64,000 bases of DNA from Microbacteriaceae bacterium VKM Ac-2855. Its GTDB lineage: Bacteria > Actinomycetota > Actinomycetes > Actinomycetales > Microbacteriaceae. The first letter of the stretch is position 1; each line of letters opens with the position of its first letter. Shown here one piece after another: positions 1-64,000 of this stretch. Under the pieces are notes generated by a model. It searched no databases and was not told where the DNA came from. It saw only the letters and a program-made list of their open reading frames with translations. The stretch lies in NCBI GenBank assembly GCA_013204985.1, contig JABMLG010000006.1, positions 186,001 through 250,000 of the forward strand. The letters run 5' to 3'. The position numbers and the translations under genes were made by a program.

Positions 1-1
1 G

Positions 2-1468
2 GGTGTGGTTCTCTCCACGCTCGGCCAGCTCTACCCGGGCATCGATGTCGTCGAGGACGATGTTCCTGCGGTCGCCCGGGTCAAAGGCTCGGTGCGGATG
101 GCGGAGCTGCTCAAGCGTGCGGTGCGCTCTCGCGAGCAGGTGCCGAGCGAGACCGTGACGGTGGAGGTGAACGGCGAGCGGCTGCGCATCGAGCCTGCGG
201 ACATCGAGCAGGCCATCACCAAGGCTCGCGACACCCGGAAGCCGCACAACGAGGCCCGTGTGACCTTCGTCAAGGCGATGCTGGGCCGCCTCACACGCCA
301 GCTCGCCGATCAACTCCGCTCGCACGGCAATACCGTGGACGAGGCCGACGAGCTGGTACTGCGGGAGGACGTCCGCACCGCCTACGACGTCCGCGTCGCC
401 CTCAACACGGCCTGGATCCCGCTCACCCCCGAGAAGCTGCTGCACGACCTGTACGCCCGGCCCCAGTGGTTCGCCTCGCTGACCCCGCGGTGGACGGCGC
501 AGCAGCGCGCCCTCCTGCACCGCGACCGTGACGCCCCGTTCACCGTTTCCGACATCCCGCTGCTCGATGAAGCCGCCGAACTCCTCGGATCGTTCGATGA
601 CCGAGCGGATGCGCAGAAGCGCGAAGACAAGGAGCAGCGCAAGCGCGACGTGCAGAACGCGGAAGCGGCGATCCGCAACATGGAGGTGGAGGGTCTGATC
701 AACGCGAAGGACCTCGCTGCCGGTTTCGCCGAACGCCCGGTGCTCGGCAGCACCGCCGAGCGCGCGGCGGCCGACCGCACCTGGACGTACGGTCACGTCG
801 TGGTCGATGAGGCGCAGGAGCTCTCGCCGATGCAGTGGCGGGTGCTGCTGCGCCGGTGCCCGATGCGGTCGTTCACCATCGTCGGCGACGTCGCGCAGTC
901 CTCGGGCGCGGCGGGGGCGACGAGCTGGAACGCGGCGCTGGGTGAGACCTTCGGTCGGCAGGGTCGCACGGCCACGGAGCCACCCTGGCGCATCGAAGAG
1001 CTCACGGTGAACTACCGCACGCCCGCGCAGATCGTCGCCTTCGCTGAGCGCACCGCGCGGGAGAACGGCCTCGAGATCACGCCGACCGAGTCGGTGCGTT
1101 CGACGGAGTGGCCCGTCCGCACGGTGCGCGATCGTGGCGACGGCACCCTCGCGGAGCGGGTCGTCGCGACCATCGTGGAGGACCGCGCGATCTCGGCCGA
1201 CGGCACCCTCGCGGTGATCGCGCCGGACGATGAGCTCCCGGCCATCGCGGAGGCCGCGTCGGATCGCTTCGGTGCGGAGGTCGGTCGGGGAGCCCTCGGT
1301 TTGAACCGCGCCATCGCGGTGCTGTCGACCCACGACGCCAAGGGTCTCGAGTTCGACTCGGTGATCGTCGCCCGCCCGCGCATCATCGCGGCGGAGGGCG
1401 ACCGCGGCGCAGCGTCGCTGTACGTCGCGATGACGCGGCCGACTCAGCGACTGACGCTGGTCGAGTGA
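2..1468 (+). CDS. helR: HelD/HelR-type UvrD-family helicase, C-terminal part (5' truncated by window)
   Basis: The reading frame is open from the first bases, so the N-terminal half (with Walker A) lies outside the window. About 488 residues remain. Superfamily 1 motifs are visible in order: Walker B in VVVDEAQELSP, motif III in TIVGDVAQ, motif IV around ELTVNYRTPAQIV, motif V in STHDAKGLEFDSV and motif VI in YVAMTRPTQRL. A charged, coiled-coil-like insertion (DAQKREDKEQRKRDVQ) precedes Walker B, as in HelD proteins. HelD/HelR enzymes bind RNA polymerase and use ATP to remove it from stalled complexes, and HelR can confer rifamycin tolerance. The assignment to HelR rather than another UvrD-like helicase is a family judgement, because the RNA-polymerase-binding N-terminal arm cannot be seen. 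Confidence 0.72.
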   Translation, partial: GVVLSTLGQLYPGIDVVEDDVPAVARVKGSVRMAELLKRAVRSREQVPSETVTVEVNGERLRIEPADIEQAITKARDTRKPHNEARVTFVKAMLGRLTRQLADQLRSHGNTVDEADELVLREDVRTAYDVRVALNTAWIPLTPEKLLHDLYARPQWFASLTPRWTAQQRALLHRDRDAPFTVSDIPLLDEAAELLGSFDDRADAQKREDKEQRKRDVQNAEAAIRNMEVEGLINAKDLAAGFAERPVLGSTAERAAADRTWTYGHVVVDEAQELSPMQWRVLLRRCPMRSFTIVGDVAQSSGAAGATSWNAALGETFGRQGRTATEPPWRIEELTVNYRTPAQIVAFAERTARENGLEITPTESVRSTEWPVRTVRDRGDGTLAERVVATIVEDRAISADGTLAVIAPDDELPAIAEAASDRFGAEVGRGALGLNRAIAVLSTHDAKGLEFDSVIVARPRIIAAEGDRGAASLYVAMTRPTQRLTLVE

Positions 1469-1567
1469 CCTTGGTGCGTCAGGGGTGGGGCGGTGGGGTG
1501 GCCGGGTGGGGCGGTCGACTGCAGCGGTCGACTTGGCGTGGCTCGCCGCATCCGCTTGGATGGGGGG

Positions 1568-1942
1568 ATGAGCGATTCTGAACTGACCAAGCCCGAGCTG
1601 GACGCCCCCGACGGCCCGGCGCCCGATTCCCTCGTCGTCGAAGACCTCGTCATCGGCGACGGCGCCGAGGCGCAGCCCGGCTCCACCGTCGACGTGCACT
1701 ACCTGGGCGTCGAGTACGACACCGGCGAGGAGTTCGACTCCTCCTGGAGCCGCAACCAGTCGATCAACTTCCCGCTGAACAACCTCATCCGCGCCTGGCA
1801 GCAGGGTATCCCGGGGATGAAGGTCGGCGGCCGCCGCAAGCTGGTCTGCCCGCCGGCCCTCGCCTACGGACCCGCCGGTGGCGGACACCCGCTCTCGGGC
1901 AAGACACTGATCTTCGTGATCGACCTGCTCGGCGTCAAGTAA
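1568..1942 (+). CDS. FKBP-type peptidyl-prolyl cis-trans isomerase
   Basis: A 124-residue single-domain FKBP. After about 25 variable residues come the family signatures VDVHYLGVEYDTGEEFDSSW, the active-site strand LIRAWQQGIPGMKVGGRR and the C-terminal LIFVIDLLGVK. The enzyme catalyses cis-trans isomerisation of X-Pro bonds and acts as a folding helper. No signal peptide or lipobox is seen, so it should be cytoplasmic. The ATG at 1568 (MSDSEL) follows a GGGGGG stretch and was chosen over an upstream in-frame start at 1493, whose extra residues do not look like FKBP. It ends at a strong hairpin shared with the convergent emfourin-like gene. Confidence 0.93.
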   Translation: MSDSELTKPELDAPDGPAPDSLVVEDLVIGDGAEAQPGSTVDVHYLGVEYDTGEEFDSSWSRNQSINFPLNNLIRAWQQGIPGMKVGGRRKLVCPPALAYGPAGGGHPLSGKTLIFVIDLLGVK

Positions 1943-1964
1943 CCGTCGAGTCACCGACTCCGAG

Positions 1965-2007
1965 AGAGGCGCGGCGCCCCGTTCATCCGGGGCGCTGCGC
2001 CTCTTTC
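1965..2007. terminator. Bidirectional hairpin terminator between FKBP and emfourin-like genes
   Basis: Arms AGAGGCGCGGCGCCCC (1965-1980) and its near-perfect complement (1989-2004) enclose an 8-base loop and are followed by TTC. The right part reads into the last codons of the minus-strand gene ending at 1983, so the terminator for the plus-strand gene is embedded in the 3' end of its neighbour. Confidence 0.75.
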
Positions 2008-2255
2008 ACACGGTCGACGAGCTCGCGCCACGGGCCATCCAGCTGTGTCTCGCTGAGTCGGACGTGGTGTGTGGACACGCGGATCTCGTAGACGAAGCGG
2101 TCGGGCTTCGCCGATGTCTCGGCGGGCGCGGCGCTCCAGGGCAGTTGTTCGATCAGGCTCTGCCACGCGGATTCGTCGGGCTGCTGATCGAGTTCGACCG
2201 TCCACGTGCGGCGGAGCCCGGCGAAGCCTCCACTGCGCGACACGATGACGTCCAT
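1983..2255 (-). CDS. Emfourin-like (protealysin inhibitor family) protein
   Basis: A 90-residue protein without signal peptide. It resembles emfourin (M4in), the small intracellular inhibitor encoded next to protealysin in Serratia and described as widespread beside protealysin-like M4 proteases. Seen: an N-terminal strand pattern MDVIVSRSGGFAGLRRTW, a central acidic/loop section and a C-terminal strand-helix part ending in ELVDRVKEAQ. It lies 31 bases downstream of an M4 metallopeptidase gene on the same strand, so the two are probably one transcript. The genomic pairing supports the call as much as the sequence. Inferred role: keeping the protease in check inside the cell. It is somewhat shorter than the Serratia protein, as I recall that protein. 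Confidence 0.72.
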   Translation of the reverse strand: MDVIVSRSGGFAGLRRTWTVELDQQPDESAWQSLIEQLPWSAAPAETSAKPDRFVYEIRVSTHHVRLSETQLDGPWRELVDRVKEAQRPG

Positions 2256-2286
2256 GTCGCGATGCTACCGCCGGGCGACGCCGACG

Positions 2287-3348
2287 TCACGGCTCGACGA
2301 CGACCTTCACGGCATCCCATCCGGCAGCGACGGCTTCGCGCTCGGCGGATCCGCTGCCGTAGAGGGTGGATGCGGTCTCCAGCGTCAGCGCGGCGAACGC
2401 CGAGAAGTCGGCGGTCGCCGTGATCACGCCGCCGGTGAGGGTCTCGTACCAGATGCGGCCGGCGCGTTCCCAGGCCGGCCCGCCCAGCGTCGTCGCCGCC
2501 ACCGCGAACGCGCGGTTCGGGATGCCCGAGTTGATATGCACACCGCCGTTGTCGTCGTCGGTGTCGACGTAGTCGTCCATCGACGCCGGCTGTGGATCCT
2601 TGCCGAGGACGTCGTCGTCGTACGCGGTACCCGGCGCGATCATCGATCTCAGCGCATTGCCCTCGACCTCATCGGTGAAGAGACCCTCGCCGATCAGCCA
2701 GCTCGCCGCATCCGCATCCTGGCCGGCGACGAACTGTTCGAGCAGAGCGCCGAAGACGTCTGAGATCGACTCGTTCAATGCGCCGGACTGGCCGCGGTAG
2801 ACGAGATTCGCCGTGTACTCGGTGACCCCGTGGGTCAGCTCGTGGCCGATGACGCTCGGCGAGATGGTGAAGCGCCGGAACACCTGACCGTCGCCGTCGC
2901 CGAAGACCATCCGAGTGCCGTCCCAGAACGCGTTGTCGTAGTCGTCGCCGTAGTGCACGGTGGCATCCAGGGGCAGCCACGCACCATCGATCGAATGACG
3001 GCCGTAGACCTCCTGGAAGAGCCGGAAGGTGTCGCCGAGGGCGTCGTACGCCTCGTTCACGGCGACGTCGGCGACGGCGGCCTCACCTTCACGACGAACG
3101 ACGACGCCCGGGGTCACTTCGCGCCCCTGCGCGTCGGCGATGGTGCGGGTGAGGGCCTCGACCCGACCGCGCGGAGCCTGAACCGCCTCGGAGCGGGCGC
3201 CGGGAGTCGGCTCACCGGGGCGAATCTGACGGAAGGGGAAATCCTGTGCCAACGAACGCCTCGCCGCCTCCGCGGCGTGCGCGAACGCGGGATCGTCGAG
3301 GCGGGAGATGCGTACGAGCAGATACGGGGGAACGAACGTTCGTCTCAT
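2287..3348 (-). CDS. Protealysin-like M4 family metallopeptidase
   Basis: A 353-residue zinc endopeptidase. The N-terminus MRRTFVPPYLL matches the short protealysin-type propeptide, with a PPYL motif and no signal peptide, unlike the long-propeptide thermolysins. Zinc ligands and the catalytic glutamate are in HELTH (residues 169-173), the third ligand in GALNESISD (Glu193), and the catalytic histidine in GGVHINSGIPNRAF. The start at 3348 has an upstream GAGGATCGAG; a longer frame reaching 3573 begins in low-complexity sequence and was rejected. Protealysin-like enzymes usually lack classical secretion signals, and some are linked to host-cell invasion or interbacterial competition. The emfourin-like inhibitor follows directly. 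Confidence 0.9.
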   Translation of the reverse strand: MRRTFVPPYLLVRISRLDDPAFAHAAEAARRSLAQDFPFRQIRPGEPTPGARSEAVQAPRGRVEALTRTIADAQGREVTPGVVVRREGEAAVADVAVNEAYDALGDTFRLFQEVYGRHSIDGAWLPLDATVHYGDDYDNAFWDGTRMVFGDGDGQVFRRFTISPSVIGHELTHGVTEYTANLVYRGQSGALNESISDVFGALLEQFVAGQDADAASWLIGEGLFTDEVEGNALRSMIAPGTAYDDDVLGKDPQPASMDDYVDTDDDNGGVHINSGIPNRAFAVAATTLGGPAWERAGRIWYETLTGGVITATADFSAFAALTLETASTLYGSGSAEREAVAAGWDAVKVVVEP

Positions 3349-3391
3349 AACTCGATCCTCGCACCGACCACCGACACCGAGTTGCTTCGCC

Positions 3392-3426
3392 GCTCTCCTC
3401 GTTCCTCCTCGATCGCCGGCGGTCTG
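3392..3426. repeat. Dispersed 35-bp repeat, copy 1
   Basis: The sequence beginning CTCTCCTCGTTCCTC and ending CGGCGGTCTGC matches 56562-56596 at about 32 of 35 positions, 53 kb away. Here it lies just upstream of the M4 protease start. Both copies are intergenic; no function is visible. Confidence 0.6.
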
Positions 3427-3579
3427 CTCGGATGCAGTGCGGGTACGACGGAGCCGGTCGCGACTGCGCACTCTCGAGTGCCGGAACGCTGCGCGCGCCG
3501 GGGCGGCCGCCGACGGGGGCAACAGATGCCCTGGCTTTCGGCGCCGGGGCGACCCCGGGTGGTCGGGTCGCACCCATCC

Positions 3580-4026
3580 GGTGGCGGTTTCGGCGCGGTT
3601 CGTGACGACCCGCGCCTGGCGGACGGGCGGGGCGGGCCCGGGTGGTCACGAAGCGTCCGCTCACCGTCGGTTTCGGGACGGTTCGTGACAACGCGGGCTT
3701 CGCGGTGGTGCGTGGAGAGCCCGGGTGGTCGCGAAGCGTCCGCCTGTCGACGGTTTCGGGACGGTTCGTGACAACGCGGGTTTTGCGGATGCGCGTGGCC
3801 GTGTCCGGGTGGTCACGAAGCGTCCGCTCACCGTCGGTTTCGGGACGGTTGGTGACAACGCGGGCTTCGCGGTGGTGCGTGGAGAGCCCGGGTGGTCGCG
3901 AAGCGTCCGTCCGGCGGAGGTTTTCGGCCGGTTCGTGACAACGCGGGCTTCGCGGATGCGCGTGGCCGTGTCCGGGTGGTCACGTCGCGTCCACCCGCCG
4001 ACGGTTTCGGCCCGTTCGTGACAACC
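3580..4026. repeat. Tandem array of about 83-bp units with alternating subtypes
   Basis: Units start near GGTTCGTGACAACGCGGG at 3597, 3680, 3763, 3847, 3930 and 4013 (spacings 83, 83, 84, 83, 83). Units at 3680 and 3847 share a GTGGTGCGTGGAGAGCCCG core, and units at 3763 and 3930 share GATGCGCGTGGCCGTGTCCG, giving a dimeric higher-order repeat of about 167 bp. Each unit carries TTCGTGAC and, about 50 bases on, GTCACGAA or GTCGCGAA, so inverted repeats form within and between units. The flanking unit at 3597 is more diverged. This array fills most of the 810-base gene-free stretch 3349-4158. The overlapping reading frames are artefacts of the repeat. Confidence 0.9.
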
Positions 4027-4100
4027 CGGGCCCCGTCCGACGTACCCGGGCCCCGGCCCGACGTGCCCGGGCCCGGGCCAGCGTGCCCGGGCCTCGCGCG
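4024..4100. repeat. Short GC-rich tandem repeat, 20-21 bp period
   Basis: Four units beginning (A/G)CCCGGGCC at 4024, 4044, 4065 and 4085 abut the right end of the 83-bp array and lead into the promoter region of the DUF1353 gene. The sequence is almost pure G/C and self-complementary (CCCGGG). No function is visible. Confidence 0.7.
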
Positions 4101-4130
4101 GCGCGGCCGGGGCGCGAGTAGGTTCGGAGT

Positions 4131-4175
4131 ATGAGCCGAAGGATGCAGGGGAGGGGCCGTGCCGTTCACGGATGA
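4131..4175 (+). CDS. Possible leaderless 14-codon leader peptide overlapping the DUF1353 start
   Basis: A TAGGTT box (4119-4124) stands 6 bases before this ATG, the spacing seen at many leaderless genes in this window. The frame encodes MSRRMQGRGRAVHG and stops at 4175, 16 bases inside the next gene and in another frame. Translation through it would carry ribosomes past the GTG at 4159. It may only be chance in a GC-rich frame. Confidence 0.3.
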   Translation: MSRRMQGRGRAVHG

Positions 4176-4893
4176 GGAGGGCGAACCACTCGAGCGGATC
4201 GCGCTCGAGCAGGTGCTCGGCGCCGACGATCCGCGCGGCGCGGGCGTGTTCGTGCTGACCCGATCCTTCCGGTACCGGGACGCGCGAACCGGTGAGAGCA
4301 TCCTGGTGCCGGCGTCGGAGAAGCGGACGGATCTGGCCTCTGTGCCGACGTTCCTGTGGGGGCTGATCGCGCCCTTCGGGAAGCAAAGCGCCGCAGCGCT
4401 GCTGCACGACCACCTGCGGTCCGAACGACCGGTCTCGGGGGTGGACCGAGCGGCTCAGGCACGGCGCGCGGACCGGTTGTTCCGCGACGCTCTGCTCGAG
4501 AGCGGCGTGCCGACGGCGCGCGCGTGGCTGATGTGGGCCGGCGTGTCGCTCACCCGTGACGAGGACGTCGCACCGACTGCGGCGCGCCTGCGCGTTGTGC
4601 ATGCGATCGCGATCGCAGCCGTCCTCGCGCTCACGATCGTGCGGGTCTCGCGCGGAACCGCACGGCCGACCGACGCACTGCGGGCAGCGACGTCGATCGC
4701 CGGTGCGGGGCTGCACGGCGATCGCGCCGGAGCCGTGCTGCTGATCGCCGTCGAACTCGTGGCACTCGGCCCGTTCGCGATAGCGGCGTGGCTCGGAGCC
4801 CGCGTGCAGCAGGTGATCGAGACGACCGTCTGGTTGCTGACCGGCAGGCGCGGTCGGCGACCCGACGGCCGTCCCACGCTCAGTCGAAGGTGA
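4159..4893 (+). CDS. DUF1353 domain protein with C-terminal membrane segments
   Basis: A 244-residue protein. Residues about 30-125 fit DUF1353: VLTRSFRYRDARTGESILVPASEKRTDLASVP, then TFLWGLIAPFGKQSAAALLHDHL and a DRLFRDALLESGVP helix. In phages and bacteria this domain is small and of unproven activity. The distal part has two probable membrane helices (about residues 147-163, and AVLLIAVELVALGPFAIAAWLGA near 195-217). The GTG start has AGGGGAGGGG 3-12 bases upstream. The last 14 bases overlap the convergent gene that ends at 4880. Function unknown. Confidence 0.7.
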   Translation: MPFTDEEGEPLERIALEQVLGADDPRGAGVFVLTRSFRYRDARTGESILVPASEKRTDLASVPTFLWGLIAPFGKQSAAALLHDHLRSERPVSGVDRAAQARRADRLFRDALLESGVPTARAWLMWAGVSLTRDEDVAPTAARLRVVHAIAIAAVLALTIVRVSRGTARPTDALRAATSIAGAGLHGDRAGAVLLIAVELVALGPFAIAAWLGARVQQVIETTVWLLTGRRGRRPDGRPTLSRR

Positions 4894-5389
4894 CGGTGCG
4901 GTTCTCGCCGATGTCGGGCTGGCCGCCGCGGATCGCGGCTGCGGCGACCTTCAGCAGCACGACGGGCTTGCTGTCGTCGGTGGTCCAGAGCTCGACGGAT
5001 TCGGCGACGACCTTGATCAGCGCGACCGTCGAGTCGTCCTTCCCCTCGGGGAACCATGCCTCGGCGCTCGTGCTCCACAAGGCGTCGATCTTCGCCCGGT
5101 CGTGCACGATGCTGGCCGAACCGGCGACGGAGAGATAACCCTTCTTCGCCTCGAACGCCACGTTGACCGCGGGATTCGCGCGGATGTCGTCGACCTTCGG
5201 GGAGGGATCCTGCGTGAAGAACCACAGTTCGCCGTCGAAGTCGGTCTCCTGCACGCCGAGCGGGCGGCTCACGAGTCGGCCTTCTGCATCGACGGTGGTC
5301 AGCATGCCGATCTTCGCGCTCTTGACGAGCGTCGCGATCTGTTCGATGTCGGCGGGCGTTGCGGGGGTGACGGGATTCTCATCGTTCAT
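4880..5389 (-). CDS. Pyridoxamine 5'-phosphate oxidase-like (general stress protein 26 type) protein
   Basis: A 169-residue split-barrel flavin-binding protein. Seen: IATLVKSAKIGMLTTVDAEG, then LVSRPLGVQETDFDGELWFF, the SPKVDDIRANPAVNVAFE helix-strand and SIVHDRAKIDALWS, the order found in GSP26-like members of the PNPOx clan. These proteins bind flavin or related cofactors. Most are not true PNP oxidases, and this one lacks the longer PdxH features. The ATG at 5389 (MNDENP) was chosen because upstream in-frame residues do not match the family. It converges with, and overlaps, the DUF1353 gene. Confidence 0.85.
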   Translation of the reverse strand: MNDENPVTPATPADIEQIATLVKSAKIGMLTTVDAEGRLVSRPLGVQETDFDGELWFFTQDPSPKVDDIRANPAVNVAFEAKKGYLSVAGSASIVHDRAKIDALWSTSAEAWFPEGKDDSTVALIKVVAESVELWTTDDSKPVVLLKVAAAAIRGGQPDIGENRTVTFD

Positions 5390-5452
5390 ACGATCGACGC
5401 TACGCCGCACATCCTCAGCTGCAAGGGGTGGCGCCACCGCGGCGGTGATGCG

Positions 5453-5458
5453 TAGCGT
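5453..5458 (+). promoter_or_regulatory. -10 box of leaderless transcript
   Basis: TAGCGT lies 6 bases before the ATG at 5465, which has no Shine-Dalgarno sequence. The predicted transcription start coincides with the start codon. Confidence 0.5.
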
Positions 5459-5464
5459 TCCAGC

Positions 5465-5737
5465 ATGACTGATGGCATCTACACGGCAGTACTCGACAGC
5501 GGCACGGAGCAGGAGAGCATCCGCCTCGAACTCATCCAGGGGGAGCCGCAATCGTCCATCACCCGGCTCGCCGACCTCGACGGCGAAGAAGTCGAGGTGG
5601 TCTGGGAACTCGACGGCGTACTCGGCGGCGCCTATGTCTATCGCCCGCTGCGCGTGGAGGCGCGCGATGACGACAGCGGCGAGGTCGGTGGCGATCTCAC
5701 CTCGCCCAAGGGCACGGACGCCTACTCGGCGGAGTAG
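5465..5737 (+). CDS. Small acidic conserved hypothetical protein
   Basis: 90 residues, acidic, no signal peptide or membrane segment. Strand-rich patterns (GIYTAVLDSGTEQESIRLEL, then VEVVWELDGVLGGAYVYRPL) suggest a small beta-sheet domain. I do not recognise a family. It is preceded by a leaderless-type promoter and lies between a divergent flavoprotein gene and a convergent MFS gene, so it is probably monocistronic. Codon use is typical of the neighbourhood, which supports a real gene. Confidence 0.65.
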   Translation: MTDGIYTAVLDSGTEQESIRLELIQGEPQSSITRLADLDGEEVEVVWELDGVLGGAYVYRPLRVEARDDDSGEVGGDLTSPKGTDAYSAE

Positions 5738-5758
5738 TACAGCGTCGGGTACGGCGGC

Positions 5759-7093
5759 TCACGGCTCCGGATGCAGCGCGTCGTACCCGCGGAAGCGCGG
5801 GTTGGTGCGCAGCAGCACCGCGAGGATGACGATGATCGCGAGGCCACCCGCCAGCGGCGGGAGCCACAGCAGCGCCAGCGAGGCCAGTGCGCCGGTATAG
5901 AGGTCGCCGACGCGCGGCCCGCCGGTGACGACCACGATGAAGACGCCTTGCAGGCGACCGCGCATGTTGTCGGGCACCGCCGTCTGCAGCATCGTCTGCC
6001 GGTAGATCGCGCTGACGTTGTCCGCGGCTCCGGCGCCCGCCAGCACGACCGCGCCGATTCCGATCAGCACCAGGTTCGGCTCGTTGCCGTCATGGCCGGT
6101 GAGGCTCGCGAGCAGGAGTACGGCGCCGAACGCGAGGATGAAGCCGCCGTAGACCTGGATCGATCGGCCGATCGCGGCCCCCTGCATCCGCACCCCGGTG
6201 ACTCGACCCGAGAACACGCTCGCAAGGAACGCGCCCGCGGCGTACGCGGCGGTGAGCGCACCGACCGTGATCGCGCCTCCGCCGAGCAGTAGTGCCGCCG
6301 CTGCGGGGAAGACGACCCGGGGCTGACCGAAGGTCATCGCGACGATGTCGACGAGGAACGACATCCGGATGTTGGGAGCGCCGCGCAGGAATCGCATCCC
6401 GTACGCCAACGATGCGAGGCCCGGGCGCTGCTTCTCGCCCTCCGGAATGAGGTGCGGCAGGCCGAGGATGCCGAGGAAACCGGCGAGGAACAGCACGACG
6501 TCCACGGTGTAGGTGGGGGCGAACCCGACCGTCGCCACCAGCACGCCGGCCAACGCCGGACCGAGCGTCACCTCGAGCCCGCCGGCGATTCCGCCCAAGG
6601 CCGCCGCCGCGGGCACGAGTTCGGGTCCGAGCAGGCGCGGCGCGATCGTCATCCGCGTCGCTCCGATCACCGTCGTCGCCACCGCATTGACGGCGGTGAG
6701 GGCGTACAGGGCGAAGACCGTCTCACTAGATGTCCACGCGAGCACGGCGATCGCCGCCGTCGACGTCCACGCCACGATCGCGGAGAGCAGCAGCACGAGC
6801 CGGCGATCGAACGCATCCGCGAGCATCCCGCCGTAGAGTCCGGCCAGGACCGTCGGGATGAGTGCAACGACCCCGACGAGGGCGACGGCGAGCGTCGAAT
6901 TCGTCAACGCGTAGATGTGCAGTCCGACGGCGACGATCGTCATCTGGCCGCCGATGCCCGAGATGACGTTGCCGTACCAGAGCATCGCGAACGGCCGGCT
7001 GACACGCAACGGTGTCAGGTCGACGAAATGACTGCGGCGCGGTGTCGGCGCGGCCCGATCGTGCTCGGTGGCGGGATCCTGCTCGGTACTCAT
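5759..7093 (-). CDS. MFS transporter, enterobactin-exporter-like (MFS_3) type
   Basis: 444 residues with about 12 hydrophobic helices. The first loop motif GMLADAFDRRLVLL corresponds to the MFS G-x-L-a-D-r-x-G-r-r signature. The pattern LRVSRPFAMLWYGNVISGIGGQMT at the start and PDNMRGRLQGVFIVV in the second half are typical of the EntS/MFS_3 branch, which exports siderophores, macrolides and other small molecules. The substrate cannot be read from sequence. It starts at an ATG at 7093, divergent from the gene at 7162 with 68 bases between. Confidence 0.88.
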   Translation of the reverse strand: MSTEQDPATEHDRAAPTPRRSHFVDLTPLRVSRPFAMLWYGNVISGIGGQMTIVAVGLHIYALTNSTLAVALVGVVALIPTVLAGLYGGMLADAFDRRLVLLLSAIVAWTSTAAIAVLAWTSSETVFALYALTAVNAVATTVIGATRMTIAPRLLGPELVPAAAALGGIAGGLEVTLGPALAGVLVATVGFAPTYTVDVVLFLAGFLGILGLPHLIPEGEKQRPGLASLAYGMRFLRGAPNIRMSFLVDIVAMTFGQPRVVFPAAAALLLGGGAITVGALTAAYAAGAFLASVFSGRVTGVRMQGAAIGRSIQVYGGFILAFGAVLLLASLTGHDGNEPNLVLIGIGAVVLAGAGAADNVSAIYRQTMLQTAVPDNMRGRLQGVFIVVVTGGPRVGDLYTGALASLALLWLPPLAGGLAIIVILAVLLRTNPRFRGYDALHPEP

Positions 7094-7149
7094 CGCTGAC
7101 GATTCTGCCCGCTGCGCGGCGCCGACGGGCCCGGTTGCGCCTCACCGCA

Positions 7150-7155
7150 TAAGCT
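7150..7155 (+). promoter_or_regulatory. -10 box of leaderless transcript
   Basis: TAAGCT is followed 6 bases later by the ATG at 7162, again without a ribosome-binding site. Confidence 0.5.
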
Positions 7156-7161
7156 GACGGA

Positions 7162-7671
7162 ATGAGCACGGCACCCGACGCATCCCCTCGCCGCTCGGCA
7201 CGGATCGCCGCCGAGTCGAACCCGAAGCGCCCGCGCGCGACGCGGAGCCGCTCGGCGAACGGCCCCTCACCGCAGGGTCCTTCGCAGTCGGGCCGTTCGT
7301 CGAAAGGTGCCGCGCGGTCGCTCGCCGGTCGCATCGACTGGTACGGCTGGGGGTCCATCGCGATCCCCATCGTCGCACTGCCGGTGTCGTTCTTCGTCTG
7401 GTACATGATCATCTCGCTCGGCAGCTACCCCAACGACCAGCGCATCGGCGACCTCATCGTGGGTCTGCTGCTGACGGCCGCGTACCACGCGGTGATCCTC
7501 GTAGGCATCCTGTTCGCGATCGTCTCGATCCGGGCGGCGCGACGGGCGAAGCGGTGGGGCGTGCTCGGCTGGATCGGTGTCGTGCTCGGTGTTCTCGTCA
7601 TCATCTACTGGGAGCTGCTCGTCTCGCCGTGGCTCGTCGATCTGTGGAACAAGGCGACCGGCGCCGCCTGA
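7162..7671 (+). CDS. Small polytopic membrane protein of unknown function
   Basis: 169 residues. The first 55 are basic, Ser/Pro-rich and probably disordered ([20 protein letters not shown]). Three membrane helices follow: [20 protein letters not shown] (about 73-92), a helix around residues 103-122 and [20 protein letters not shown] (about 136-155). Short basic loops (RAARRAKRW) lie between them. It resembles DUF4190-like small actinobacterial membrane proteins, but I cannot name a family with confidence. It is divergent from the MFS exporter and upstream of rpsO. Confidence 0.7.
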
Positions 7672-7700
7672 TCCCGCCCCCGGTCGCCGCCGTTTCCTGG

Positions 7701-7706
7701 TAAGGT
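7701..7706 (+). promoter_or_regulatory. Candidate rpsO promoter -10
   Basis: TAAGGT with a TG two bases upstream (TGGTAAGGT) stands about 90 bases before rpsO, leaving an approximately 80-base leader. The leader carries a small GTTGCCGTCCAAC stem-loop candidate. S15 often represses its own mRNA through leader structure, but that cannot be shown here. Confidence 0.35.
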
Positions 7707-7795
7707 CGTCAGGTTGCCGTCCAACGGCCGCGGATCAAGAGAGCCCACGTATCAGGCGTCGGGCGCCGCGCAACGAGAGAAAAGGGGATCAACCT

Positions 7796-8065
7796 ATGGC
7801 ACTTGATGCAGATGTCAAGAAGGCGATCATCGAAGAGTACGCGACCCACCCCGGTGACACCGGATCCCCCGAGGTTCAGGTTGCTGTCCTCACCAAGCGG
7901 ATCAAGGACCTCACCGAGCACCTCAAGGAGCACAAGCACGACCACCACTCGCGTCGTGGCCTGCTCCTCCTGGTCGGTCAGCGTCGCCGTCTGCTCGGTT
8001 ACCTCTCGGATGTCGACATCGCTCGATACCGTACGCTGATCGAGCGCCTCGGTCTCCGCCGCTAG
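7796..8065 (+). CDS. rpsO: 30S ribosomal protein S15
   Basis: 89 residues, the normal length. S15 signatures: [20 protein letters not shown], a helix [38 protein letters not shown] and the C-terminal [13 protein letters not shown]. It binds the central domain of 16S rRNA early in 30S assembly. The ATG has an AAAGGGGATC ribosome-binding site. In many bacteria rpsO is directly followed by pnp; here pnp lies about 12 kb downstream and an accessory pair follows immediately. Confidence 0.98.
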
Positions 8066-8116
8066 TCCCTTCCGGACTCGCGCGGGGTCTTCGCTGACAA
8101 CGCGATCTTCTTACTG

Positions 8117-8150
8117 ACGGGCCGTTCCACCTTCGGGTGGAGCGGCCCGT
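8117..8150 (+). terminator. rpsO terminator hairpin
   Basis: ACGGGCCGTTCCACC (8117-8131), loop TTCG, and a 15-base right arm (8136-8150) pair throughout, with one G-U. Only a weak T-rich tail (TCGTGGTT) follows. Confidence 0.8.
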
Positions 8151-8210
8151 TCGTGGTTCCGTCATCGGGGCATCAGCGTGTCTGAGCGTTCGCGTTGCTT
8201 CAGATATGGG

Positions 8211-8819
8211 CTATGTGCGTTCGGCTAGCCGACGGATGGCGTCGATGGTCCGGCGCAAACTGTCTGATCGAGTCGCGGCGTGCTCCGGCTGCCAATCGTT
8301 TTCCACAAAATTGGAGAGTATATTGTTGTATCCGAGTCCCTGCCGCAAATTGGTGCCGTCTCGCCGTAGTAACTGAGATTGGATGGCGCGCGGTGCTCTC
8401 GCAGCTTCGTTGAGGAGCCACGCCTTAGGATCGCCGATGTCATCGCATTCTGAGGGTGCCTGCAATCCCGGACGTTGCAGCAGATGGCGCAAGTTCTCGA
8501 TGTCCGCAATCAGCCAGGCTTCGACCTCCCGCACAGCGACCCTGATATGTAGATCGGGTGCTTCGAAAGAAACCCGACCCATCCAGTCATCAAGCAGGGT
8601 TGGCGCGCATTCTCTGTTGTCCAGATCGGTCAGGATAAGCATCGGCATGTGCTGGGATGCTTGAGCGAACTTCTGCACGTTAGAACGAAGGTATCCATAA
8701 CCGCCCTTGGATAAAACGGTTCCGATGATCAGATCTTCGTGAAACGGTTTGATGAGCCGACGTATGACGGCCTCAGAAAGTTCATCTTCGACACCGACGT
8801 TAAAATATCTTAGTCCCAC
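8211..8819 (-). CDS. TOPRIM-like protein (DUF4276/RloB type), partner of an OLD-like ATPase
   Basis: 202 residues. Seen: an acidic N-terminal motif VGVEDELSEAVIRRLI (Glu11/13/16), a GG-containing loop, then LILTDLDNREC with an Asp-x-Asp pair (65/67) and AVREVEAWLIADIENL. This order (Glu, then DxD, then an E-x-E-A-W segment) is that of TOPRIM-like domains in DUF4276/RloB proteins, which pair with ABC-type ATPases in antiphage modules such as AbiL, RloAB and, more distantly, PARIS. The GTG start overlaps the upstream ATPase gene by 10 bases, so the two are translationally coupled. GC content is visibly below that of the neighbours. Inferred role: effector nuclease or nucleotide-handling subunit. 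I saw no exact match to a named system. Confidence 0.62.
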   Translation of the reverse strand: MGLRYFNVGVEDELSEAVIRRLIKPFHEDLIIGTVLSKGGYGYLRSNVQKFAQASQHMPMLILTDLDNRECAPTLLDDWMGRVSFEAPDLHIRVAVREVEAWLIADIENLRHLLQRPGLQAPSECDDIGDPKAWLLNEAARAPRAIQSQLLRRDGTNLRQGLGYNNILSNFVENDWQPEHAATRSDSLRRTIDAIRRLAERT

Positions 8820-9967
8820 AGTGGCACAAGTCCGACATTCTCGGGTCTTGTCTTGGGCAGCATGACCTCAGCAACAGAGAATCCGGAATCGAGGAGACTT
8901 CGTTCATCGTCAGAAGCAAGCCGTGCCTTCGTTCCCTCCTTAGTCGCCTCAAGTAGCACGATCTGTCGGGGATCGATACCTTTATTGCTCAACAAAGCAT
9001 CGCTCTGTGTAGTCACCAATATTTGTCGACGCCGCCGGTTGGCGGCCTGGATTTGCTGAAGTAGAAGCGGGATCTCTCGCACGATTGCATCATTGAGCGA
9101 CAGCTCCGGCTCTTCCATCAGAAGAAGCGAGTCACTCTCTTGGAGTGACCAGAGTAGGGCGATCAGGCGAAGCGTCCCGTCCGAGAATGAGTCCTCCCGC
9201 TGCCATCCTGCATTTGGCCGGTAGTGAGCGTAGCGAGCTTCGAGATGCGGGCGGCCCGTTATCTCGTCCTTCGCAAATTGTAAGTTCGTGAACTGCGGCA
9301 CAGCTACTCGCAACGCGCTCTCAATGCGCCTGAGCCGGGCAGACCGTGTGCGTTCCGTCGACCGAGCGATCCTCTCGAGAAATCCCTGCCCGAAGGGGTC
9401 ATCCTCGACCCGATTTCCGCCAATTTGCTCAGAGTACTTGAGCAATTGAGGGACCAGGTGGACGAAGGAAATGTCGGAGAAGAAGTCTGCAAGTTCTCGA
9501 AATCGGGCGTTGGCCTGGATCTGTTCGAGACTCGTTTGCGTCAAGAGGGTACTGTCGGCGCTATCGATGTCCTGAGGTCTATTGAGAATGAGTTCGTCCT
9601 TATGGTGAACAATTTCTCGCGAGACGATTACTCGCTGGGCACCTTTTCCTTCAAGCTTGAACCCTAGTTCGTAATGCCATTCGGCTGTTTGGCTGTCGAT
9701 GTCATCTGATATCCATACTTCAATGGCGACTTCGTTGTCTTTGCGTGCGTGCAGGCACCGAATTCGACGGACTCCGCCGCGCGCTGATACGGCTTTTTGA
9801 AGTCCGCCGCCGTCGGTGCGTGCGACATCTCGGAGGAACCTGAGTGCGTCAAGCAGGTTGGACTTCCCTGAAGCGTTGGGTCCGATGATGAATGTGCGTT
9901 CACGAAGCTCGACGTCGAGGCTCCGAAAGTTTCGCCAGTTCTTCAACTTGATGCGCGTAACGTACAT
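8810..9967 (-). CDS. OLD/AAA15-21-type ABC ATPase, candidate defence sensor subunit
   Basis: 385 residues. The N-terminal strand MYVTRIKLKNWRNFRSLDV leads into Walker A GPNASGKSN (residues 29-37). A coiled middle section follows (about 140-230). The ABC-like signature is FSDGTLRL (261-268), Walker B LLLMEEPE (281-288), the D-loop SLN, and LVTTQS (318-322) replaces the usual switch histidine with Gln321. This is the COG1106/AAA15-21 family layout. The gene starts at an ATG after AGGGAG and overlaps the TOPRIM-like gene. Base composition near 50 % GC against about 70 % around it indicates recent acquisition. No integrase, transposase or obvious flanking repeat was seen; the 179 bases upstream (9968-10146) hold no recognisable gene. 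Confidence 0.82.
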   Translation of the reverse strand: MYVTRIKLKNWRNFRSLDVELRERTFIIGPNASGKSNLLDALRFLRDVARTDGGGLQKAVSARGGVRRIRCLHARKDNEVAIEVWISDDIDSQTAEWHYELGFKLEGKGAQRVIVSREIVHHKDELILNRPQDIDSADSTLLTQTSLEQIQANARFRELADFFSDISFVHLVPQLLKYSEQIGGNRVEDDPFGQGFLERIARSTERTRSARLRRIESALRVAVPQFTNLQFAKDEITGRPHLEARYAHYRPNAGWQREDSFSDGTLRLIALLWSLQESDSLLLMEEPELSLNDAIVREIPLLLQQIQAANRRRRQILVTTQSDALLSNKGIDPRQIVLLEATKEGTKARLASDDERSLLDSGFSVAEVMLPKTRPENVGLVPLWD

Positions 9968-10146
9968 GTATCACTCCCTCTACGGCTTCGACTGTATCGC
10001 GCTGGAGCCGAATGCACGGTCGGAGTCAGGTGATCGGGTTGCCGCTCATCTCTCCGGCAAGATCAAACCGGCTGGCGGTATGCACGGAGCAACGGTAAGC
10101 CTTGGAGGAAGATCGCGCATTCTGGTGAGTCGACTCCGCGACCAGC

Positions 10147-10965
10147 TCACCCGGTCCAGACGAATCCCCGGGCGAGGTCGAACCAGGTCGAGGCCGCCTC
10201 GGCGCTGCGGTCGTCTCCGGAGGAGAAGGCGCGGGGCAGGCTGGGGAGCGACCAGCCGTCGGCCTGTGCGACGAGCCGCGCGCGCATCCACGCGTTCGAA
10301 CAGGCGATGTCGGAACCCGCTGAGCGGAGGTCCCGACGGATCGCCGCTCCGCCGAGCGCGCCGCCGGACGGCTCTCGCGGAGCGATGGTGTCGGAGACGG
10401 CGGCGGCGCAGCTCAACGCGGCGGAGGCGAAGACACCACGGGTCGCGGCGTCATCCGGTTCCTTCGCGGCGGCGCCGGCTGCCAGCTGGGCGTCGAGGAC
10501 GGCGTCGATCGTCAGGAGCGTCCGCGTCGCCCGGTCGTCCGGATGCCAGTGGTAGGGCGCATCCGTTCGGGGTAGGCGCACGCTCGAATTCGGCGGCAGC
10601 AGCGCACCGCGGGCGGTGCGTTGCCAGAACCCGGAGAGCAGCGCCCCGGCCGCCGTCGAGCTGGTGAGGTCACCGCTCGCGGCAACGCCACGGCCGGGCA
10701 CTGACCAGACGACGGGGGTTCGGTTGGTGAAGGTGACCGTGCCGAGGGCGGCGTCCTCGCACACGCTGAGAGAGCCGAGAACGCCGGCGCCGGCACGATC
10801 CAAAACCGAGACGGTGCGCAGGAGTTCACGTTCCGTCGTACATCCCTGGGGCCGAGCGGGTGCGGTCGCACCGGCGAGCATCCCCGCGCCGAGGCCCGCG
10901 ATGACGATCGCCGCGAGCACCAGCCCGGCGCGGAACACGATGCGGGCGGCGAAGCGCGACCGCAT
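10147..10965 (-). CDS. Membrane-anchored secreted protein, tandem paralogue B (unknown function)
   Basis: 272 residues. An N-terminal signal anchor (FRAGLVLAAIVIAGLGAGML, about 11-30) precedes an extracytoplasmic domain with four or more cysteines. Landmarks: GCTTERELLRT, TVTFTNRTPVVWSV, LLPPNSSVRLPR, APYHWHPDD, ACSNAWMRARL, LPSLPRAF and ASTWFDLARGFVW. The same landmarks in the same order occur in the upstream gene, so the two are duplicates that have diverged strongly. The ATG at 10965 overlaps the upstream stop (TGATG). I do not recognise the family. The NRTPVVW segment and paired cysteines suggest a stable exported beta domain. Confidence 0.72.
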   Translation of the reverse strand: MRSRFAARIVFRAGLVLAAIVIAGLGAGMLAGATAPARPQGCTTERELLRTVSVLDRAGAGVLGSLSVCEDAALGTVTFTNRTPVVWSVPGRGVAASGDLTSSTAAGALLSGFWQRTARGALLPPNSSVRLPRTDAPYHWHPDDRATRTLLTIDAVLDAQLAAGAAAKEPDDAATRGVFASAALSCAAAVSDTIAPREPSGGALGGAAIRRDLRSAGSDIACSNAWMRARLVAQADGWSLPSLPRAFSSGDDRSAEAASTWFDLARGFVWTG

Positions 10966-11798
10966 CAGAGCCCTCGGACGAACAGCGGCGCCTGTTCGAA
11001 CCAACGCGATGCGCGGTCGGCGTCCGCCCGCAGAGCTGCATCCGCCGTGTCCGCATTGAAGGCTCCCCGCAACGATGGCAGCATCGTGTCCGATCGCGCT
11101 GCATCCGCGACGGACGACGCCCACGCCGTGGTGCACGCTTGATCGTTCCCGGCCTCGACGAGAGCGTCGAGGATGCGGTTCAGGTCGGCCACCGCGTCCG
11201 TCGCGGGCACGGCCGCGACAGCCGCATCGGCGCACCGTGCCGCAGCCGCATCGAAGGCCGGATCCGCCTCCGTTCCTGCCCGGGCTCCCGCACTCGTCTG
11301 CGCAGCGATCGCTGCGGTGACGGCCAGGGAGAGACTCGTGGCGACCGGGTCGGGCCGCCACCGATACGGGGCGACCCAGTCGGGCAGCCGGATCGTGTCG
11401 CCGGGCGCGATCACGATGCCGTGTCGATCGCGGTCGGCCCACGCGAGAGCGAGCGCGGCGCTGCTCGGGCGCGTCTGCACCTGGCGCGTTGTGCTGACGG
11501 CATCGGTCACGGTCCACGCGACCGGAGTGCGGTTGTGGAACGTGATCAATCCGCTCCGCGCGTCGGCGCAGCGAGTGAAGGAGCCGGCCAGCTCGACGCT
11601 CGGCCGGTCCAGGGGCGAGGGCTCCGCGATCAGCTCGCTGCGATCGGTGCACGCCTCGGGCTGGGCGGTCGGGGTCGTGAACACGGAGGCACCGAGCGCG
11701 ATCGCGGCGCCGGCGGCGATGATCACAAGCGCGAGCCGCCCCGGAAAACGCGCTCTGCGAGCGCTCCTGCGGGCGGAAGCCGGCTGTCGTCGCACCAT
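10965..11798 (-). CDS. Membrane-anchored secreted protein, tandem paralogue A (unknown function)
   Basis: 277 residues. A basic N-terminus (MVRRQPASARRSARRARF) and one membrane segment (LALVIIAAGAAIALGASVF) are followed by an exported domain. Shared landmarks with the downstream gene: ACTDRSELIAE, LITFHNRTPVAWTV, IVIAPGDTIRLPDW, APYRWRPD, ACTTAWASSV, LPSLRGAF and ASRWFEQAPLFV. Conserved cysteines (ACTD, RCAD, ARCADA, QACTT) could form disulphides outside the cell. It forms a two-gene unit with its paralogue, overlapping by one base. No ligand, enzyme motif or family is recognised. Confidence 0.72.
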   Translation of the reverse strand: MVRRQPASARRSARRARFPGRLALVIIAAGAAIALGASVFTTPTAQPEACTDRSELIAEPSPLDRPSVELAGSFTRCADARSGLITFHNRTPVAWTVTDAVSTTRQVQTRPSSAALALAWADRDRHGIVIAPGDTIRLPDWVAPYRWRPDPVATSLSLAVTAAIAAQTSAGARAGTEADPAFDAAAARCADAAVAAVPATDAVADLNRILDALVEAGNDQACTTAWASSVADAARSDTMLPSLRGAFNADTADAALRADADRASRWFEQAPLFVRGL

Positions 11799-11885
11799 CG
11801 TGGTACTCCCTCAGCCTGATCGTAGACCGCGACCGGCGTCACGACCAGCCCGGGCCGGCCGCCCCTGTCAGAGAGGCCGCCCTGG

Positions 11886-12833
11886 TCAGAGTGTCGGCAC
11901 CGGGCTCGTCGGCACCGGGCTCGTCGGCTCGATCGCGATGACCGAACGCTCGCGGTGACGGCGCTCGATCGCCTGACTCGCGTAGCTCGCCGCCACGATC
12001 AGCACCGCCCCGACGACGCCGAAGGCTCCGATCGCTTCCCGCGCGACCACCAACCCGACCACGAGGGCCCAGACCGGCTCGGTACCCATCAGGATGCTCG
12101 CCCGCGCGGCCGAGGTGCGTCGCACCGCCCAGAGCTGCACCACGAAGGCGAAAACCGAGCAGAGCAGGCCGAGGAAGAGCACAGCGAGCCACCCGTCCAC
12201 GCTCAGTCGCAGCGCCGCAGCGGGCAGGTCCGCACCGGCCATGGAGGAGAAGATCACCGCGCAGACCATCATCTGCACCAGGACGACACCGAGTGAGCTG
12301 TCACGCCGGCCGCGCGTCAGGTGTCCGCTCGCGGTCACGTGCACGGCGCGGACGACAGCGGCGGCCAGGACGAGAAGGTCTCCGGGGCCGGGAGCGCGCA
12401 GGCCCTGACCCGAGACGAGCAATGCGGCACCGACGACCGCGACGAGCGCGGCGCCGAAGAACGCGGGTGGCAGCCATGACCGCGAAACGACGCTCTCGAA
12501 CGCCGGCGTCGCGATCAGAGCGAGACTGATCAGCACACCGGCGTTCGTGGCCGAGGTGAGCTGCACCCCCCAGGTCTCCAGGCCGATGACTGCGGCCTGC
12601 GAGCAACCGAGTGCCACGGCGATCGCCAGACCGCGACCGCGGGGCAGTCGCTCGCGCCGGGCGAGGCAGACGAGGCCGAGGGCGAGCAGCGCGACGACGA
12701 AGCGCAGGGCGACGGCCGCGGGCACCCCGGTCTCGGCGACGAGCTCCTTGGCGGCGAGGAAGCTCGCACCCCAGACAGCGGCGACTCCGATCAGAAGGAT
12801 GTCGACGCTCCGGTCGCGACGGGTGTGATTCAT
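11886..12833 (-). CDS. EamA/DMT-superfamily transporter
   Basis: 315 residues, ten predicted membrane helices in two EamA repeats. The first begins DILLIGVAAVWGASFLAAKE and the second around LVLAAAVVRAVHVTASG, with ASILMGTEPVWALVVGLVVA and FGVVGAVLIVAASYAS near the end. Substrates of this family include amino acids and metabolites for export; none can be assigned. The ATG at 12833 has GGAAGG upstream and was preferred to an in-frame ATG at 12869. The C-terminus ends with a duplicated TSPVP, made by a perfect 15-bp direct repeat (11893-11922). It is divergent from a LysR regulator, its likely controller. Confidence 0.88.
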   Translation of the reverse strand: MNHTRRDRSVDILLIGVAAVWGASFLAAKELVAETGVPAAVALRFVVALLALGLVCLARRERLPRGRGLAIAVALGCSQAAVIGLETWGVQLTSATNAGVLISLALIATPAFESVVSRSWLPPAFFGAALVAVVGAALLVSGQGLRAPGPGDLLVLAAAVVRAVHVTASGHLTRGRRDSSLGVVLVQMMVCAVIFSSMAGADLPAAALRLSVDGWLAVLFLGLLCSVFAFVVQLWAVRRTSAARASILMGTEPVWALVVGLVVAREAIGAFGVVGAVLIVAASYASQAIERRHRERSVIAIEPTSPVPTSPVPTL

Positions 12834-12850
12834 TCCGCCACCTTCCCGCG

Positions 12851-12907
12851 CATCGAAGCATAAGAGCAATCGCCATCGGCTTCATCGAAGCATTAGCATT
12901 CGCTAAT
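12851..12907. promoter_or_regulatory. Candidate LysR operators between EamA transporter and regulator
   Basis: CATCGAAGCATAAG (12851) recurs as CATCGAAGCATTAG (12883), 32 bases apart, about three helical turns. Overlapping the second copy is the palindrome ATTAGC-ATTC-GCTAAT (12892-12907), which runs into the regulator's ATG. Such an arrangement would let one LysR tetramer touch both genes' control regions. Confidence 0.5.
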
Positions 12908-13877
12908 GGATCCCTATCGACTCCGCGTGCTCCGAGAGCTCGGCGACCGGGGCAGCCTCGCCGCCGTCGCCACCGCGCTGCGCATCAGCGGTTCGGCCGT
13001 GTCGCAGCAGCTCAGCGCCCTGCAGCGCGGTGTGCCCGTTCCGCTGACCGCCAAGCGCGGTCGCCGCCTCGTGCTCACCGAAGCGGGGGAGGCGCTCGCC
13101 GCCGCCGGTGCCAAAGTCGAGTTGGCATTGGCCGAGGCGGATGCGGCGGTCGCGGCGTTCCTGCGGCACGACGAGCGCGCCGTGTCGGTCTCGGCTTTCC
13201 ACAGCGCCGGCCTGGCGTTCTTCGCGCCCCTGCTGGCATCCCTCGTCGACGGTCCGCCCGTCAGCTGTGCCGACGCCGATGTCGCGCAGGATCGCTTCGC
13301 CGCGCTGACGGCCGACTACGATCTGGTGATCGCCCACCGGCTGCCGCAGGATCCTCCCTGGCCGCGCGAGCGCATCGCGGTGACGCCCCTCTTCGTGGAG
13401 CCGCTCGACATCGCCGTGGCGGCGACGCATCCGCTCGCTTCGGCCCCAGCGATCCGCCCGCAGGACCTGCGGGAGGAGCGCTGGATCTCGACGCACGAGG
13501 GCTATCCGCTCGCCGGCGTACTCGACCATCTCGGTGCGCTGATCGGCACGGCACCACGGATCGAGCATCGCATCAACGAGTTCTTCGTCGCCGCCCAGGT
13601 GGTGCGTTCCGGAGCGGCGATCGCGGTGATGCCGCGGATCACCGGAGCCTCCCTCGCCGTCGACGGGATGGTGCTGCGCCCGCTCGTCGGCGTCGGTCTG
13701 GTGCGCCATGTGGATGTGTTGGCGCGCCCCGAAACGCTCGCCCGCGGTTCCGTGCGACGGGTGCGTGACGCGCTGCTCGAGGTGACGGCGGAGGCGACGC
13801 GGCGCACCGTGCGAGACGAATCTGAAACTTCTCGAACGAATCTGCATCCGAACGGCCCTGATCGGGAGAAGTACTGA
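12906..13877 (+). CDS. LysR family transcriptional regulator
   Basis: 323 residues. An N-terminal winged helix-turn-helix (LRVLRELGDRGSLAAVATAL, then SGSAVSQQLSALQR) is followed by the wing RRLVLTEAGEALAAAG and a PBP2-type effector domain with TPLFVEPLDIAVAATHPLA and FVAAQVVRSGAAIAVMPR. The ATG lies inside a palindrome and no ribosome-binding site is evident, so the mRNA may be leaderless and self-repressed. Divergent from the EamA transporter, which it probably controls. The last about 20 residues are a polar tail. Confidence 0.9.
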   Translation: MDPYRLRVLRELGDRGSLAAVATALRISGSAVSQQLSALQRGVPVPLTAKRGRRLVLTEAGEALAAAGAKVELALAEADAAVAAFLRHDERAVSVSAFHSAGLAFFAPLLASLVDGPPVSCADADVAQDRFAALTADYDLVIAHRLPQDPPWPRERIAVTPLFVEPLDIAVAATHPLASAPAIRPQDLREERWISTHEGYPLAGVLDHLGALIGTAPRIEHRINEFFVAAQVVRSGAAIAVMPRITGASLAVDGMVLRPLVGVGLVRHVDVLARPETLARGSVRRVRDALLEVTAEATRRTVRDESETSRTNLHPNGPDREKY

Positions 13878-13927
13878 GCGAAGGCACAAACCGGCCCGTT
13901 CGGGCCCCGATCGAAACGAGAACCGCC

Positions 13928-14797
13928 ATGTCGCTCCCGAGATCTACTCGCCGCATCCTGGCAGGCGTCGGCGCCTGCTCCCTCGCCGCCATCGGCTTCG
14001 CCGCTCCCGCGAACGCCGCGGACGCGAGCACCGCCGACTTCTACGTCCTGCACGCCGTTCCCGACCTCACCGTCGATGTGTACGTGAACGGCGCCCTCAC
14101 CCTCGACGACTTCACGCCGGGCAGCCTCGCCGGACCCCTGAAGTTGGCCACCGGTACCTACACGGTGGCGATCACCGCCTCCGACGCCGCCGACGCGAGC
14201 GCGCCGGTGATCGGTCCGATCGACCTCCCCCTCGAGGCCGGTAAGAGCTACACGGCCACGGCGAACCTCGCCGCGGACGGCACCCCGACCGCGAACCTCT
14301 TCACGAACGACATCTCGACCACGACGGCCGGTGAGGGTCGACTCACCGTCCGGCACGTCGCCGCGGCGCCCGCTGTCGACATCCTCGCGGGTGGAGCACC
14401 GGTGCTGACGAACGTGACCAACCCCAACGAGGGCGTGCTGAACCTCGCTCCCGGAACCCTCTCGACCGTCGTCGCGGCGACGGGAACCACCACCCCGGTG
14501 ATCGGCCCGGCCGACGTCACCGTGAGTGAAGGCGTCAACACGATCGTCTACGCCTGGGGCAGCCTCGAGAAGGGCAATCTGGCCCTCGCGACCCAGACCA
14601 TCGAAGGCCTGCACTCCACCCCCGGCGGCGTACCCGCCGGCGAGGCCGGACTGGCCGCCGACAACCGTCCCGCCGACCCCGCGCCCGCACTGTGGACGGG
14701 CCTGGTAGCGCTGGTGCTCGCCGCCGGTGTCGCACTCGGTATCGGCCGTCGCCGTGCCGCACGCGTCTCGGTGTCGTCGGGCAGGGACGACTCCTGA
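13928..14797 (+). CDS. Secreted DUF4397 protein with C-terminal membrane anchor
   Basis: 289 residues. A signal peptide (SLAAIGFAAPANAADA, cleavage near residue 31) is followed by two DUF4397 beta-domain halves (DFYVLHAVPDLTVDVYVNG and LTVRHVAAAPAVDILAGG), each with a GTYTV-like or LAPGTL strand. The end has a hydrophobic helix (WTGLVALVLAAGVALGIG) and a basic tail (RRRAARV). No LPxTG motif is present. It is the first gene of a same-strand group with a sortase, an ECF sigma factor and an anti-sigma factor, which suggests a cell-surface or stress-responsive role. A small GGCCC-GTTC-GGGCC hairpin precedes it. Confidence 0.85.
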   Translation: MSLPRSTRRILAGVGACSLAAIGFAAPANAADASTADFYVLHAVPDLTVDVYVNGALTLDDFTPGSLAGPLKLATGTYTVAITASDAADASAPVIGPIDLPLEAGKSYTATANLAADGTPTANLFTNDISTTTAGEGRLTVRHVAAAPAVDILAGGAPVLTNVTNPNEGVLNLAPGTLSTVVAATGTTTPVIGPADVTVSEGVNTIVYAWGSLEKGNLALATQTIEGLHSTPGGVPAGEAGLAADNRPADPAPALWTGLVALVLAAGVALGIGRRRAARVSVSSGRDDS

Positions 14798-14801
14798 GAC
14801 C

Positions 14802-14846
14802 GGCCCACCCGGGTTCAACGACATTCGCCTGTCGCCCGGGTGGGCC
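14802..14846 (+). terminator. Hairpin between DUF4397 and sortase genes
   Basis: A perfect 12-bp inverted repeat, GGCCCACCCGGG (14802-14813) and its complement (14835-14846), encloses a 21-base loop. No T tract follows, so it may attenuate or stabilise rather than end the transcript. Confidence 0.5.
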
Positions 14847-14903
14847 ACCCCCTGTGCCGGTTCCCCCGCCGGCACACCGATCCGGACAGCCGAGGAGAGC
14901 GCG

Positions 14904-15578
14904 ATGATGATGGGTCGTGCCGTCGCCACCAGACGCCTCCTCGCGCTGTCCGGATCCCTTCTGCTCCTCGGGCTCGTCGGATGCTCGGCCTCTGCGCCGC
15001 TCGCTTTACCCACCGCGGAGATCACCGCATCCGCCACAGCGATACCGACACCGGCTGCCGTTCCCGCCCCGACGCCGGCCGTCTCGGTGCCGGTGCGTGA
15101 CGCCGCACTCGGCAGCGCACAACCAGCCGAGGTGCCGCCGGTGGGCATCCGGGTCGCCGCGATCGAGCTGGACATGTCGATCGAGCCGGTGGGGGTGGAT
15201 GACGACGGACTGATGGAGTTGCCGCCCGACACCGCTGTGGCCGGCTGGTACCGCTTCGGTCCGGGGCCGAGAGCGGTGGCGGGAAGCACCGTCGTCGCAG
15301 CCCACGTCGACTCGAACGCCTACGGGCTCGGACCGTTCGCCCGATTGCGCGAACTCGTCGCCGGAACCGACATCGAGGTGACGACGGCGGACGGTTCGAT
15401 CGTCCGGTACGCCGTCTCCTCGGTCACCACCACGGTGAAGGGGGAAGTGCCGCTCGACACCGTCTTCGACAGATCCGGTCCCGCCCGATTGACGCTGGTG
15501 ACCTGCGGAGGCGACTTCGACTACGACACGCGGCACTACCTCAGTAATGTCATCGTCGAGGCGGTGCCCCTCCCGTGA
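14904..15578 (+). CDS. Class F sortase, predicted lipoprotein
   Basis: 224 residues. The N-terminus MMMGRAVATRRLLALSGSLL ends in a lipobox (LVGC), so the protein should be lipid-anchored outside the membrane. A Thr/Pro/Ala-rich linker (about 30-75) leads to the sortase barrel: IRVAAIELDMSIEPVGV, catalytic His in TVVAAHVDS, catalytic Cys in LTLVTCGGDF and Arg in DTRHYLSNV. Class F enzymes are small actinobacterial sortases with poorly known substrates. The ATG cluster at 14904-14910 follows GAGGAGAG. The neighbouring DUF4397 protein has no classic sorting signal. Confidence 0.87.
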   Translation: MMMGRAVATRRLLALSGSLLLLGLVGCSASAPLALPTAEITASATAIPTPAAVPAPTPAVSVPVRDAALGSAQPAEVPPVGIRVAAIELDMSIEPVGVDDDGLMELPPDTAVAGWYRFGPGPRAVAGSTVVAAHVDSNAYGLGPFARLRELVAGTDIEVTTADGSIVRYAVSSVTTTVKGEVPLDTVFDRSGPARLTLVTCGGDFDYDTRHYLSNVIVEAVPLP

Positions 15579-15617
15579 GCGACATCGTCGATCACTCGCA
15601 ACCCGTCGGCGTTGCGA

Positions 15618-15623
15618 CGAATC
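15618..15623 (+). promoter_or_regulatory. Candidate ECF-type -10 upstream of the sigma factor gene
   Basis: CGAATC stands 7 bases before the ATG at 15631, where other genes here have TANNNT. CGAAT-type -10 elements are known for SigK-like ECF factors. CAACCC (15599-15604) could be the -35, but the 13-base spacing is short. This would mean an autoregulated, leaderless sigma mRNA. Confidence 0.35.
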
Positions 15624-15630
15624 GTCTACC

Positions 15631-16275
15631 ATGACGAATCCCGCCCCTGTCGCGCTCCCGGCGCGCGCAACGAACCCGACCCGCCGAAAGCAGCGCATCC
15701 TGACCGAACCGCTCCCCGCCGAGAACGATGTGCCCAGCGGCACACCGCTCGCCGTCGTGCCCGCGGACGCCGATTTCGCACGGGGCGGGGAACGCGCCCT
15801 CGCGGAGGCCTACACGCGCTGGTCACCGCTGATCTACACGCTGGCACTGCGATCGTTGGGTGACCGCGACGAGGCGCAGGATGTCGTGCAACGGGTCTTC
15901 GTGTCGGCGTGGACCGGGCGGGCCGGTTTCGATCCGGCTCGAGCGCCGCTCTCTGCCTGGCTCGTCGGCATCGCGCGCCATGCGATCGCCGACCAGCACG
16001 ACCGTCGCAGCCGACAGCGCAGGCTGGAGGACGCGCTGGCCGCAGTCGCTCCCCGTGAAGAGGGTGCGCATCCTGTCGACGTCGAGAGTCGTGTGCTCAT
16101 CGCCGACGAGATGGCCCGGCTGGATCCGCTCCCACGGGATATTCTTCGACTCGCCTTCTTCGACGATCTCAGCCACTCGCAGATCGCGGCAAGGATGAAT
16201 CTGCCGCTGGGCACCGTGAAGAGCCACATCAAACGAAGTCTCGACCGACTACGCGCCCGATTGGAGGTGATCTGA
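15631..16275 (+). CDS. ECF sigma-70 factor, SigK-like
   Basis: 214 residues. After an unusual about 48-residue polar N-terminal tail come sigma region 2 (LAEAYTRWSPLIYTLALRSL, GDRDEAQDVVQRVFVSAW) and region 4 (DPLPRDILRLAFFDDLSHSQ, LPLGTVKSHIKRSLDRLR). The region-2/4 signatures fit SigK-type group IV factors. The stop codon at 16275 abuts the GTG of the anti-sigma gene, so the two are co-translated in the classical sigma/anti-sigma arrangement. No ribosome-binding site precedes the ATG. Confidence 0.9.
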   Translation: MTNPAPVALPARATNPTRRKQRILTEPLPAENDVPSGTPLAVVPADADFARGGERALAEAYTRWSPLIYTLALRSLGDRDEAQDVVQRVFVSAWTGRAGFDPARAPLSAWLVGIARHAIADQHDRRSRQRRLEDALAAVAPREEGAHPVDVESRVLIADEMARLDPLPRDILRLAFFDDLSHSQIAARMNLPLGTVKSHIKRSLDRLRARLEVI

Positions 16276-17082
16276 GTGAGCCACATCGATCCTGAACAGC
16301 TCGCCCTGATCGCTCTCGGTGAGCGCCCGGATGAAGCCGAACTCGAACACCTCGCGAGTTGCGTCGAGTGTTCGGGAGACGTCGCGGCGCTCGCCGAGGC
16401 GGTGCGCGCCGGACGCGCGCCGGTGGACTTGGAAGCGCCGGACGATGTCGTGTGGCAGCGGATCCGTGCCGACCTCGGTTGGGCGGACGCAGCCCCGCGG
16501 GCGGACACAGCGCCGCGGGCGGACGCAGCACCGCGCGAGGTCGTCGCGCTGCCCCGCGAGGTCGTCGCGCTACCCCGCGAGCTCGTCGCAGTGCCGACGC
16601 CGCAGTCGGACGACCGGCCGGTGCGATCGCGGGCGACGCGCTGGTGGGTCACCGGTGTCGCCGCAGCGGCGACGATCGGGCTGGTGGTCTCGTTGGTCGG
16701 AGGACTGTGGTGGCAAGCGGCTCCGAGCGATTCGGGCACCGTCGTCGCTCGCGCCGAACTGTCGGCGCTTCCGGCGTGGACCGGAGCGTCCGGCCAGGCC
16801 GACGTCGAGGACCTCGCCGACGGCAGCCGAGAACTGGTGCTGCACGTCGAAGCGCCGGCGGTGGCGAACGCCTATCGGGAGGTCTGGCTCCTCGCGCCCG
16901 ACGCCTCTCGGCTGGTGAGCCTTGGTGTCCTCGCCGGCAGCGACGGGCGCTTCAGCCTGCCGTCCGATCTCGACCTGAACGCGTATCCGCTGGTCGACGT
17001 CTCGGCGGAGCCCGACGACGGCGACCCGCAGCATTCGGGCGATTCGATCGTGCGTGGAGCTCTGAGCGGCAGCGTCTCCTGA
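16276..17082 (+). CDS. Membrane anti-sigma factor, RskA-like
   Basis: 268 residues. The N-terminal anti-sigma domain has HLASCVECSGDVAAL (a partial zinc-finger-like H-x3-C-x2-C) and residues LALIALGERPDEAE typical of RskA proteins. A repeat-built linker (about 70-108) leads to one membrane helix (TGVAAAATIGLVVSLVGGLW, about 127-146) and an extracytoplasmic RskA C-terminal domain (GRFSLPSDLDLNAYPLVDVS, then HSGDSIVRGAL). It should hold the upstream sigma factor at the membrane until proteolysis. The GTG start directly abuts the sigma gene stop. Confidence 0.88.
   Translation: MSHIDPEQLALIALGERPDEAELEHLASCVECSGDVAALAEAVRAGRAPVDLEAPDDVVWQRIRADLGWADAAPRADTAPRADAAPREVVALPREVVALPRELVAVPTPQSDDRPVRSRATRWWVTGVAAAATIGLVVSLVGGLWWQAAPSDSGTVVARAELSALPAWTGASGQADVEDLADGSRELVLHVEAPAVANAYREVWLLAPDASRLVSLGVLAGSDGRFSLPSDLDLNAYPLVDVSAEPDDGDPQHSGDSIVRGALSGSVS
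16483..16599 (+). repeat. Two abutting in-frame tandem repeats in the anti-sigma linker (3 x 18 bp, 3 x 21 bp)
   Basis: GCGGACGCAGCCCCGCGG-type units fill 16483-16536 (three of 18 bp, coding ADAAPR-like residues). GAGGTCGTCGCGCTGCCCCGC-type units fill 16537-16599 (three of 21 bp, coding EVVALPR; the last is diverged). Both sets are in frame, so gain or loss of units would change only linker length. Confidence 0.85.
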
Positions 17083-17110
17083 CCGTCGGCGGCGGCGGGA
17101 TCGTCCGCGG

Positions 17111-18010
17111 CTAGAGCGGCCAGTACGCGCCGGTCTGTTCATGGAGCAGGGCGAGGAACGCGGCCACGGCGGGGGAGTGCTCGGTTCTCGCGAGTGCTCC
17201 CATGCTCAACGTCCAATCGATCGGGGAGCCGGTGAGGCGGAGCGCGCGGATAGCATCCGACGGCTCCAGCATCACTTCCGGAACCACGGCGACCCCGAGC
17301 CCGGCCGCGACGAAGGACGGTACGGTCTGCAGATCACCGATCTCGGTGGTGACGCGACGTCGCAGGCCGGCCGATTCGAATGCGTGGTCGACCGCGATCC
17401 GGTTGCCGAAACCGGGCGACGTATCGATGAAGGGTTCGTTCACGATCTCTTCGAGCTCGACGCCGTCCCGTTCCGCGAGCGGATGCCCGGCAGGCACCAG
17501 CACCACGAAACCGGAGCGCGCGATGACGACCGTGTCGAGCCCGCGCAGTTCGTCGTCGGGGAGCCCGAGCACCGCGACGTCGATGCGCCCACGACGCAGG
17601 TCGGCCGCGAGTCCGGTCGAACCGGTCGCCGAGGCGCTGAGCGCGAGGTCGACCAGCGGATGCCTGCGGTGGAACTCACCCAGGAGCCGAGGCAGATCGA
17701 CGACCCCGATGCTCGACAGGATGCCCACCCGGACGCGGCCGCGCAGGCCCGCCGACCCGTCGGCCGCGGTCGAGCGGAGCCGGTCCAGCGCCGTGATCGC
17801 GTCAAGCGCGTCCGGATAGAGGGCCTCGCCGGCGGCGGTGAGTTCGACACGGCGCGTCGAGCGGAGGAAGAGGGTGACGCCCAATTCGGACTCGAGAGCC
17901 TTGATCGCCGCCGAGAGCGTCGACTGCACCACGAAGAGACGGCCCGCTGCTCGGGTGAAGCTGAGCTCGTCGGCCACGGCGACGAAGTACTCGAGCTGAC
18001 GCTGGTCCAC
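17111..18010 (-). CDS. LysR family transcriptional regulator
   Basis: 299 residues, normal length. The winged HTH is at the start ([58 protein letters not shown]) and the effector domain shows [34 protein letters not shown] and [18 protein letters not shown]. It is divergent from an MFS gene across an 83-base spacer that holds ATTATCGCAG and CGATCAAT, loosely dyad-like. Probably controls that transporter and itself. Confidence 0.92.
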
Positions 18011-18093
18011 GCGCTCGATTATCGCAGATCCTCGATCAATGAATCCGGAATCCTTCGTTGGACACCGGGTAATCGCAGCGGGAGAGTGGGCGC

Positions 18094-19338
18094 ATGACCA
18101 CCGCCGGGATCACTACTCATCCGCCCCTCGCCTCCGTCGCCGCACCCGATCGCCGTCGCACCGTGCCGCACGGCGCCGGGTTCTGGGTGATCGCGGCGGC
18201 GTTCCTCGCCGTGATGGCGTTCTCCACGATCCCGACGCCGCTGTACGCGCTCTACCAGCAGCGCGACGGCTTTCCGACGTACGTCATCACCGTCGTGTTC
18301 GCCGCCTACGCGGTCGGAGTGGTCGCGAGTCTCTTCCTCGCCGGGCACGTCAGCGATTGGCTCGGCCGCCGTCGGATCATCCTGGCCGCCGTGCTGATCG
18401 AGCTGCTCTCGGCCGTCGTCTTCCTGCTTTGGCCCGAGGTGCCCGGGCTGCTCCTGGCCCGATTCATCTCGGGCGTGGGAGCCGGCGCGATCACGGCGAC
18501 CGCGACGGCGCACCTCTCGGAACTGCGCGCGATCGCTCGACCCGACGAGGGCCCGGCGTTCTCGCGCGTCGTGTCGACGCTGGTGAACATGGGCGGACTC
18601 GCGCTCGGTCCTCTGCTGGCCGGCATCCTCGCGGTCACCGTGACGGATCCGCTGACGGTGCCGTACGCGGTGTTCGTCGTCGCCCTGCTCGTCGCCGCGA
18701 TCGCGGTCGTGTTCGTCCCCGAGACCGTCGAGCGTCGTGAGGAGCTGCCCGCGTATCGGCCGCAGCGGGTGTCGGTGCCCGCTGCCTCGCGGTCGGCGTT
18801 CTGGTCGGCAGCGGCCGGTGCGTTCGCCGGCTTCGCCATCTTCGGCCTCTTCACCTCGCTCGCGCCGAGCTTCATCGCCGGATCGCTGCACGAATCGTCC
18901 CGCCTGCTGGCCGGCGCCGTGTCGTTCGGCGTCTTCGCGGCGGCGGCGGTGGCGCAGATCGTCTTCGCGCGCGTCCCGACGCGTCGCGGTCTGGTGATCG
19001 CGATCCTCGCCATGGTCGTCGGACTCGTCGCCTTCGCCGCGGGTGTCGTCGGGGTGTCGCTGCCCCTGTTCGTCATCGGTGGTGTCGTCGCGGGCGCCGG
19101 CGTCGGCGTGCTGTTCCGGGTCAGCCTCGCCATCGCCGGCTCGCTCGCTTCGCCCGAGACCCGCGGCGAGGTGCTCGCGGCGATGTTCCTGGCGGCGTAC
19201 GTCGGCCTCGCTCTGCCCGTGCTGCTGCTGGGGATCGCGCTGGCCTTCCTGCCCGTCGTGCCGGTTCTGCTGGCCTTCGTCGCCATCGTGATCGTGATGG
19301 TCGTCGTCGCGGGCCGCGCCATGCGGGCGCGCGCCTGA
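18094..19338 (+). CDS. MFS transporter (drug/metabolite exporter type)
   Basis: 414 residues, 12 predicted helices. Motif A-like loop HVSDWLGRRRIILAAVLIE follows helix 2, and ISGVGAGAITATATAHLSEL matches the helix 4-5 region of DHA-type exporters. The second half contains VSFGVFAAAAVAQIVFARVP and a conserved GEVLAAMFLAAYVGLALPVL. The substrate is unknown. An upstream LysR gene is divergent and the likely regulator. The ATG follows GGGAGAGTGG. Confidence 0.88.
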   Translation: MTTAGITTHPPLASVAAPDRRRTVPHGAGFWVIAAAFLAVMAFSTIPTPLYALYQQRDGFPTYVITVVFAAYAVGVVASLFLAGHVSDWLGRRRIILAAVLIELLSAVVFLLWPEVPGLLLARFISGVGAGAITATATAHLSELRAIARPDEGPAFSRVVSTLVNMGGLALGPLLAGILAVTVTDPLTVPYAVFVVALLVAAIAVVFVPETVERREELPAYRPQRVSVPAASRSAFWSAAAGAFAGFAIFGLFTSLAPSFIAGSLHESSRLLAGAVSFGVFAAAAVAQIVFARVPTRRGLVIAILAMVVGLVAFAAGVVGVSLPLFVIGGVVAGAGVGVLFRVSLAIAGSLASPETRGEVLAAMFLAAYVGLALPVLLLGIALAFLPVVPVLLAFVAIVIVMVVVAGRAMRARA

Positions 19339-19429
19339 TCCCGCGGTCGCTCCGGTCGCGCACGGTCGCCGCGCCACCCGCGCGTCGCCGGAACACCCGC
19401 GCGACCGGCGCACCTGGTTGGATGGCCGC

Positions 19430-19864
19430 ATGAAGTTCTTCGCGCGCGCCGACGACAACCCGCTGCCCAAGACCGATCGCGGCTCCGGGTCACTGGACGA
19501 CTACGACTACGAGCTCGCGCCGAAGAAGAAGCGCGGCGACACCATCCTCGTCATCGCCGATTCCACCCCGTACCAGGACGAGCTCGAGCGGCTCGCCGGA
19601 CTCGGAGTGTCGGAGGCGGGCGCGATCATTCCGCGCCGCACGATCGAGGAGGAGCGCACCGATGCGCCCATGCCGGTGCGTTTGTTCGCGAACCAGCGCC
19701 CCAGCGGCCTCGTCGGCTATGTGCCCCGCGGGCTCGAGAACGTCGTCGACGCGGCACTCTCCCGCTTGAGCGAAGCGGGTAAGCAGCCTCGCATCCCCGC
19801 CGAGATCACGAAGACGAAGAACGGCTGGCGCGTGCGGATGCTGATGCACGAGACCCGAGGCTGA
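19430..19864 (+). CDS. Conserved hypothetical protein, possibly HIRAN-like
   Basis: 144 residues, soluble, with an acidic-then-basic N-terminus (DDYDYELAPKKKRG), two short strand-helix units (DTILVIADSTPYQDELERLA) and a segment PVRLFANQRPSGLVGYVPRG that loosely recalls HIRAN domains (nucleic-acid end binding). The final part (RIPAEITKTKNGWRVRMLM) is strand-rich. I cannot assign a function. ATG 19430 was preferred to a TTG four codons earlier because a GGATGG-like site precedes it. Lies upstream of the pnp leader. Confidence 0.65.
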   Translation: MKFFARADDNPLPKTDRGSGSLDDYDYELAPKKKRGDTILVIADSTPYQDELERLAGLGVSEAGAIIPRRTIEEERTDAPMPVRLFANQRPSGLVGYVPRGLENVVDAALSRLSEAGKQPRIPAEITKTKNGWRVRMLMHETRG

Positions 19865-20175
19865 TCTCGGCTTCCTAGGCTCCCGCGCCACTCGGCTGAT
19901 AGAGTGAAGCGGTTTCGATCGCGCCCACACGGCGCGGTCGACCACGGAGCAGGCTGGCAGGAAGCTGGTCCTCGGTGGTGGAGTCCTGGACGACGCGTTT
20001 CTGATGAGCGCAGCGGTGTCCGGTGCCCTTCTACTGGTGGCCAGCACGAGCGCTCTCCACATCCGGCGGTGTCGCCAGACACCGTCGCGGGACGATTCGA
20101 GTCCTGCCTGATCCATTGCTCCGACGAAGGTCGACGCCCACACGGGGCGGCGACGCAGACGTTAGGAGAGACCTC
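19865..20175 (+). promoter_or_regulatory. pnp promoter and long leader
   Basis: This 311-base gene-free stretch has a TAGAGT -10 candidate near 19900 (GATAGAGTG), giving a leader of about 265 bases. It contains a perfect stem CGGTGTC-GCCA-GACACCG (20067-20084) and ends with TTAGGAGAG before the start codon. PNPase autoregulates through its leader in enterobacteria; whether it does so here is unknown. Confidence 0.45.
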
Positions 20176-22464
20176 TTGGAAGGTCCTGAAATCACATTCG
20201 CCGAAGCCGTTCTCGACAACGGCAAGTACGGCACCCGCACGGTCCGCTTCGAGACCGGCCGCCTCGCGCAGCAGGCTCAGGGCGCGGTCGCCGCGTATCT
20301 CGACGAGGACACCATGCTCCTCTCGGCCACCTCGGTGTCGAAGAACCCGAAGGACAACTTCGACTTCTTCCCGCTGACCGTCGACGTCGAAGAGCGTTCC
20401 TACGCCGCGGGCAAGATCCCCGGCTCGTTCTTCCGTCGCGAGGGCCGCCCCTCCACCGAGGCGATCCTGGTCTGCCGCCTGATCGACCGGCCGCTGCGCC
20501 CGTCGTTCGCCGACGGCATCCGCAACGAGGTCCAGGTCGTCATCACGGTCCTGTCCATCGCTCCGGACGAGTTCTACGATGCTTTGGCGATCAACGCCGC
20601 GAGCGCCTCCACCCAGATCTCGGGTCTGCCCTTCTCGGGTCCGATCGCCGGTGTCCGCCTCGCGCTGATGTCCGACGGTGTGGCCGAGGACCAGTGGGTC
20701 GTCTTCCCGAAGTACTCGCAGCTCGAGAACGCGGTCTTCGACCTCACGGTCGCCGGTCGTGTCGTCACGAACGAGGACGGCAGCTCCGACGTCGCCATCA
20801 TGATGGTCGAGGCCGAGGCCACCGAGAACTCCTGGAACCTCATCAAGGCCGGCGCGACCAAGCCCAACGAAGAGGTCGTCGCGCAGGGTCTCGAGGCCGC
20901 GAAGCCCTTCATCCGCCAGCTCGTCGAGGCGCAGTCGGCCATGGCCGCCGCGACCGCCAAGCCGGTCAAGGACTACCCGATCTTCCTGCCCTACGCGCAG
21001 GAGACCTACGACAACGTCGCGGAGCTGAGCTACGACAAGCTCGTCGACGTCTACCAGATCGCCGACAAGATCGAGCGTCAGGACGCCGACGACGCGCTCA
21101 AGGCGCACGTCAAGGAGCAGATCGCCGAGCGCATCGCGTCCGGTCAGCTGCCCGCCGAGGCCTACAACCAGGTCGGCGCCGCGTACAAGTCGGTCACGAA
21201 GGTGGTCGTCCGCGGTCGCATCCTTCGCGACGGTGTGCGCATCGACGGCCGTGGGCTGGCGGACATCCGCCCGCTCGACGCCGAGGTGCAGGTCATCCCG
21301 CGCGTGCACGGTTCCGCCATCTTCCAGCGCGGCGAGACCCAGATCCTGGGCGTCACCACGCTGAACATGCTCAAGCTCGAGCAGCAGATCGACTCCCTGA
21401 GCCCGGTCACGAAGAAGCGTTACCTGCACCACTACAACTTCCCGCCGTACTCGACCGGTGAGACCGGCCGCGTCGGTTCGCCGAAGCGCCGCGAGATCGG
21501 GCACGGCTTCCTCGCCGAGCGTGCGATCGCTCCGGTTCTGCCGAGCCGCGAGGAGTTCCCCTACGCGATCCGTCAGGTGTCCGAGGCTCTCGGCTCCAAC
21601 GGTTCGACCTCGATGGGCTCCGTCTGCGCCTCGACCCTGTCGCTGCTGAACGCCGGAGTGCCGCTGCGCGCCCCGGTCGCCGGTATCGCCATGGGCCTCG
21701 TCTCCGACGTCGTCGACGGCCAGACCCGCTACGCCGCCCTCACCGACATCCTCGGTGCCGAGGACGCGCTCGGCGACATGGACTTCAAGGTCGCCGGTAC
21801 CAGCGAGTTCGTCACCGCGATCCAGCTCGACACCAAGCTGCACGGCATCCCGTCGTCGGTTCTGGATGCCGCGCTGAAGCAGGCGAAGGATGCCCGCACC
21901 ACGATCCTCGCGGTGCTCAACGCCGCGATCGACGTGCCCGACGAGATGGCCCCGACGGCGCCTCGCGTGATCTCGGTGCAGATCCCCGTCGACAAGATCG
22001 GCGAGCTGATCGGCCCCAAGGGCAAGACGATCAACGCGATCCAGGACGAGACCGGCGCCGACATCTCCATCGAGGAGGACGGCACCGTGTACATCGGCGC
22101 TGTCGACGGACCCTCGGCCGAGGCCGCTCGCGCCCAGGTCAACGCCATCGCGAACCCGACGAACCCCGAGGTGGGCGAGCAGTTCCTCGGAACGGTCGTC
22201 AAGATCGCGACCTTCGGTGCGTTCGTCTCGCTGCTCCCGGGCAAGGACGGCCTGCTGCACATCAGCGAGGTCCGCAAGCTCGCCGGTGGCAAGCGCGTCG
22301 AGAACGTCGAGGACGTGCTCGGTGTCGGCCAGAAGATCCTGGTGGAGATCACCAAGATCGATGACCGTGGCAAGCTCTCGCTCGCCCCGGTGATCGCCGA
22401 CTCGGCCGACACGGACTCCTCCGCCGCCGCGTCGGACGGGCCCGAGGCCCCGGCCGAAGGCTGA
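20176..22464 (+). CDS. pnp: Polyribonucleotide nucleotidyltransferase (PNPase)
   Basis: 762 residues. Two RNase PH domains are visible: [20 protein letters not shown] and [17 protein letters not shown] in the first, [32 protein letters not shown] and [19 protein letters not shown] in the second. They are followed by a KH domain ([18 protein letters not shown], near residue 605) and an S1 domain ([20 protein letters not shown] to about 735). It degrades RNA 3' to 5' with phosphate and can add tails. The start is a TTG at 20176 behind AGGAGAG, giving [19 protein letters not shown]; no ATG or GTG fits the conserved N-terminus. Confidence 0.97.
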
Positions 22465-22479
22465 GCCCTCTGATCGAAC

Positions 22480-22513
22480 GGATGCCCGTCCCACCTCGGT
22501 GGGGCGGGCATCC
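22480..22513 (+). terminator. pnp terminator hairpin
   Basis: GGATGCCCGTCCCACC (22480-22495) pairs with 22498-22513 along 16 bp with one G-U around a tiny TC turn. A weak GTTTCC tail follows. Confidence 0.75.
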
Positions 22514-22663
22514 GCCGTTTCCGGAGCCGGCATCGTCCGCGATGCTGCACAATCGCGGGTCGGCGCCGGCCCAGGCAGACACCCAGGAACCACGGCGATC
22601 CAGCCCGGTAGCGTTGCGCGCGAGGGTCGTTGCGCCGCGCCCCCGAACCGACAGGAGTAGCGC

Positions 22664-23602
22664 ATGCCAGAAATCACCCCCACAGCGGCACGCGCTCTCG
22701 GGCGCAGCGGTTTGAGCGCCTTTCCGCTGGCCCTCGACGGGTCCGTCTTCGGTTGGGCAGCCGGGGCCGACGCCACCGCGGAGGTATTGGACGCCTTCGT
22801 CGCGGCGGGAGGCACCCTCATCTCCACCGCCGATCACTATGCCACCGGGCGCAGCGAATACATGATCGGACGCTGGCTGGCCGACAACGCGTGCCGCGAG
22901 CAGCTCGTTATAGCGACGAAGATCGGTCGGCATCCGGATGCGCCCGGCCTCTCCGCGCGCAGCATCCCGTTCGCGATCGAGGCGTCGCTCGAGCGCCTCG
23001 CCGTGGAGCGGATCGATCTGCTGTCGTTCGACGGCGAGGATCCCCGGGTGCCGATCGAGGAGAGCCTGCGTGCGGTGCAGCCGTTCGTGCAGGACGGTCG
23101 CGTGGGTGCCATCGCGGCGGCGAACTACAGCGGCGCCGGTCTCGCGGCGGCGGAGGACATCGCCCTTCAGCACGGGCTTCCGCGCTTCGCCGTCACCCTC
23201 AACGTCTACAACCTGATGGAGCGTCGCGGCTACGAGCAGGGGGTCGCCCCGGATGCTCGTCGCCTCGGGATGGACACGTTGGCGCGCCTTCCGCTCGCGA
23301 GCGGGTATCTCACGGGCGTCTATCGCGATAAGAACAAGCGACCGGCGTCGTCACTGTTCGAGGCCGCCCTCGCCTACATCGGCCGACGTGGCTCCAAGGT
23401 GCTCGACGTGCTGAGGAGCGTCGCGCTCGCTCACGACACGAACGAGGGGTCCGTCGCGATCGCGTGGCTGCTGGCACGTCCGGGCATCGCGGCCGCGGTC
23501 GTCCGGGCCCCGGATGCGGAATCTCTCGCCGAGGTCTTCGCCGCCGCGACCCTCATCCTCTCGCCCGACGAACTCGCCCGGCTCGACAAGGTCTCCGCTT
23601 AG
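22664..23602 (+). CDS. Aldo/keto-reductase-fold protein with incomplete catalytic tetrad
   Basis: 312 residues, full TIM-barrel length. AKR landmarks: an N-terminal GLSAFPLALDGSVFGW, LISTADHYATGRSEYMIG, LVIATKIGRHP, ARPGIAAAVVRAPDAESLAE and LSPDELARLDKVSA at the end. The catalytic Tyr (59) and Lys (86) are present, but the Asp of the DTAxxY motif is Ser54, and the usual His after IDLL is missing (SFDGED). Activity on carbonyls is therefore doubtful. The gene is 87 bases upstream of the STING-like gene, on the same strand. A diverged relative lies at 33465. Confidence 0.82.
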   Translation: MPEITPTAARALGRSGLSAFPLALDGSVFGWAAGADATAEVLDAFVAAGGTLISTADHYATGRSEYMIGRWLADNACREQLVIATKIGRHPDAPGLSARSIPFAIEASLERLAVERIDLLSFDGEDPRVPIEESLRAVQPFVQDGRVGAIAAANYSGAGLAAAEDIALQHGLPRFAVTLNVYNLMERRGYEQGVAPDARRLGMDTLARLPLASGYLTGVYRDKNKRPASSLFEAALAYIGRRGSKVLDVLRSVALAHDTNEGSVAIAWLLARPGIAAAVVRAPDAESLAEVFAAATLILSPDELARLDKVSA

Positions 23603-23689
23603 ACCCCGTGCCCTGCTCGCGGGGCGGCGCTGGGTGCGGTCGGCTGCCATGCTGGCCGCACGGAGATCCGCGTCGCCGAGAGGAACCGA

Positions 23690-24580
23690 GTGCCTGCCGA
23701 GCCGGCCCCTGATGCATCCGCCCCGAATCCGTCGTTGCTGCACTCCTTCGCACTGTCGGTCGGCGACATGTGGCGCGACTACCATCTGCCGACGAAGGTG
23801 GTCTTCTCCGTCCTTCTGACGTCGATCATCGGCTCGCTCGTCCTGACGACCTGGCCCGAGATCGCGCCCGCGCCGCCCTGGTGGGTCCGCCTGCTGTTCG
23901 GCGATCCGTTCCGCGCACTGTTGACGTTCGCCATCGCGTTCTTCATCGCGGTGCGCTTCTACTCCCGCGCTCGTGAGGGGGTCGTCGCCGGCGACGAGCA
24001 TTACAGCATCGCGCGGGGACTCTCGTTCGGCTACTTCAAGAATTTCCTGGTGATGGCGCTTCTCTACGCCGACAAGGAGAACCGCACGGTGCGGATCTTC
24101 CAGCCGAGGAGCCTCGAGGAACTCACGCTCTACGACACCGTGATCGCCCCGCACGTTCGCGCGCAGTATCGGGCCGAGATGGTGGATGTCACGGCGAACC
24201 TCGGTCCGCACGTCAAACGTTCCCGACGCACCATCCTGTCGCTGCAGTCGCCGACCCCGACCGGTGGTGCGACTCCGTGGTTCTTGTTCGACGCACCGAG
24301 CACGCTGTTCACTGTCGGTGACTTCTACGACGCGATCAATCGCCAGCGGATGAGCGACGGTAAGGCTCCTCTGGCGAATGAGACGATCGCGGAGTATCAG
24401 GGCGGCCAGATCACCCGGTTCTACGAGCAGCTGAAGTTCTTGTTCACCGAGGATTCCAGCCTCGCCGGTGTCGACGACATCGTCGGCACCGTCGAGGAGC
24501 TCCGGCGCCTCTACGAGAGACGTCTCGAGTGGGTCACCTATCAGCAGTTGGTCGAAGAACTGCAGCTTCCTCCGGGGTGA
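23690..24580 (+). CDS. Membrane protein with prokaryotic STING-like cyclic-dinucleotide-binding domain
   Basis: 296 residues. Two membrane helices (about 37-55, VVFSVLLTSIIGSLVLTTW; and about 73-90) precede a soluble domain from about residue 105. Landmarks match STING in order: the stem helix ARGLSFGYFKNFL (108-120; compare the GLAxxYYxGYL segment of human STING), a strand VRIFQPRSL, then FLFDAPSTLFTV (198-209; compare ATPLQTLF in human STING and D-x-P-T-T-[IL]-F in bacterial STING), and the helix QITRFYEQLKFLFTED (240-255). Asp201 would be the residue that favours c-di-GMP in bacterial STINGs. STING effectors normally sit beside a CD-NTase in CBASS operons; none is in this window. GTG start behind GAGAGG. 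The call rests on motif order, not a search. Confidence 0.7.
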   Translation: MPAEPAPDASAPNPSLLHSFALSVGDMWRDYHLPTKVVFSVLLTSIIGSLVLTTWPEIAPAPPWWVRLLFGDPFRALLTFAIAFFIAVRFYSRAREGVVAGDEHYSIARGLSFGYFKNFLVMALLYADKENRTVRIFQPRSLEELTLYDTVIAPHVRAQYRAEMVDVTANLGPHVKRSRRTILSLQSPTPTGGATPWFLFDAPSTLFTVGDFYDAINRQRMSDGKAPLANETIAEYQGGQITRFYEQLKFLFTEDSSLAGVDDIVGTVEELRRLYERRLEWVTYQQLVEELQLPPG

Positions 24581-24702
24581 GGGGGCCGTGGGCCGCGCGT
24601 CCTCGCCGAAGGACAGCTGAGCTTGACGAGGAAGAATGTGCCCGACGGCTCCTTAGACGGCCTGTTCTGCCTCGCCGAAGGAGAAACGCCGACCCCGGCG
24701 CG

Positions 24703-24722
24703 GGTCCTGCATCGGCAGGACC
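24703..24722. terminator. Hairpin between STING-like and alpha-glucosidase genes
   Basis: GGTCCTGC-ATCG-GCAGGACC, a perfect 8-bp stem in G/C-rich sequence, lies between two convergent genes. It could end both transcripts, although no T tract is present. Confidence 0.5.
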
Positions 24723-24753
24723 GGCCCCGGGGCCTGGGAAGTCGGAAGGTCCG

Positions 24754-26481
24754 TCAGTACCCGGCGCGCCGCCGCAGCACGCGCGCCTCCCAGGGCCCGA
24801 GTGTCGAGCGCGCGGGGTCGGTGGCGTTCCCGATCACGAGTTCGGCGTCCTCCCACAGCTCCAACAGCTCGACCTCCGACTCCGAGCCGGAGACGTTGCC
24901 GACGACGAGCAGTTCCGCATCCGCTCCGGTGCGTGTGAACGCGAAGAGCGTCGGATGCTCGGCTTCGAGCAACTCGAACCGGCCCAGCTGAACCGTCTCG
25001 TCCTCATGACGCAGCGCGATGAGGCGGCGGTAGTAGTCGAAGACCGATCGCTCGGCGGCGCGGTCGGCCGCGACGTTCACCGTCGAGTAGTTCGGATTCA
25101 CCGGGATCCACGGCTCGCCGGACGTGAAGCCGGCGTGCGCCGACGCATCCCATTGCACGGGGGTGCGGGCATTGTCGCGGCTCTGCGCGCGCAGCCCGGC
25201 CAGGATCGCTTCGGGATCCTCGCCTCTCTCATCGACCGCCTCGGCGTAGTAGTTGATGGATTCGATATCGCGGAAGTCCTCGATCGTGGAGAACGGCACG
25301 TTGGTCATACCGATCTCCTCACCCTGGTAGATGTACGGCGTGCCGCGCTGCAGGTGCATCAGCGTCGCCCAGAGCGTCGCCGATTCGTAGCGCCAGCGCC
25401 CGTTGTGCTCGGCGCCGTCGTCGCCGAATCTCGAGACGAGCCGCGGCTGGTCGTGATTGTTCAGGTACAGGCTGTTCCAGCCGCGCTCGGCGAGCCCGTC
25501 CTGCCAGCGCGCGAGATTCGCCTTCAGCGCCACGAGATCCAGTGGGATCGGGTGGAACTTGTCGGTGCCGTGGTCGATGCCGACGTGCTCGAACTGGAAG
25601 ACCATGTCGAGTTCCTGCCGCGCCGGGTCGGTGACCAGCTCCGCCTCCGCGAGCGTCACACCGGGCATCTCACCGACGGTGATGTACTTCCCCTCGCGGC
25701 CCGCGAACACCGCGAGGTGCATCTCGTGCAAGAACTCGTGCAGCCGTGGGCCGACGCCTCCGACGATGCCGTTCGCGTCATCGTCGCCGTCGATCTGCTC
25801 GAGACGCTTCGAGATCAGGTTGATCACGTCCATGCGGAAGCCGTCCACACCACGGTCGAGCCACCAGTTCATCATCGCGTAGACCGCCTGGCGCACCTCC
25901 GGGTTCTCCCAGTTGAGGTCGGGCTGCTGCACCGCGAACAGGTGCAAGAAATACTCCCCGCTGTCGTCGCGGGTCCACGCCGGCCCCGAGAAGTACGAGC
26001 GCCAGCCGTTCGGTTCGATCCCGGCATCCACGGCGGCTTCCGCCTCGGCGCCGCGCGGGTCGTCCCCGCGGCCCGGACGCCACCAGTACCAGTCGCGCTT
26101 GGGCGAATCCGGGCCCGACGACGATTCGACGAACCAGGCGTGCTCGTCGGAGGTGTGATTCACCACCAGGTCCATCACGATCTTGATGCCGCGCTCGTGC
26201 GCTTCGGCCAGCAGCAGATCGAATTCCTCGAGCGAGCCAAACAGCGGATCGATGTCCTGGTAGTCGGAGATGTCGTAGCCGTTGTCGTGCTGCGGCGAGG
26301 GGTACACGGGCGAGAGCCAGACGACGTCGACCCCCAGCTCGGCGAGGTGATCGAGTTTCGAGCGGATGCCGCCGAGGTCGCCGACGCCGTCGCCGTTCGA
26401 GTCCGCGAACGAACGCGGATAGATCTGGTAGACCACGGCGCTCGTCCACCACGGGACGCTCGTTTCGGGAAGGCTGCTCAC
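24754..26481 (-). CDS. GH13 alpha-glucosidase / oligo-1,6-glucosidase
   Basis: 575 residues. GH13 regions: YQIYPRSFADSNGDGVGDLG near the start, region I DLVVNHTSDEH (about 104-114), nucleophile Asp218 in GFRMDVINL, acid/base Glu271 in VGEMPG and the third carboxylate Asp344 in NNHDQPR. This is the oligo-1,6-glucosidase/sucrose-isomaltase-like subfamily, which releases glucose from short alpha-linked sugars in the cytoplasm. The GTG start overlaps the upstream permease stop by 4 bases (GTGA). Last gene of the sugar operon. Confidence 0.92.
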   Translation of the reverse strand: MSSLPETSVPWWTSAVVYQIYPRSFADSNGDGVGDLGGIRSKLDHLAELGVDVVWLSPVYPSPQHDNGYDISDYQDIDPLFGSLEEFDLLLAEAHERGIKIVMDLVVNHTSDEHAWFVESSSGPDSPKRDWYWWRPGRGDDPRGAEAEAAVDAGIEPNGWRSYFSGPAWTRDDSGEYFLHLFAVQQPDLNWENPEVRQAVYAMMNWWLDRGVDGFRMDVINLISKRLEQIDGDDDANGIVGGVGPRLHEFLHEMHLAVFAGREGKYITVGEMPGVTLAEAELVTDPARQELDMVFQFEHVGIDHGTDKFHPIPLDLVALKANLARWQDGLAERGWNSLYLNNHDQPRLVSRFGDDGAEHNGRWRYESATLWATLMHLQRGTPYIYQGEEIGMTNVPFSTIEDFRDIESINYYAEAVDERGEDPEAILAGLRAQSRDNARTPVQWDASAHAGFTSGEPWIPVNPNYSTVNVAADRAAERSVFDYYRRLIALRHEDETVQLGRFELLEAEHPTLFAFTRTGADAELLVVGNVSGSESEVELLELWEDAELVIGNATDPARSTLGPWEARVLRRRAGY

Positions 26482-27395
26482 TTGATCGAACCTCGCATCA
26501 CTCCGCTGACCACCCAACGCTGCGCGAACAGGTAGACGATCAGCAACGGGGCCATCGCCATCAGGTAGGAGGCGAAGGCGACGGTGTAGTTGGTGTTGAA
26601 CTGTCCCTGGAAAACGTACTCCGCGAGGGGCAGGGTGCGCGCGGCCGGATCCGAGAGCACCACCAGAGGCAGGATGAAGTCGTTCCACGCCCAGACGCAG
26701 GTCAGGATGCCCACGGTCGCGTTCATCGGGCCGAGCAGCGGGAAGATCACCGACCAGTAGGTGCGCCAGGTCGACGCGCCATCGGTGCGCGCCGCCTCCT
26801 CGAGTTCGATCGGGATCGAGCGGATGTAGGCCGTGTAGATGAACGTGTTCAGCGAGAGCCCGAAGATCGCGTAGAGCAGGATCAGGCCGACCTGGTTGTC
26901 CAGGCCCAGCAGAGCGGTCTCCTTGACCACCGGCAGCATGATGATCGGGAAGGGGACGAACACCGCGGCGAGCAGGTAGAAGTAGACGCCCTTGAAGAAC
27001 GGCTTGTGCAGGTTGCGCGCGACCGCGTAGGCGACCATCGAGTTCGAGAACAGCGTCAGCACGACGGCGCCGACCGTGATCAGAGCGGTGTTGACGAAGG
27101 CCTGCGGGAACTTCGTCGCCGTCCACGCTTCGGCGAAGTTGCCCCAGTTGATCGACGTGGGCAGTTCGAAGCCGGTTCCGGTGAGCTGGTCCGGGGTCTT
27201 CAATGCCGTGACGACCGCGAAGTAGATCGGCAGGATGATCGTGAGCGAGCAGACCGCGATCAACGCGGTCGCCCACCAGTTGATCCGCCGCGTGTCCTGC
27301 GAGATCTTGCCGTTGCGAGGGGTCTCGACCGCGGCGAGGGCCGAGGTGGAGGGGTTCGTGTCGTCGAGCGGACCGGCCGCCTGGGTCATGGCCAT
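26478..27395 (-). CDS. Carbohydrate ABC transporter permease (MalG-like)
   Basis: 305 residues with six membrane helices. The EAA loop that contacts the ATPase is IELEEAARTDGASTWRTYWS, followed by VIFPLLGP. Length and the start NWWATALIAVCSLTIILPIY are typical of MalG-type CUT1 permeases. Its ATG overlaps the stop of the first permease by one base (TGATG), and its stop overlaps the alpha-glucosidase start, so all are co-translated. No ABC ATPase gene accompanies the set. Confidence 0.92.
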   Translation of the reverse strand: MAMTQAAGPLDDTNPSTSALAAVETPRNGKISQDTRRINWWATALIAVCSLTIILPIYFAVVTALKTPDQLTGTGFELPTSINWGNFAEAWTATKFPQAFVNTALITVGAVVLTLFSNSMVAYAVARNLHKPFFKGVYFYLLAAVFVPFPIIMLPVVKETALLGLDNQVGLILLYAIFGLSLNTFIYTAYIRSIPIELEEAARTDGASTWRTYWSVIFPLLGPMNATVGILTCVWAWNDFILPLVVLSDPAARTLPLAEYVFQGQFNTNYTVAFASYLMAMAPLLIVYLFAQRWVVSGVMRGSIK

Positions 27396-28333
27396 CAGAA
27401 CGACGCCTCTCTGCGCTGCAGGACTCGGAATTGGATCAGCGAGACCACGATGATGATGAGGAAGTAGATGACGGCGTTGGCCGTCTGGTAGGCGTACTCG
27501 CCGCCCTGGAAGCCGCCGCGGTAGATCAGCAGCGTGATGGATTCCGTCGACGTGCCCGGCCCGCCGTTGGTCAGCGCGACGATGTGATCGAAGACCTGCA
27601 GGAAGTTCTTCATCGAGATCACCATGTTGATGGTGAAGAACGACGCGATCAGCGGAAAGGTGATCGAGGTGAACTGCCGCCACGTCGAGGCGCCGTCGAG
27701 GGCGGTCGCCTCGTAGAGCTCGCCCGGGATCGTCTGCAGGCCGGCGAGGTAGATGATGATCGAGAAGGCGGATGACTGCCACACGGCCAGCACCACGATC
27801 GCGACCCACGCCCAATCGGGATTCGCGAGGATGTTCTCGCCGATCACCGGGATGCCGCTGAGGATCTGCGGCAGAGAGTTGGCGAACAGGTACTGGAAGA
27901 CGTAGCCGATCACCAGGGTCGAGAGCACGTAGGGGATGAAGTAGATGCCGCGGAAGGCGGTCTGGAACTTGATCTTCGAGTGCAGACCGAGAGCGATGGC
28001 GAGCGAGATCACGTTGACGAGGATCGTCGAGACGATCGCGAAGCCGAAGGTGAAGCCGTAGGCCTTCCAGACCCGGTCGTCCTGGAAGAGGGCGATGTAG
28101 TTGTTCAGCCCGGTGAGGTCCCAGGCGCCGTAGCCGGCGTAGTTGGTGAAGCTGAAGAAGATGCCGGTGAGCACCGGGATGGTGTGCAGCAGGAAGAACA
28201 GCGCGATCGCGGGGACGGCCATCCAGTAGAACGTCTTCGGCGTGCGCCCGACGAGGGTTCGTCGTTTGGCCGAACGAGACGCTTTCGGCGTCGATGCGAC
28301 GGACTGTGCGGCCGTCGTGGTGGGAGTGGTCAT
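27395..28333 (-). CDS. Carbohydrate ABC transporter permease (MalF-like)
   Basis: 312 residues, six helices. The EAA loop is IPGELYEATALDGASTWRQF, followed by TSITFPLIASFF. A basic N-terminus (SRSAKRRTLVGRTPK) precedes helix 1 (WMAVPAIALFFLLHTIPVLT). Partner of the MalG-like permease in a CUT1 importer. It starts only 7 bases after the binding-protein gene, so its ribosome-binding site lies inside that gene's 3' end. Confidence 0.92.
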   Translation of the reverse strand: MTTPTTTAAQSVASTPKASRSAKRRTLVGRTPKTFYWMAVPAIALFFLLHTIPVLTGIFFSFTNYAGYGAWDLTGLNNYIALFQDDRVWKAYGFTFGFAIVSTILVNVISLAIALGLHSKIKFQTAFRGIYFIPYVLSTLVIGYVFQYLFANSLPQILSGIPVIGENILANPDWAWVAIVVLAVWQSSAFSIIIYLAGLQTIPGELYEATALDGASTWRQFTSITFPLIASFFTINMVISMKNFLQVFDHIVALTNGGPGTSTESITLLIYRGGFQGGEYAYQTANAVIYFLIIIVVSLIQFRVLQRREASF

Positions 28334-28340
28334 GGTCACA

Positions 28341-29660
28341 TCACTTCCTGGTCGTGCGTGCCGCGACTTTGCGCCACTCACTGTCGAGGGTTCCGAGCGC
28401 TCCATCGACGTTCCCGCTGGCGAGGAAGGCCTGGAGGGTGGCGTTGAGCGGGATGCTCGCGGGGATCTGGTGGTCGATGAAGTCGACGATGCGACCGGCG
28501 GCGAAGTACGGGGCGAGCTCGGCGAGCGTCGGATCGGCATTCGGCGGCGCATCCGCCAAGGTGTTGTAGGCGGCCTGGCTCTGCGCGTACGCCTCGACGA
28601 CATCGGGGCTGAGCAGGTATTCCACGAAGCGCTTCGCCGCAGCGAGACGGGGTGTGCCGCGGCCGATGGTGACCAGCACATCCACTCCCGAGACGAGGAT
28701 CGTCTCGTCCGGGTCGTCGAACACGGGGTAGGGGAAGACACCGAGGTCGATGTCGGGGTTGTTCGTGCGGATGGGGTTCAGCGCCCACACACCCTGCGGA
28801 TACATCGCCGCCTCGCCGGCAGCGAACGCCTGGTTGCCGTCGTCGTAGCCGCGCGAGAAGGCGCCGTCCTGCGCGAAGCCGAAGAGGGTCTTCAGCTTCT
28901 CCATCGTGGTGGCGTAGTCCTTCGTGAACGAGACGGAGGAGTCGGCACCGACGTTCTTGCCCTCCTCGCGCATGTCGTCGTAGAAGCCCTCGGGCTGCAA
29001 CTGCGCGCCGATGGCGTTGAAGGCGGGCGCTCCGGTCCAGTTGTCGAGCAGAGCGCCGTAGAACGGGGTGATCCCGGCGGCCTGGAGCTTCTCGCAGACC
29101 GCTAGCAACTCATCCCACGTGGTCGGGACGTCGATGCCGTTCTCGGCGAAGATGGTGCGGTTGTAGATGATGCCGTCGGCGTTGTTCGCCATGCCGAGCC
29201 CGTTGACCTCCTCGTCATTGAAGGTGCCCAGGCTGGCCAGGATCTCCTGTACGGCCGGGTTGATCGTGTCGACGAGCGGGTCGCCGGTGAAGTCGTGGAA
29301 GACGCCCGCCTTCGCGAGGTCGCCGTACGAGATCGCGCCGTTCAGCGTGAGAACATCCGGCACCTTGTTCTTCACGAGCAGCGTCCGCAGGGCGGTGTCC
29401 GCATCCGGGACCAGGTTGACGACCACCCGGATGTCGGAGTTGGCCGCCTCGAAGTCTCGGGCGATCTTCTCGAAGTCCGCTGCCGCTTCCGCCTTGAACT
29501 GGAAGAAGTCGAGAGTGGTCACGCCGTCGGCGCCGGGGGAGGCGCAGCTGGCGAGGGCGGCCGAGGCCGCCGCGACGACGGGGATCGCGAGGAATCCCCG
29601 TCGAGTGAGATGCGGGCGTCGACGGAAGACCGTCGTGCCCGGGGGGTGGGTCGGCATCAT
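28341..29660 (-). CDS. Sugar ABC transporter solute-binding lipoprotein
   Basis: 439 residues. The signal RRGFLAIPVVAAASAALASC combines a twin-arginine-like RR with a lipobox (LASC), so the protein is probably a lipoprotein. CUT1 binding-protein features: TLDFFQFKAEAAADFEKIAR, VPDVLTLNGA, NNADGIIYNRTIFAENGID and FAAGEAAMYPQGVWAL. AGGAGG lies upstream of the ATG. Located between alpha-galactosidase and the permeases, which points to an alpha-galactoside such as raffinose or melibiose as ligand (inference). Confidence 0.92.
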   Translation of the reverse strand: MMPTHPPGTTVFRRRPHLTRRGFLAIPVVAAASAALASCASPGADGVTTLDFFQFKAEAAADFEKIARDFEAANSDIRVVVNLVPDADTALRTLLVKNKVPDVLTLNGAISYGDLAKAGVFHDFTGDPLVDTINPAVQEILASLGTFNDEEVNGLGMANNADGIIYNRTIFAENGIDVPTTWDELLAVCEKLQAAGITPFYGALLDNWTGAPAFNAIGAQLQPEGFYDDMREEGKNVGADSSVSFTKDYATTMEKLKTLFGFAQDGAFSRGYDDGNQAFAAGEAAMYPQGVWALNPIRTNNPDIDLGVFPYPVFDDPDETILVSGVDVLVTIGRGTPRLAAAKRFVEYLLSPDVVEAYAQSQAAYNTLADAPPNADPTLAELAPYFAAGRIVDFIDHQIPASIPLNATLQAFLASGNVDGALGTLDSEWRKVAARTTRK

Positions 29661-29759
29661 GGTGCGCCTCCTTGCGCTCGGTGGTGCGTGTTCGTGAAGG
29701 TGGTTCGAATTCGTGCGATGGGGCTCGTCGCGGTGAGGCGGGAACCGTGGGGAGGAGGG

Positions 29760-31907
29760 TCAGATCGCGGTGACCGAGATCAGCACCAGCTGTTCCGGGA
29801 ACAGCACGGGCGCCTGTACGCCGACGGTCGCGAGTGCCCGGCCGGTCAGGACGGTCGGCCGCAGCGTCCAGGCCAGCGGTGACTGACCCGGTCCGTCCAG
29901 TGGGCTGCTGACCGGAGCCAGTTCGACCGTGTAGTTCCTGTCGGAGTCAAGACCCGGGAAGGTCAGGGGCCCGGGCGGGTAGCTCTGGCCGGTCCGCAGC
30001 TGAGCGAAGGCGAAGAGTGCCTCGGAGGCGTCGGGGGCGACCACGCCGTACACTGCGTTCGCGGAGTCGGGGGAGTCGGCGCGCACGGTCCGGCCGGTGT
30101 GCAGCAGCGGCCGCATCCGCTTGTGGAAGGCGATCCACGTCGCGAGCTGGTCGCTGGTCGCCGCATCGATCGCGGAGATGTCCCACTCGATGCCGAAGTG
30201 ACCGAACATCGCCGTGCCGGCTCGGAACGACAGGGAGTGCGAGCGGCCGCTCGAGTGCGACCGGGGGCCCTCGACGTGCGCGCCGAGCAGTTCCGGCGGC
30301 ACGACCAGGCCGGTATAGGGCTGAATGGTCTGCCGCTCGAGCGGATCGATGCAGTCGCTGGTCCAGATGCGATCGGTGTGTTCGAGGATGCCGAGGTCGA
30401 CCCGCGATCCGCCGGAGGCGCACGATTCGATCTCAAGACCCGGGTGGCGCGACTTCAGCTCGTCCAGCAGACGGTACAGGGCCAGCACGTTGTCATGCAC
30501 CGCGGCGCGGCCCGAGTGCGGAGCGACCGCCTCGAGCAGATCGCGGTTGTGATCCCACTTGAGGTAGGCGATGTCGTATTCGGCGAGCAGAGCGTCCAGC
30601 GCCTCGAGGATGTACGCGTAGGCGTGCGGGTTCGAGAGGTCCAGCACCTGCTGCTGCCGCGCGGGCTGCGGCAGCCGGCCCCCGGCGCCGAGGAGCCAGT
30701 CGGGGTGGTCGCGCGCGAGGTCGGAGTCGGGGTTCACCATCTCGGGCTCGACCCAGAGGCCGAACTCCATGCCCAGACCGCGGACGCGGGCGATGAGTGG
30801 CCCGAGGCCCTCCGGCCACACTGCGGTATCCACCGTCCAGTCGCCCAGGCCCGCGGTGTCGTCGCGCCGGCCGAGGAACCAGCCGTCGTCGAGGACGAAT
30901 CTCTCGACGCCCACGGCGGCCGCTCGGTCGGCGAGTTCGGCGAGACGGTCGAAGGAGTGGTCGAAGTAGACGGCCTCCCAGGTGTTGAGGGTGACGGGTC
31001 GCGAGCGCTGCGGATGTCTGGGGCGGGAGCGCAACTCGGCGTGGAACCGGGAGGAGAGCTCGGTGAGTCCATCCCCCCAGGAGCCGTAGGCCGTGGGGGT
31101 CGCATAGCTCTCCCCGGGAGCGAGCTCGATCTCGCCGACGCGCAGCAGCTCGCTCGCGCCGAGCAGTGCGACTCCGGACGGCGTCCGCTCGGCGCGAACG
31201 GTCGAGTTGCCGCTCCACGCCAGGTGGACGCCGTGCACGAGCCCGCGTTCGAAACCGAAGCCGGGTGTTCCGGCCAGGAGCAGGAGGGTCGCATCGGCAC
31301 CGGGGCGACCGCGCCGACTCGAGCGGACGTGTTCGCCGATCGTAAAAGCGTGTCGCTGCGGGTGCCGTTCGCGCAGGTGGTGGCCGGTGGTGTCGAGGAT
31401 CTCCCGCGCGGTGGCGGGCAGCGGGAAACTCAGCTCGACGCGGTCGAGCCGCAGCGGCTGCTCGGCGCGGTTGGTCACCGTGGCGCGCTGGGTGAGCAGG
31501 CCGCTCGCGGTGACGGCGATCTCGATCGTGACCGTGATGTCGTCATCGGCGAGAGTCACCGTGAGCCCGCCATCCGAGCCGTCGCGCGTCTCGTCGACGC
31601 CGACGAGACGGAGAGCGGGGAACAGCGGCGCGCGATCGAAGGCGCCCTCGAGGGCGGGGACGGATGCCCAGCCGGCCGACTCGAGCGGCAGCAGGCTCAA
31701 CAGCGCGGGGGAGTCGATTCCACCCGACACGCGCTGCGGCAGCGACGCATCGGCGAGATCGCCGAGATGCTCGGCCGAGATCGCACCGAGGCTGGCACCC
31801 CAGTGCACGATCCGGGGCGTGTCCTGGCGGAGGTCGAGAACGACGCTGGTGCCACCGCGGTCGAGATGACGTAGGCCGGTGGCTTCGAGAACGGTGCTTC
31901 GCTGCAT
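29760..31907 (-). CDS. GH36 alpha-galactosidase
   Basis: 715 residues. The N-terminal beta-sandwich is followed by the GH36 barrel: FVLDDGWFLGRRDD, GMEFGLWVEPEMVNPDSDL, nucleophile Asp in YLKWDHNRDLLEA (near residue 450), ESCASGGSRVDLG and acid/base Asp in WTSDCIDPLERQ (near 515). It hydrolyses terminal alpha-galactose from melibiose or raffinose in the cytoplasm. The ATG at 31907 has no ribosome-binding site and coincides with the start predicted from the promoter at 31915-31943, so the mRNA is probably leaderless. First gene of the operon, divergent from a ROK regulator. Confidence 0.93.
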   Translation of the reverse strand: MQRSTVLEATGLRHLDRGGTSVVLDLRQDTPRIVHWGASLGAISAEHLGDLADASLPQRVSGGIDSPALLSLLPLESAGWASVPALEGAFDRAPLFPALRLVGVDETRDGSDGGLTVTLADDDITVTIEIAVTASGLLTQRATVTNRAEQPLRLDRVELSFPLPATAREILDTTGHHLRERHPQRHAFTIGEHVRSSRRGRPGADATLLLLAGTPGFGFERGLVHGVHLAWSGNSTVRAERTPSGVALLGASELLRVGEIELAPGESYATPTAYGSWGDGLTELSSRFHAELRSRPRHPQRSRPVTLNTWEAVYFDHSFDRLAELADRAAAVGVERFVLDDGWFLGRRDDTAGLGDWTVDTAVWPEGLGPLIARVRGLGMEFGLWVEPEMVNPDSDLARDHPDWLLGAGGRLPQPARQQQVLDLSNPHAYAYILEALDALLAEYDIAYLKWDHNRDLLEAVAPHSGRAAVHDNVLALYRLLDELKSRHPGLEIESCASGGSRVDLGILEHTDRIWTSDCIDPLERQTIQPYTGLVVPPELLGAHVEGPRSHSSGRSHSLSFRAGTAMFGHFGIEWDISAIDAATSDQLATWIAFHKRMRPLLHTGRTVRADSPDSANAVYGVVAPDASEALFAFAQLRTGQSYPPGPLTFPGLDSDRNYTVELAPVSSPLDGPGQSPLAWTLRPTVLTGRALATVGVQAPVLFPEQLVLISVTAI

Positions 31908-31914
31908 GAGTAAT

Positions 31915-31943
31915 TTTTATGGCGGAACTAATGTGATTGTCAA
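31915..31943 (-). promoter_or_regulatory. Promoter of the alpha-galactoside operon
   Basis: On the minus strand, a perfect -35 TTGACA (31943-31938), 17 bases, then ATAAAA/TAAAAA as -10 (31920-31914). The expected transcription start falls on the ATG of the alpha-galactosidase. The 60-base AT-rich patch is unusual for this genome. The neighbouring ROK protein probably binds here. Confidence 0.65.
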
Positions 31944-32101
31944 GACCGATTCAGAGATCGTTTCATCGGATATGTCCGCGCCCTGGCTCTGGATTTGCTT
32001 TCGCGGCGAGCCGAAACGGTGCGATCTCGCGGCTAGACTCGGAGGCATCGCTCGACGTCGCGAACACGGGCGGCGCCCGTGCGGGCAGAAGGAGGAGTTC
32101 G

Positions 32102-33247
32102 ATGGCCGGCTCCGAGACCGACACCGCTCCCACGGGTGCCCTGCTCGGCTCATCGCTCGAGCTCGCCCGCGAACTGCTCATCCACGGTCCGTTGTCGCGC
32201 GCCGAACTCTCGCGTCGCCTGGGCCTCTCGCCGGCGAGCCTGACGCGACTCTCCCGCCCCTTCCTCGACAACGGCCTCTTCGTCGAAGGGCTGGAACAGG
32301 GTGCGGGAGTGGGTCGGCCGTCCAAGCCCCTGGACGTGCAGATCGACGCCCGACGCTTCCTGGGCATCAAGCTCACCGGGGACGAGGCCCTCGCCGTGGT
32401 CACCGACCTGCGCGCGAACGTGCTGGCGGATGCGACCGTCCCTCTGTCCGGCCGCACATTGGACGACGTCACGATCGCGGTCCGGGCGGTCGCCGACGAG
32501 CTGGGAGGCGACTTCGCCGGTCTCGGGGTGACGGTGGGCGGCAAGGTCGGGCCCGACGGCGTCGTGCTGCGCGCGCCCTTCCTCGGCTGGCGAGACGTGC
32601 CACTGGGAGCGGCGCTCGCCGCATCCTCGGGGCTGCCGGTGATCGTCGAGAACGATGTCGTGGCGCTGACGGTCGCCGAGCACTGGTTCGGCCTGGGTCG
32701 CGGCGTCGACGACTTCGCGGTTCTCACCATCGGGGCGGGGGTGGGTTACGGACTCGTCATCGGTGACCGGGTGATCGCACCGCCGGATGCAGGGCTCGGC
32801 CTCGGCGGACACTTCCCGCTGGACCCGTCCGGCCCGCTCTGCCCTGATGGGCATCGTGGCTGCTCGACGGCCATGCTCACGGTGCCGGGAGTGACCGGGC
32901 AGTACGCGGCGGTGGTCGGGCATCCGGTGTCGCTTCCGCAGGTGCTCGATCTGTCGCGAGACGGTGATCCCGCAGCCCGACGTGTGGTGGATTCGGCCGG
33001 GCGGGCGTTGGGCACCATGATCGCCGCCGTCGCGAACCTCACGATGGTCGAAACGGTGGTCCTCGCGGGGGAGGGCATCGCGCTGTTCCACGCCGGAGAG
33101 GATGCCGCCCGGGCGAGTCTGCGCGAAAGACGCGATCCGGAGGCGACCCCGGTCCGGCTGCTCGTGGATGATTCCGGATTCACGCAGTGGGCCCGCGGTG
33201 CGGCGGCGGCGGCCATTCAGGCGAGCCTCGCCCGCATCGCTCTGTGA
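32102..33247 (+). CDS. ROK family transcriptional regulator
   Basis: 381 residues. The N-terminal winged HTH (LIHGPLSRAELSRRLGLSPA, SLTRLSRPFLDNGLF) is followed by a ROK sugar-kinase-like domain: FAGLGVTVGGKVGPDGVV, VPLGAALAASSGLPVIVEND, LTIGAGVGYGLVIGDR and the zinc-binding-type segment GPLCPDGHRGCSTA. The ATG has a strong AGAAGGAGGAG site; an in-frame extension upstream was rejected. Divergent from the alpha-galactosidase operon, so it very likely represses that operon and responds to a galactoside or sugar phosphate. Confidence 0.92.
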   Translation: MAGSETDTAPTGALLGSSLELARELLIHGPLSRAELSRRLGLSPASLTRLSRPFLDNGLFVEGLEQGAGVGRPSKPLDVQIDARRFLGIKLTGDEALAVVTDLRANVLADATVPLSGRTLDDVTIAVRAVADELGGDFAGLGVTVGGKVGPDGVVLRAPFLGWRDVPLGAALAASSGLPVIVENDVVALTVAEHWFGLGRGVDDFAVLTIGAGVGYGLVIGDRVIAPPDAGLGLGGHFPLDPSGPLCPDGHRGCSTAMLTVPGVTGQYAAVVGHPVSLPQVLDLSRDGDPAARRVVDSAGRALGTMIAAVANLTMVETVVLAGEGIALFHAGEDAARASLRERRDPEATPVRLLVDDSGFTQWARGAAAAAIQASLARIAL

Positions 33248-33292
33248 GACGCGCGGCGCGGATGCGCGAGGCTGCTCCGAGCGCCGCCGCAT

Positions 33293-33352
33293 CCGTTCTG
33301 TGCGACGGTCGGTACGGTTCCGTGCGACGGCCGGGCCCGTTCTGCGCAACGG
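33293..33352. repeat. Three 22-bp iterons with CCGT/ACGG ends
   Basis: CCGTTCTGTGCGACGG (33293), CGGTTCCGTGCGACGG (33315) and CCGTTCTGCGCAACGG (33337) are separated by 6-base spacers, an exact 22-bp period. Each is a loose dyad. They lie in the 217-base gap between the ROK gene and the next gene. Two-turn spacing suggests cooperative protein binding, but the binder is unknown. Confidence 0.65.
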
Positions 33353-33464
33353 ATGTAACGATCCGGTAAACGGTATCGAGCGGGGACCGGGCGGCCCGCT
33401 CGCGGTCGGCTAACGTCGAGGTATCGGCCACCCGAAGACCGAGGCAACACCCGGGAGGGGTACC

Positions 33465-34499
33465 GTGCCCAAGCTCAGAACCGGCGCCTTCCTGCGCACC
33501 GGTTCGCTCGCGATCGTTCCGGCAGTCGAGCACCCGTCCGGTCCTGTTCCCGACCTCGCACCGATTGCGACGGTGCCGCGCGATCTCGCCGTGCGTCGAG
33601 GGCTGGGCGACAGCCCGCACTCGGTGTTCCCGGTCTCGCTCGGCGCGGCGGCTCTGGGCACCCGCGCCGACGCGCCGCAGAGCGTCGAGGTGCTCGATCG
33701 GTACACAGCGTGGGGCGGCAACGTCGTCGTCACGTCGCAGGCCTACGCCGGCGGACGCGGCGAAGAGATCCTCGGGCAGTGGATGATCGCACGCCGCAAT
33801 CGCGATGCCATGGTCGTCGTCAGCCGGATCGGTCCGAGCGCCGAGCACGGGTCGACGCCGCGCGCCCTGGTGCGTTCTGTCGAGGAAGCGCTCGCTCGCC
33901 TTCGGACCGACCGCCTCGACGTGCTCGCGCTGTACCCGAACTCGACCATTCGTCTCGACGAGATGCTGTCCGCCGCCGACGTCCTGATCACCGCCGGCAA
34001 GATCCGCGCCGTCGCCGCCTCCGGCTTCTCCGCCGAGGCACTGTTCGAGGCGCGGGTCCTCGCCGCCCACGGGCTGCCGCGCTTCTGTGCGGCGGAGGTG
34101 CGGTACAACCTGCTCGAACGCCACCACGCGGAGGGCGATGTGTCGCTCGTCGCCGCCGGTCAGGGTCTCGCGCTCGTGCCCACGGTTCCGCTCGCGCACG
34201 GCTTCCTCGCCGGCATCGTCCGCAGTCGCCGCGCGGCACGGTCCACCGCGCGGGGCTCCCTCGCGGCCGAGCATCTCGGTCGCCGCGGCCTGCGGATGCT
34301 CGGCGCCATCGATGGCATCGCGGCCGAGATCGACGCGCACCCCGCCGCGGTCGCCGTCGCCTGGTTGCTCGGTCGCCCGCACGTCGCCACCACCGCCGTG
34401 AACCTCGCCTCACCCGACGAGGTCGACGCCGTCGTGCGCGCCGCGGCGATCCGGCTCGAGCCGGAGCACGCGGTCGCGTTGGAGCGCGCGCACCGCTGA
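33465..34499 (+). CDS. Diverged aldo/keto-reductase-like protein, probably catalytically inactive
   Basis: 344 residues. The barrel is recognisable from RYTAWGGNVVVTSQAYAGGR, EEILGQWMIARRNRDAMVVV, VRSVEEALARLRTDRLDVLA and AVAVAWLLGRPHVATTAVNL. Of the tetrad only Tyr94 remains: the Asp position is Val89, the Lys is Arg121 (VVSRIG) and the His position is Tyr157. An extra N-terminal about 45 residues precede the barrel. The GTG start has GGGAGGGG. More eroded than the homologue at 22664, yet the frame is intact with normal codon use, so a binding role is likelier than reduction. Confidence 0.78.
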   Translation: MPKLRTGAFLRTGSLAIVPAVEHPSGPVPDLAPIATVPRDLAVRRGLGDSPHSVFPVSLGAAALGTRADAPQSVEVLDRYTAWGGNVVVTSQAYAGGRGEEILGQWMIARRNRDAMVVVSRIGPSAEHGSTPRALVRSVEEALARLRTDRLDVLALYPNSTIRLDEMLSAADVLITAGKIRAVAASGFSAEALFEARVLAAHGLPRFCAAEVRYNLLERHHAEGDVSLVAAGQGLALVPTVPLAHGFLAGIVRSRRAARSTARGSLAAEHLGRRGLRMLGAIDGIAAEIDAHPAAVAVAWLLGRPHVATTAVNLASPDEVDAVVRAAAIRLEPEHAVALERAHR

Positions 34500-34525
34500 C
34501 CCTCAGGTGCCCTAGTGTGGGAAGG

Positions 34526-35929
34526 ATGAACGGCGCCGTCGACCTCCCCCTCGAAGATCCCTCGATCACTTTCACCGCAGCGGGAGGATCGCTCGTCCGG
34601 CGAACGGTGCTGCCGAGCGGTCTGCGCGTTCTCAGCGAGGCCGTACCCGGTGCCCGAAGCGCCACGATCGGCTTCTGGGTCGCGGTCGGTTCGCGGGACG
34701 AGTTGCCGGCCCGGCCGGCGGTGGGTGCATCCGCGGCGCGTCCGTCCAACTTCGGGTCGACCCACTTCCTCGAGCACCTGCTGTTCAAGGGCACCACCAC
34801 GCGTACCGCTCTCGACATCGCGATCTCCTTCGACTCCGTCGGCGGCGAGCACAATGCCCTCACCGCGAAGGAGTACACCTGCTACTACGCCAAGGTGCAG
34901 GATCGCGACCTGCCGATGGCGGTCGAGGTGATCGCCGACATGCTCACCTCGTCCCTGATCGATCCTGACGAGTTCGAGACGGAACGCGGCGTCATCCTGG
35001 AAGAACTCGCGATGGCCGACGACGACCCGGCGGACGTCGCGAGCGAGCGCTTCTTCGAGGCTGTCTTCGGCGCGCATCCGCTCGGTCGACCCATCGGCGG
35101 TGACGCCGAAACGATCGGCGGCGCGACCCGTTCGGCCGTCTGGGAGCACTACAAAGCGAACTACCGGCCGCAGGATCTCGTCGTCACCGTCGCGGGAGCT
35201 GTCGACCACGACGCCGTCGTCGCCGGAATCGAGACCGCGCTGCGAGCTGCGGGTTGGGATCTCGGCTCGATCGCCGTACCGGTCGCCCGCCGCACCGGCG
35301 ATACCGCCCTGTACACCCGGGGAAGCGGGTTGAGCGTGGTGCATCGACCGATCGAACAGGCGAACGTCCTGCTCGGCGTCCCCGGTATCAGCGCCGCCGA
35401 CCCGAGGCGGATGGTGATGGGCGTGCTCAACTCGATCCTCGGCGGCGGGATGAGCAGCCGCTTGTTCCAGGAGGTCCGTGAGAAGCGCGGCCTCGCGTAC
35501 TCGGTGTACTCGTTCGCGCCGTCCTACTCGGACGCCGGGCTCTTCGGCCTCTACGCCGCGTGCACGCCGGCCAAGGCGAGCACGGTCGCCGAGCTGCTGT
35601 TGAGCGAGTTCCATCGTGTCGCCGAGCACGGTGTCACCGCCGACGAACTCGGTCGCGCCCGCGGACAGATGTCCGGCGCGGCCGCCCTGGCGTTGGAGGA
35701 CTCCGACACCCGGATGTCGCGCCTGGGGCGCGCCGAGCTCACCTTCGGCGAGTTCACCGACCTCGACGAGAACCTGCGCCGACTCGCGAAGGTCACCGCA
35801 GACGACGTTCAGGCGTTGGCGGCAGACTTGGCACGGGGACGACTTTCCGTCTCCGCCGTCGGAGCCATCGACGAGTCGATGTTCGACGCAGTCGTCGACC
35901 ACGCGCCGGACGGCGCGGTCACCCGCTGA
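34526..35929 (+). CDS. M16 (insulinase/pitrilysin family) zinc peptidase
   Basis: 467 residues, two homologous halves. The inverted zinc motif HFLEH (80-84) is in the first half with the distal ligand in ERGVILEELAM; the substrate-clamping R/Y pair in the second is in VREKRGLAYSVYSFAP. This is the processing-peptidase-like PepR/YmxG branch, which in actinobacteria often sits near pnp, rpsO and dapB, as here. Predicted cytoplasmic, degrading or processing peptides. ATG at 34526 with GGGAAGG close by, and TAGTGT 7 bases upstream, so possibly leaderless. Confidence 0.93.
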   Translation: MNGAVDLPLEDPSITFTAAGGSLVRRTVLPSGLRVLSEAVPGARSATIGFWVAVGSRDELPARPAVGASAARPSNFGSTHFLEHLLFKGTTTRTALDIAISFDSVGGEHNALTAKEYTCYYAKVQDRDLPMAVEVIADMLTSSLIDPDEFETERGVILEELAMADDDPADVASERFFEAVFGAHPLGRPIGGDAETIGGATRSAVWEHYKANYRPQDLVVTVAGAVDHDAVVAGIETALRAAGWDLGSIAVPVARRTGDTALYTRGSGLSVVHRPIEQANVLLGVPGISAADPRRMVMGVLNSILGGGMSSRLFQEVREKRGLAYSVYSFAPSYSDAGLFGLYAACTPAKASTVAELLLSEFHRVAEHGVTADELGRARGQMSGAAALALEDSDTRMSRLGRAELTFGEFTDLDENLRRLAKVTADDVQALAADLARGRLSVSAVGAIDESMFDAVVDHAPDGAVTR

Positions 35930-36035
35930 CCGCAGCCTCCGGTACTGAACGACCGCCGTCGAGAGCGGCACCCGCTCTCCCCGACGCGCACCGCTGATCC
36001 GCGCACCGTCGCGCCGCACTACGGAAGGGGCCCAC

Positions 36036-36638
36036 GTGTCCCACTACATCTACCTCGTTCGCCACGGCGAGCAGCAGGACGCCGAGCACGGCCTACCCGA
36101 TGGTCCGCTGTCGGCCCGAGGCGGGCGGCAGGCCCGCCTGATCGCCGAGCGGCTCGGGGGCGTGCCGTTCACCGGCGCCTGGCACTCGCCGCTGCGTCGC
36201 GCCGAGGAGACCGCCCAGAAGTTCCACGAGGTGCTTCCTGCGCTGCGCAGCGAGCCGTCGTCGTTGCTCTTCGACTGCATTCCGTCCGGACCGACTCCGG
36301 ACATGCCGCGCGCGTTCGACTCCTTCTTCGGCGGGGTGACCGAGGCCGAGATCGAAGCCGGGCGGGCGCAGATGCAGGATGCGGTGCAGGAGTTCCTGAC
36401 GCCGTCCATCGGCGACCGACACGATCTGCTCATCACGCACAACTTCGTGATCGGCTGGTTCGTGCGTCATGTGTTCGACGCCCCGGAGTGGCGCTGGCTC
36501 GGCGTGAATCAGGCCAACTGCGGCCTCACCATAATCCGCGTGCGTTCTCGCAAACCGCCGGTGCTCGTGGTGCACAACGACCTCGCCCACCTCCCGGTCG
36601 AGTTGCGCACCGGTCTCCCCGAGGCCCAACCGGTCTGA
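36036..36638 (+). CDS. Histidine phosphatase superfamily protein
   Basis: 200 residues. The phosphohistidine motif is LVRHGEQQDA at residues 6-15, with a second Arg in WHSPLRRAEETA and the second His in LLITHNFVIGWFVRH. Members include phosphoglycerate mutases and broad phosphatases; the substrate is not predictable. The GTG start follows GGAAGGGG. Convergent with a GNAT gene; a large inverted repeat lies between them. Confidence 0.88.
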   Translation: MSHYIYLVRHGEQQDAEHGLPDGPLSARGGRQARLIAERLGGVPFTGAWHSPLRRAEETAQKFHEVLPALRSEPSSLLFDCIPSGPTPDMPRAFDSFFGGVTEAEIEAGRAQMQDAVQEFLTPSIGDRHDLLITHNFVIGWFVRHVFDAPEWRWLGVNQANCGLTIIRVRSRKPPVLVVHNDLAHLPVELRTGLPEAQPV

Positions 36639-36692
36639 CGCCCCCGCCGCGCCAACCCCGTTCGCGCGAACCCCCTCCGCGCGAACCCCATC

Positions 36693-36767
36693 CTGCGAGG
36701 GACCCCTCCTGTGCACGAGGGACCCCCGCAGGGCGGGTCCGTCGTGCACGGAGCGGGTCCCTCGCAG
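36693..36767. repeat. 75-bp near-perfect inverted repeat between convergent genes
   Basis: Two 33-base arms (36693-36725, starting CTGCGAGGGACCC; and 36735-36767) pair with about five mismatches around a 9-base loop. GTGCACGA, itself containing the palindrome GTGCAC, is conserved in both arms. Preceded by two GCGCGAACCCC repeats. It may terminate both genes or be a REP-like element; there is no T tract. Confidence 0.75.
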
Positions 36768-36774
36768 GGCGGCG

Positions 36775-37263
36775 CTACACGCGCTTGGCGTACCAGTTCG
36801 TCGCGTTGGGGTTGTCGTTGTAGGGCTCGACCGGGACGAAGCCGCGCTTGCGGTAGAGAGCGCCGGCGGATTCGAGGCTCGCATTCGTGTCGAGCACGAT
36901 CAGGTCGGCGCCGAAGGTCTGAGCGCGACGCATCAACTCGTCCAAGACCGCACCGCCCAGCCCTCGGCCGCGTGCGATCGGCGCGAGGAAGAGATGCTTC
37001 ACCTCGTACCGCACCTCGCTGCCGCCCTCATCGTCGAGTCCGTCGGCGATCCGGCGGACGCCGCCGCAGCCGACCGGGCCGAGCTCGGCGTCCTCGAGAA
37101 GCAGGAAGACGCCCTGCGGAGGCACGAACTGCGTCGGATCCGGGAACGTCGTGCGGTACTCGCCCTGATCACTGGGGAAGCCGGCTGCGCGTTCAGCGAA
37201 GTAGGCCTCGAGCAGAGCGTGTGCGGCGGGGGAGTCGACGGGAGTCTCGATCGGTTCGCTCAT
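36775..37263 (-). CDS. GNAT family N-acetyltransferase
   Basis: 162 residues. GNAT motifs: VFLLLEDAELGPVGCGGVRR (strands 2-4), then VKHLFLAPIARGRGLGGAVL with the acetyl-CoA pyrophosphate loop R-G-R-G-L-G-G, and LIVLDTNASLESAGALYRKR followed by GFV. The substrate is unknown. Divergent from dapB with 60 bases between; convergent with the histidine phosphatase. Confidence 0.9.
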   Translation of the reverse strand: MSEPIETPVDSPAAHALLEAYFAERAAGFPSDQGEYRTTFPDPTQFVPPQGVFLLLEDAELGPVGCGGVRRIADGLDDEGGSEVRYEVKHLFLAPIARGRGLGGAVLDELMRRAQTFGADLIVLDTNASLESAGALYRKRGFVPVEPYNDNPNATNWYAKRV

Positions 37264-37311
37264 CCGCCCAGCCTATTCAGCGGCACGGGCCTCGACGCCG
37301 GATGCGCTTGT

Positions 37312-37317
37312 TACGCT
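37312..37317 (+). promoter_or_regulatory. dapB -10 box, leaderless
   Basis: TACGCT is 6 bases before the GTG of dapB; no ribosome-binding site is present. Confidence 0.5.
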
Positions 37318-37323
37318 GACTCG

Positions 37324-38172
37324 GTGACAACCACTGTGGCCGTCGTCGGCGCGACCGGAAAACTCGGCTCCCTCACCTGTCGGCTCATCGAGGAGTCAAC
37401 CGATTTCGAGCTGGTGGCGCGGCTGCGCTCGTCGAGCGATCTCGCGGAGATGCTGTCAGCCGACGTGGTCGTCGATATGACGCTCCCCGCTGTGAGTCAG
37501 GGCGTCGTCGACTTCGCGATCAGCCACGGCAAGAAGATCCTGGTCGGCACCTCCGGATGGTCGGGCGATCGGATCGCGGCCCTCGAACGCCGGGTGCGCG
37601 ACCGGGAGGCGGCTGGGGACGATCCCGGCGTCGTGATCGTGCCGAACTTCTCCATCGGCTCGGTGCTCGCCACCGCGCTCGCGACGGTGGCGGCTCGCTT
37701 CTACGAGTCCGTGGAGATCATCGAGACCCACGCCGCGTCGAAGATCGACTCGCCGTCGGGCACGGCCGTGCGCACGGCCGAGCTGATCCTCGAGGCGCGC
37801 GCCGAACTCGGCCCCGTCTCGGCCGCCCACACCGATCAGCGCGCGCGCGGCCAGCAGGTGGCGAGCATCCCGGTGCACAGTCTGCGTCTGCCCGGCGTGC
37901 AGGCCCGCCAAGAGGTGGTCTTCGGCGGCATCGGCGAAACCGTGACCATCCGCCACGACACCTCGTCCTCGTCGTCCTACGAAGCGGGGATCCTGCGGGC
38001 CCTCGCCGCGACGGTGGTCAGCACCGGCGTCACCGTCGGGCTCGATGCGCTCATCGACCTGCGCTCTGCCTTCGACGCGGCTCCCATCGCCGTTTCGGCC
38101 GTCGACCTCGTCGACGATCTGTCCGCCGATGCACCGTCCGGCCAGGCGGCCGCTGCGACGTCCGCACCGTGA
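37324..38172 (+). CDS. dapB: 4-hydroxy-tetrahydrodipicolinate reductase
   Basis: 282 residues. An NAD(P)H-binding VAVVGATGKLGSLTCRLIE opens the protein, VVVDMTLPAVSQGVVDFA and KKILVGTSGWSGDRI follow, and the substrate site is THAASKIDSPSGTA. It reduces the DapA product on the way to diaminopimelate and lysine. Slightly longer than usual because of a polar, Ala-rich C-terminal tail. GTG start, leaderless. Its stop overlaps the next gene's GTG (GTGA). dapA and dapF are also in this window but in separate units. Confidence 0.95.
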   Translation: MTTTVAVVGATGKLGSLTCRLIEESTDFELVARLRSSSDLAEMLSADVVVDMTLPAVSQGVVDFAISHGKKILVGTSGWSGDRIAALERRVRDREAAGDDPGVVIVPNFSIGSVLATALATVAARFYESVEIIETHAASKIDSPSGTAVRTAELILEARAELGPVSAAHTDQRARGQQVASIPVHSLRLPGVQARQEVVFGGIGETVTIRHDTSSSSSYEAGILRALAATVVSTGVTVGLDALIDLRSAFDAAPIAVSAVDLVDDLSADAPSGQAAAATSAP

Positions 38173-38612
38173 GCACCCGCATCGGCGTCGCCGTGATGGG
38201 CGTGCTCCTCGCCCTCTACCTGTTCGTGTCGCTGCAGTACGCCTTCGTCGCCTTCGCCGCGGGTACCCCTGCCGGGATCGCGATGGGCTGCGGCCTGTTC
38301 GTGCTCGGCGGACTCGGCGTGTGGGGGTTGATCCGCGAACTGCTGTTCGGCCTCCGGGCAGATCGGCTCGGCCGAACCCTGGAGTCGGAGGGCGCCCTGC
38401 CACAGGAACACTTGGACACGCGGGCGAGTGGCCGGCCGATTCGGGAGGAGGCCGACGCGGTCTTCCCCCTCTACGCCGAGGCGGTCGAGAACGACCCCGA
38501 GAGCTGGCGCGCCTGGTACCGGCTCGGTCTCGCCTACGACGCGAGCGGCGACCGCAAACGCGCGCGCGGAGCGATCCGGCGATCGATCACGCTGGAGCGC
38601 ACCGCGCACTGA
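38169..38612 (+). CDS. Membrane-anchored TPR-like protein
   Basis: 147 residues. Two N-terminal membrane helices (GVAVMGVLLALYLFVSLQYA and IAMGCGLFVLGGLGVWGLI) precede a soluble part with one TPR-like unit (SWRAWYRLGLAYDASGDRKR followed by ARGAIRRSI). It is coupled to dapB by a 4-base overlap. Conserved hypothetical in Microbacteriaceae by my recollection; function unknown. Confidence 0.78.
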   Translation: MSTRIGVAVMGVLLALYLFVSLQYAFVAFAAGTPAGIAMGCGLFVLGGLGVWGLIRELLFGLRADRLGRTLESEGALPQEHLDTRASGRPIREEADAVFPLYAEAVENDPESWRAWYRLGLAYDASGDRKRARGAIRRSITLERTAH

Positions 38613-38635
38613 CCCTCGAGGGATCTCCGCCTCGG

Positions 38636-39655
38636 TCAGGTCGCGACGACCCAGTCGATGGCCTCGTCGACCGTGCGGTGGCGGAAGGCGAAACCGTCGG
38701 CCAGCAGCCGGGCGGGCAGCATCCGCTGGCTCGACAGCAGCAGTTCTTCTCCCGCGTCGCGAAGGGCCAGCGTGATGATCTTCTCCGGCACCGGCAGCTT
38801 GTAGGGGCGACGAAGGTCCTTCGCCAGCCGTCGCATCAGCACGTCGGCCGTGGCCGGTTCGGGCCCCGCGAGGTTGACCGGGCCCGACAGGCCGGAGGTG
38901 AGCAGGTGCCGGATCGCGGAGGCTTCGTCGGAGAGGCTGATCCACGGCCAGTACTGCTGACCCGAACCGAGCGGGCCCGACAAGCCGAGCTTCGTCAACG
39001 GGATCAGCGGCCCGAGCGCCCCGCCATGGCCGAGTACCAGCCCGGTGCGGAAGGTGACGACCCGCGTCGATTCCGGGGCGAGGTGGGCCGCGCGCTCCCA
39101 CGCCTCGACGACTCCGGGGAGGAAGCCCTCGCCCTTGCTCGACTCCTCCGTCAGTTCTTCGCCGGGGCGGTCGCCGTAGTAGCCGACCGCGGAGGCGTTC
39201 AGGAGGATGCGCGGCGGGTTCGAGGCCATGCGCATCGCATCGGTGATCGTCTGCGTCGCCTGCACGCGCGAATCGAGGATCTCGCGCTTGTACCCCGAGG
39301 TCCACGGCAGCCGGCTGATCGACGCGCCTGAGAGGTTGATCACCGCATCGACCCGGTCGAGCAGGCTGAAGTCGAGCATGTGCGCCGACGGCGACCAGTG
39401 GAATTCCGACTCGGACTGCGGCGCGTGCCGCACGAGACGCAGTATGCGGTGACCGGCGTCGGCGAGTTGGCGCACGAGTTCGGTGCCGATCATCCCGGAG
39501 GCGCCCGCGATCAGGACGGTCAGCGACTCGGAGGAACCCTTCGCGCGAGCGTCCGGAGCGGATCGCGGTCGGGGGGATGGCGGCAGGATCGACGCCGGAG
39601 GATTGTGACGCGCCGCGCGGCGCGTGCGGGTCTCGTCGGGCGCGGCGTCGGTCAT
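38636..39655 (-). CDS. TIGR01777 family NAD-dependent epimerase/dehydratase-like protein
   Basis: 339 residues. After an about 43-residue polar tail comes the Rossmann start VLIAGASGMIGTELVRQLAD, then VINLSGASISRLPWT, RILLNASAVGYYGDRPGEEL, FRTGLVLGHGGALGPLIPL and the C-terminal DUF1731-like part with RMLPARLLADGFAFRH. This is the YfcH/SulA-like SDR family of unknown substrate. The ATG at 39655 follows GGAGGATCG. Convergent with the dapB unit. Confidence 0.92.
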   Translation of the reverse strand: MTDAAPDETRTRRAARHNPPASILPPSPRPRSAPDARAKGSSESLTVLIAGASGMIGTELVRQLADAGHRILRLVRHAPQSESEFHWSPSAHMLDFSLLDRVDAVINLSGASISRLPWTSGYKREILDSRVQATQTITDAMRMASNPPRILLNASAVGYYGDRPGEELTEESSKGEGFLPGVVEAWERAAHLAPESTRVVTFRTGLVLGHGGALGPLIPLTKLGLSGPLGSGQQYWPWISLSDEASAIRHLLTSGLSGPVNLAGPEPATADVLMRRLAKDLRRPYKLPVPEKIITLALRDAGEELLLSSQRMLPARLLADGFAFRHRTVDEAIDWVVAT

Positions 39656-39712
39656 CGATCCTCCGATACAGCGCACGGCTCGAACGAGCCGGCGCCCGTT
39701 CAGCCTACGACC

Positions 39713-40240
39713 TCACGCCGTGCGACCGCCCGATCGGCCGACGATACCGGCGCGCACGAGCAGCAGGTACAGTTCGCAGCCGAGGCAGTACCCGAAGGCG
39801 GAATTCAGGAACGCGGCGATGAACGCCGCGGCGCCCGCGACGGGAACCGCGAACGGGACGCCGACGAGGTGCAGCACGACGCCGAGGGCCGTCACGACGA
39901 GCCCGACCCCCTGGGCGAACCGCGGGGGAGCGGGGTTCTCGAGCTCGGTCGGAGGGCTCAATCGAGGGCGCACCACCGCGCGGAACAGCCGGCCGAAGGG
40001 GTGCCGAGCGACTCCGGCGATCGCTCCGTAGGCGAACAGCAGCATCAGGGCCGTGAGCAGCAGGAAACCCGGCTCGAGGATGCGCGCGGCGACGTCGGCG
40101 CCGACCGGTGCGGCGAGGCCCAGCGCGACGACGACGAGCATCAGCACGGCGGTGATCCCCGCCGTGAACCGGGGTCCGCGCGGGTCGATGCCGCGGGAGG
40201 CGTCGATGCCGCGGGGCGTGGACGAGGGGGTGTCAGTCAT
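39713..40240 (-). CDS. DUF4395 membrane protein
   Basis: 175 residues, four membrane helices (AGITAVLMLVVVALGLAAPV; FLLLTALMLLFAYGAIAGVA; and two near the end). The DUF4395 hallmark FGYCLGCELYLLL with paired cysteines is present, as is ARHPFGRLFRAVVRPRL. Such proteins are often beside thioredoxins, and here the ATG overlaps the thioredoxin-like gene by 8 bases. Likely a membrane partner in thiol redox handling (inference). Confidence 0.88.
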   Translation of the reverse strand: MTDTPSSTPRGIDASRGIDPRGPRFTAGITAVLMLVVVALGLAAPVGADVAARILEPGFLLLTALMLLFAYGAIAGVARHPFGRLFRAVVRPRLSPPTELENPAPPRFAQGVGLVVTALGVVLHLVGVPFAVPVAGAAAFIAAFLNSAFGYCLGCELYLLLVRAGIVGRSGGRTA

Positions 40241-40679
40241 GGTGGCTCCCGATGAGGCGGTCGAGTTCGGCGGTGACGACGGCGCGCTGGGGCGCTCCGC
40301 CGATGCGCGCTCGGGTGATCCCGGTCGCGTCCAGCAGCAGGATCGTCGGCGTCTGGGTGATCCCGAAGCGGTCGGCGATGTCTTTTCGACGCGTGATGTC
40401 GACGTCGACGTGCGCGACTCCGGAGCGTGCATCCGCGAGCTCGCCGAGCAGTCGTCGTGTGGCGGGGCAGCGGGCGCAGAATTCCGTCGAGAACTGCACC
40501 AGGGTCGCGGAGCGGCCGAAGCGCGGTTCCACCCCGTCCTCGGCGGTGAGTTCATGAGAACGCACACGCAGGACTCCGGAGCGACGGACGCGGCCGTTGC
40601 GACGCTGCGCGAGCACGCCGAGGACGCTCGCCAGTACGAGCAGGGCGGCCAGTACGGCCGTGATCTCGATCCAGCTCAT
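40233..40679 (-). CDS. Membrane-tethered thioredoxin-fold protein
   Basis: 148 residues. The N-terminal helix WIEITAVLAALLVLASVLGV anchors a thioredoxin fold: TLVQFSTEFCARCPATRRLL holds the C-x-x-C active site (CARC), then VDVDITRRKDIADRFGITQT and the cis-Pro PTILLLDATG. If the helix is a start-transfer anchor, the active site may face outward. Operon with the DUF4395 gene. Divergent from thyX. Confidence 0.88.
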   Translation of the reverse strand: MSWIEITAVLAALLVLASVLGVLAQRRNGRVRRSGVLRVRSHELTAEDGVEPRFGRSATLVQFSTEFCARCPATRRLLGELADARSGVAHVDVDITRRKDIADRFGITQTPTILLLDATGITRARIGGAPQRAVVTAELDRLIGSHHD

Positions 40680-40714
40680 GCCGCCAGGGTACGAGCAGAC
40701 GCCGGGTGGTGGTG

Positions 40715-40727
40715 CTGTGTGACACAG
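40715..40727. promoter_or_regulatory. Palindrome between thioredoxin and thyX genes
   Basis: CTGTGT-G-ACACAG, a perfect 6-bp dyad, lies in the 93-base divergent spacer. It is operator-like and CRP/GlxR-reminiscent, but shorter than the TGTGA-N6-TCACA consensus. Confidence 0.35.
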
Positions 40728-40759
40728 TGCGACACGGGCTCAGCGGGTCGAGGGCACTA

Positions 40760-40765
40760 TAGGGT
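40760..40765 (+). promoter_or_regulatory. thyX -10 box, leaderless
   Basis: TAGGGT (overlapping TATAGG) stands 7 bases before the GTG of thyX. Confidence 0.45.
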
Positions 40766-40772
40766 CGAGGGC

Positions 40773-41534
40773 GTGTCCGATGAGAACAGCCCCGCGATCG
40801 CCTTCCGCTCCGACGTGACCGTCGAACTCGTCCGCGCCAGTGCGCATGACTCCGACGTGCTCTTCGCCGCCCGCGTGTCGACGCAGGGTGAGCAGACGCT
40901 CGCCGGTGCCCTGCAGGACGCCGACACTCCCGCCGACGCCGAACTGCAGGCCAAGCGCGATCGCGGCCTGATCAACTACCTCATGCGCGACCGGCACGGT
41001 TCGCCGTTCGAACACAACTCGATGACCTTCTACGTGCAGGCGCCGATCTTCGTCTTCCGCGAGTTCATGCGGCACCGTATCGCCTCCTACAACGAGGAAT
41101 CGGGTCGCTATCGCGAGCTCAAGCCGGTGTTCTACGTGCCTGGCCCCGAGCGCAACCTCGTGCAGATCGGCAAGCCCGGTGCGTACGACTTCGTGCCCGG
41201 CACTCCCGAGCAGACCGACCTCGTCGTGGCCGAGACGCAGGCCGCCTCGATCCAGGCGTTCGAGGCGTACCAGCGGATGCTCGCCGCCGGAGTCGCGCGC
41301 GAGGTGGCCCGCATCGTGTTGCCGCTGAACATCTACTCGTCGATGTACGTCACCCTCAACGCGCGCTCGCTGATGAACTTCCTCTCCTTGCGTACGAAGC
41401 ACGAGGGCACGACGTTCCCCTCGTTCCCGCAGCGCGAGATCGAGATGGCCGCCGAGCAGATGGAGACGCACTTCGCCGAGCTCATGCCGCACACCTACGC
41501 CGCCTTCAACGGCAACGGCCGCGTCGCCCCCTGA
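40773..41534 (+). CDS. thyX: FAD-dependent thymidylate synthase
   Basis: 253 residues. The ThyX signature R-H-R-x7-S-x-R-Y is seen in MRHRIASYNEESGRYREL; FEHNSMTFYVQAPIFVFREF precedes it and SLMNFLSLRTKHEG carries the conserved C-terminal Arg. It makes dTMP from dUMP with methylenetetrahydrofolate and FADH2. GTG start, leaderless. No thyA is seen here, but the window is too small to conclude anything from that. Confidence 0.96.
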   Translation: MSDENSPAIAFRSDVTVELVRASAHDSDVLFAARVSTQGEQTLAGALQDADTPADAELQAKRDRGLINYLMRDRHGSPFEHNSMTFYVQAPIFVFREFMRHRIASYNEESGRYRELKPVFYVPGPERNLVQIGKPGAYDFVPGTPEQTDLVVAETQAASIQAFEAYQRMLAAGVAREVARIVLPLNIYSSMYVTLNARSLMNFLSLRTKHEGTTFPSFPQREIEMAAEQMETHFAELMPHTYAAFNGNGRVAP

Positions 41535-41569
41535 CCCCACCCAGCCCGCGTCAAATGCAGGAGATGTGC

Positions 41570-41649
41570 GGAAATGCAGGAGATCGCGGGACTTGCGCCG
41601 AATCCGTCCGGATGTAAGCGCATTTCACAAGGAATCTCCTGCATTTCCC
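41570..41649. repeat. 80-bp palindrome-ended element, copy 1
   Basis: GGAAATGCAGGAGAT opens and ATCTCCTGCATTTCCC closes the element. The internal ATCCGTCCGGATG and AAGCGC are shared with copy 2 (42761-42840), in the same orientation and of exactly the same length. A truncated extra left arm (AAATGCAGGAGATGTGCG, 41553-41570) is joined to its left side. Lies between thyX and the wHTH-DUF559 gene. Confidence 0.88.
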
Positions 41650-41794
41650 GCACCACCGGCTGCGACCGAGCCGCGCTCGTCGGCGCCTGGCGATTCTTCG
41701 ATCGCTCCTCCACAGCATCGGATCCGGGAGTGAGTTCCCACATTCGCGCCGCACCCGCTGCGGCGGTGCGGCGTGCAGCCCGAGGCTGCTGTGC

Positions 41795-42658
41795 ATGCGA
41801 CGAATCGAACGCGACATCACCGAACTCGGCGGCCTCGCCGCGACGCATCAGCTCCTCGCTCGCGGGCATCACGACCGGTACCTCACCTGGGCAGTGCACG
41901 CCGGTGTGGTGATCCGTGTCCGTCAAGGCTGGTACTGCCTGCCCGACCTGAACGAGACGACCGTCCGCGCCGTCCGGGTCGGCGGACTGGTCGCCTGCAC
42001 GTCGGCCCTGGCGATGCGGAAGGTGTGGGTACTGGATGCAGCGCCACTGCACGTCGCGGTTCACGCCAGGGATGCGCGTTTGCGGACATCGATCGACAGG
42101 ACGGTCCGGCTCGCCGACCAACCGGAATCCGACGTTGTTGTGCATTGGAGCGCTCGCCGGTTCCGACAGTCGCAACTCGTTCAATCCGTCGAGGAGGCGC
42201 TCGTCGAGGTCGTCTCGTGTCAGTCGGCCGAGTCGGCGTTCGCGTCGATCGAGAGCGCCCTGGAGAAGCGGCTCATCTCCGCCGCTCGCTGGGCGTCGCT
42301 CGCTCGCGGATGTCCTGGCTCGCGCATCGAGGCGATCGGACCCGTCGCCCGAGGTGCGGGAAGCGGTGTCGAGTCGATCTTTCAGCACCGGGCGGCTCAC
42401 CTTCGTCTCTCGATTCGACGGCAAGTCTGGATCGAGGGTTTTGCTCGCGTCGATTTCCTGGTGGGGGAGCGCCTGGTCGTCGAGATCCAGAGTCGAAGCC
42501 ATCACGACCCTTTGGCCGATGCTCGCCGTGCCGCTCGTTTGAGCGCGCTCGGCTATCGAGTGCTCTTCCTCGGCTACGACGTCGTCATCCACGACTGGCC
42601 GTTGGCCGAAGCAGCGCTGGTCGCCGCCGTCGTTCGTGGCGACCATCTCGCCGCGTGA
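41795..42658 (+). CDS. Winged-helix (AbiEi-like) / DUF559 Vsr-like fusion protein
   Basis: 287 residues. N-terminal winged helix (LGGLAATHQLLARGHHDRYL, IRVRQGWYCLP) as in AbiEi-type antitoxins; the C-terminus (about 195-275) is a DUF559/Vsr-like nuclease fold: ESIFQHRAAHLRLSIRRQVW, then RVDFLVGERLVVEIQSRSHH and LGYRVLFLGYDVVIH. Family members usually read E-x-D at the second catalytic position; here it is E-I-Q, so nuclease activity may be lost. No AbiEii toxin is adjacent, so it is not a complete type IV TA pair. Flanked by the two 80-bp repeats, and composition is slightly less GC-rich than its neighbours. Confidence 0.75.
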   Translation: MRRIERDITELGGLAATHQLLARGHHDRYLTWAVHAGVVIRVRQGWYCLPDLNETTVRAVRVGGLVACTSALAMRKVWVLDAAPLHVAVHARDARLRTSIDRTVRLADQPESDVVVHWSARRFRQSQLVQSVEEALVEVVSCQSAESAFASIESALEKRLISAARWASLARGCPGSRIEAIGPVARGAGSGVESIFQHRAAHLRLSIRRQVWIEGFARVDFLVGERLVVEIQSRSHHDPLADARRAARLSALGYRVLFLGYDVVIHDWPLAEAALVAAVVRGDHLAA

Positions 42659-42760
42659 CCGAACGGGCACTCCTCGCCCCGCACCATCCCGCATTCACCA
42701 ACCTGCTCCCTCGACTCAGCGGATGCCTCGCAGCAAACGCCCCGCGGCAAACGCCTCGCC

Positions 42761-42840
42761 GGAAATGCAGGAGATCGCGGGATGTGCGCCGCTCGCATCC
42801 GGATGAGAGCGCGTGCGGGCGAGCATCTCCTGCATTTCCC
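42761..42840. repeat. 80-bp palindrome-ended element, copy 2
   Basis: Same ends as copy 1 (GGAAATGCAGGAGAT and ATCTCCTGCATTTCCC), with CATCCGGATGAGAGCGC inside; 1191 bases from copy 1 in direct orientation. Lies 57 bases before the dapA start. Confidence 0.88.
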
Positions 42841-42884
42841 GTGATGCAGCGGTGAACGCGAGCCGACAGCGCCGGCCGAACCGA

Positions 42885-42890
42885 TACCCT
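42885..42890 (+). promoter_or_regulatory. dapA -10 box, leaderless
   Basis: TACCCT is 7 bases before the GTG of dapA, which has no ribosome-binding site. There is therefore no room for a lysine riboswitch. Confidence 0.5.
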
Positions 42891-42897
42891 GGACACC

Positions 42898-43875
42898 GTG
42901 TCAATTCCGGAGAATCCTTTCGGCCAGGTGCTGGTCGCCCTCGTCACGCCGTTCACCGCTGATGGTGAGGTCGACTGGGCCGACGTCGAGAAGCACATCG
43001 ACGACTGCATCAACGCGGGCGCCGACGGCATCGTCGTGACCGGTACCACCGGCGAGACGAGCACCCTCACCGACCCCGAGAAGGTCCGGTTGGTCGAGGT
43101 GGGCAAGTCCGTCGCCGACGGCCGAGCCAAGATCATCACCGGCGGCGGATCCAACGAGACCGCCCACGCCATGCAGCTCGCGAAGCAGAGCGAGAAGGCC
43201 GGCGCCGACGGCAACATGATCGTCACGCCCTACTACAACAAGCCCACTCAGGCCGGTGTGCTCACCCACTTCCGGATGATCGCCGACGCGACCGATCTGC
43301 CGGTCATCCTGTACGACATCCCCGGCCGCACCGGGATCCCCATCATGTACGAGACGATCCTGCGTGCGGCGAAGCACCCGAACATCCTCGCGGTGAAGGA
43401 TGCCAAGGGCGACCTCTCCGAGGTGAGCCGCGTGCTCAACCAGACCGACCTGATGTACTTCTGCGGCGACGACGCCAACGTGCTGCCCAGCCTCGCGATA
43501 GGGGCCACGGGGCTGATCGGCGTCACGGCCAACATCACGTCCGCGCCGTATCGCACGATCGTCGACGCCGTGAACGCGGGCGATCTGCACGCCGCCACGA
43601 AGGCGCATCAGCAGCTCGAGCCTCTCGTCCGGGCCGTGATGACGCACATCCCGGGTACCGTCGCGACCAAATACATCCTGCACGGCCTCGGCCGCATCCA
43701 CTCGCCGCGCGTGCGACTGCCGCTCGTGGGTCCCGAGGAGTACGAGGCCGCCCTGATCGAGGACGAACTCGGCCTCGTCCGCGACGTCCCTGGCGTCGAC
43801 TTCAAGAAATTCCGCCCTGACCGCAACGCCGCCGCCGGTGGCGCGTTGCCGAAGGTCGCGGGCACGACTCGCTGA
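42898..43875 (+). CDS. dapA: 4-hydroxy-tetrahydrodipicolinate synthase
   Basis: 325 residues. DapA barrel motifs: GQVLVALVTPFTADGEVDW, GIVVTGTTGETSTLT, VTPYYNKPTQAGVL, the catalytic Tyr in ILYDIPGRTG and the Schiff-base Lys near residue 167 in ILAVKDAKGDL. It condenses pyruvate with aspartate semialdehyde, the committed step to DAP and lysine. The C-terminal about 25 residues are a polar extension. Followed after 41 bases by rnj, a conserved actinobacterial pairing. Confidence 0.96.
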   Translation: MSIPENPFGQVLVALVTPFTADGEVDWADVEKHIDDCINAGADGIVVTGTTGETSTLTDPEKVRLVEVGKSVADGRAKIITGGGSNETAHAMQLAKQSEKAGADGNMIVTPYYNKPTQAGVLTHFRMIADATDLPVILYDIPGRTGIPIMYETILRAAKHPNILAVKDAKGDLSEVSRVLNQTDLMYFCGDDANVLPSLAIGATGLIGVTANITSAPYRTIVDAVNAGDLHAATKAHQQLEPLVRAVMTHIPGTVATKYILHGLGRIHSPRVRLPLVGPEEYEAALIEDELGLVRDVPGVDFKKFRPDRNAAAGGALPKVAGTTR

Positions 43876-43916
43876 TGCCGCACGAAGCGGCCCACAACTA
43901 AAAAAGAGGAGGGCGT

Positions 43917-45593
43917 ATGCCCAACCCCGTTATCGTCCCCGCCCCGCTCGCAGCCGGAACGCTGCGCATCATTCCGCTCGGCGGTCTCGGTGAGATCGGG
44001 CGCAACATGACGACGTTCGAGATCGACGGCAAGATCCTGATCGTCGACTGCGGCGTGCTCTTCCCCGAAGAGAACCAGCCCGGCGTCGACCTGATCCTGC
44101 CCGACTTCACGCCGATCAAGCATCGTCTGAACGACATCGTCGGCGTTGTGCTCACGCACGGCCACGAGGACCACATCGGCGCCGTGCCGTATCTGCTGCG
44201 TCTGAAGAAGGACATCCCGCTGATCGGCTCCACGCTGACCCTCGCGCTCGTCGAGGCGAAGCTCAAGGAGCACCGGATCAAGCCCTACACCCTCCCGGTG
44301 AAGGAGGGCCAGATCGAGAATCTCGGCCCGTTCGAACTCGAGTTCGTCGCCGTCAACCACTCGATCCCGGATGCGCTGGCCGTCGCGATCATCACGGATG
44401 GCGGTTCCGTACTGCACACCGGTGACTTCAAGATGGATCAGCTGCCGCTCGACGGCCGGATCACCGACCTCCGAGCCTTCGCACGCCTCGGCGAAGAGGG
44501 CATCGATCTGTTCATGGTCGACTCCACCAACGCCGACGTGCCCGGCTTCACGCCGAACGAGCGCGACATCGGACCCGTGCTCGAGAGCGTTATCGCTCGC
44601 GCCCCGCGCCGGGTCATCGTCGCCAGCTTCTCCAGCCACGTGCACCGTGTGCAGCAGGTGCTCGACGCAGCACACAAGAACGGCCGTCGGGTCGCCCTGC
44701 TGGGCCGCTCGATGGTGCGCAACATGACGATCGCCGCCGACCTCGGCTATCTCAAGGTTCCGGCGGGCGTGCTCATCGACTTCAAGAAGGCCGGTGACAT
44801 CCCCGAGGACAAGATCGTCTACATGTCGACCGGTTCGCAGGGCGAGCCGATGGCCGTCTTGAGCCGGATGGCGAACCTCGACCACCAGATCGAGCCCGGA
44901 GAGGGTGACACCGTCATCCTGGCCTCGAGCCTGATCCCGGGCAACGAGAACGCGGTCTACCGCGTCATCAACGGGCTGACCAAGCTGGGTGCGACCGTCG
45001 TGCACAAGGGCAACGCCAAGGTCCATGTCTCTGGCCACGCCGCCGCCGGCGAGTTGATCTACTGCTACAACATCCTCAAGCCGCTGAATGTGATGCCGGT
45101 ACACGGAGAGTTCCGTCATCTCGTCGCCAACGCCAAGCTCGCGATGGACACGGGGATCCCTGAAGAGAACACGATCATCGCCGAGGACGGCACCGTGATC
45201 GACCTGCTGGACGGCGTCGCCAAGGTGGTCGGTCAGCTCGATCTCGGTTTCGTCTACGTCGACGGCTCCTCCGTCGGCGAGATCACGGATGCGGACCTCA
45301 AGGACCGCATGATCCTCGGCGAAGAGGGCTTCATCTCGATCATCGTCGTGGTCGAGGCGGGCACGGGCCGCATCGTGGTCGGGCCCGAGATCCACGCGAA
45401 GGGCTTCGCCGAGGACGACCGCATCTTCGATGAGGTCAAGCCGAAGATCGCCCGGGCGCTCGAGGAGGCCGTGAGCAACGGTACTCGTGACCCGCACGCA
45501 CTCACGCAGACGGTGCGGCGTACGGTCGGGCGCTGGGTGAACACCAGCTACCGCCGTCGACCGATGATCGTCCCGCTCGTCATCGAGGCGTGA
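43917..45593 (+). CDS. rnj: Ribonuclease J
   Basis: 558 residues. Metallo-beta-lactamase motifs: VVLTHGHEDHIGAVPYLL (H-x-H-x-D-H), VNHSIPDALAVAI and HTGDFKMDQ. The beta-CASP part shows VIVASFSSHVHRVQQ, YMSTGSQGEPMAVLSRMA and KVHVSGHAAAGEL, and the C-terminal domain ends with GRWVNTSYRRRPMIVPLVIE. RNase J has 5' exo- and endonuclease activity and matures rRNA and mRNA. ATG with a strong AGAGGAGGG site, in operon with dapA. Confidence 0.96.
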   Translation: MPNPVIVPAPLAAGTLRIIPLGGLGEIGRNMTTFEIDGKILIVDCGVLFPEENQPGVDLILPDFTPIKHRLNDIVGVVLTHGHEDHIGAVPYLLRLKKDIPLIGSTLTLALVEAKLKEHRIKPYTLPVKEGQIENLGPFELEFVAVNHSIPDALAVAIITDGGSVLHTGDFKMDQLPLDGRITDLRAFARLGEEGIDLFMVDSTNADVPGFTPNERDIGPVLESVIARAPRRVIVASFSSHVHRVQQVLDAAHKNGRRVALLGRSMVRNMTIAADLGYLKVPAGVLIDFKKAGDIPEDKIVYMSTGSQGEPMAVLSRMANLDHQIEPGEGDTVILASSLIPGNENAVYRVINGLTKLGATVVHKGNAKVHVSGHAAAGELIYCYNILKPLNVMPVHGEFRHLVANAKLAMDTGIPEENTIIAEDGTVIDLLDGVAKVVGQLDLGFVYVDGSSVGEITDADLKDRMILGEEGFISIIVVVEAGTGRIVVGPEIHAKGFAEDDRIFDEVKPKIARALEEAVSNGTRDPHALTQTVRRTVGRWVNTSYRRRPMIVPLVIEA

Positions 45594-45600
45594 TCGAGCC

Positions 45601-45631
45601 GCGGCCGGTCGCGCACGTTGCGTCCGGCCGC
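45601..45631 (+). terminator. Hairpin after rnj
   Basis: GCGGCCGG (45601-45608) and CCGGCCGC (45624-45631), with CGC/GCG pairing inside, form a G/C-rich hairpin 8 bases after the rnj stop. No T tract. Confidence 0.45.
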
Positions 45632-45716
45632 GAACCGCCCTCCCGGCGACCTGTAGCGGTCCTGCCCGCCGCCGTGCACTATGGACCTGGGGGATCGCGA
45701 TACGGATGAGAGGGCG

Positions 45717-46214
45717 ATGACGGCGATGACGTACACGATCCGCCCGGCACGACGCGATGACGGTCCCTTCCTCGCCGACATGCTCGTCGAGGCGATGAAC
45801 TGGAACTGGACCAAGACGCGGGCGCGGGTCGACGTCCTCGCGGATGAGCAGTCACGGCGTCACGTCGCCGGCTGGCCCCGCCCGGGCGACATCGGGTCCG
45901 TCGCCGAATCGCCCGACGGCGATCGAGTCGGTGCCTGCTGGTTCCGATTGCTGACGGCTCCCGAACCCGGTCACGGCTTCGTGGCCACCGGCGTGCCCGA
46001 GCTCACCCTCGGCGTGAAGCCGCTCTGGCGCGCGCAGGGCGTCGGTCGGGCGCTCCTCCAGGCCGTCCTCGGACAGGCCGCTGCGGCCGGGTACGCACGC
46101 ATCTCGCTCAGCGTGCATCATGACAACTTCGCCTCGCGGCTCTACCGCAGCGAGGGCTTTCAGACCATCTCCCGCGAGGCCGACGCCGACACGATGGTCC
46201 GCAACCTCCGCTGA
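45717..46214 (+). CDS. GNAT family N-acetyltransferase
   Basis: 165 residues. Motifs: [20 protein letters not shown] at the start, [20 protein letters not shown], the acetyl-CoA loop in [16 protein letters not shown], and [20 protein letters not shown]. Substrate unknown. The ATG at 45717 has GAGAGGG upstream; an in-frame ATG at 45681 lacks one. Sits between rnj and ftsK. Confidence 0.9.
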
Positions 46215-46270
46215 GCTCCGCTCGGCGGTGCATCCGGCCGATGTCGGAGGCGGAAGGTACGGTGTATCGC

Positions 46271-49081
46271 ATGGCGACCCCTACCAAGACGACACCTCGC
46301 GGGCGTGCGAACGCGGCGTCCAAGCCGTCGACGGCTCGCTCGGCGAAGACCCCGACACGCAACACCGCGACGAAGGCCACGGTCGCCTTCGAAAAGCCCG
46401 CCGGCCCGTCCCTCCTCACGAAGGCCTGGCTGGGCGTAGCGCATGTCGTGGGCGGCGCGGCGCGAGCGCTCGGGCCCGAGAAGCTCGCGAAAGAGGAGCG
46501 TCGCGACGGAACGCCGTTCTTCATCCTGCTGCTCGCGATCGCGGGTGCCGTGGTCGAGTGGTTCCTCGCAACGAACGAGGTCGCTCGCGTCTTCGACGCC
46601 TGGAGCTTCGGCGGGCTGTTCGGGCGGGTCGCCTACGTGCTGCCGGTGGTCCTCCTGCTGTTCGCGCTCTGGCTCTTCCGACACCCGAGTTCGGTCCACG
46701 ACAACGGACGCATCGGGGTCGGCCTCGTTGTGCTGCTGGTCGCCTCCGCCGGCATCTGCCACGTCTTCCTCGGGCAGCCGCAGCCCGGCCAGGGCATCGA
46801 TGTCATGGCCGCGGCGGGCGGCGTACTCGGCTGGCTCTCCGGCGCCCCTCTCGCGGCGATCGCCACCGTCTACGGAGCGACGGCCATCCTGAGCGCGTTC
46901 ATCGTGCTCTCCGTCTTCATCATCACCAAGACCCCGCCGCACAAACTCCCCGACCGTCTGCGCGAGTTGTACGGCTACCTCTTCGGCGCCACCCTCGCGG
47001 ACGCGGAAGAACGCGCCGCCGCCAAGGCGGAGAAGGCCGCCGCGAAGGAGGCCGCGAAGGCGAGGGCCGATGACGAGGCCGAATCGGCCGACGAGGCCTC
47101 CCTGCCGTGGTGGCGCCGAACCGACTCGGGGCGCGAAGACGACCCCGAGTACAACGATCAGCTCCCGATCGATTCGCTCACCGAGGTGATCGACGACGAA
47201 CGCTCTCGCGTGCGACCGACGCGTGCCGCATTCGACACCCCGATCGAACCGGATCCGGCCACGACGGCGTACCCGACCGCCGCGTCGGCGGACGCATCCG
47301 CCGACGCGAACCCGACGACGGCGTACAACGAGACGACGGCGTACAACGAGACGGACGTGATCGAGCCGATCGTCACCGAGGCCGTCCAGCCGGCCGCCGA
47401 CGTCTACTATCCGCCGGAGCCGGTCGCCGAGCCGGTCGGCGACGGCGCTGGCGATGGCGCCGATGCCGATTTCGAGTCCACGCTCGAGCCCGACGCCGAC
47501 TACAGCCTGCCCGCCGCCTCCACTCTGGCGGTCGGCGGGCCGTCGTTGGCCCGTTCCGCCGCGAACGACGACATGGTCCGCGCGATCACGGAAGTGCTCA
47601 CGCAGTTCAACGTCGATGCCACCGTGACCGGATTCTCGCGCGGCCCGACGGTCACGCGCTACGAGATCGAGCTCGGCCCGGGCGTCAAGGTCGAACGCGT
47701 CACGGCGTTGAGCAAGAACCTCTCGTACGCGGTCGCGAGCAACGAGGTGCGCATCCTCTCCCCGATCCCGGGCAAGAGCGCGATCGGAGTGGAGATCCCG
47801 AATCTCGATCGTGAGAACGTCTCCCTCGGCGACGTGCTGCGGTCGTCGGCATCGGTGAACAGCACGCATCCGATGACCATCGGCGTCGGGAAGGACGTCG
47901 AGGGCGGCTTCGTGGTCGCGAACCTCGCGAAGATGCCGCACCTGCTCGTCGCCGGTTCGACCGGTTCCGGAAAGTCCAGTTTCGTGAACTCGATGATCAC
48001 GAGCCTCTTGATGCGCGCGAAACCGCAGGACGTGCGGATGGTTCTGATCGACCCCAAGCGGGTCGAGTTGACCATCTACGGCGGGATCCCGCACCTGATC
48101 ACGCCCATCATCACGAACCCCAAGAAGGCGGCGGAGGCGCTGCAGTGGGTCGTGAAGGAGATGGACATGCGCTACGACGACCTCGCGTCGTTCGGCTTCC
48201 GACACATCGACGACTTCAACAAGGCCGTCCGCAACAACGAGATCATCCTTCCCGCCGGCAGCAACCGAACGCTCAAGCCCTACCCGTACCTGCTCGTCGT
48301 CGTCGACGAGCTCGCCGACCTGATGATGGTCGCGCCCCGCGACGTCGAGGACAGCATCGTCCGCATCACCCAGCTGGCGCGCGCCTCCGGCATCCACCTC
48401 GTGCTCGCGACCCAGCGGCCCAGCGTCGATGTCGTCACCGGCCTGATCAAGGCCAACGTGCCGAGCCGGCTCGCCTTCGCCGTGACGAGCGTGACCGACT
48501 CCCGTGTCATCCTCGACCAGCCGGGGGCCGACAAGCTGATCGGTCAAGGCGACGGCCTCTTCCTCCCGATGGGCACCAACAAGCCGATGCGGGTCCAGGG
48601 GGCGTGGGTCCGGGAGGACGAGATCACCCGGGTGGTCGAGCATGTTACCCGGCAGGCGCAGCCCGAGTATCGCCAGGACATCACCGTTCAGGCCGCCCGT
48701 AAAGAGGTCGATTCCGACATCGGCGACGACCTCGAACTCCTGCTGGCGGCCGCCGAGCTGGTGGTCAGCACGCAGTTCGGGTCCACGTCGATGCTCCAGC
48801 GCAAACTCCGCGTCGGTTTCGCCAAGGCCGGGCGCCTGATGGATCTGCTCGAATCGCGCGAGGTGGTCGGCCCGTCCGAGGGTTCGAAGGCTCGCGACGT
48901 CTTGGTCACTGCGGAGCAGCTGCCCGGAGTTCTGGCGCGGATGCGCGGCGAGGAGCCGGCGAACGACGTCCTCGCGATCCCGGTCGGAACCCCGGTGGCG
49001 GTCGACTACAACGACGGTCTCGATGATGATGACGACGACGGCGATGGTGAGGACGCCTGGGCGCTCACCGGACGGGACTGA
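46271..49081 (+). CDS. ftsK: DNA translocase FtsK
   Basis: 936 residues. A basic N-terminal tail and four membrane helices (from [20 protein letters not shown], about 75, to about residue 225) are followed by an Ala/Lys-rich and acidic linker containing a perfect 18-bp duplication (47315-47350, TTAYNE). The motor has Walker A in [10 protein letters not shown] (near 560) and Walker B in [13 protein letters not shown] (near 676). The C-terminal gamma winged helix, which reads KOPS-type polar sequences, is [20 protein letters not shown]. It pumps and sorts chromosome ends at the septum. Start 46271 has GGAAGG upstream. An acidic C-terminal tail ([11 protein letters not shown]) is extra. Confidence 0.96.
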
Positions 49082-49690
49082 GTGGACGCGATGAGCGGGA
49101 CGAACGCCGTAGCGGCCAAACCGAGCAATTGGAATCTGCCCAACGCCATCACGATCGTGCGGATCCTGCTCGCGCCCGTCTTCTTCTGGATGCTTCTGGC
49201 CGACGACGGAGCGGATTCGCCGCTGCGCTACGCCGCGGCGGTGTTGTTCATCCTCGCCATCGCGACGGACGGGATCGACGGCCACATCGCGCGCAGTCGC
49301 AATCTGGTGACCGACCTCGGCAAGCTGCTCGATCCCATCGCCGACAAGGTGCTCACCGGAGCTGCGCTGGTCGGTCTGTCGATCCTCGCCGAGTTGCCGT
49401 GGTGGGTGACGATCGTGATCCTGGTCCGCGAGATCGGCATCACGGTCTTCCGGATGGCGGTCCTGTCGGACAGGGTCATTCCGGCCTCCCGCGGTGGAAA
49501 GCTGAAGACGATCGTCCAATCGGTCGCCATCTCGTTGGCGCTGGTTCCGCTGTGGACGATTCTCGGAGACTGGGTGCACTGGTTGAACGGCATCAGCATG
49601 ACCGCCGCGGTCGTACTCACGGTCGTGACGGGAGCGGACTACCTGATCGACGCCTGGCGTCTGAGTCGCAAGGCCAGAGCGAGCGGATGA
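49082..49690 (+). CDS. pgsA: CDP-diacylglycerol--glycerol-3-phosphate 3-phosphatidyltransferase
   Basis: 202 residues with about five membrane helices. The CDP-alcohol phosphatidyltransferase motif D-x2-D-G-x2-A-R-x8-G-x3-D-x3-D is complete in the segment from ATDGIDGHIARSRN through LGKLLDPIADK. Start NLPNAITIVRILLAPVFFWM is typical. It makes phosphatidylglycerol phosphate. The GTG at 49082 touches the ftsK stop; an ATG at 49091 is an alternative start. Confidence 0.94.
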   Translation: MDAMSGTNAVAAKPSNWNLPNAITIVRILLAPVFFWMLLADDGADSPLRYAAAVLFILAIATDGIDGHIARSRNLVTDLGKLLDPIADKVLTGAALVGLSILAELPWWVTIVILVREIGITVFRMAVLSDRVIPASRGGKLKTIVQSVAISLALVPLWTILGDWVHWLNGISMTAAVVLTVVTGADYLIDAWRLSRKARASG

Positions 49691-50199
49691 GCGCCGACGC
49701 GGCCGCACTCATCGCTGCCCTGACGGCGAGCGGCAGCACGATCGCGTGCGCCGAGTCGTTGACGGGAGGCGCGCTGGTCTCGAGTCTGGTCGATGTACCC
49801 GGCGCCTCCGCGGTCGTCCGGGGCGGCGTCGTCAGTTACGCCACAGACGTCAAGGCGAGTGTGCTGGGTGTGTCGAAGGAGCGTCTCGCAACACACGGCC
49901 CGGTGGACGCGCGTGTGGCGCTGCAGATGGCGGCGGGTGCACGCCGGGTTCTCGGCCACGGCGGAGTACCGGCGGACATCGGAGTGGCGACCACGGGCGT
50001 CGCCGGCCCGGAACCGCAAGGCGGACGAGCCGTCGGCACGGTCTACATCGCGGTCAGTGCCGACGCGGTCGACGTGGTCCGGGAGTACCTGTTCGCCGGA
50101 GATCGGGCCGCGATTCGAGCAGCCGCGGTCGCGGCGGCCATCGCATTGGTGCGCGAGTCCGTGGCCGATCGGGGCGACGGTTCGAAGGCTGCGACATGA
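49687..50199 (+). CDS. CinA C-terminal family protein (nicotinamide-nucleotide amidase type)
   Basis: 170 residues, only the CinA/PncC domain. IACAESLTGGALVSSLVDVP carries the conserved serine, then VVRGGVVSYATDVKASVLGV and ATTGVAGPEPQGGRAVGTVY. PncC enzymes deamidate NMN; the molybdopterin-like N-terminal domain of full CinA is absent. ATGA overlap with pgsA, part of the usual pgsA-cinA-clgR string. Confidence 0.92.
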   Translation: MSADAAALIAALTASGSTIACAESLTGGALVSSLVDVPGASAVVRGGVVSYATDVKASVLGVSKERLATHGPVDARVALQMAAGARRVLGHGGVPADIGVATTGVAGPEPQGGRAVGTVYIAVSADAVDVVREYLFAGDRAAIRAAAVAAAIALVRESVADRGDGSKAAT

Positions 50200-50300
50200 C
50201 CGTGTTTCGGTGGGAACAAATACGGTTTCGGTCTCGTTACATCCACTGTCGTTCACAACTAAAGTCCAGTCATCCGGATTAGAGTCGACACAACGAATCC

Positions 50301-50324
50301 GGGTAGTGTGAGCTACCCGTTTTC
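50301..50324 (+). terminator. Hairpin with T-run between cinA and clgR
   Basis: GGGTAG-TGTGAG-CTACCC followed by GTTTTCC is the most canonical intrinsic-terminator shape in the window. It overlaps an upstream CCGGATT/AATCCGG dyad (50274-50302), so the two structures are mutually exclusive. It may end cinA or attenuate clgR. Confidence 0.55.
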
Positions 50325-50414
50325 CATACCTGGAGCCTTTTGGGTCCGGGTGTCGACCGTCGAAGGTCGCGACCGATCGGTCGAAACACGGATGACGTGG
50401 AGAAGGAGGGTCCA

Positions 50415-50723
50415 GTGGTTCTAGTTCGTCAGGAAATCGGCGACGTCCTCAGGGACTTTCGTCTGCAGAAGGGTCGTACCCTGCGGCAGGTAGCCAGCAA
50501 GGCGAGTGTCGCCTTAGGGTACTTGTCCGAGGTCGAGCGCGGTCAGAAGGAGGCCTCCTCGGAGATCCTCGCTTCGGTGGCCGATGCGCTCGATACGCCC
50601 ATCTCCGTCATCATGCGCGAGGTCGGCGACCGGCTCGCGGTGATCGAAGGGATCGACACGATCCCCGACACCATCCCCGCCGACATGGTCGCGGGATTCG
50701 ACGCAGACCTCGTGGTCCGGTAG
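50415..50723 (+). CDS. clgR: XRE-family regulator, ClgR
   Basis: 102 residues. The Cro/CI-type HTH is KGRTLRQVASKASVALGYLS with recognition helix LGYLSEVERGQKEASSEIL, the typical ClgR/PopR sequence. ClgR activates clp protease and some DNA-repair genes in actinobacteria and is itself degraded by Clp. The GTG start has AGAAGGAGGG. Its place between cinA and DUF3046/recA matches other actinobacteria. A 215-base leader region with two alternative hairpins precedes it. Confidence 0.82.
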   Translation: MVLVRQEIGDVLRDFRLQKGRTLRQVASKASVALGYLSEVERGQKEASSEILASVADALDTPISVIMREVGDRLAVIEGIDTIPDTIPADMVAGFDADLVVR

Positions 50724-50742
50724 GCCACCCGACATTCCCCTC

Positions 50743-50778
50743 AGCGGGCGTCCCGAGCACAGTCTCGGGGCGCCCGCT
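50743..50778 (+). terminator. clgR terminator hairpin
   Basis: AGCGGGCGTCCCGAG (50743-50757), loop CACAGT and a 15-base complementary arm (50764-50778) with one G-U. Begins 20 bases after the clgR stop. Confidence 0.75.
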
Positions 50779-50806
50779 GTCGTCGTGTCGGCGCCATGGC
50801 TTCCGG

Positions 50807-50812
50807 TACCGT
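50807..50812 (+). promoter_or_regulatory. DUF3046 gene -10 box, leaderless
   Basis: TACCGT is 6 bases before the ATG at 50819, with no ribosome-binding site. Confidence 0.5.
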
Positions 50813-50818
50813 GAAGTG

Positions 50819-51040
50819 ATGCGCCTCAGTGAGTTCCGCCAACTTGTCGATGACGAATTCGGCGCCGGATACGCGCGCGTCCTCGAGTCGGACCTCGTGC
50901 TCACCGAACTCGGTGGGCGCACCGCCGGTCGTGCGCTCGCCGACGGCGAAGAGCCGCGCACGGTGTGGTTGGCGCTGTGCCGTGCCAACGACGTGCCCGA
51001 GTCGCGCTGGCACGGCGTGGATCCGAAGAGACGTCGCTGA
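50819..51040 (+). CDS. DUF3046 small protein
   Basis: 73 residues: MRLSEFRQLVDDEFG, then VLESDLVLTELGGRTAGRAL and VWLALCRANDVPESRWHG, the typical DUF3046 pattern. This family is found next to recA in most actinobacteria; function unknown. A GTG one codon before the ATG is possible but less likely. Confidence 0.88.
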   Translation: MRLSEFRQLVDDEFGAGYARVLESDLVLTELGGRTAGRALADGEEPRTVWLALCRANDVPESRWHGVDPKRRR

Positions 51041-51072
51041 CGAACCCCACGCCGTTGTGACCTCCGTCGACA

Positions 51073-51086
51073 CGAACCGATGTTCG
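51073..51086. promoter_or_regulatory. SOS (LexA) box upstream of recA
   Basis: CGAACCGATGTTCG contains GAAC-N4-GTTC, the core of the actinobacterial LexA site, with outer C/G also symmetric. It lies about 245 bases before the recA ATG inside a 288-base gene-free region, implying a distant promoter and a long recA leader. Confidence 0.75.
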
Positions 51087-51328
51087 ACACGCCGTTCGAC
51101 CTCACTCGAATACGGCTTCGAGTCGCAGTAGGCTCCTCCACAGAAGCCGATTCGCCGAGTTCTCCACGGATCGCGTCGCTCCGGCATCCGATGTCGGTGG
51201 TCGTGCGTAGATTCGAGACACGAGCGAAAACCGCTTCACCGCCTTGTCGTCAGCCTCACCGATCCAGCCGGATCCGCGAGGCGCGACAGCCTACAGGCGA
51301 CACCAGACGACTCAGAAGGAGCCCGGCA

Positions 51329-52417
<1,089 letters not shown>

Positions 52418-52421
52418 CCCG

Positions 52422-53075
52422 ATGAGCGAGAAGGTCACGGGCCCGACCGGCAGCCGGCCCGTGGCCTTCCTGCCGTGGGTCACTCCCGCCGAGACGGAGC
52501 ACCCGCTCGACGAGATCACGCGTCACGTCGCGCGGGAGGCCGATGACGAAATCGGCCTCGACGACTCGTCGGCAGACGAGGCGCCGGCCGAGCCCGATGC
52601 CGAGGAGATCGCGGACAGGATCGTGCGGGGTTTGTCGCGCAAGAGCCTGTCGATCGCCGAGGTCGAGGCGCGGCTGTACACGGAGGGCGTCTCCGAAGTC
52701 GAGTCGGCCGAGATCGTGGAGCGGTTCCAACGTTTCGGCTACCTCGACGATCTGCGCATGGCCGAACAGCTCGTCGCGTCGCTGCGCGACCGCAAGAAGC
52801 TCGGGCGTTCGGCGATCGCGCAAGAACTCCGAGCGCGAAAACTCGATCCGGAGTGCATCAGCGCAGCGTTGGACGAGCTCGATGGCGACGACGAATACAC
52901 CGTTGCGCTCGAGCTCGCTCGCAAGCGCCTGCCCAGCCTGCGCTCGCTCTCCGACGAGGTCGCCGAAAGGCGCCTGTCCGGGTTCCTGGCGCGACGGGGG
53001 TATGCGAGCGGCACCATTCAGAAGGTGATCCGCGCCACGGTGCGTAAGCCGGGATCGTCCGTCCGCTTCCGGTGA
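52422..53075 (+). CDS. recX: Regulatory protein RecX
   Basis: 217 residues. An acidic N-terminal extension (about 1-60) precedes three-helix RecX repeats: [60 protein letters not shown] and [19 protein letters not shown]. RecX inhibits RecA filament growth. It starts 4 bases after recA and is co-transcribed with it. Confidence 0.93.
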
Positions 53076-53119
53076 CGGCGGCGGTCGGCGACCACGGTGC
53101 GCGCGTAGAATCTCGCTCC

Positions 53120-54712
53120 ATGAGTTCACTGACCCTGCCCGCGTCCCTGACGCCGGGTGCGACCCCACCGGCGGCACCGCGCACCTACGAGGTGCGAACG
53201 TTCGGTTGCCAGATGAACGTGCACGACTCGGAGCGGTTGAGCGGCTCACTCGAGGCTGCCGGGTACGTCAAGGCCGAGGGTGTCGAGGCCGACGTCGTCG
53301 TCATCAACACCTGCGCCGTTCGTGAGAACGCCGACAACAAGCTCTACGGAAACCTCGGTCAGCTCGCTTCGGTGAAACGTCGCCACGAGGGCATGCAGAT
53401 CGCGGTCGGCGGTTGTCTTGCGCAGAAGGACAAGAACGTCATCCTCGAGAAGGCGCCGTACGTCGACGTCGTGTTCGGCACGCATAACATGGGTTCGCTG
53501 CCGAGCCTGCTCGAACGTGCGCGACACAACGGGGAAGCGCAACTGGAGATCCTCGAGTCCCTCGAAGTGTTCCCGTCGACGCTGCCGACCAAGCGCGAGT
53601 CAAGCTACAGCGGCTGGGTCTCCATCTCCGTCGGCTGCAACAACACCTGCACCTTCTGCATCGTGCCGTCCCTGCGCGGCAAGGAGAAGGATCGCCGCCC
53701 CGGCGAGATCCTCGCCGAGATCCAGGCACTCGTGGACGACGGCGCGGTCGAGGTGACACTCCTCGGTCAGAACGTGAACTCCTACGGGGTAGAGTTCGGC
53801 GATCGTCAGGCGTTCTCCAAGCTCCTGCGTGCGGCCGGACAGATCGAGGGGCTCGAACGGATCCGTTTCACGAGCCCGCATCCGGCTGCGTTCACCGACG
53901 ACGTGATCGACGCGATGGCCGAGACGCCCGCCGTGATGCCGCAGCTGCACATGCCGCTGCAATCGGGTTCCGACCGGATCCTCAAGGCGATGCGGCGCTC
54001 CTACCGGTCGGAGAAGTTCCTCGGGATCCTCGACCGCGTTCGAGAGCGCATCCCGAACGCCGCCATCAGCACCGATATCATCGTCGGCTTCCCGGGCGAG
54101 ACGGAGGAGGACTTCCAGGAGACGCTGCGGGTCGTCGAGAAGGCGCGGTTCGCCTCGGCTTTCACCTTCCAGTATTCGATTCGCCCGGGTACACCCGCCG
54201 CGACTCTTCCCGATCAGGTCCCCAAGGCCATTGTGCAGGAGCGGTACGAGCGACTCACGGCTCTCCAAGACGCGATCGGCGCCGAGGAGAACGCTCGACT
54301 CGTCGGTCGCCGCGTCGAGGTGCTGGTCGCCACAGGCGAGGGCAAACGCGATGAGGCGACGCACCGGCTCAGCGGACGCGCCGAAGACAGCCGACTGGTG
54401 CACTTCGACGTGCCCTCAGGCTCCGTCGTCCCGCGTCCCGGCGACGTGGTGTCGGTGACGATCAGCCGGGCCGCGCCGTTCTACCTCATCGCCGACAGCG
54501 CCGACGCAGCGCCCTTGCAGGTGCGTCGGACTCGTGCCGGTGACGCGTGGGACCGTGCTCAGGCGGAGAGTTGCGGCGTGCCGACGACGGCAGCCGATCC
54601 CGGCATGGCGCCGCGGGTCTCGCTGGGACTCCCGGCACTGCGGCTGTCGGCGCGTCCCCGCACCGCGACGCTCACGACACCGATCTACGATTCCACCGAT
54701 GGCGAGCGCTGA
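53120..54712 (+). CDS. miaB: tRNA (N6-isopentenyl adenosine(37)-C2)-methylthiotransferase
   Basis: 530 residues. UPF0004 domain: [28 protein letters not shown] and [10 protein letters not shown] supply three cluster cysteines. Radical SAM C-x3-C-x2-C is CNNTCTFC, followed by [18 protein letters not shown] domain near 395-465. It adds the methylthio group to i6A37, after MiaA. Probably leaderless: TAGAAT (53106-53111) is 8 bases before the ATG. A polar C-terminal tail of about 60 residues overlaps miaA by 14 bases. Confidence 0.95.
54686..54691 (+). promoter_or_regulatory. Internal -10 box for miaA, leaderless
   Basis: TACGAT inside the miaB 3' end is 7 bases before the miaA ATG. Confidence 0.4.
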
Positions 54713-55652
54713 GCTCGGGGACAACGCCGAACTGATCGTCGTCGTCGGCGCGACGGGCACCGGCAAGTCCGACCTGTCCTTGGCGCTGGCCGACGCGGCA
54801 ACTCGCACCGGTCGCGTCGTCGAGATCGTGAACGCGGATGCGATGCAGCTGTATCGCGGAATGGACATCGGCACCGCGAAGCTGCCGGCGTCGGAGCGCC
54901 GTGGGATCCCGCATCATCTGCTCGACGTGCTCGAGGTCACCGAAGAGGCGAGCGTCGCGCGCTACCAGGCGCGGGCGCGCGAGACGATCGACGACATCGT
55001 GGCGCGCGGCGGTCTGCCGATCCTCGTCGGCGGCTCCGGCCTTTACGTCTCGAGCGTCGTCTTCGACTTCGCTTTCGCGGGCACCGATCCCGTCGTCCGG
55101 GCGCGACTCGAGGCGGAAGCCGCCGAACGCGGCCCGGCCGAGTCCTACCGCCGCCTCGCCGCGATCGACGCAGCCGTGGCCGAGCGCATCGGGCCGCACA
55201 ATGTCCGCCGCATCGTGCGCGCGTTGGAGATCGCCGAGATCACGGGTTCGACGCACAGCGCCCTGATGTCCGACGAGCCGACGCTGTGGCGGCGGGCGTC
55301 ATTCCTCGGCCTGGCCGCTCCTCGCGACGAGCTCGTGCTGCGTCTGGACGACAGGGTCGAGCGGATGTGGTCGAGCGGAATGATCGACGAGGTCCGCGGG
55401 CTCGTCTCGCTCGGCATCGCCGACGGTGTTACCGCCAGTCGCGCGATCGGGTACGCGCAAGCGCTGGCCCAACTCGACGGCTCGATGACGCAGGGGGAGG
55501 CGATCGCCGCGACGCAGGCGCTCACCCGCCGCTACGCACGACGCCAGAACAGCTGGTTCCGCCGTTACGCATCGCTGCACTGGCTCGCGTACGACGCACC
55601 GGATCTGCTGCCGCAGGCCATCGCGGCGGTGGCGCGGGACGCTGTCACCTGA
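54699..55652 (+). CDS. miaA: tRNA dimethylallyltransferase
   Basis: 317 residues. P-loop [17 protein letters not shown], then [45 protein letters not shown] and [17 protein letters not shown]. It transfers a dimethylallyl group to A37 of tRNAs reading U-starting codons, giving the MiaB substrate. Overlaps the miaB end by 14 bases. Confidence 0.95.
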
Positions 55653-55656
55653 CGGA

Positions 55657-55662
55657 TAGGGT
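55657..55662 (+). promoter_or_regulatory. dapF -10 box, leaderless
   Basis: TAGGGT lies 6 bases before the dapF ATG at 55669, without a ribosome-binding site. Confidence 0.45.
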
Positions 55663-55668
55663 TGGACC

Positions 55669-56550
55669 ATGACGATCGACCTTCACTTCACCAAGGGCCA
55701 GGGCACCGGGAACGACTTCGTGCTCTACACCGACCCCGACGGTGAACTGGAGTTGACCCCCGCCCAGATCGCGACCGTGTGCGACCGCAACTTCGGTGTG
55801 GGCGCCGACGGGGTCATCCGCGCCGTGCGCTCCCGCGCCATCGCGGAGGGTGCCGCGGCGCTCGAGGCGGACCCGGACGCCGAGTGGTTCATGGACTACC
55901 GCAACGCCGACGGTTCGATCGCCGAGATGTGCGGCAACGGCATCCGGGTGTACGCGCAGTACCTGCTCGCCGGGGGCCTGGCCGAACTCGAACCGGGTGA
56001 CACGCTGCCTATCGGGACGCGCGCCGGTGTGCGCGACATCACGCGCAGCGGCCCGGGTTTCCAAGTCGACCTCGGTCGCTGGAGCCTCGATGGCGGCGAG
56101 CCCCTGGTGCGGGCGAAGAATCTCAAGATCGCTCGCCCCGGTCTCGGTATCGACATGGGCAACCCCCACGTGGTGGTCGCGCTCAGCAACGAGGAAGAGC
56201 TGGAGGACGCCGATCTCGCCTACATCCCGCACCTCGACCCGGTTCCGGCCGACGGCGCGAATGTGGAGTTCGTGGTCCCGCACGAGCCGCTCATCCACGA
56301 CGGGATCGCGCGCATTCGGATGCGCGTCCACGAGCGCGGCAGCGGCGAGACGCTGAGCTGCGGCACCGGAGCAGCGGCTGCCGCCCTCGCGGTGCGGCAC
56401 TGGGCGGGCCCGCGCGCGCCGCACAACTGGCGCGTCGACGTACCCGGCGGAACCCTGGGTGTTCTGATGTTCGCCGCCGAGGACGGCGAGCACGTCGGAC
56501 TCTCGGGACCCGCCGAACTCGTCTACACCGGCACCATCCGGCTGAGCTGA
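55669..56550 (+). CDS. dapF: Diaminopimelate epimerase
   Basis: 293 residues. [14 protein letters not shown] at the start, first active-site Cys in [14 protein letters not shown], second in [16 protein letters not shown], with [12 protein letters not shown] between. It converts LL-DAP to meso-DAP for peptidoglycan or lysine. Follows miaA by 16 bases. Confidence 0.95.
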
Positions 56551-56561
56551 ATCGTCGGGCT

Positions 56562-56618
56562 CTCTCCTCGTTCCTCGTCGATCGTCGGCGGTCGGCGGTC
56601 GGCGGTCGGCGGTCGGCT
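56562..56618. repeat. Dispersed 35-bp repeat, copy 2, running into a 7-bp tandem repeat
   Basis: 56562-56596 matches 3392-3426 at about 32 of 35 positions. Its right part enters GTCGGCG units (56584-56611, four units, plus a variant GTCGGCT). The whole lies between the convergent dapF and methyltransferase genes. Confidence 0.65.
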
Positions 56619-56639
56619 GAGTCTGACTCCGGGCCTGCG

Positions 56640-57248
56640 TCAGAGGCGCACGGTGCGGAAGACCCGGAAGCCCTTGTCGGTATCGGCGCGCTCGATCGTG
56701 ACGGTGCCCGGGAGGGTCTCGGCTATCCAGCGGTGCAGCGAGTCGGAGCCGAGGTTGCGCTGCACCACGAGCCACGCCTCCGCCTCCGGCTCGAGCCGAG
56801 GCAACCACCGCTCCAGCATGGCGTGCAATTCGGCTTTTCCCACGCGGATCGGCGGATTCGACCACAGCGCTGCGAAGCGGACGCCGTCGGGAACATCCTC
56901 GGGCACGACGGCGTTGACGTTAGCAAGGCCGAGTTCATCGGCGTTCCGGCGCACCAGATCGAGGGCGCGCCGGTTGACATCGACGGCCCAGACCGTCGCC
57001 TCCGGTGAAGCGGATGCGAGGCTGAGGGCGATCGGTCCCCAGCCGCAGCCGAGGTCGAGCAGATCGCCCGTCCGCGGTGGTTCGGGAACGGTGGCCAGGA
57101 GTACTTTCGTTCCCGTGTCGATGTGCTCGGGGCTGAAGACGCCGCCCGCGGTGGTCACGGCGACCTCGTGCCCGTTGATCCGGACCTGGATCCGTCGGGT
57201 GCGGTACTCGCTGTCGGGCGCGCTGGTGAAGTAGTGCTCGGCAGCCAT
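56640..57248 (-). CDS. RsmC-like class I SAM-dependent methyltransferase
   Basis: 202 residues. SAM site LLDLGCGWGPIALSLASASP, acidic VWAVDVNRRALDLVRRNAD, and the catalytic N-P-P motif in ALWSNPPIRVGKAELHAM; YFTSAPDSEYRTRRIQVRI at the start and WLVVQRNLGSDSLHRWI near the end fit the RsmC/RlmG catalytic domain without its N-terminal copy. Probably methylates guanine N2 in rRNA (inference). Divergent from hflX. Confidence 0.9.
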   Translation of the reverse strand: MAAEHYFTSAPDSEYRTRRIQVRINGHEVAVTTAGGVFSPEHIDTGTKVLLATVPEPPRTGDLLDLGCGWGPIALSLASASPEATVWAVDVNRRALDLVRRNADELGLANVNAVVPEDVPDGVRFAALWSNPPIRVGKAELHAMLERWLPRLEPEAEAWLVVQRNLGSDSLHRWIAETLPGTVTIERADTDKGFRVFRTVRL

Positions 57249-57279
57249 AGCAAGTGAATGTAGCGGAAGACCAAGGAGT

Positions 57280-57285
57280 TATTGT
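57280..57285 (+). promoter_or_regulatory. hflX -10 box, probably leaderless
   Basis: TATTGT is 7 bases before the ATG at 57293. An AAGGAG further upstream is too distant from this ATG to serve it. Confidence 0.4.
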
Positions 57286-57292
57286 TATCCGG

Positions 57293-58843
57293 ATGACCGA
57301 ACACACCGAAGATACGGTCGAAGCGAACGACGTCGACGTCGTCGCCCGAGTTCTGACGAACGCGCAGACGCGTTCGTCGGGGTACTCGCGGTTCGTCGGC
57401 GACGGTGCGCAGGCGATCCAGAACGGCGCTCTCGACGGCGCCGACAGCACGACCGACGGCGAGCAGTTCGACCGTGCCGACCGGCAGGCTCTGCGCCGTG
57501 TCGCCGGACTGTCGACCGAACTCGAAGACGTCACAGAGGTCGAGTACCGGCAGCTCCGATTGGAGAACGTCGTCCTGATCGGCGTGTACTCGCAGAACTC
57601 TCTGGCGGATGCGGAGAACAGCATCCGCGAGCTGGCGGCTCTGGCGGAGACGGCCGGCGCGACGGTGCTCGACGGGCTTCTGCAGCGGCGCCCGCACCCC
57701 GACCCGAGCACCTACCTCGGCAAGGGCAAGGCGGCCGAGCTCGCCGGTGTCGTCGCCGCTCTCGGAGCCGACACCGTGATCGCCGATACCGAACTCGCTC
57801 CCAGCCAACGCCGCGCGTTGGAGGACGTCGTGAAAGTCAAGGTGATCGACCGCACGGCCGTGATCCTCGACATCTTCAGCCAGCACGCGAAGAGTCGAGA
57901 AGGCAAGGCGCAGGTCGAACTCGCACAACTCGAATACCTGCTTCCACGCTTGCGCGGCTGGGGTGAGTCGATGTCGCGCCAGGCCGGTGGCCAGGTGGGC
58001 GCCGGTACCGGTATGGGGTCGCGCGGACCGGGTGAGACGAAGATCGAGCTCGATCGCCGTCGGATCCATACGCGAATGGCGCGACTGCGGAAGCAGATCG
58101 TCGCGATGAAGCCGGCGCGCGAAGCTAAGCGAGCGAACCGACGCCGCAACGCGGTGCCGTCCGTAGCGATAGCGGGCTACACGAACGCAGGCAAGTCGTC
58201 GCTGCTGAATCGGATGACCCGTGCGGGCGTCCTGGTAGAGAACTCCCTGTTCGCCACCCTCGACGCGACGGTGCGCAAGTCGCAGACGGCAGACGGACGC
58301 CTGTACACCCTCGCCGACACCGTCGGCTTCGTACGGCACCTGCCGCACCAACTGGTCGAAGCCTTCCGCTCCACCCTGGAGGAGGTCGCGGATGCGGATG
58401 TGCTGGTGCACGTCGTCGACGGCTCTCACCCCGACCCGGCCGGTCAGTTGGCCACGGTGCGTGACGTGATCGGTGAGGTGGATGCGAGGCACATTCCGGA
58501 GATCGTCGTCTTCAATAAGGCCGATCTGGTCAGCCCGGACGACCGTCTGGTGCTGCGCGGCCTCGAGCCTGGAGCGATCTTCGTGTCGGCCCGCACGGGC
58601 GAGGGGATGGCGGAGCTGGATGCGCGCATCGCGGAGATCCTGCCGGAGCCGGACGTCGAACTCGAGTTGCTGGTCCCCTACGACCGCGGCGACATCATCT
58701 CGCAGCTGCACCAGAGCGGGCGGATCCTCTCGACCGAGTACATCGAGGCCGGAACGCGGGTGCGCGCGCTCGTGCACATCGACATCGCTGCCCCGCTTGC
58801 AGCCTTCGCCGTGACGCCGGAGCCTCTCCCGCTCGATCGCTGA
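57293..58843 (+). CDS. hflX: GTPase HflX
   Basis: 516 residues. An unusually acidic N-terminal about 75 residues precede the HflX domain (HPDPSTYLGKGKAAELAG, QVELAQLEYLLPRLRGW, GSRGPGETKIELDRRRI). The G domain has G1 AGYTNAGKSSLLN, G3 DTVGF, G4 NKAD and G5 SARTG. HflX binds ribosomes and rescues or splits stalled or heat-damaged ones. ATG 57293 chosen; an in-frame ATG at 57254 would overlap the divergent promoter region. Confidence 0.94.
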   Translation: MTEHTEDTVEANDVDVVARVLTNAQTRSSGYSRFVGDGAQAIQNGALDGADSTTDGEQFDRADRQALRRVAGLSTELEDVTEVEYRQLRLENVVLIGVYSQNSLADAENSIRELAALAETAGATVLDGLLQRRPHPDPSTYLGKGKAAELAGVVAALGADTVIADTELAPSQRRALEDVVKVKVIDRTAVILDIFSQHAKSREGKAQVELAQLEYLLPRLRGWGESMSRQAGGQVGAGTGMGSRGPGETKIELDRRRIHTRMARLRKQIVAMKPAREAKRANRRRNAVPSVAIAGYTNAGKSSLLNRMTRAGVLVENSLFATLDATVRKSQTADGRLYTLADTVGFVRHLPHQLVEAFRSTLEEVADADVLVHVVDGSHPDPAGQLATVRDVIGEVDARHIPEIVVFNKADLVSPDDRLVLRGLEPGAIFVSARTGEGMAELDARIAEILPEPDVELELLVPYDRGDIISQLHQSGRILSTEYIEAGTRVRALVHIDIAAPLAAFAVTPEPLPLDR

Positions 58844-58901
58844 TACCCACCACGCACGGTGCTCGCCAGCCGATCTCGGTTCGGACGCACCGTTGATAAG
58901 A

Positions 58902-58944
58902 CGGAGGAAGGCCCCCGGTTCCACGAACCGAGGGCCTTCCTCCG
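58902..58944. terminator. Strong bidirectional terminator between hflX and lexA
   Basis: CGGAGGAAGGCCCCCGGTTC (58902-58921), a 3-base loop and its near-perfect complement (58925-58944). The 20-bp stem lies between convergent genes and is the longest simple hairpin seen here. Confidence 0.88.
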
Positions 58945-58976
58945 TGCTGCGGCTCGGACTGCCTCTGCGCGGCGGC

Positions 58977-59663
58977 TCAGACTGCGCGCAGCACGGCCAC
59001 GACTTTGCCGAGCACCTCGGCCGCATCGCCCAGGATCGGCTCGAAGTTGGAATTGCGCGGCAGCAGCCACGTGTGCCCGTCGCGCTGACGCAACACCTTC
59101 ACGGTTGCCTCGCCGTCGAGCATCGCGGCGACGATCTCGCCGTTCTCAGCGGTGCGCTGCGAGCGGATGACGACCCAGTCGCCGTCGCAGATGGCCGCGT
59201 CGATCATCGATTCACCGACCACTTTGAGCATGAACAGGTCGCCCTTGCCGACGAGCTGGCGGGGGAGGGGGAAGACCTCGTCGATCTGCTGGTCTGCTGT
59301 GATCGGCACGCCGGCCGCGATGCGCCCGACGAGAGGCACCATCGCCGCATCGCCGACCGGGATCGCCGATTCGTACGAACCGGGATCCTCGGTACTGGCC
59401 GGGACGTCGATGAGGATCTCGAGTGCGCGAGGACGATTGGGGTCACGGCGCAGGTATCCGCTGAGCTCCAGTTGGTTCAGCTGGTGCGTCACGCTCGACA
59501 ACGAGGCCAGGCCGACGGCGTCGCCGATCTCCCGCATGCTCGGCGGGTAGCCGCGGCCGGCGACGGACCGCTGGATGACATCCAGAATCGCCATCTGCTT
59601 CGCACTCAGGCTCTTGCGCCTTCTGCCGCCTTGTTTGACCTTCGCGTCTCGCTCGTCGCTCAC
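58977..59663 (-). CDS. lexA: SOS repressor LexA
   Basis: 228 residues. The N-terminal winged helix ([40 protein letters not shown]) binds SOS boxes. Self-cleavage site Ala117-Gly118 (VGRIAAGVP), catalytic Ser152 (VVGESMIDA) and Lys189 ([10 protein letters not shown]) are all present. GTG start behind AAGGGAA. Divergent from a LysM gene across 295 bases that hold degenerate SOS-box-like sequences. Confidence 0.97.
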
Positions 59664-59797
59664 CGCTGATTCCCTTCATCGAAACCGGCCGAGACGTCTG
59701 GCTCCCGGCCGGGCTGCACGACCATCGCATTCGATGTCGGTGGTCGCTGGTGTACTGCTCCCGGACCTTCGAAGCGTAACGGGAGGCCGAACCCGCG

Positions 59798-59813
59798 ACA
59801 AACATTCATTCGA
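59798..59813. promoter_or_regulatory. Degenerate SOS box in the lexA/LysM spacer
   Basis: ACAAACATTCATTCGA matches TCGAAC-N4-GTTCGA at 9 of 12 fixed positions. A second weaker candidate is GGAAC-AGAG-ATTCG near 59886-59900. Either could make both divergent genes SOS-inducible. Confidence 0.45.
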
Positions 59814-59958
59814 GTGTGTCGCGAGATCGGTATCACGAATTGTTCGAAGACGTGTCTTGAGTTTTCCATAAATCGAAGATAGATTCGGAACAGAGATTCG
59901 CACCGGGTCCTCCCGGCCGAGGGCCCGGTTCGAATCTCTTCAGAGAGGAGCGTCTCCC

Positions 59959-60300
59959 ATGACTGCACTTGCACCCACCGGCTCCACGCCCACCCGGCTG
60001 CGCCTGACCCGCCGCGGACGCGCCGTCTTCACCGCCCTCGCCGCTGCGCCCATCGTGCTCGGCGCGTTCGGCTTGGCGCTGAACGGCGGCGGTGCGCTCG
60101 CCTCGGGCGAGACCGGCGCGGCAGAATTCGAGTACGTCACCGTGCACGCGGGGGAGTCTCTCTGGTCGCTGGCGGAGGAGATCGCGCCCAGCGCGGATCC
60201 GCGCGACGTGATCGATTCGATCGTCTCCCTCAACCAGCTCACCTCGGCGATGCTCGAGCCCGGCCAGCGCCTCGCCGTTCCCACGGCCTACGCCGACTGA
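59959..60300 (+). CDS. LysM-domain protein divergent from lexA (candidate SOS cell-division inhibitor)
   Basis: 113 residues. A basic cytoplasmic start (LRLTRRGRAVFT), one membrane segment (FTALAAAPIVLGAFGLAL, about 24-41) and an exported LysM domain (VTVHAGESLWSLAEEIAPSA, then VSLNQL and LEPGQRLAVP, about 59-107). The position beside lexA and the architecture match mycobacterial Rv2719c/ChiZ and Gram-positive YneA, which block division during SOS. SD GAGAGGAG before the ATG. The role is inferred from synteny. Confidence 0.85.
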   Translation: MTALAPTGSTPTRLRLTRRGRAVFTALAAAPIVLGAFGLALNGGGALASGETGAAEFEYVTVHAGESLWSLAEEIAPSADPRDVIDSIVSLNQLTSAMLEPGQRLAVPTAYAD

Positions 60301-60350
60301 TCAGCACCCGTCCTCCTCGCGCGGCTCCGTTCGAGCCCTCGCTGCGCCGG

Positions 60351-60356
60351 TACCAT
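60351..60356 (+). promoter_or_regulatory. hisC -10 box, leaderless
   Basis: TACCAT lies 6 bases before the GTG of hisC, without a ribosome-binding site. Confidence 0.5.
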
Positions 60357-60362
60357 TTCCTG

Positions 60363-61463
60363 GTGACGACTCTCGATGACCTTCCCCTCCGCGACGACCT
60401 GCGCGGAAAGCACGCCTACGGCGCACCGCAGAAGGTGGTGCCTGTCGCGCTGAACGTGAACGAGAACACGCATCCGGTTCCGGATGCCGTGATCGCCGAC
60501 ATCGTCGCCCGAGTCGAAGCGGCTCTGCACACGGTCAACCGCTATCCCGACCGGGAGTTCCTCGAGTTGCGCACTGCGCTCGCCGGCTACCTCGGCCACG
60601 GTCTCGACGCCACCAACCTATGGGCGGCGAACGGGTCGAACGAGGTGTTGCAGCACATCCTCCAGGCCTTCGGTGGCCCCGGTCGGAGCCTCCTCGGATT
60701 CGCGCCGACCTACTCGATGTACGCGATCCTCGCGTCGGGCACCGGAACGCGGTGGATCGCCGGCGATCGCGACTCCGATTACGTACTCACGGCGGACCGC
60801 GCCGTCGAGTGGGTCGAGCGGGAGCAACCCGACCTCGTCTTCCTCTGCGCGCCGAACAACCCCACAGGGACCCCGCTGAGTCTCGATGTCGTGGAAGCGG
60901 TCTACGCGGCGTCCTCGGGCATCGTGGTCGTCGACGAGGCGTACGCCGAATTCGGCGGACGAGACGCACCGACCGCTCTGACGCTCCTTCCCGGCAGGCC
61001 GCGCCTGCTGGTCTCCCGGACGATGAGCAAGGCGTTCGCCTTCGCCGGCGTGCGACTCGGATATCTCGCTGCCGACCCCGCGGTGATCGACGCGCTACGC
61101 CTGGTTCGGTTGCCGTACCACCTGTCCGCTCTCACGCAGGCCGCGGCCACCGCCGCGCTCGCGCACGCGGACGAAATGCTGGCGATGGTCGACGACATCC
61201 GGGCCCAGCGCGACCGCATCGTCGTCACGCTGACCGAACTCGGCTTCACGCCGCACGAGACCGGAAGCAACTTCGTGCTCTTCGGCGGTGTCGACGATCC
61301 GGCTGCGGCGTTCGAATTCCTCCTCGCTCGGGGCGTGCTCGTGCGTGACCTCGGAATCCCGGGACACCTGCGGGTGAGTGCCGGGACCGAGGCCGAGACC
61401 AGTGTCTTCCTCGAGGGGATGGCGGCTCTGTCGCGCCAGGCCGTCGCTGTGGGCGCCGAATAA
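60363..61463 (+). CDS. hisC: Histidinol-phosphate aminotransferase
   Basis: 366 residues, fold-type I PLP enzyme. [18 protein letters not shown] at the start, [42 protein letters not shown] and the PLP lysine in [17 protein letters not shown]. It transaminates imidazole-acetol phosphate. GTG start. First gene of the his string, 10 bases before hisB. Confidence 0.95.
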
Positions 61464-61473
61464 GATGGGGGGC

Positions 61474-62094
61474 ATGACGATCCCCGACGTCGCCTCGCCG
61501 CGTACCGCCAGCATCAGCCGATCCACCAGCGAGTCGAGCATCGACCTCTCCCTCGATCTCGACGGCACGGGTGTGGCCGACCTCCAGACGGGCGTGCCCT
61601 TCTTCGACCACCTGCTCACGGCGTTCGCGAAGCACTCCCTGACCGACCTCCGTGTTCGTGCGACGGGCGACATCGCGATCGATATCCACCACACCGCCGA
61701 AGATATCGGGATCGTGCTGGGATCGGCGATCAAGCAGGCGCTCGGCGACAAGAGCGGGATCTCGCGTTTCGGCGACGCCCTGGTTCCGCTCGATGAGGCG
61801 CTCGTTCAGGCCGTCGTCGACATCTCCGGACGCCCGTACCTGGTGCACACGGGCGAGCCGGCCGGATTCGAATTCCACCTGATCGGCGGGCACTTCACCG
61901 GGTCCATGGTCCGACACGTCTTCGAGGCGATCACGTTCAACGCCGGGCTGACCGTGCACGTCACCGTGCTCGGCGGACGTGACCCGCACCACATCGCTGA
62001 GGCGGAGTTCAAGGCGTTCGCGCGGGCGTTCCGTCAGGCGAAGGCGTTCGATCCGCTCGTCGTCGGTGTGCCGTCGACGAAGGGCGCGCTGTGA
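61474..62094 (+). CDS. hisB: Imidazoleglycerol-phosphate dehydratase
   Basis: 206 residues, monofunctional HisB. Metal-binding motifs [15 protein letters not shown] and [19 protein letters not shown], with [20 protein letters not shown]. The ATG has a G-run ribosome-binding site and also TAAGAT 7 bases upstream. Stop overlaps the hisH GTG by 4 bases. Confidence 0.96.
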
Positions 62095-62732
62095 GCCGGC
62101 CCTCGGTCGTCGTCTACGACTACGGTTCCGGGAACGTCCACTCCGCCGTCAAGGCCCTGGAGTCCGCCGGTGCCGACGTCACGCTGACCGCCGACCGTCA
62201 GCGTGCGCTCGAGGCGGACGGCCTCGTGGTTCCCGGTGTCGGCGCGTTCGACGCGGTGATGAAGGCCTTGCTGGCGGCGCGCGGCGACGAGATCATCGAC
62301 AAGCGGCTCGCCGGCGGGCGACCGGTACTCGGCATCTGCGTCGGAATGCAGGTGCTCTTCGGCCGCGGGGTCGAACGCGGACGCGAGAGCGAGGGCCTCG
62401 GCGAATGGCCCGGCACGATCGAGGAACTGCCGGCGGCCGTGCTGCCGCACATGGGCTGGAACACGATCAGTTCTCCGGAGAACTCGGTTCTCTTCGACGG
62501 CATCCGAGACGAGCGTTTCTACTTCGTGCACTCCTACGGCGCGCGGGAGTGGACGCTCGACGTCATCCCGCCGTTCCCGGCGCCTGCGGTGACCTGGTCC
62601 GATCACGGTGGACGCTTCATCGCGGCCGTCGAGAACGGCCCGCTGTCGGCGACCCAGTTCCATCCCGAGAAGTCGGGCGCCGCCGGGTTGCGGCTGTTGG
62701 CCAATTGGCTCGGCACCCTCCGCACGAACTAG
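62091..62732 (+). CDS. hisH: Imidazole glycerol phosphate synthase, glutaminase subunit HisH
   Basis: 213 residues, class I glutamine amidotransferase. [20 protein letters not shown], nucleophile Cys in [12 protein letters not shown], and the His/Glu pair in [13 protein letters not shown]. It supplies ammonia to HisF, which is not in the window. GTG start overlapping the hisB stop. Confidence 0.95.
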
Positions 62733-62791
62733 GATCTGCCGGTGGTCCGGCGCGCGCGAAAGGCGCCGTCGACAACGAGACTGAGGATGAC

Positions 62792-63538
62792 ATGAGCGAG
62801 TTCACCAAGGCCCCCGGGCTTGTCCTGCTGCCGGCGATCGATGTCGCCGACGGCAAGGCCGTGCGCCTGACGCAGGGCGAGGCCGGAACCGAGACGAACT
62901 ACGGCGACCCCACGGATGCTGCGGCCGATTGGGCCGAGCAGGGCGCCGAGTGGATCCACCTCGTCGACCTCGACGCCGCGTTCGGCCGTGGCGACAATCA
63001 CGCGATCATGAAGAAGGTCATCCGTCAGATCAGGGGCATCAACGTCGAGCTCTCCGGCGGCATCCGCGACGACCGCAGCCTCGAGTCCGCGCTCAACGCC
63101 GGCGCGAAGCGCATCAACCTCGGCACGGCCGCGTTGGAGAACCCCGAGTGGGCGGCCAGCGTCATCGCCCAGTACGGCGACCAGATCGCGGTCGGACTCG
63201 ACGTTCGTGGCACCACCCTCGCGGCGCGCGGCTGGACCAAGGAGGGCGGCGATCTCTGGCAGGTCCTGGAGCGCCTCGAGGAGGCCGGTTGCACCCGGTA
63301 CGTCGTCACCGACGTCACCAAGGACGGCACGCTGCGGGGCCCGAACATCGAGTTGCTGCAGCAGGTGATGGACCGTACGCACCGCCCGGTGATCGCCTCG
63401 GGCGGGATCGCGACGCTCGATGACATCGCGGCTCTGCGCGACCTGGTGCCGCACGGTCTCGAGGGTGCGATCGTGGGCAAAGCCCTGTACGCCGGCGCGT
63501 TCACCCTCGCCGAGGCCCTGGATGTCGCGTCGGAGTGA
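62792..63538 (+). CDS. priA: Phosphoribosyl isomerase A (HisA/PriA)
   Basis: 248 residues, TIM barrel. Catalytic Asp in [15 protein letters not shown] and second Asp in [16 protein letters not shown]; phosphate loops SGGIRDD and [10 protein letters not shown]. Actinobacterial PriA serves both histidine and tryptophan synthesis when trpF is absent; the residues here fit PriA, but bifunctionality is inferred. Starts 59 bases after hisH. Confidence 0.94.
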
Positions 63539-64000
63539 CGCGGGCGCTGCGTTTCCTCCTCATCTGAGCGACTCCGCCGGACAGCCGTGGGCGGGCCGCC
63601 ATTTCGAGGAGAACGCGTCGTCCGTCGATGACGGTTCGGCTCCTGCCGAGCTCGACGCGGCGCTGCGCGCGTTCGCGGCAGGCGCAGTCTCCGCGCGCTC
63701 CGTCGTCGATGCCGCGCGCGATTCCCGTTTCCTCATCCCGCTCGTCGCCCACTCGGGCGAGGAAGGTGAGAACGAGCATGGCGTGCGCATCGACAAGAAG
63801 CAGGAACTCTCGATCGTCACGGTCGCGGGTCCGGATGGGCGCGACGTGCTCCCGGTGTTCACCTCCGTGTCGGCGATGGCGCGGTGGAACCCGAAAGCGC
63901 GTCCCGTGCCGGCCGACGGACGTCGCGTCGCGCTCGCAGCGGCCCACGAGTCGACCGAGGTCGTGGTGATCGACGCGGTGAGCGATCACGAATTCGCCAT
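63522..64000 (+). CDS. SseB family protein, 3' end cut by window
   Basis: About 159 residues are visible, open to the last base. [59 protein letters not shown] and [20 protein letters not shown], then [20 protein letters not shown], are typical SseB N-domain patterns. The ATG at 63522 overlaps the end of priA by 17 bases. SseB-like proteins next to his genes are common in actinobacteria; function is not established. Confidence 0.82.

Follow-up and report, generated by a model that had tools for sequence, protein, structure and literature searches.

The open reading frame at 23690..24580 (+) of the window, the 64,000-nucleotide stretch of DNA analysed here, encodes a STING homologue with two transmembrane (TM) helices, an assignment supported by profile, fold and relatives. 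It is also supported that the gene sits among ordinary chromosomal genes, with no linked cyclase detected. The protein is best read as a standalone, membrane-anchored STING that would bind a cyclic dinucleotide (CDN) in a pocket including F119, R180 and D201, would oligomerise to act on the membrane, and would depend on a CDN supplied in trans. To this reading we assign a probability of about 0.55.

Translation begins at a GTG codon, with the sequence GAGAGGA a few bases 5' of it, and yields 296 residues. The preliminary description, made from the DNA alone, had proposed two N-terminal membrane helices in this frame and these were recovered as hydrophobic segments at residues 32–59 (23783..23866, +) and 66–94 (23885..23971, +). 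They correspond to helices 33–54 and 73–100 of the structure model, which is of the monomer only and is of low confidence in its TM part, where ten-residue blocks between residues 11 and 100 have pLDDT values of 41–69. The predicted STING CDN-binding domain follows, at about residues 103–290 (23996..24559, +; residues 101–293 in VIA-align and 108–222 in PF20300), giving the two N-terminal TM helices plus STING domain of a bacterial TM-STING. The four motifs quoted in the preliminary description are all present in the translation and in the order given there. A separate stretch, D-x-W-[RK]-D-Y-H-x-P-x-K, precedes the first TM helix (window 23765–23797). It is conserved in all four lone STINGs considered here, occupies the same place in the three relatives (L036, L037 and L038) and is mostly missing from FsSTING, the Flavobacteriaceae protein used as outgroup (PDB 6WT4; locus L039).

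The likeness to STING exceeds chance. A phmmer search of 177,635 PDB sequences placed FsSTING at the top with an E-value of 0.0012, the second match being at 0.59. Identity to FsSTING is 21% overall, and the local alignment of the two soluble parts scores 92, compared to a mean of 28.1 and a maximum of 54 for 500 shuffled sequences. The comparison of structures that had been proposed as a check revealed the STING fold in the predicted monomer. Together, these three results lead to the rejection of chance resemblance. The profile check proposed at the same time was less clear: the window protein scores 16.2 bits with PF20300 (prok_STING), under the Pfam cut-off of 27.1, which is a detection threshold and not a biological feature, and it was the phmmer match that pointed to FsSTING. 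Two of the relatives are above this cut-off (L037, 30.9 bits; L038, 34.1 bits) and the third is below it (L036, 25.9 bits). In PADLOC, neither the window protein nor any of the three relatives has a significant match (best E-value 0.06, for L038). Lone STINGs therefore fall into a blind spot, being without a significant PADLOC match and, for the window protein and L036, under the Pfam cut-off. Membership of another two-TM family, which would have overturned the assignment, was rejected, as the sole other weak profile matches, TARP (E 0.067) and ECF_S_folT (E 0.032), are far under cut-off. A TIR domain was found with neither Pfam nor PADLOC at E ≤ 10, and hydrophobic segments occupy its place.

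Residues of the binding pocket were compared using the published FsSTING numbering, which equals the locus numbering minus 3 and was fixed by F92, F94, I97, R151, R153 and D169 of PMC8748872. F92, R153 and D169 align with F119, R180 and D201 of the window protein, and all three are kept in four of four lone STINGs. F119 ends the motif GYFKNF (residues 114–119; 24029..24046, +), R180 ends the lid sequence R177-S-R-R180 (24218..24229, +) and D201 begins DAPSTLF (residues 201–207; 24290..24310, +). According to PMC8748872, F92 and R153 of FsSTING make stacking contacts with 3'3'-cGAMP, and D169 is called specificity-determining. Because of these roles, and since the residues are kept, a guanine-containing CDN such as 3'3'-cGAMP would be the better guess for the ligand. 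The same source divides bacterial STINGs into class I, with an RX(Y/F) lid, and class II, with an RXR lid; it places Tyr or Phe at the R153 position in class I proteins and attributes the c-di-GMP specificity of that class to an arginine in the lid. The lid reads RSRRT in the window protein and PPRRT in all three relatives. The class I motif is absent from the window protein. The class II motif fits, as R177-S-R179, only if a one-residue insertion is allowed, and it is absent from the three relatives. This ambiguity extends to the R151 position, which is S178 when aligned by MAFFT, R177 when aligned with the insertion by HMMER, and proline in each of the relatives. The earlier idea that the protein may sense c-di-GMP needs changing: although the aspartate is kept in all four proteins, the class I arginine is not clearly kept and, as explained below, the genome has no GGDEF match, so that this signal has no evident producer.

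The gene is flanked on the left by an aldo/keto reductase (22664..23602, +) and on the right by an open reading frame ending in alpha-glucosidase (24754..27276, −), the 5' part of which is probably outside the true gene; both were named by eye. Among 15 genomes of the genus, only this one has the STING gene, and it was found in one of 398 sampled genomes of the family. In 14 of the 14 other genus genomes, alignments of the reductase and glucosidase proteins end 29–95 bp apart, compared to 1158 bp in the window, so that the extra DNA (23603..24753) comprises the STING gene and its flanks between two convergent genes. Reductase identity to these genomes is 82% in one and 57–62% in the remainder. 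As all 14 have an empty site, the gene is a one-gene insertion in this genus. Its GC3 is 0.845, with 0.847 in the adjoining reductase, and its GC content is 0.637 compared to 0.682 for the window. The gene content of the window is probably actinobacterial. A search of 396 genomes of the order gave five weak partial matches besides the window's own genome (E 0.0022–0.0098), and there were weak matches in congeners (E at least 0.089); plasmids, phages and viral contigs yielded no relatives. With PF20300, none of 396 genomes of the phylum was above cut-off and two had weaker matches (E 0.0019 and 0.0070); this search says little on lone STINGs because the window's own genome fails it too. Elsewhere in the window, 14 kb from STING, an AAA_21 ATPase and DUF4276 pair (8211–9967, −) matches the candidate defence system HEC-01 (PDLC04180, E 3.6e-153; PDLC04194, E 7e-56). 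This pair was probably acquired, as its GC3 values of 0.61 and 0.59 are lower than the 0.86–0.89 of three nearby frames.

Three further lone genes were found in gammaproteobacteria, bringing the members in this analysis to four. The four loci were recovered by a contig scan using an alignment that included FsSTING; an earlier scan with the single window protein recovered none. The STING of L036 lies between a plus-strand frame and a minus-strand sigma-70-like gene, and in L037 as in L038 the neighbours are an AdoMet decarboxylase gene on one side and mnmC on the other (family checks were run for the flanks of L036 and L037; L038 and the other names rest on inspection by eye and pairwise identities). 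No CD-NTase is found beside any of the three, the downstream flank of L038 extending 2.8 kb to the contig end. Thus none of the four genes has the position beside a CD-NTase that marks a CBASS STING effector. By eye, neither a defence gene nor a shared partner gene lies directly beside the four loci, and no cyclase debris was noticed in their flanks. The lone setting among chromosomal housekeeping genes that had been proposed for the window gene is therefore upheld there and found again, equally isolated, at three other loci.

The gammaproteobacterial genomes G1160, G1161 and G1162 are metagenome-assembled and of unstated completeness. Genome-wide, no CD-NTase was detected in G1160 and G1162. 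In G1161, which holds L037, a CD-NTase is present, not on the STING contig of 107,429 bp but on another of 68,337 bp. It is a SMODS/AGS-C cyclase which forms a CBASS-like pair with a SLATT_4 effector (L040:1501–3364), belongs to another PADLOC family than the cyclase of the window's genome described below, and adjoins a frame resembling a type I restriction specificity subunit. The STINGs of L037 and L038 share 67.3% identity, within the 59.7–95.2% range of eight neighbours, and have a Ka/Ks of 0.117 at a Ks of 2.23. In this lineage, STING is an old resident under purifying selection. Motif sampling of the gammaproteobacterial genomes, covering 361,684 of ~3.6 Mb, 498,087 of ~3.1 Mb and 137,395 of ~2.6 Mb (overlaps are possible), gave no GGDEF domain, which is weak evidence of absence. 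GSEEF and SGDEF strings were met there in contexts unlike GGDEF domains, and EAL-like strings also occur.

The genome of the window comprises 4.7 Mb in 26 contigs and the STING gene is on C23, a contig of 283 kb. When the whole genome was searched with PF18144, PF01909 and PADLOC PDLC00784, no CD-NTase was detected on C23, which bears out the proposal of a TM-STING without a linked CD-NTase, although a cyclase of an unusual kind could escape these profiles. The PADLOC cyclase profile was added because the Pfam SMODS and NTP_transf_2 families have no match to the partner cyclase of FsSTING. That cyclase (L039:6666–7760) is without a Pfam match at E ≤ 1 and is matched by PDLC00784 at 3.8e-128; Pfam-only screens can thus miss STING partner cyclases. 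The suggested whole-genome check gave one clear CD-NTase, on contig C1, and no GGDEF match, and the same GGDEF search matched in 8 of 14 control genomes. PF18144 and PDLC00784 each detect the C1 gene alone, and PF01909 adds a match in a 158-residue frame on C12. DisA would be expected to be present in this genome. An unlinked source of nucleotide had been suggested earlier without a candidate, and the genome does hold a cyclase, in a CD-NTase/Cap15 pair on another contig.

This pair on C1 is a complete CBASS, separate from STING (CD-NTase, PDLC00788, E 2.7e-84; adjoining Cap15, PF18153, E 1.2e-14). It has a MobA/VirD2-like relaxase gene on one side and a ParB-like gene on the other (L032:5547–13303) and for this reason is probably on an integrated mobilisable element. 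Its CD-NTase has as best PDB matches EfCdnE and 6e0k (RmCdnE, the name given in PMC10442399 to the sister entry 6E0L). The cyclase of FsSTING is a distant relative of it (57.1 bits with PDLC00788; 26% identity over 178 aligned positions). According to PMC10442399, the lid-1 Asn of CdnEs selects uracil, in a rule that also covers an (R/Q)xW motif. As the Asn is kept and the (R/Q)xW motif is absent (both by manual reading of the alignment), the predicted product is uridine-purine, which would suit a guanine-type pocket poorly.

For the standalone protein, we infer CDN binding, oligomerisation, an effect on the membrane and the source of the ligand, with the steps of lid closure, oligomerisation and membrane action borrowed from work on other STINGs and TM effectors. 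Here, the two N-terminal helices would anchor the STING domain in the cytosol, and a CDN would bind in a pocket of the dimer to which F119, R180 and D201 belong. Ligand binding would close the lid and lead the STING domains to oligomerise. In turn, oligomerisation would cluster the TM pairs and disturb the membrane, resulting in growth arrest or cell death. As the protein is without a cyclase of its own, unlike the STINGs of CBASS, the CDN must come in trans, and could be made by an unlinked bacterial enzyme, by an invader, or outside the cell.

Other readings start from the same observations. STING could be a second effector of the CBASS on C1, so that a CDN made during infection activates both Cap15 and, in trans, STING. 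That the genome has one clear CD-NTase, beside Cap15, and that the cyclase of FsSTING is distantly related to it, agree with this, as does a staphylococcal CdnE03-Cap15 pair reported to make 3'2'-cGAMP (PMC10686824). It is unlikely, however, given the predicted uridine-purine product and the three other CdnEs encoded with Cap15 that make di-pyrimidines (PMC10442399). In addition, G1160 and G1162 have a lone STING without a detected CD-NTase, and the cyclase in G1161 is of the other PADLOC family, with SLATT. If STING were instead a guard working in the inverse sense, a resident nucleotide would keep it off and removal of that nucleotide by a phage sponge or nuclease would switch it on. The two-TM nucleotide receptor of Panoptes works in this manner and such systems seem to guard CBASS (PMC12657218), which this genome has. 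We give this very little credence, as the published STINGs compared here are activated by ligand.

A role outside immunity is also conceivable, in which STING is a housekeeping receptor for a CDN (for example c-di-AMP from DisA, or c-di-GMP) and controls a membrane process. Long retention at one locus in two gammaproteobacterial genomes, with an identity within that of the neighbours and a low Ka/Ks, would fit this role, as would the lack of defence or shared partner genes directly beside the four loci. We nevertheless consider it rather improbable, because only one of 15 genus genomes has the gene and the site is empty in the remaining 14, a patchiness typical of defence genes, and because the window's genome has no GGDEF match. 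The missing cyclase and the low STING profile score could also mean that a CBASS operon is decaying here and that the gene is what remains of it. This is highly improbable: the frame is full-length, the pocket residues are conserved in four of four proteins, the gammaproteobacterial pair is under purifying selection, no cyclase debris was noticed by eye in the flanks, and independent remnants would be unlikely to stand equally isolated at three different places in the chromosome.

The similar lone genes in three other bacteria suggest that some bacterial STINGs work outside known defence operons. Tentatively, and at somewhat less than even odds, they could form a standalone bacterial class that is inherited vertically in the gammaproteobacterial lineage, moves laterally as a single gene, works outside CBASS and reads a CDN that no cognate cyclase makes, as is proposed for the standalone STINGs of choanoflagellates. 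No report of an orphan or standalone bacterial STING was found among titles and abstract openings in a limited, open-licence literature, and PMC12424679 and PMC8748872 describe bacterial STING as acting in CBASS, where it is the effector to the cyclase of its own operon. A lone, conserved TM-STING would show that separation of receptor and cyclase exists already in bacteria. It would also make testable whether bacteria use STING for reading signals from elsewhere, and how bacterial TM-STINGs act, which PMC10732462 calls unclear.

By its fold the window protein is a STING and by its gene setting it is not a CBASS effector; the TM-STING architecture itself is known, as bacterial proteins with two helices have been described (PMC10732462). 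FsSTING differs in being encoded directly downstream of its CD-NTase, and the lone proteins are longer at the C-terminus. The TIR-STINGs (Cap12: SfSTING, PcSTING and MySTING) have the TIR domain, RX(Y/F) lid and CD-NTase neighbour that the window protein lacks. Cap15 and the S-2TM-beta effectors of CBASS and Panoptes resemble it in having two TM helices and a soluble nucleotide receptor, and its action on the membrane is likely to be analogous to theirs. However, the receptor of Cap15 is a beta-barrel and not a STING fold, and the Cap15 of this genome is a separate gene. The standalone STINGs of choanoflagellates and fungi, those of fungi being fused to PNP, are likewise without a linked or detected cyclase but are eukaryotic; two from choanoflagellates bind 3'3'-c-di-GMP, and detection of foreign bacteria has been proposed as their role (PMC12424679).
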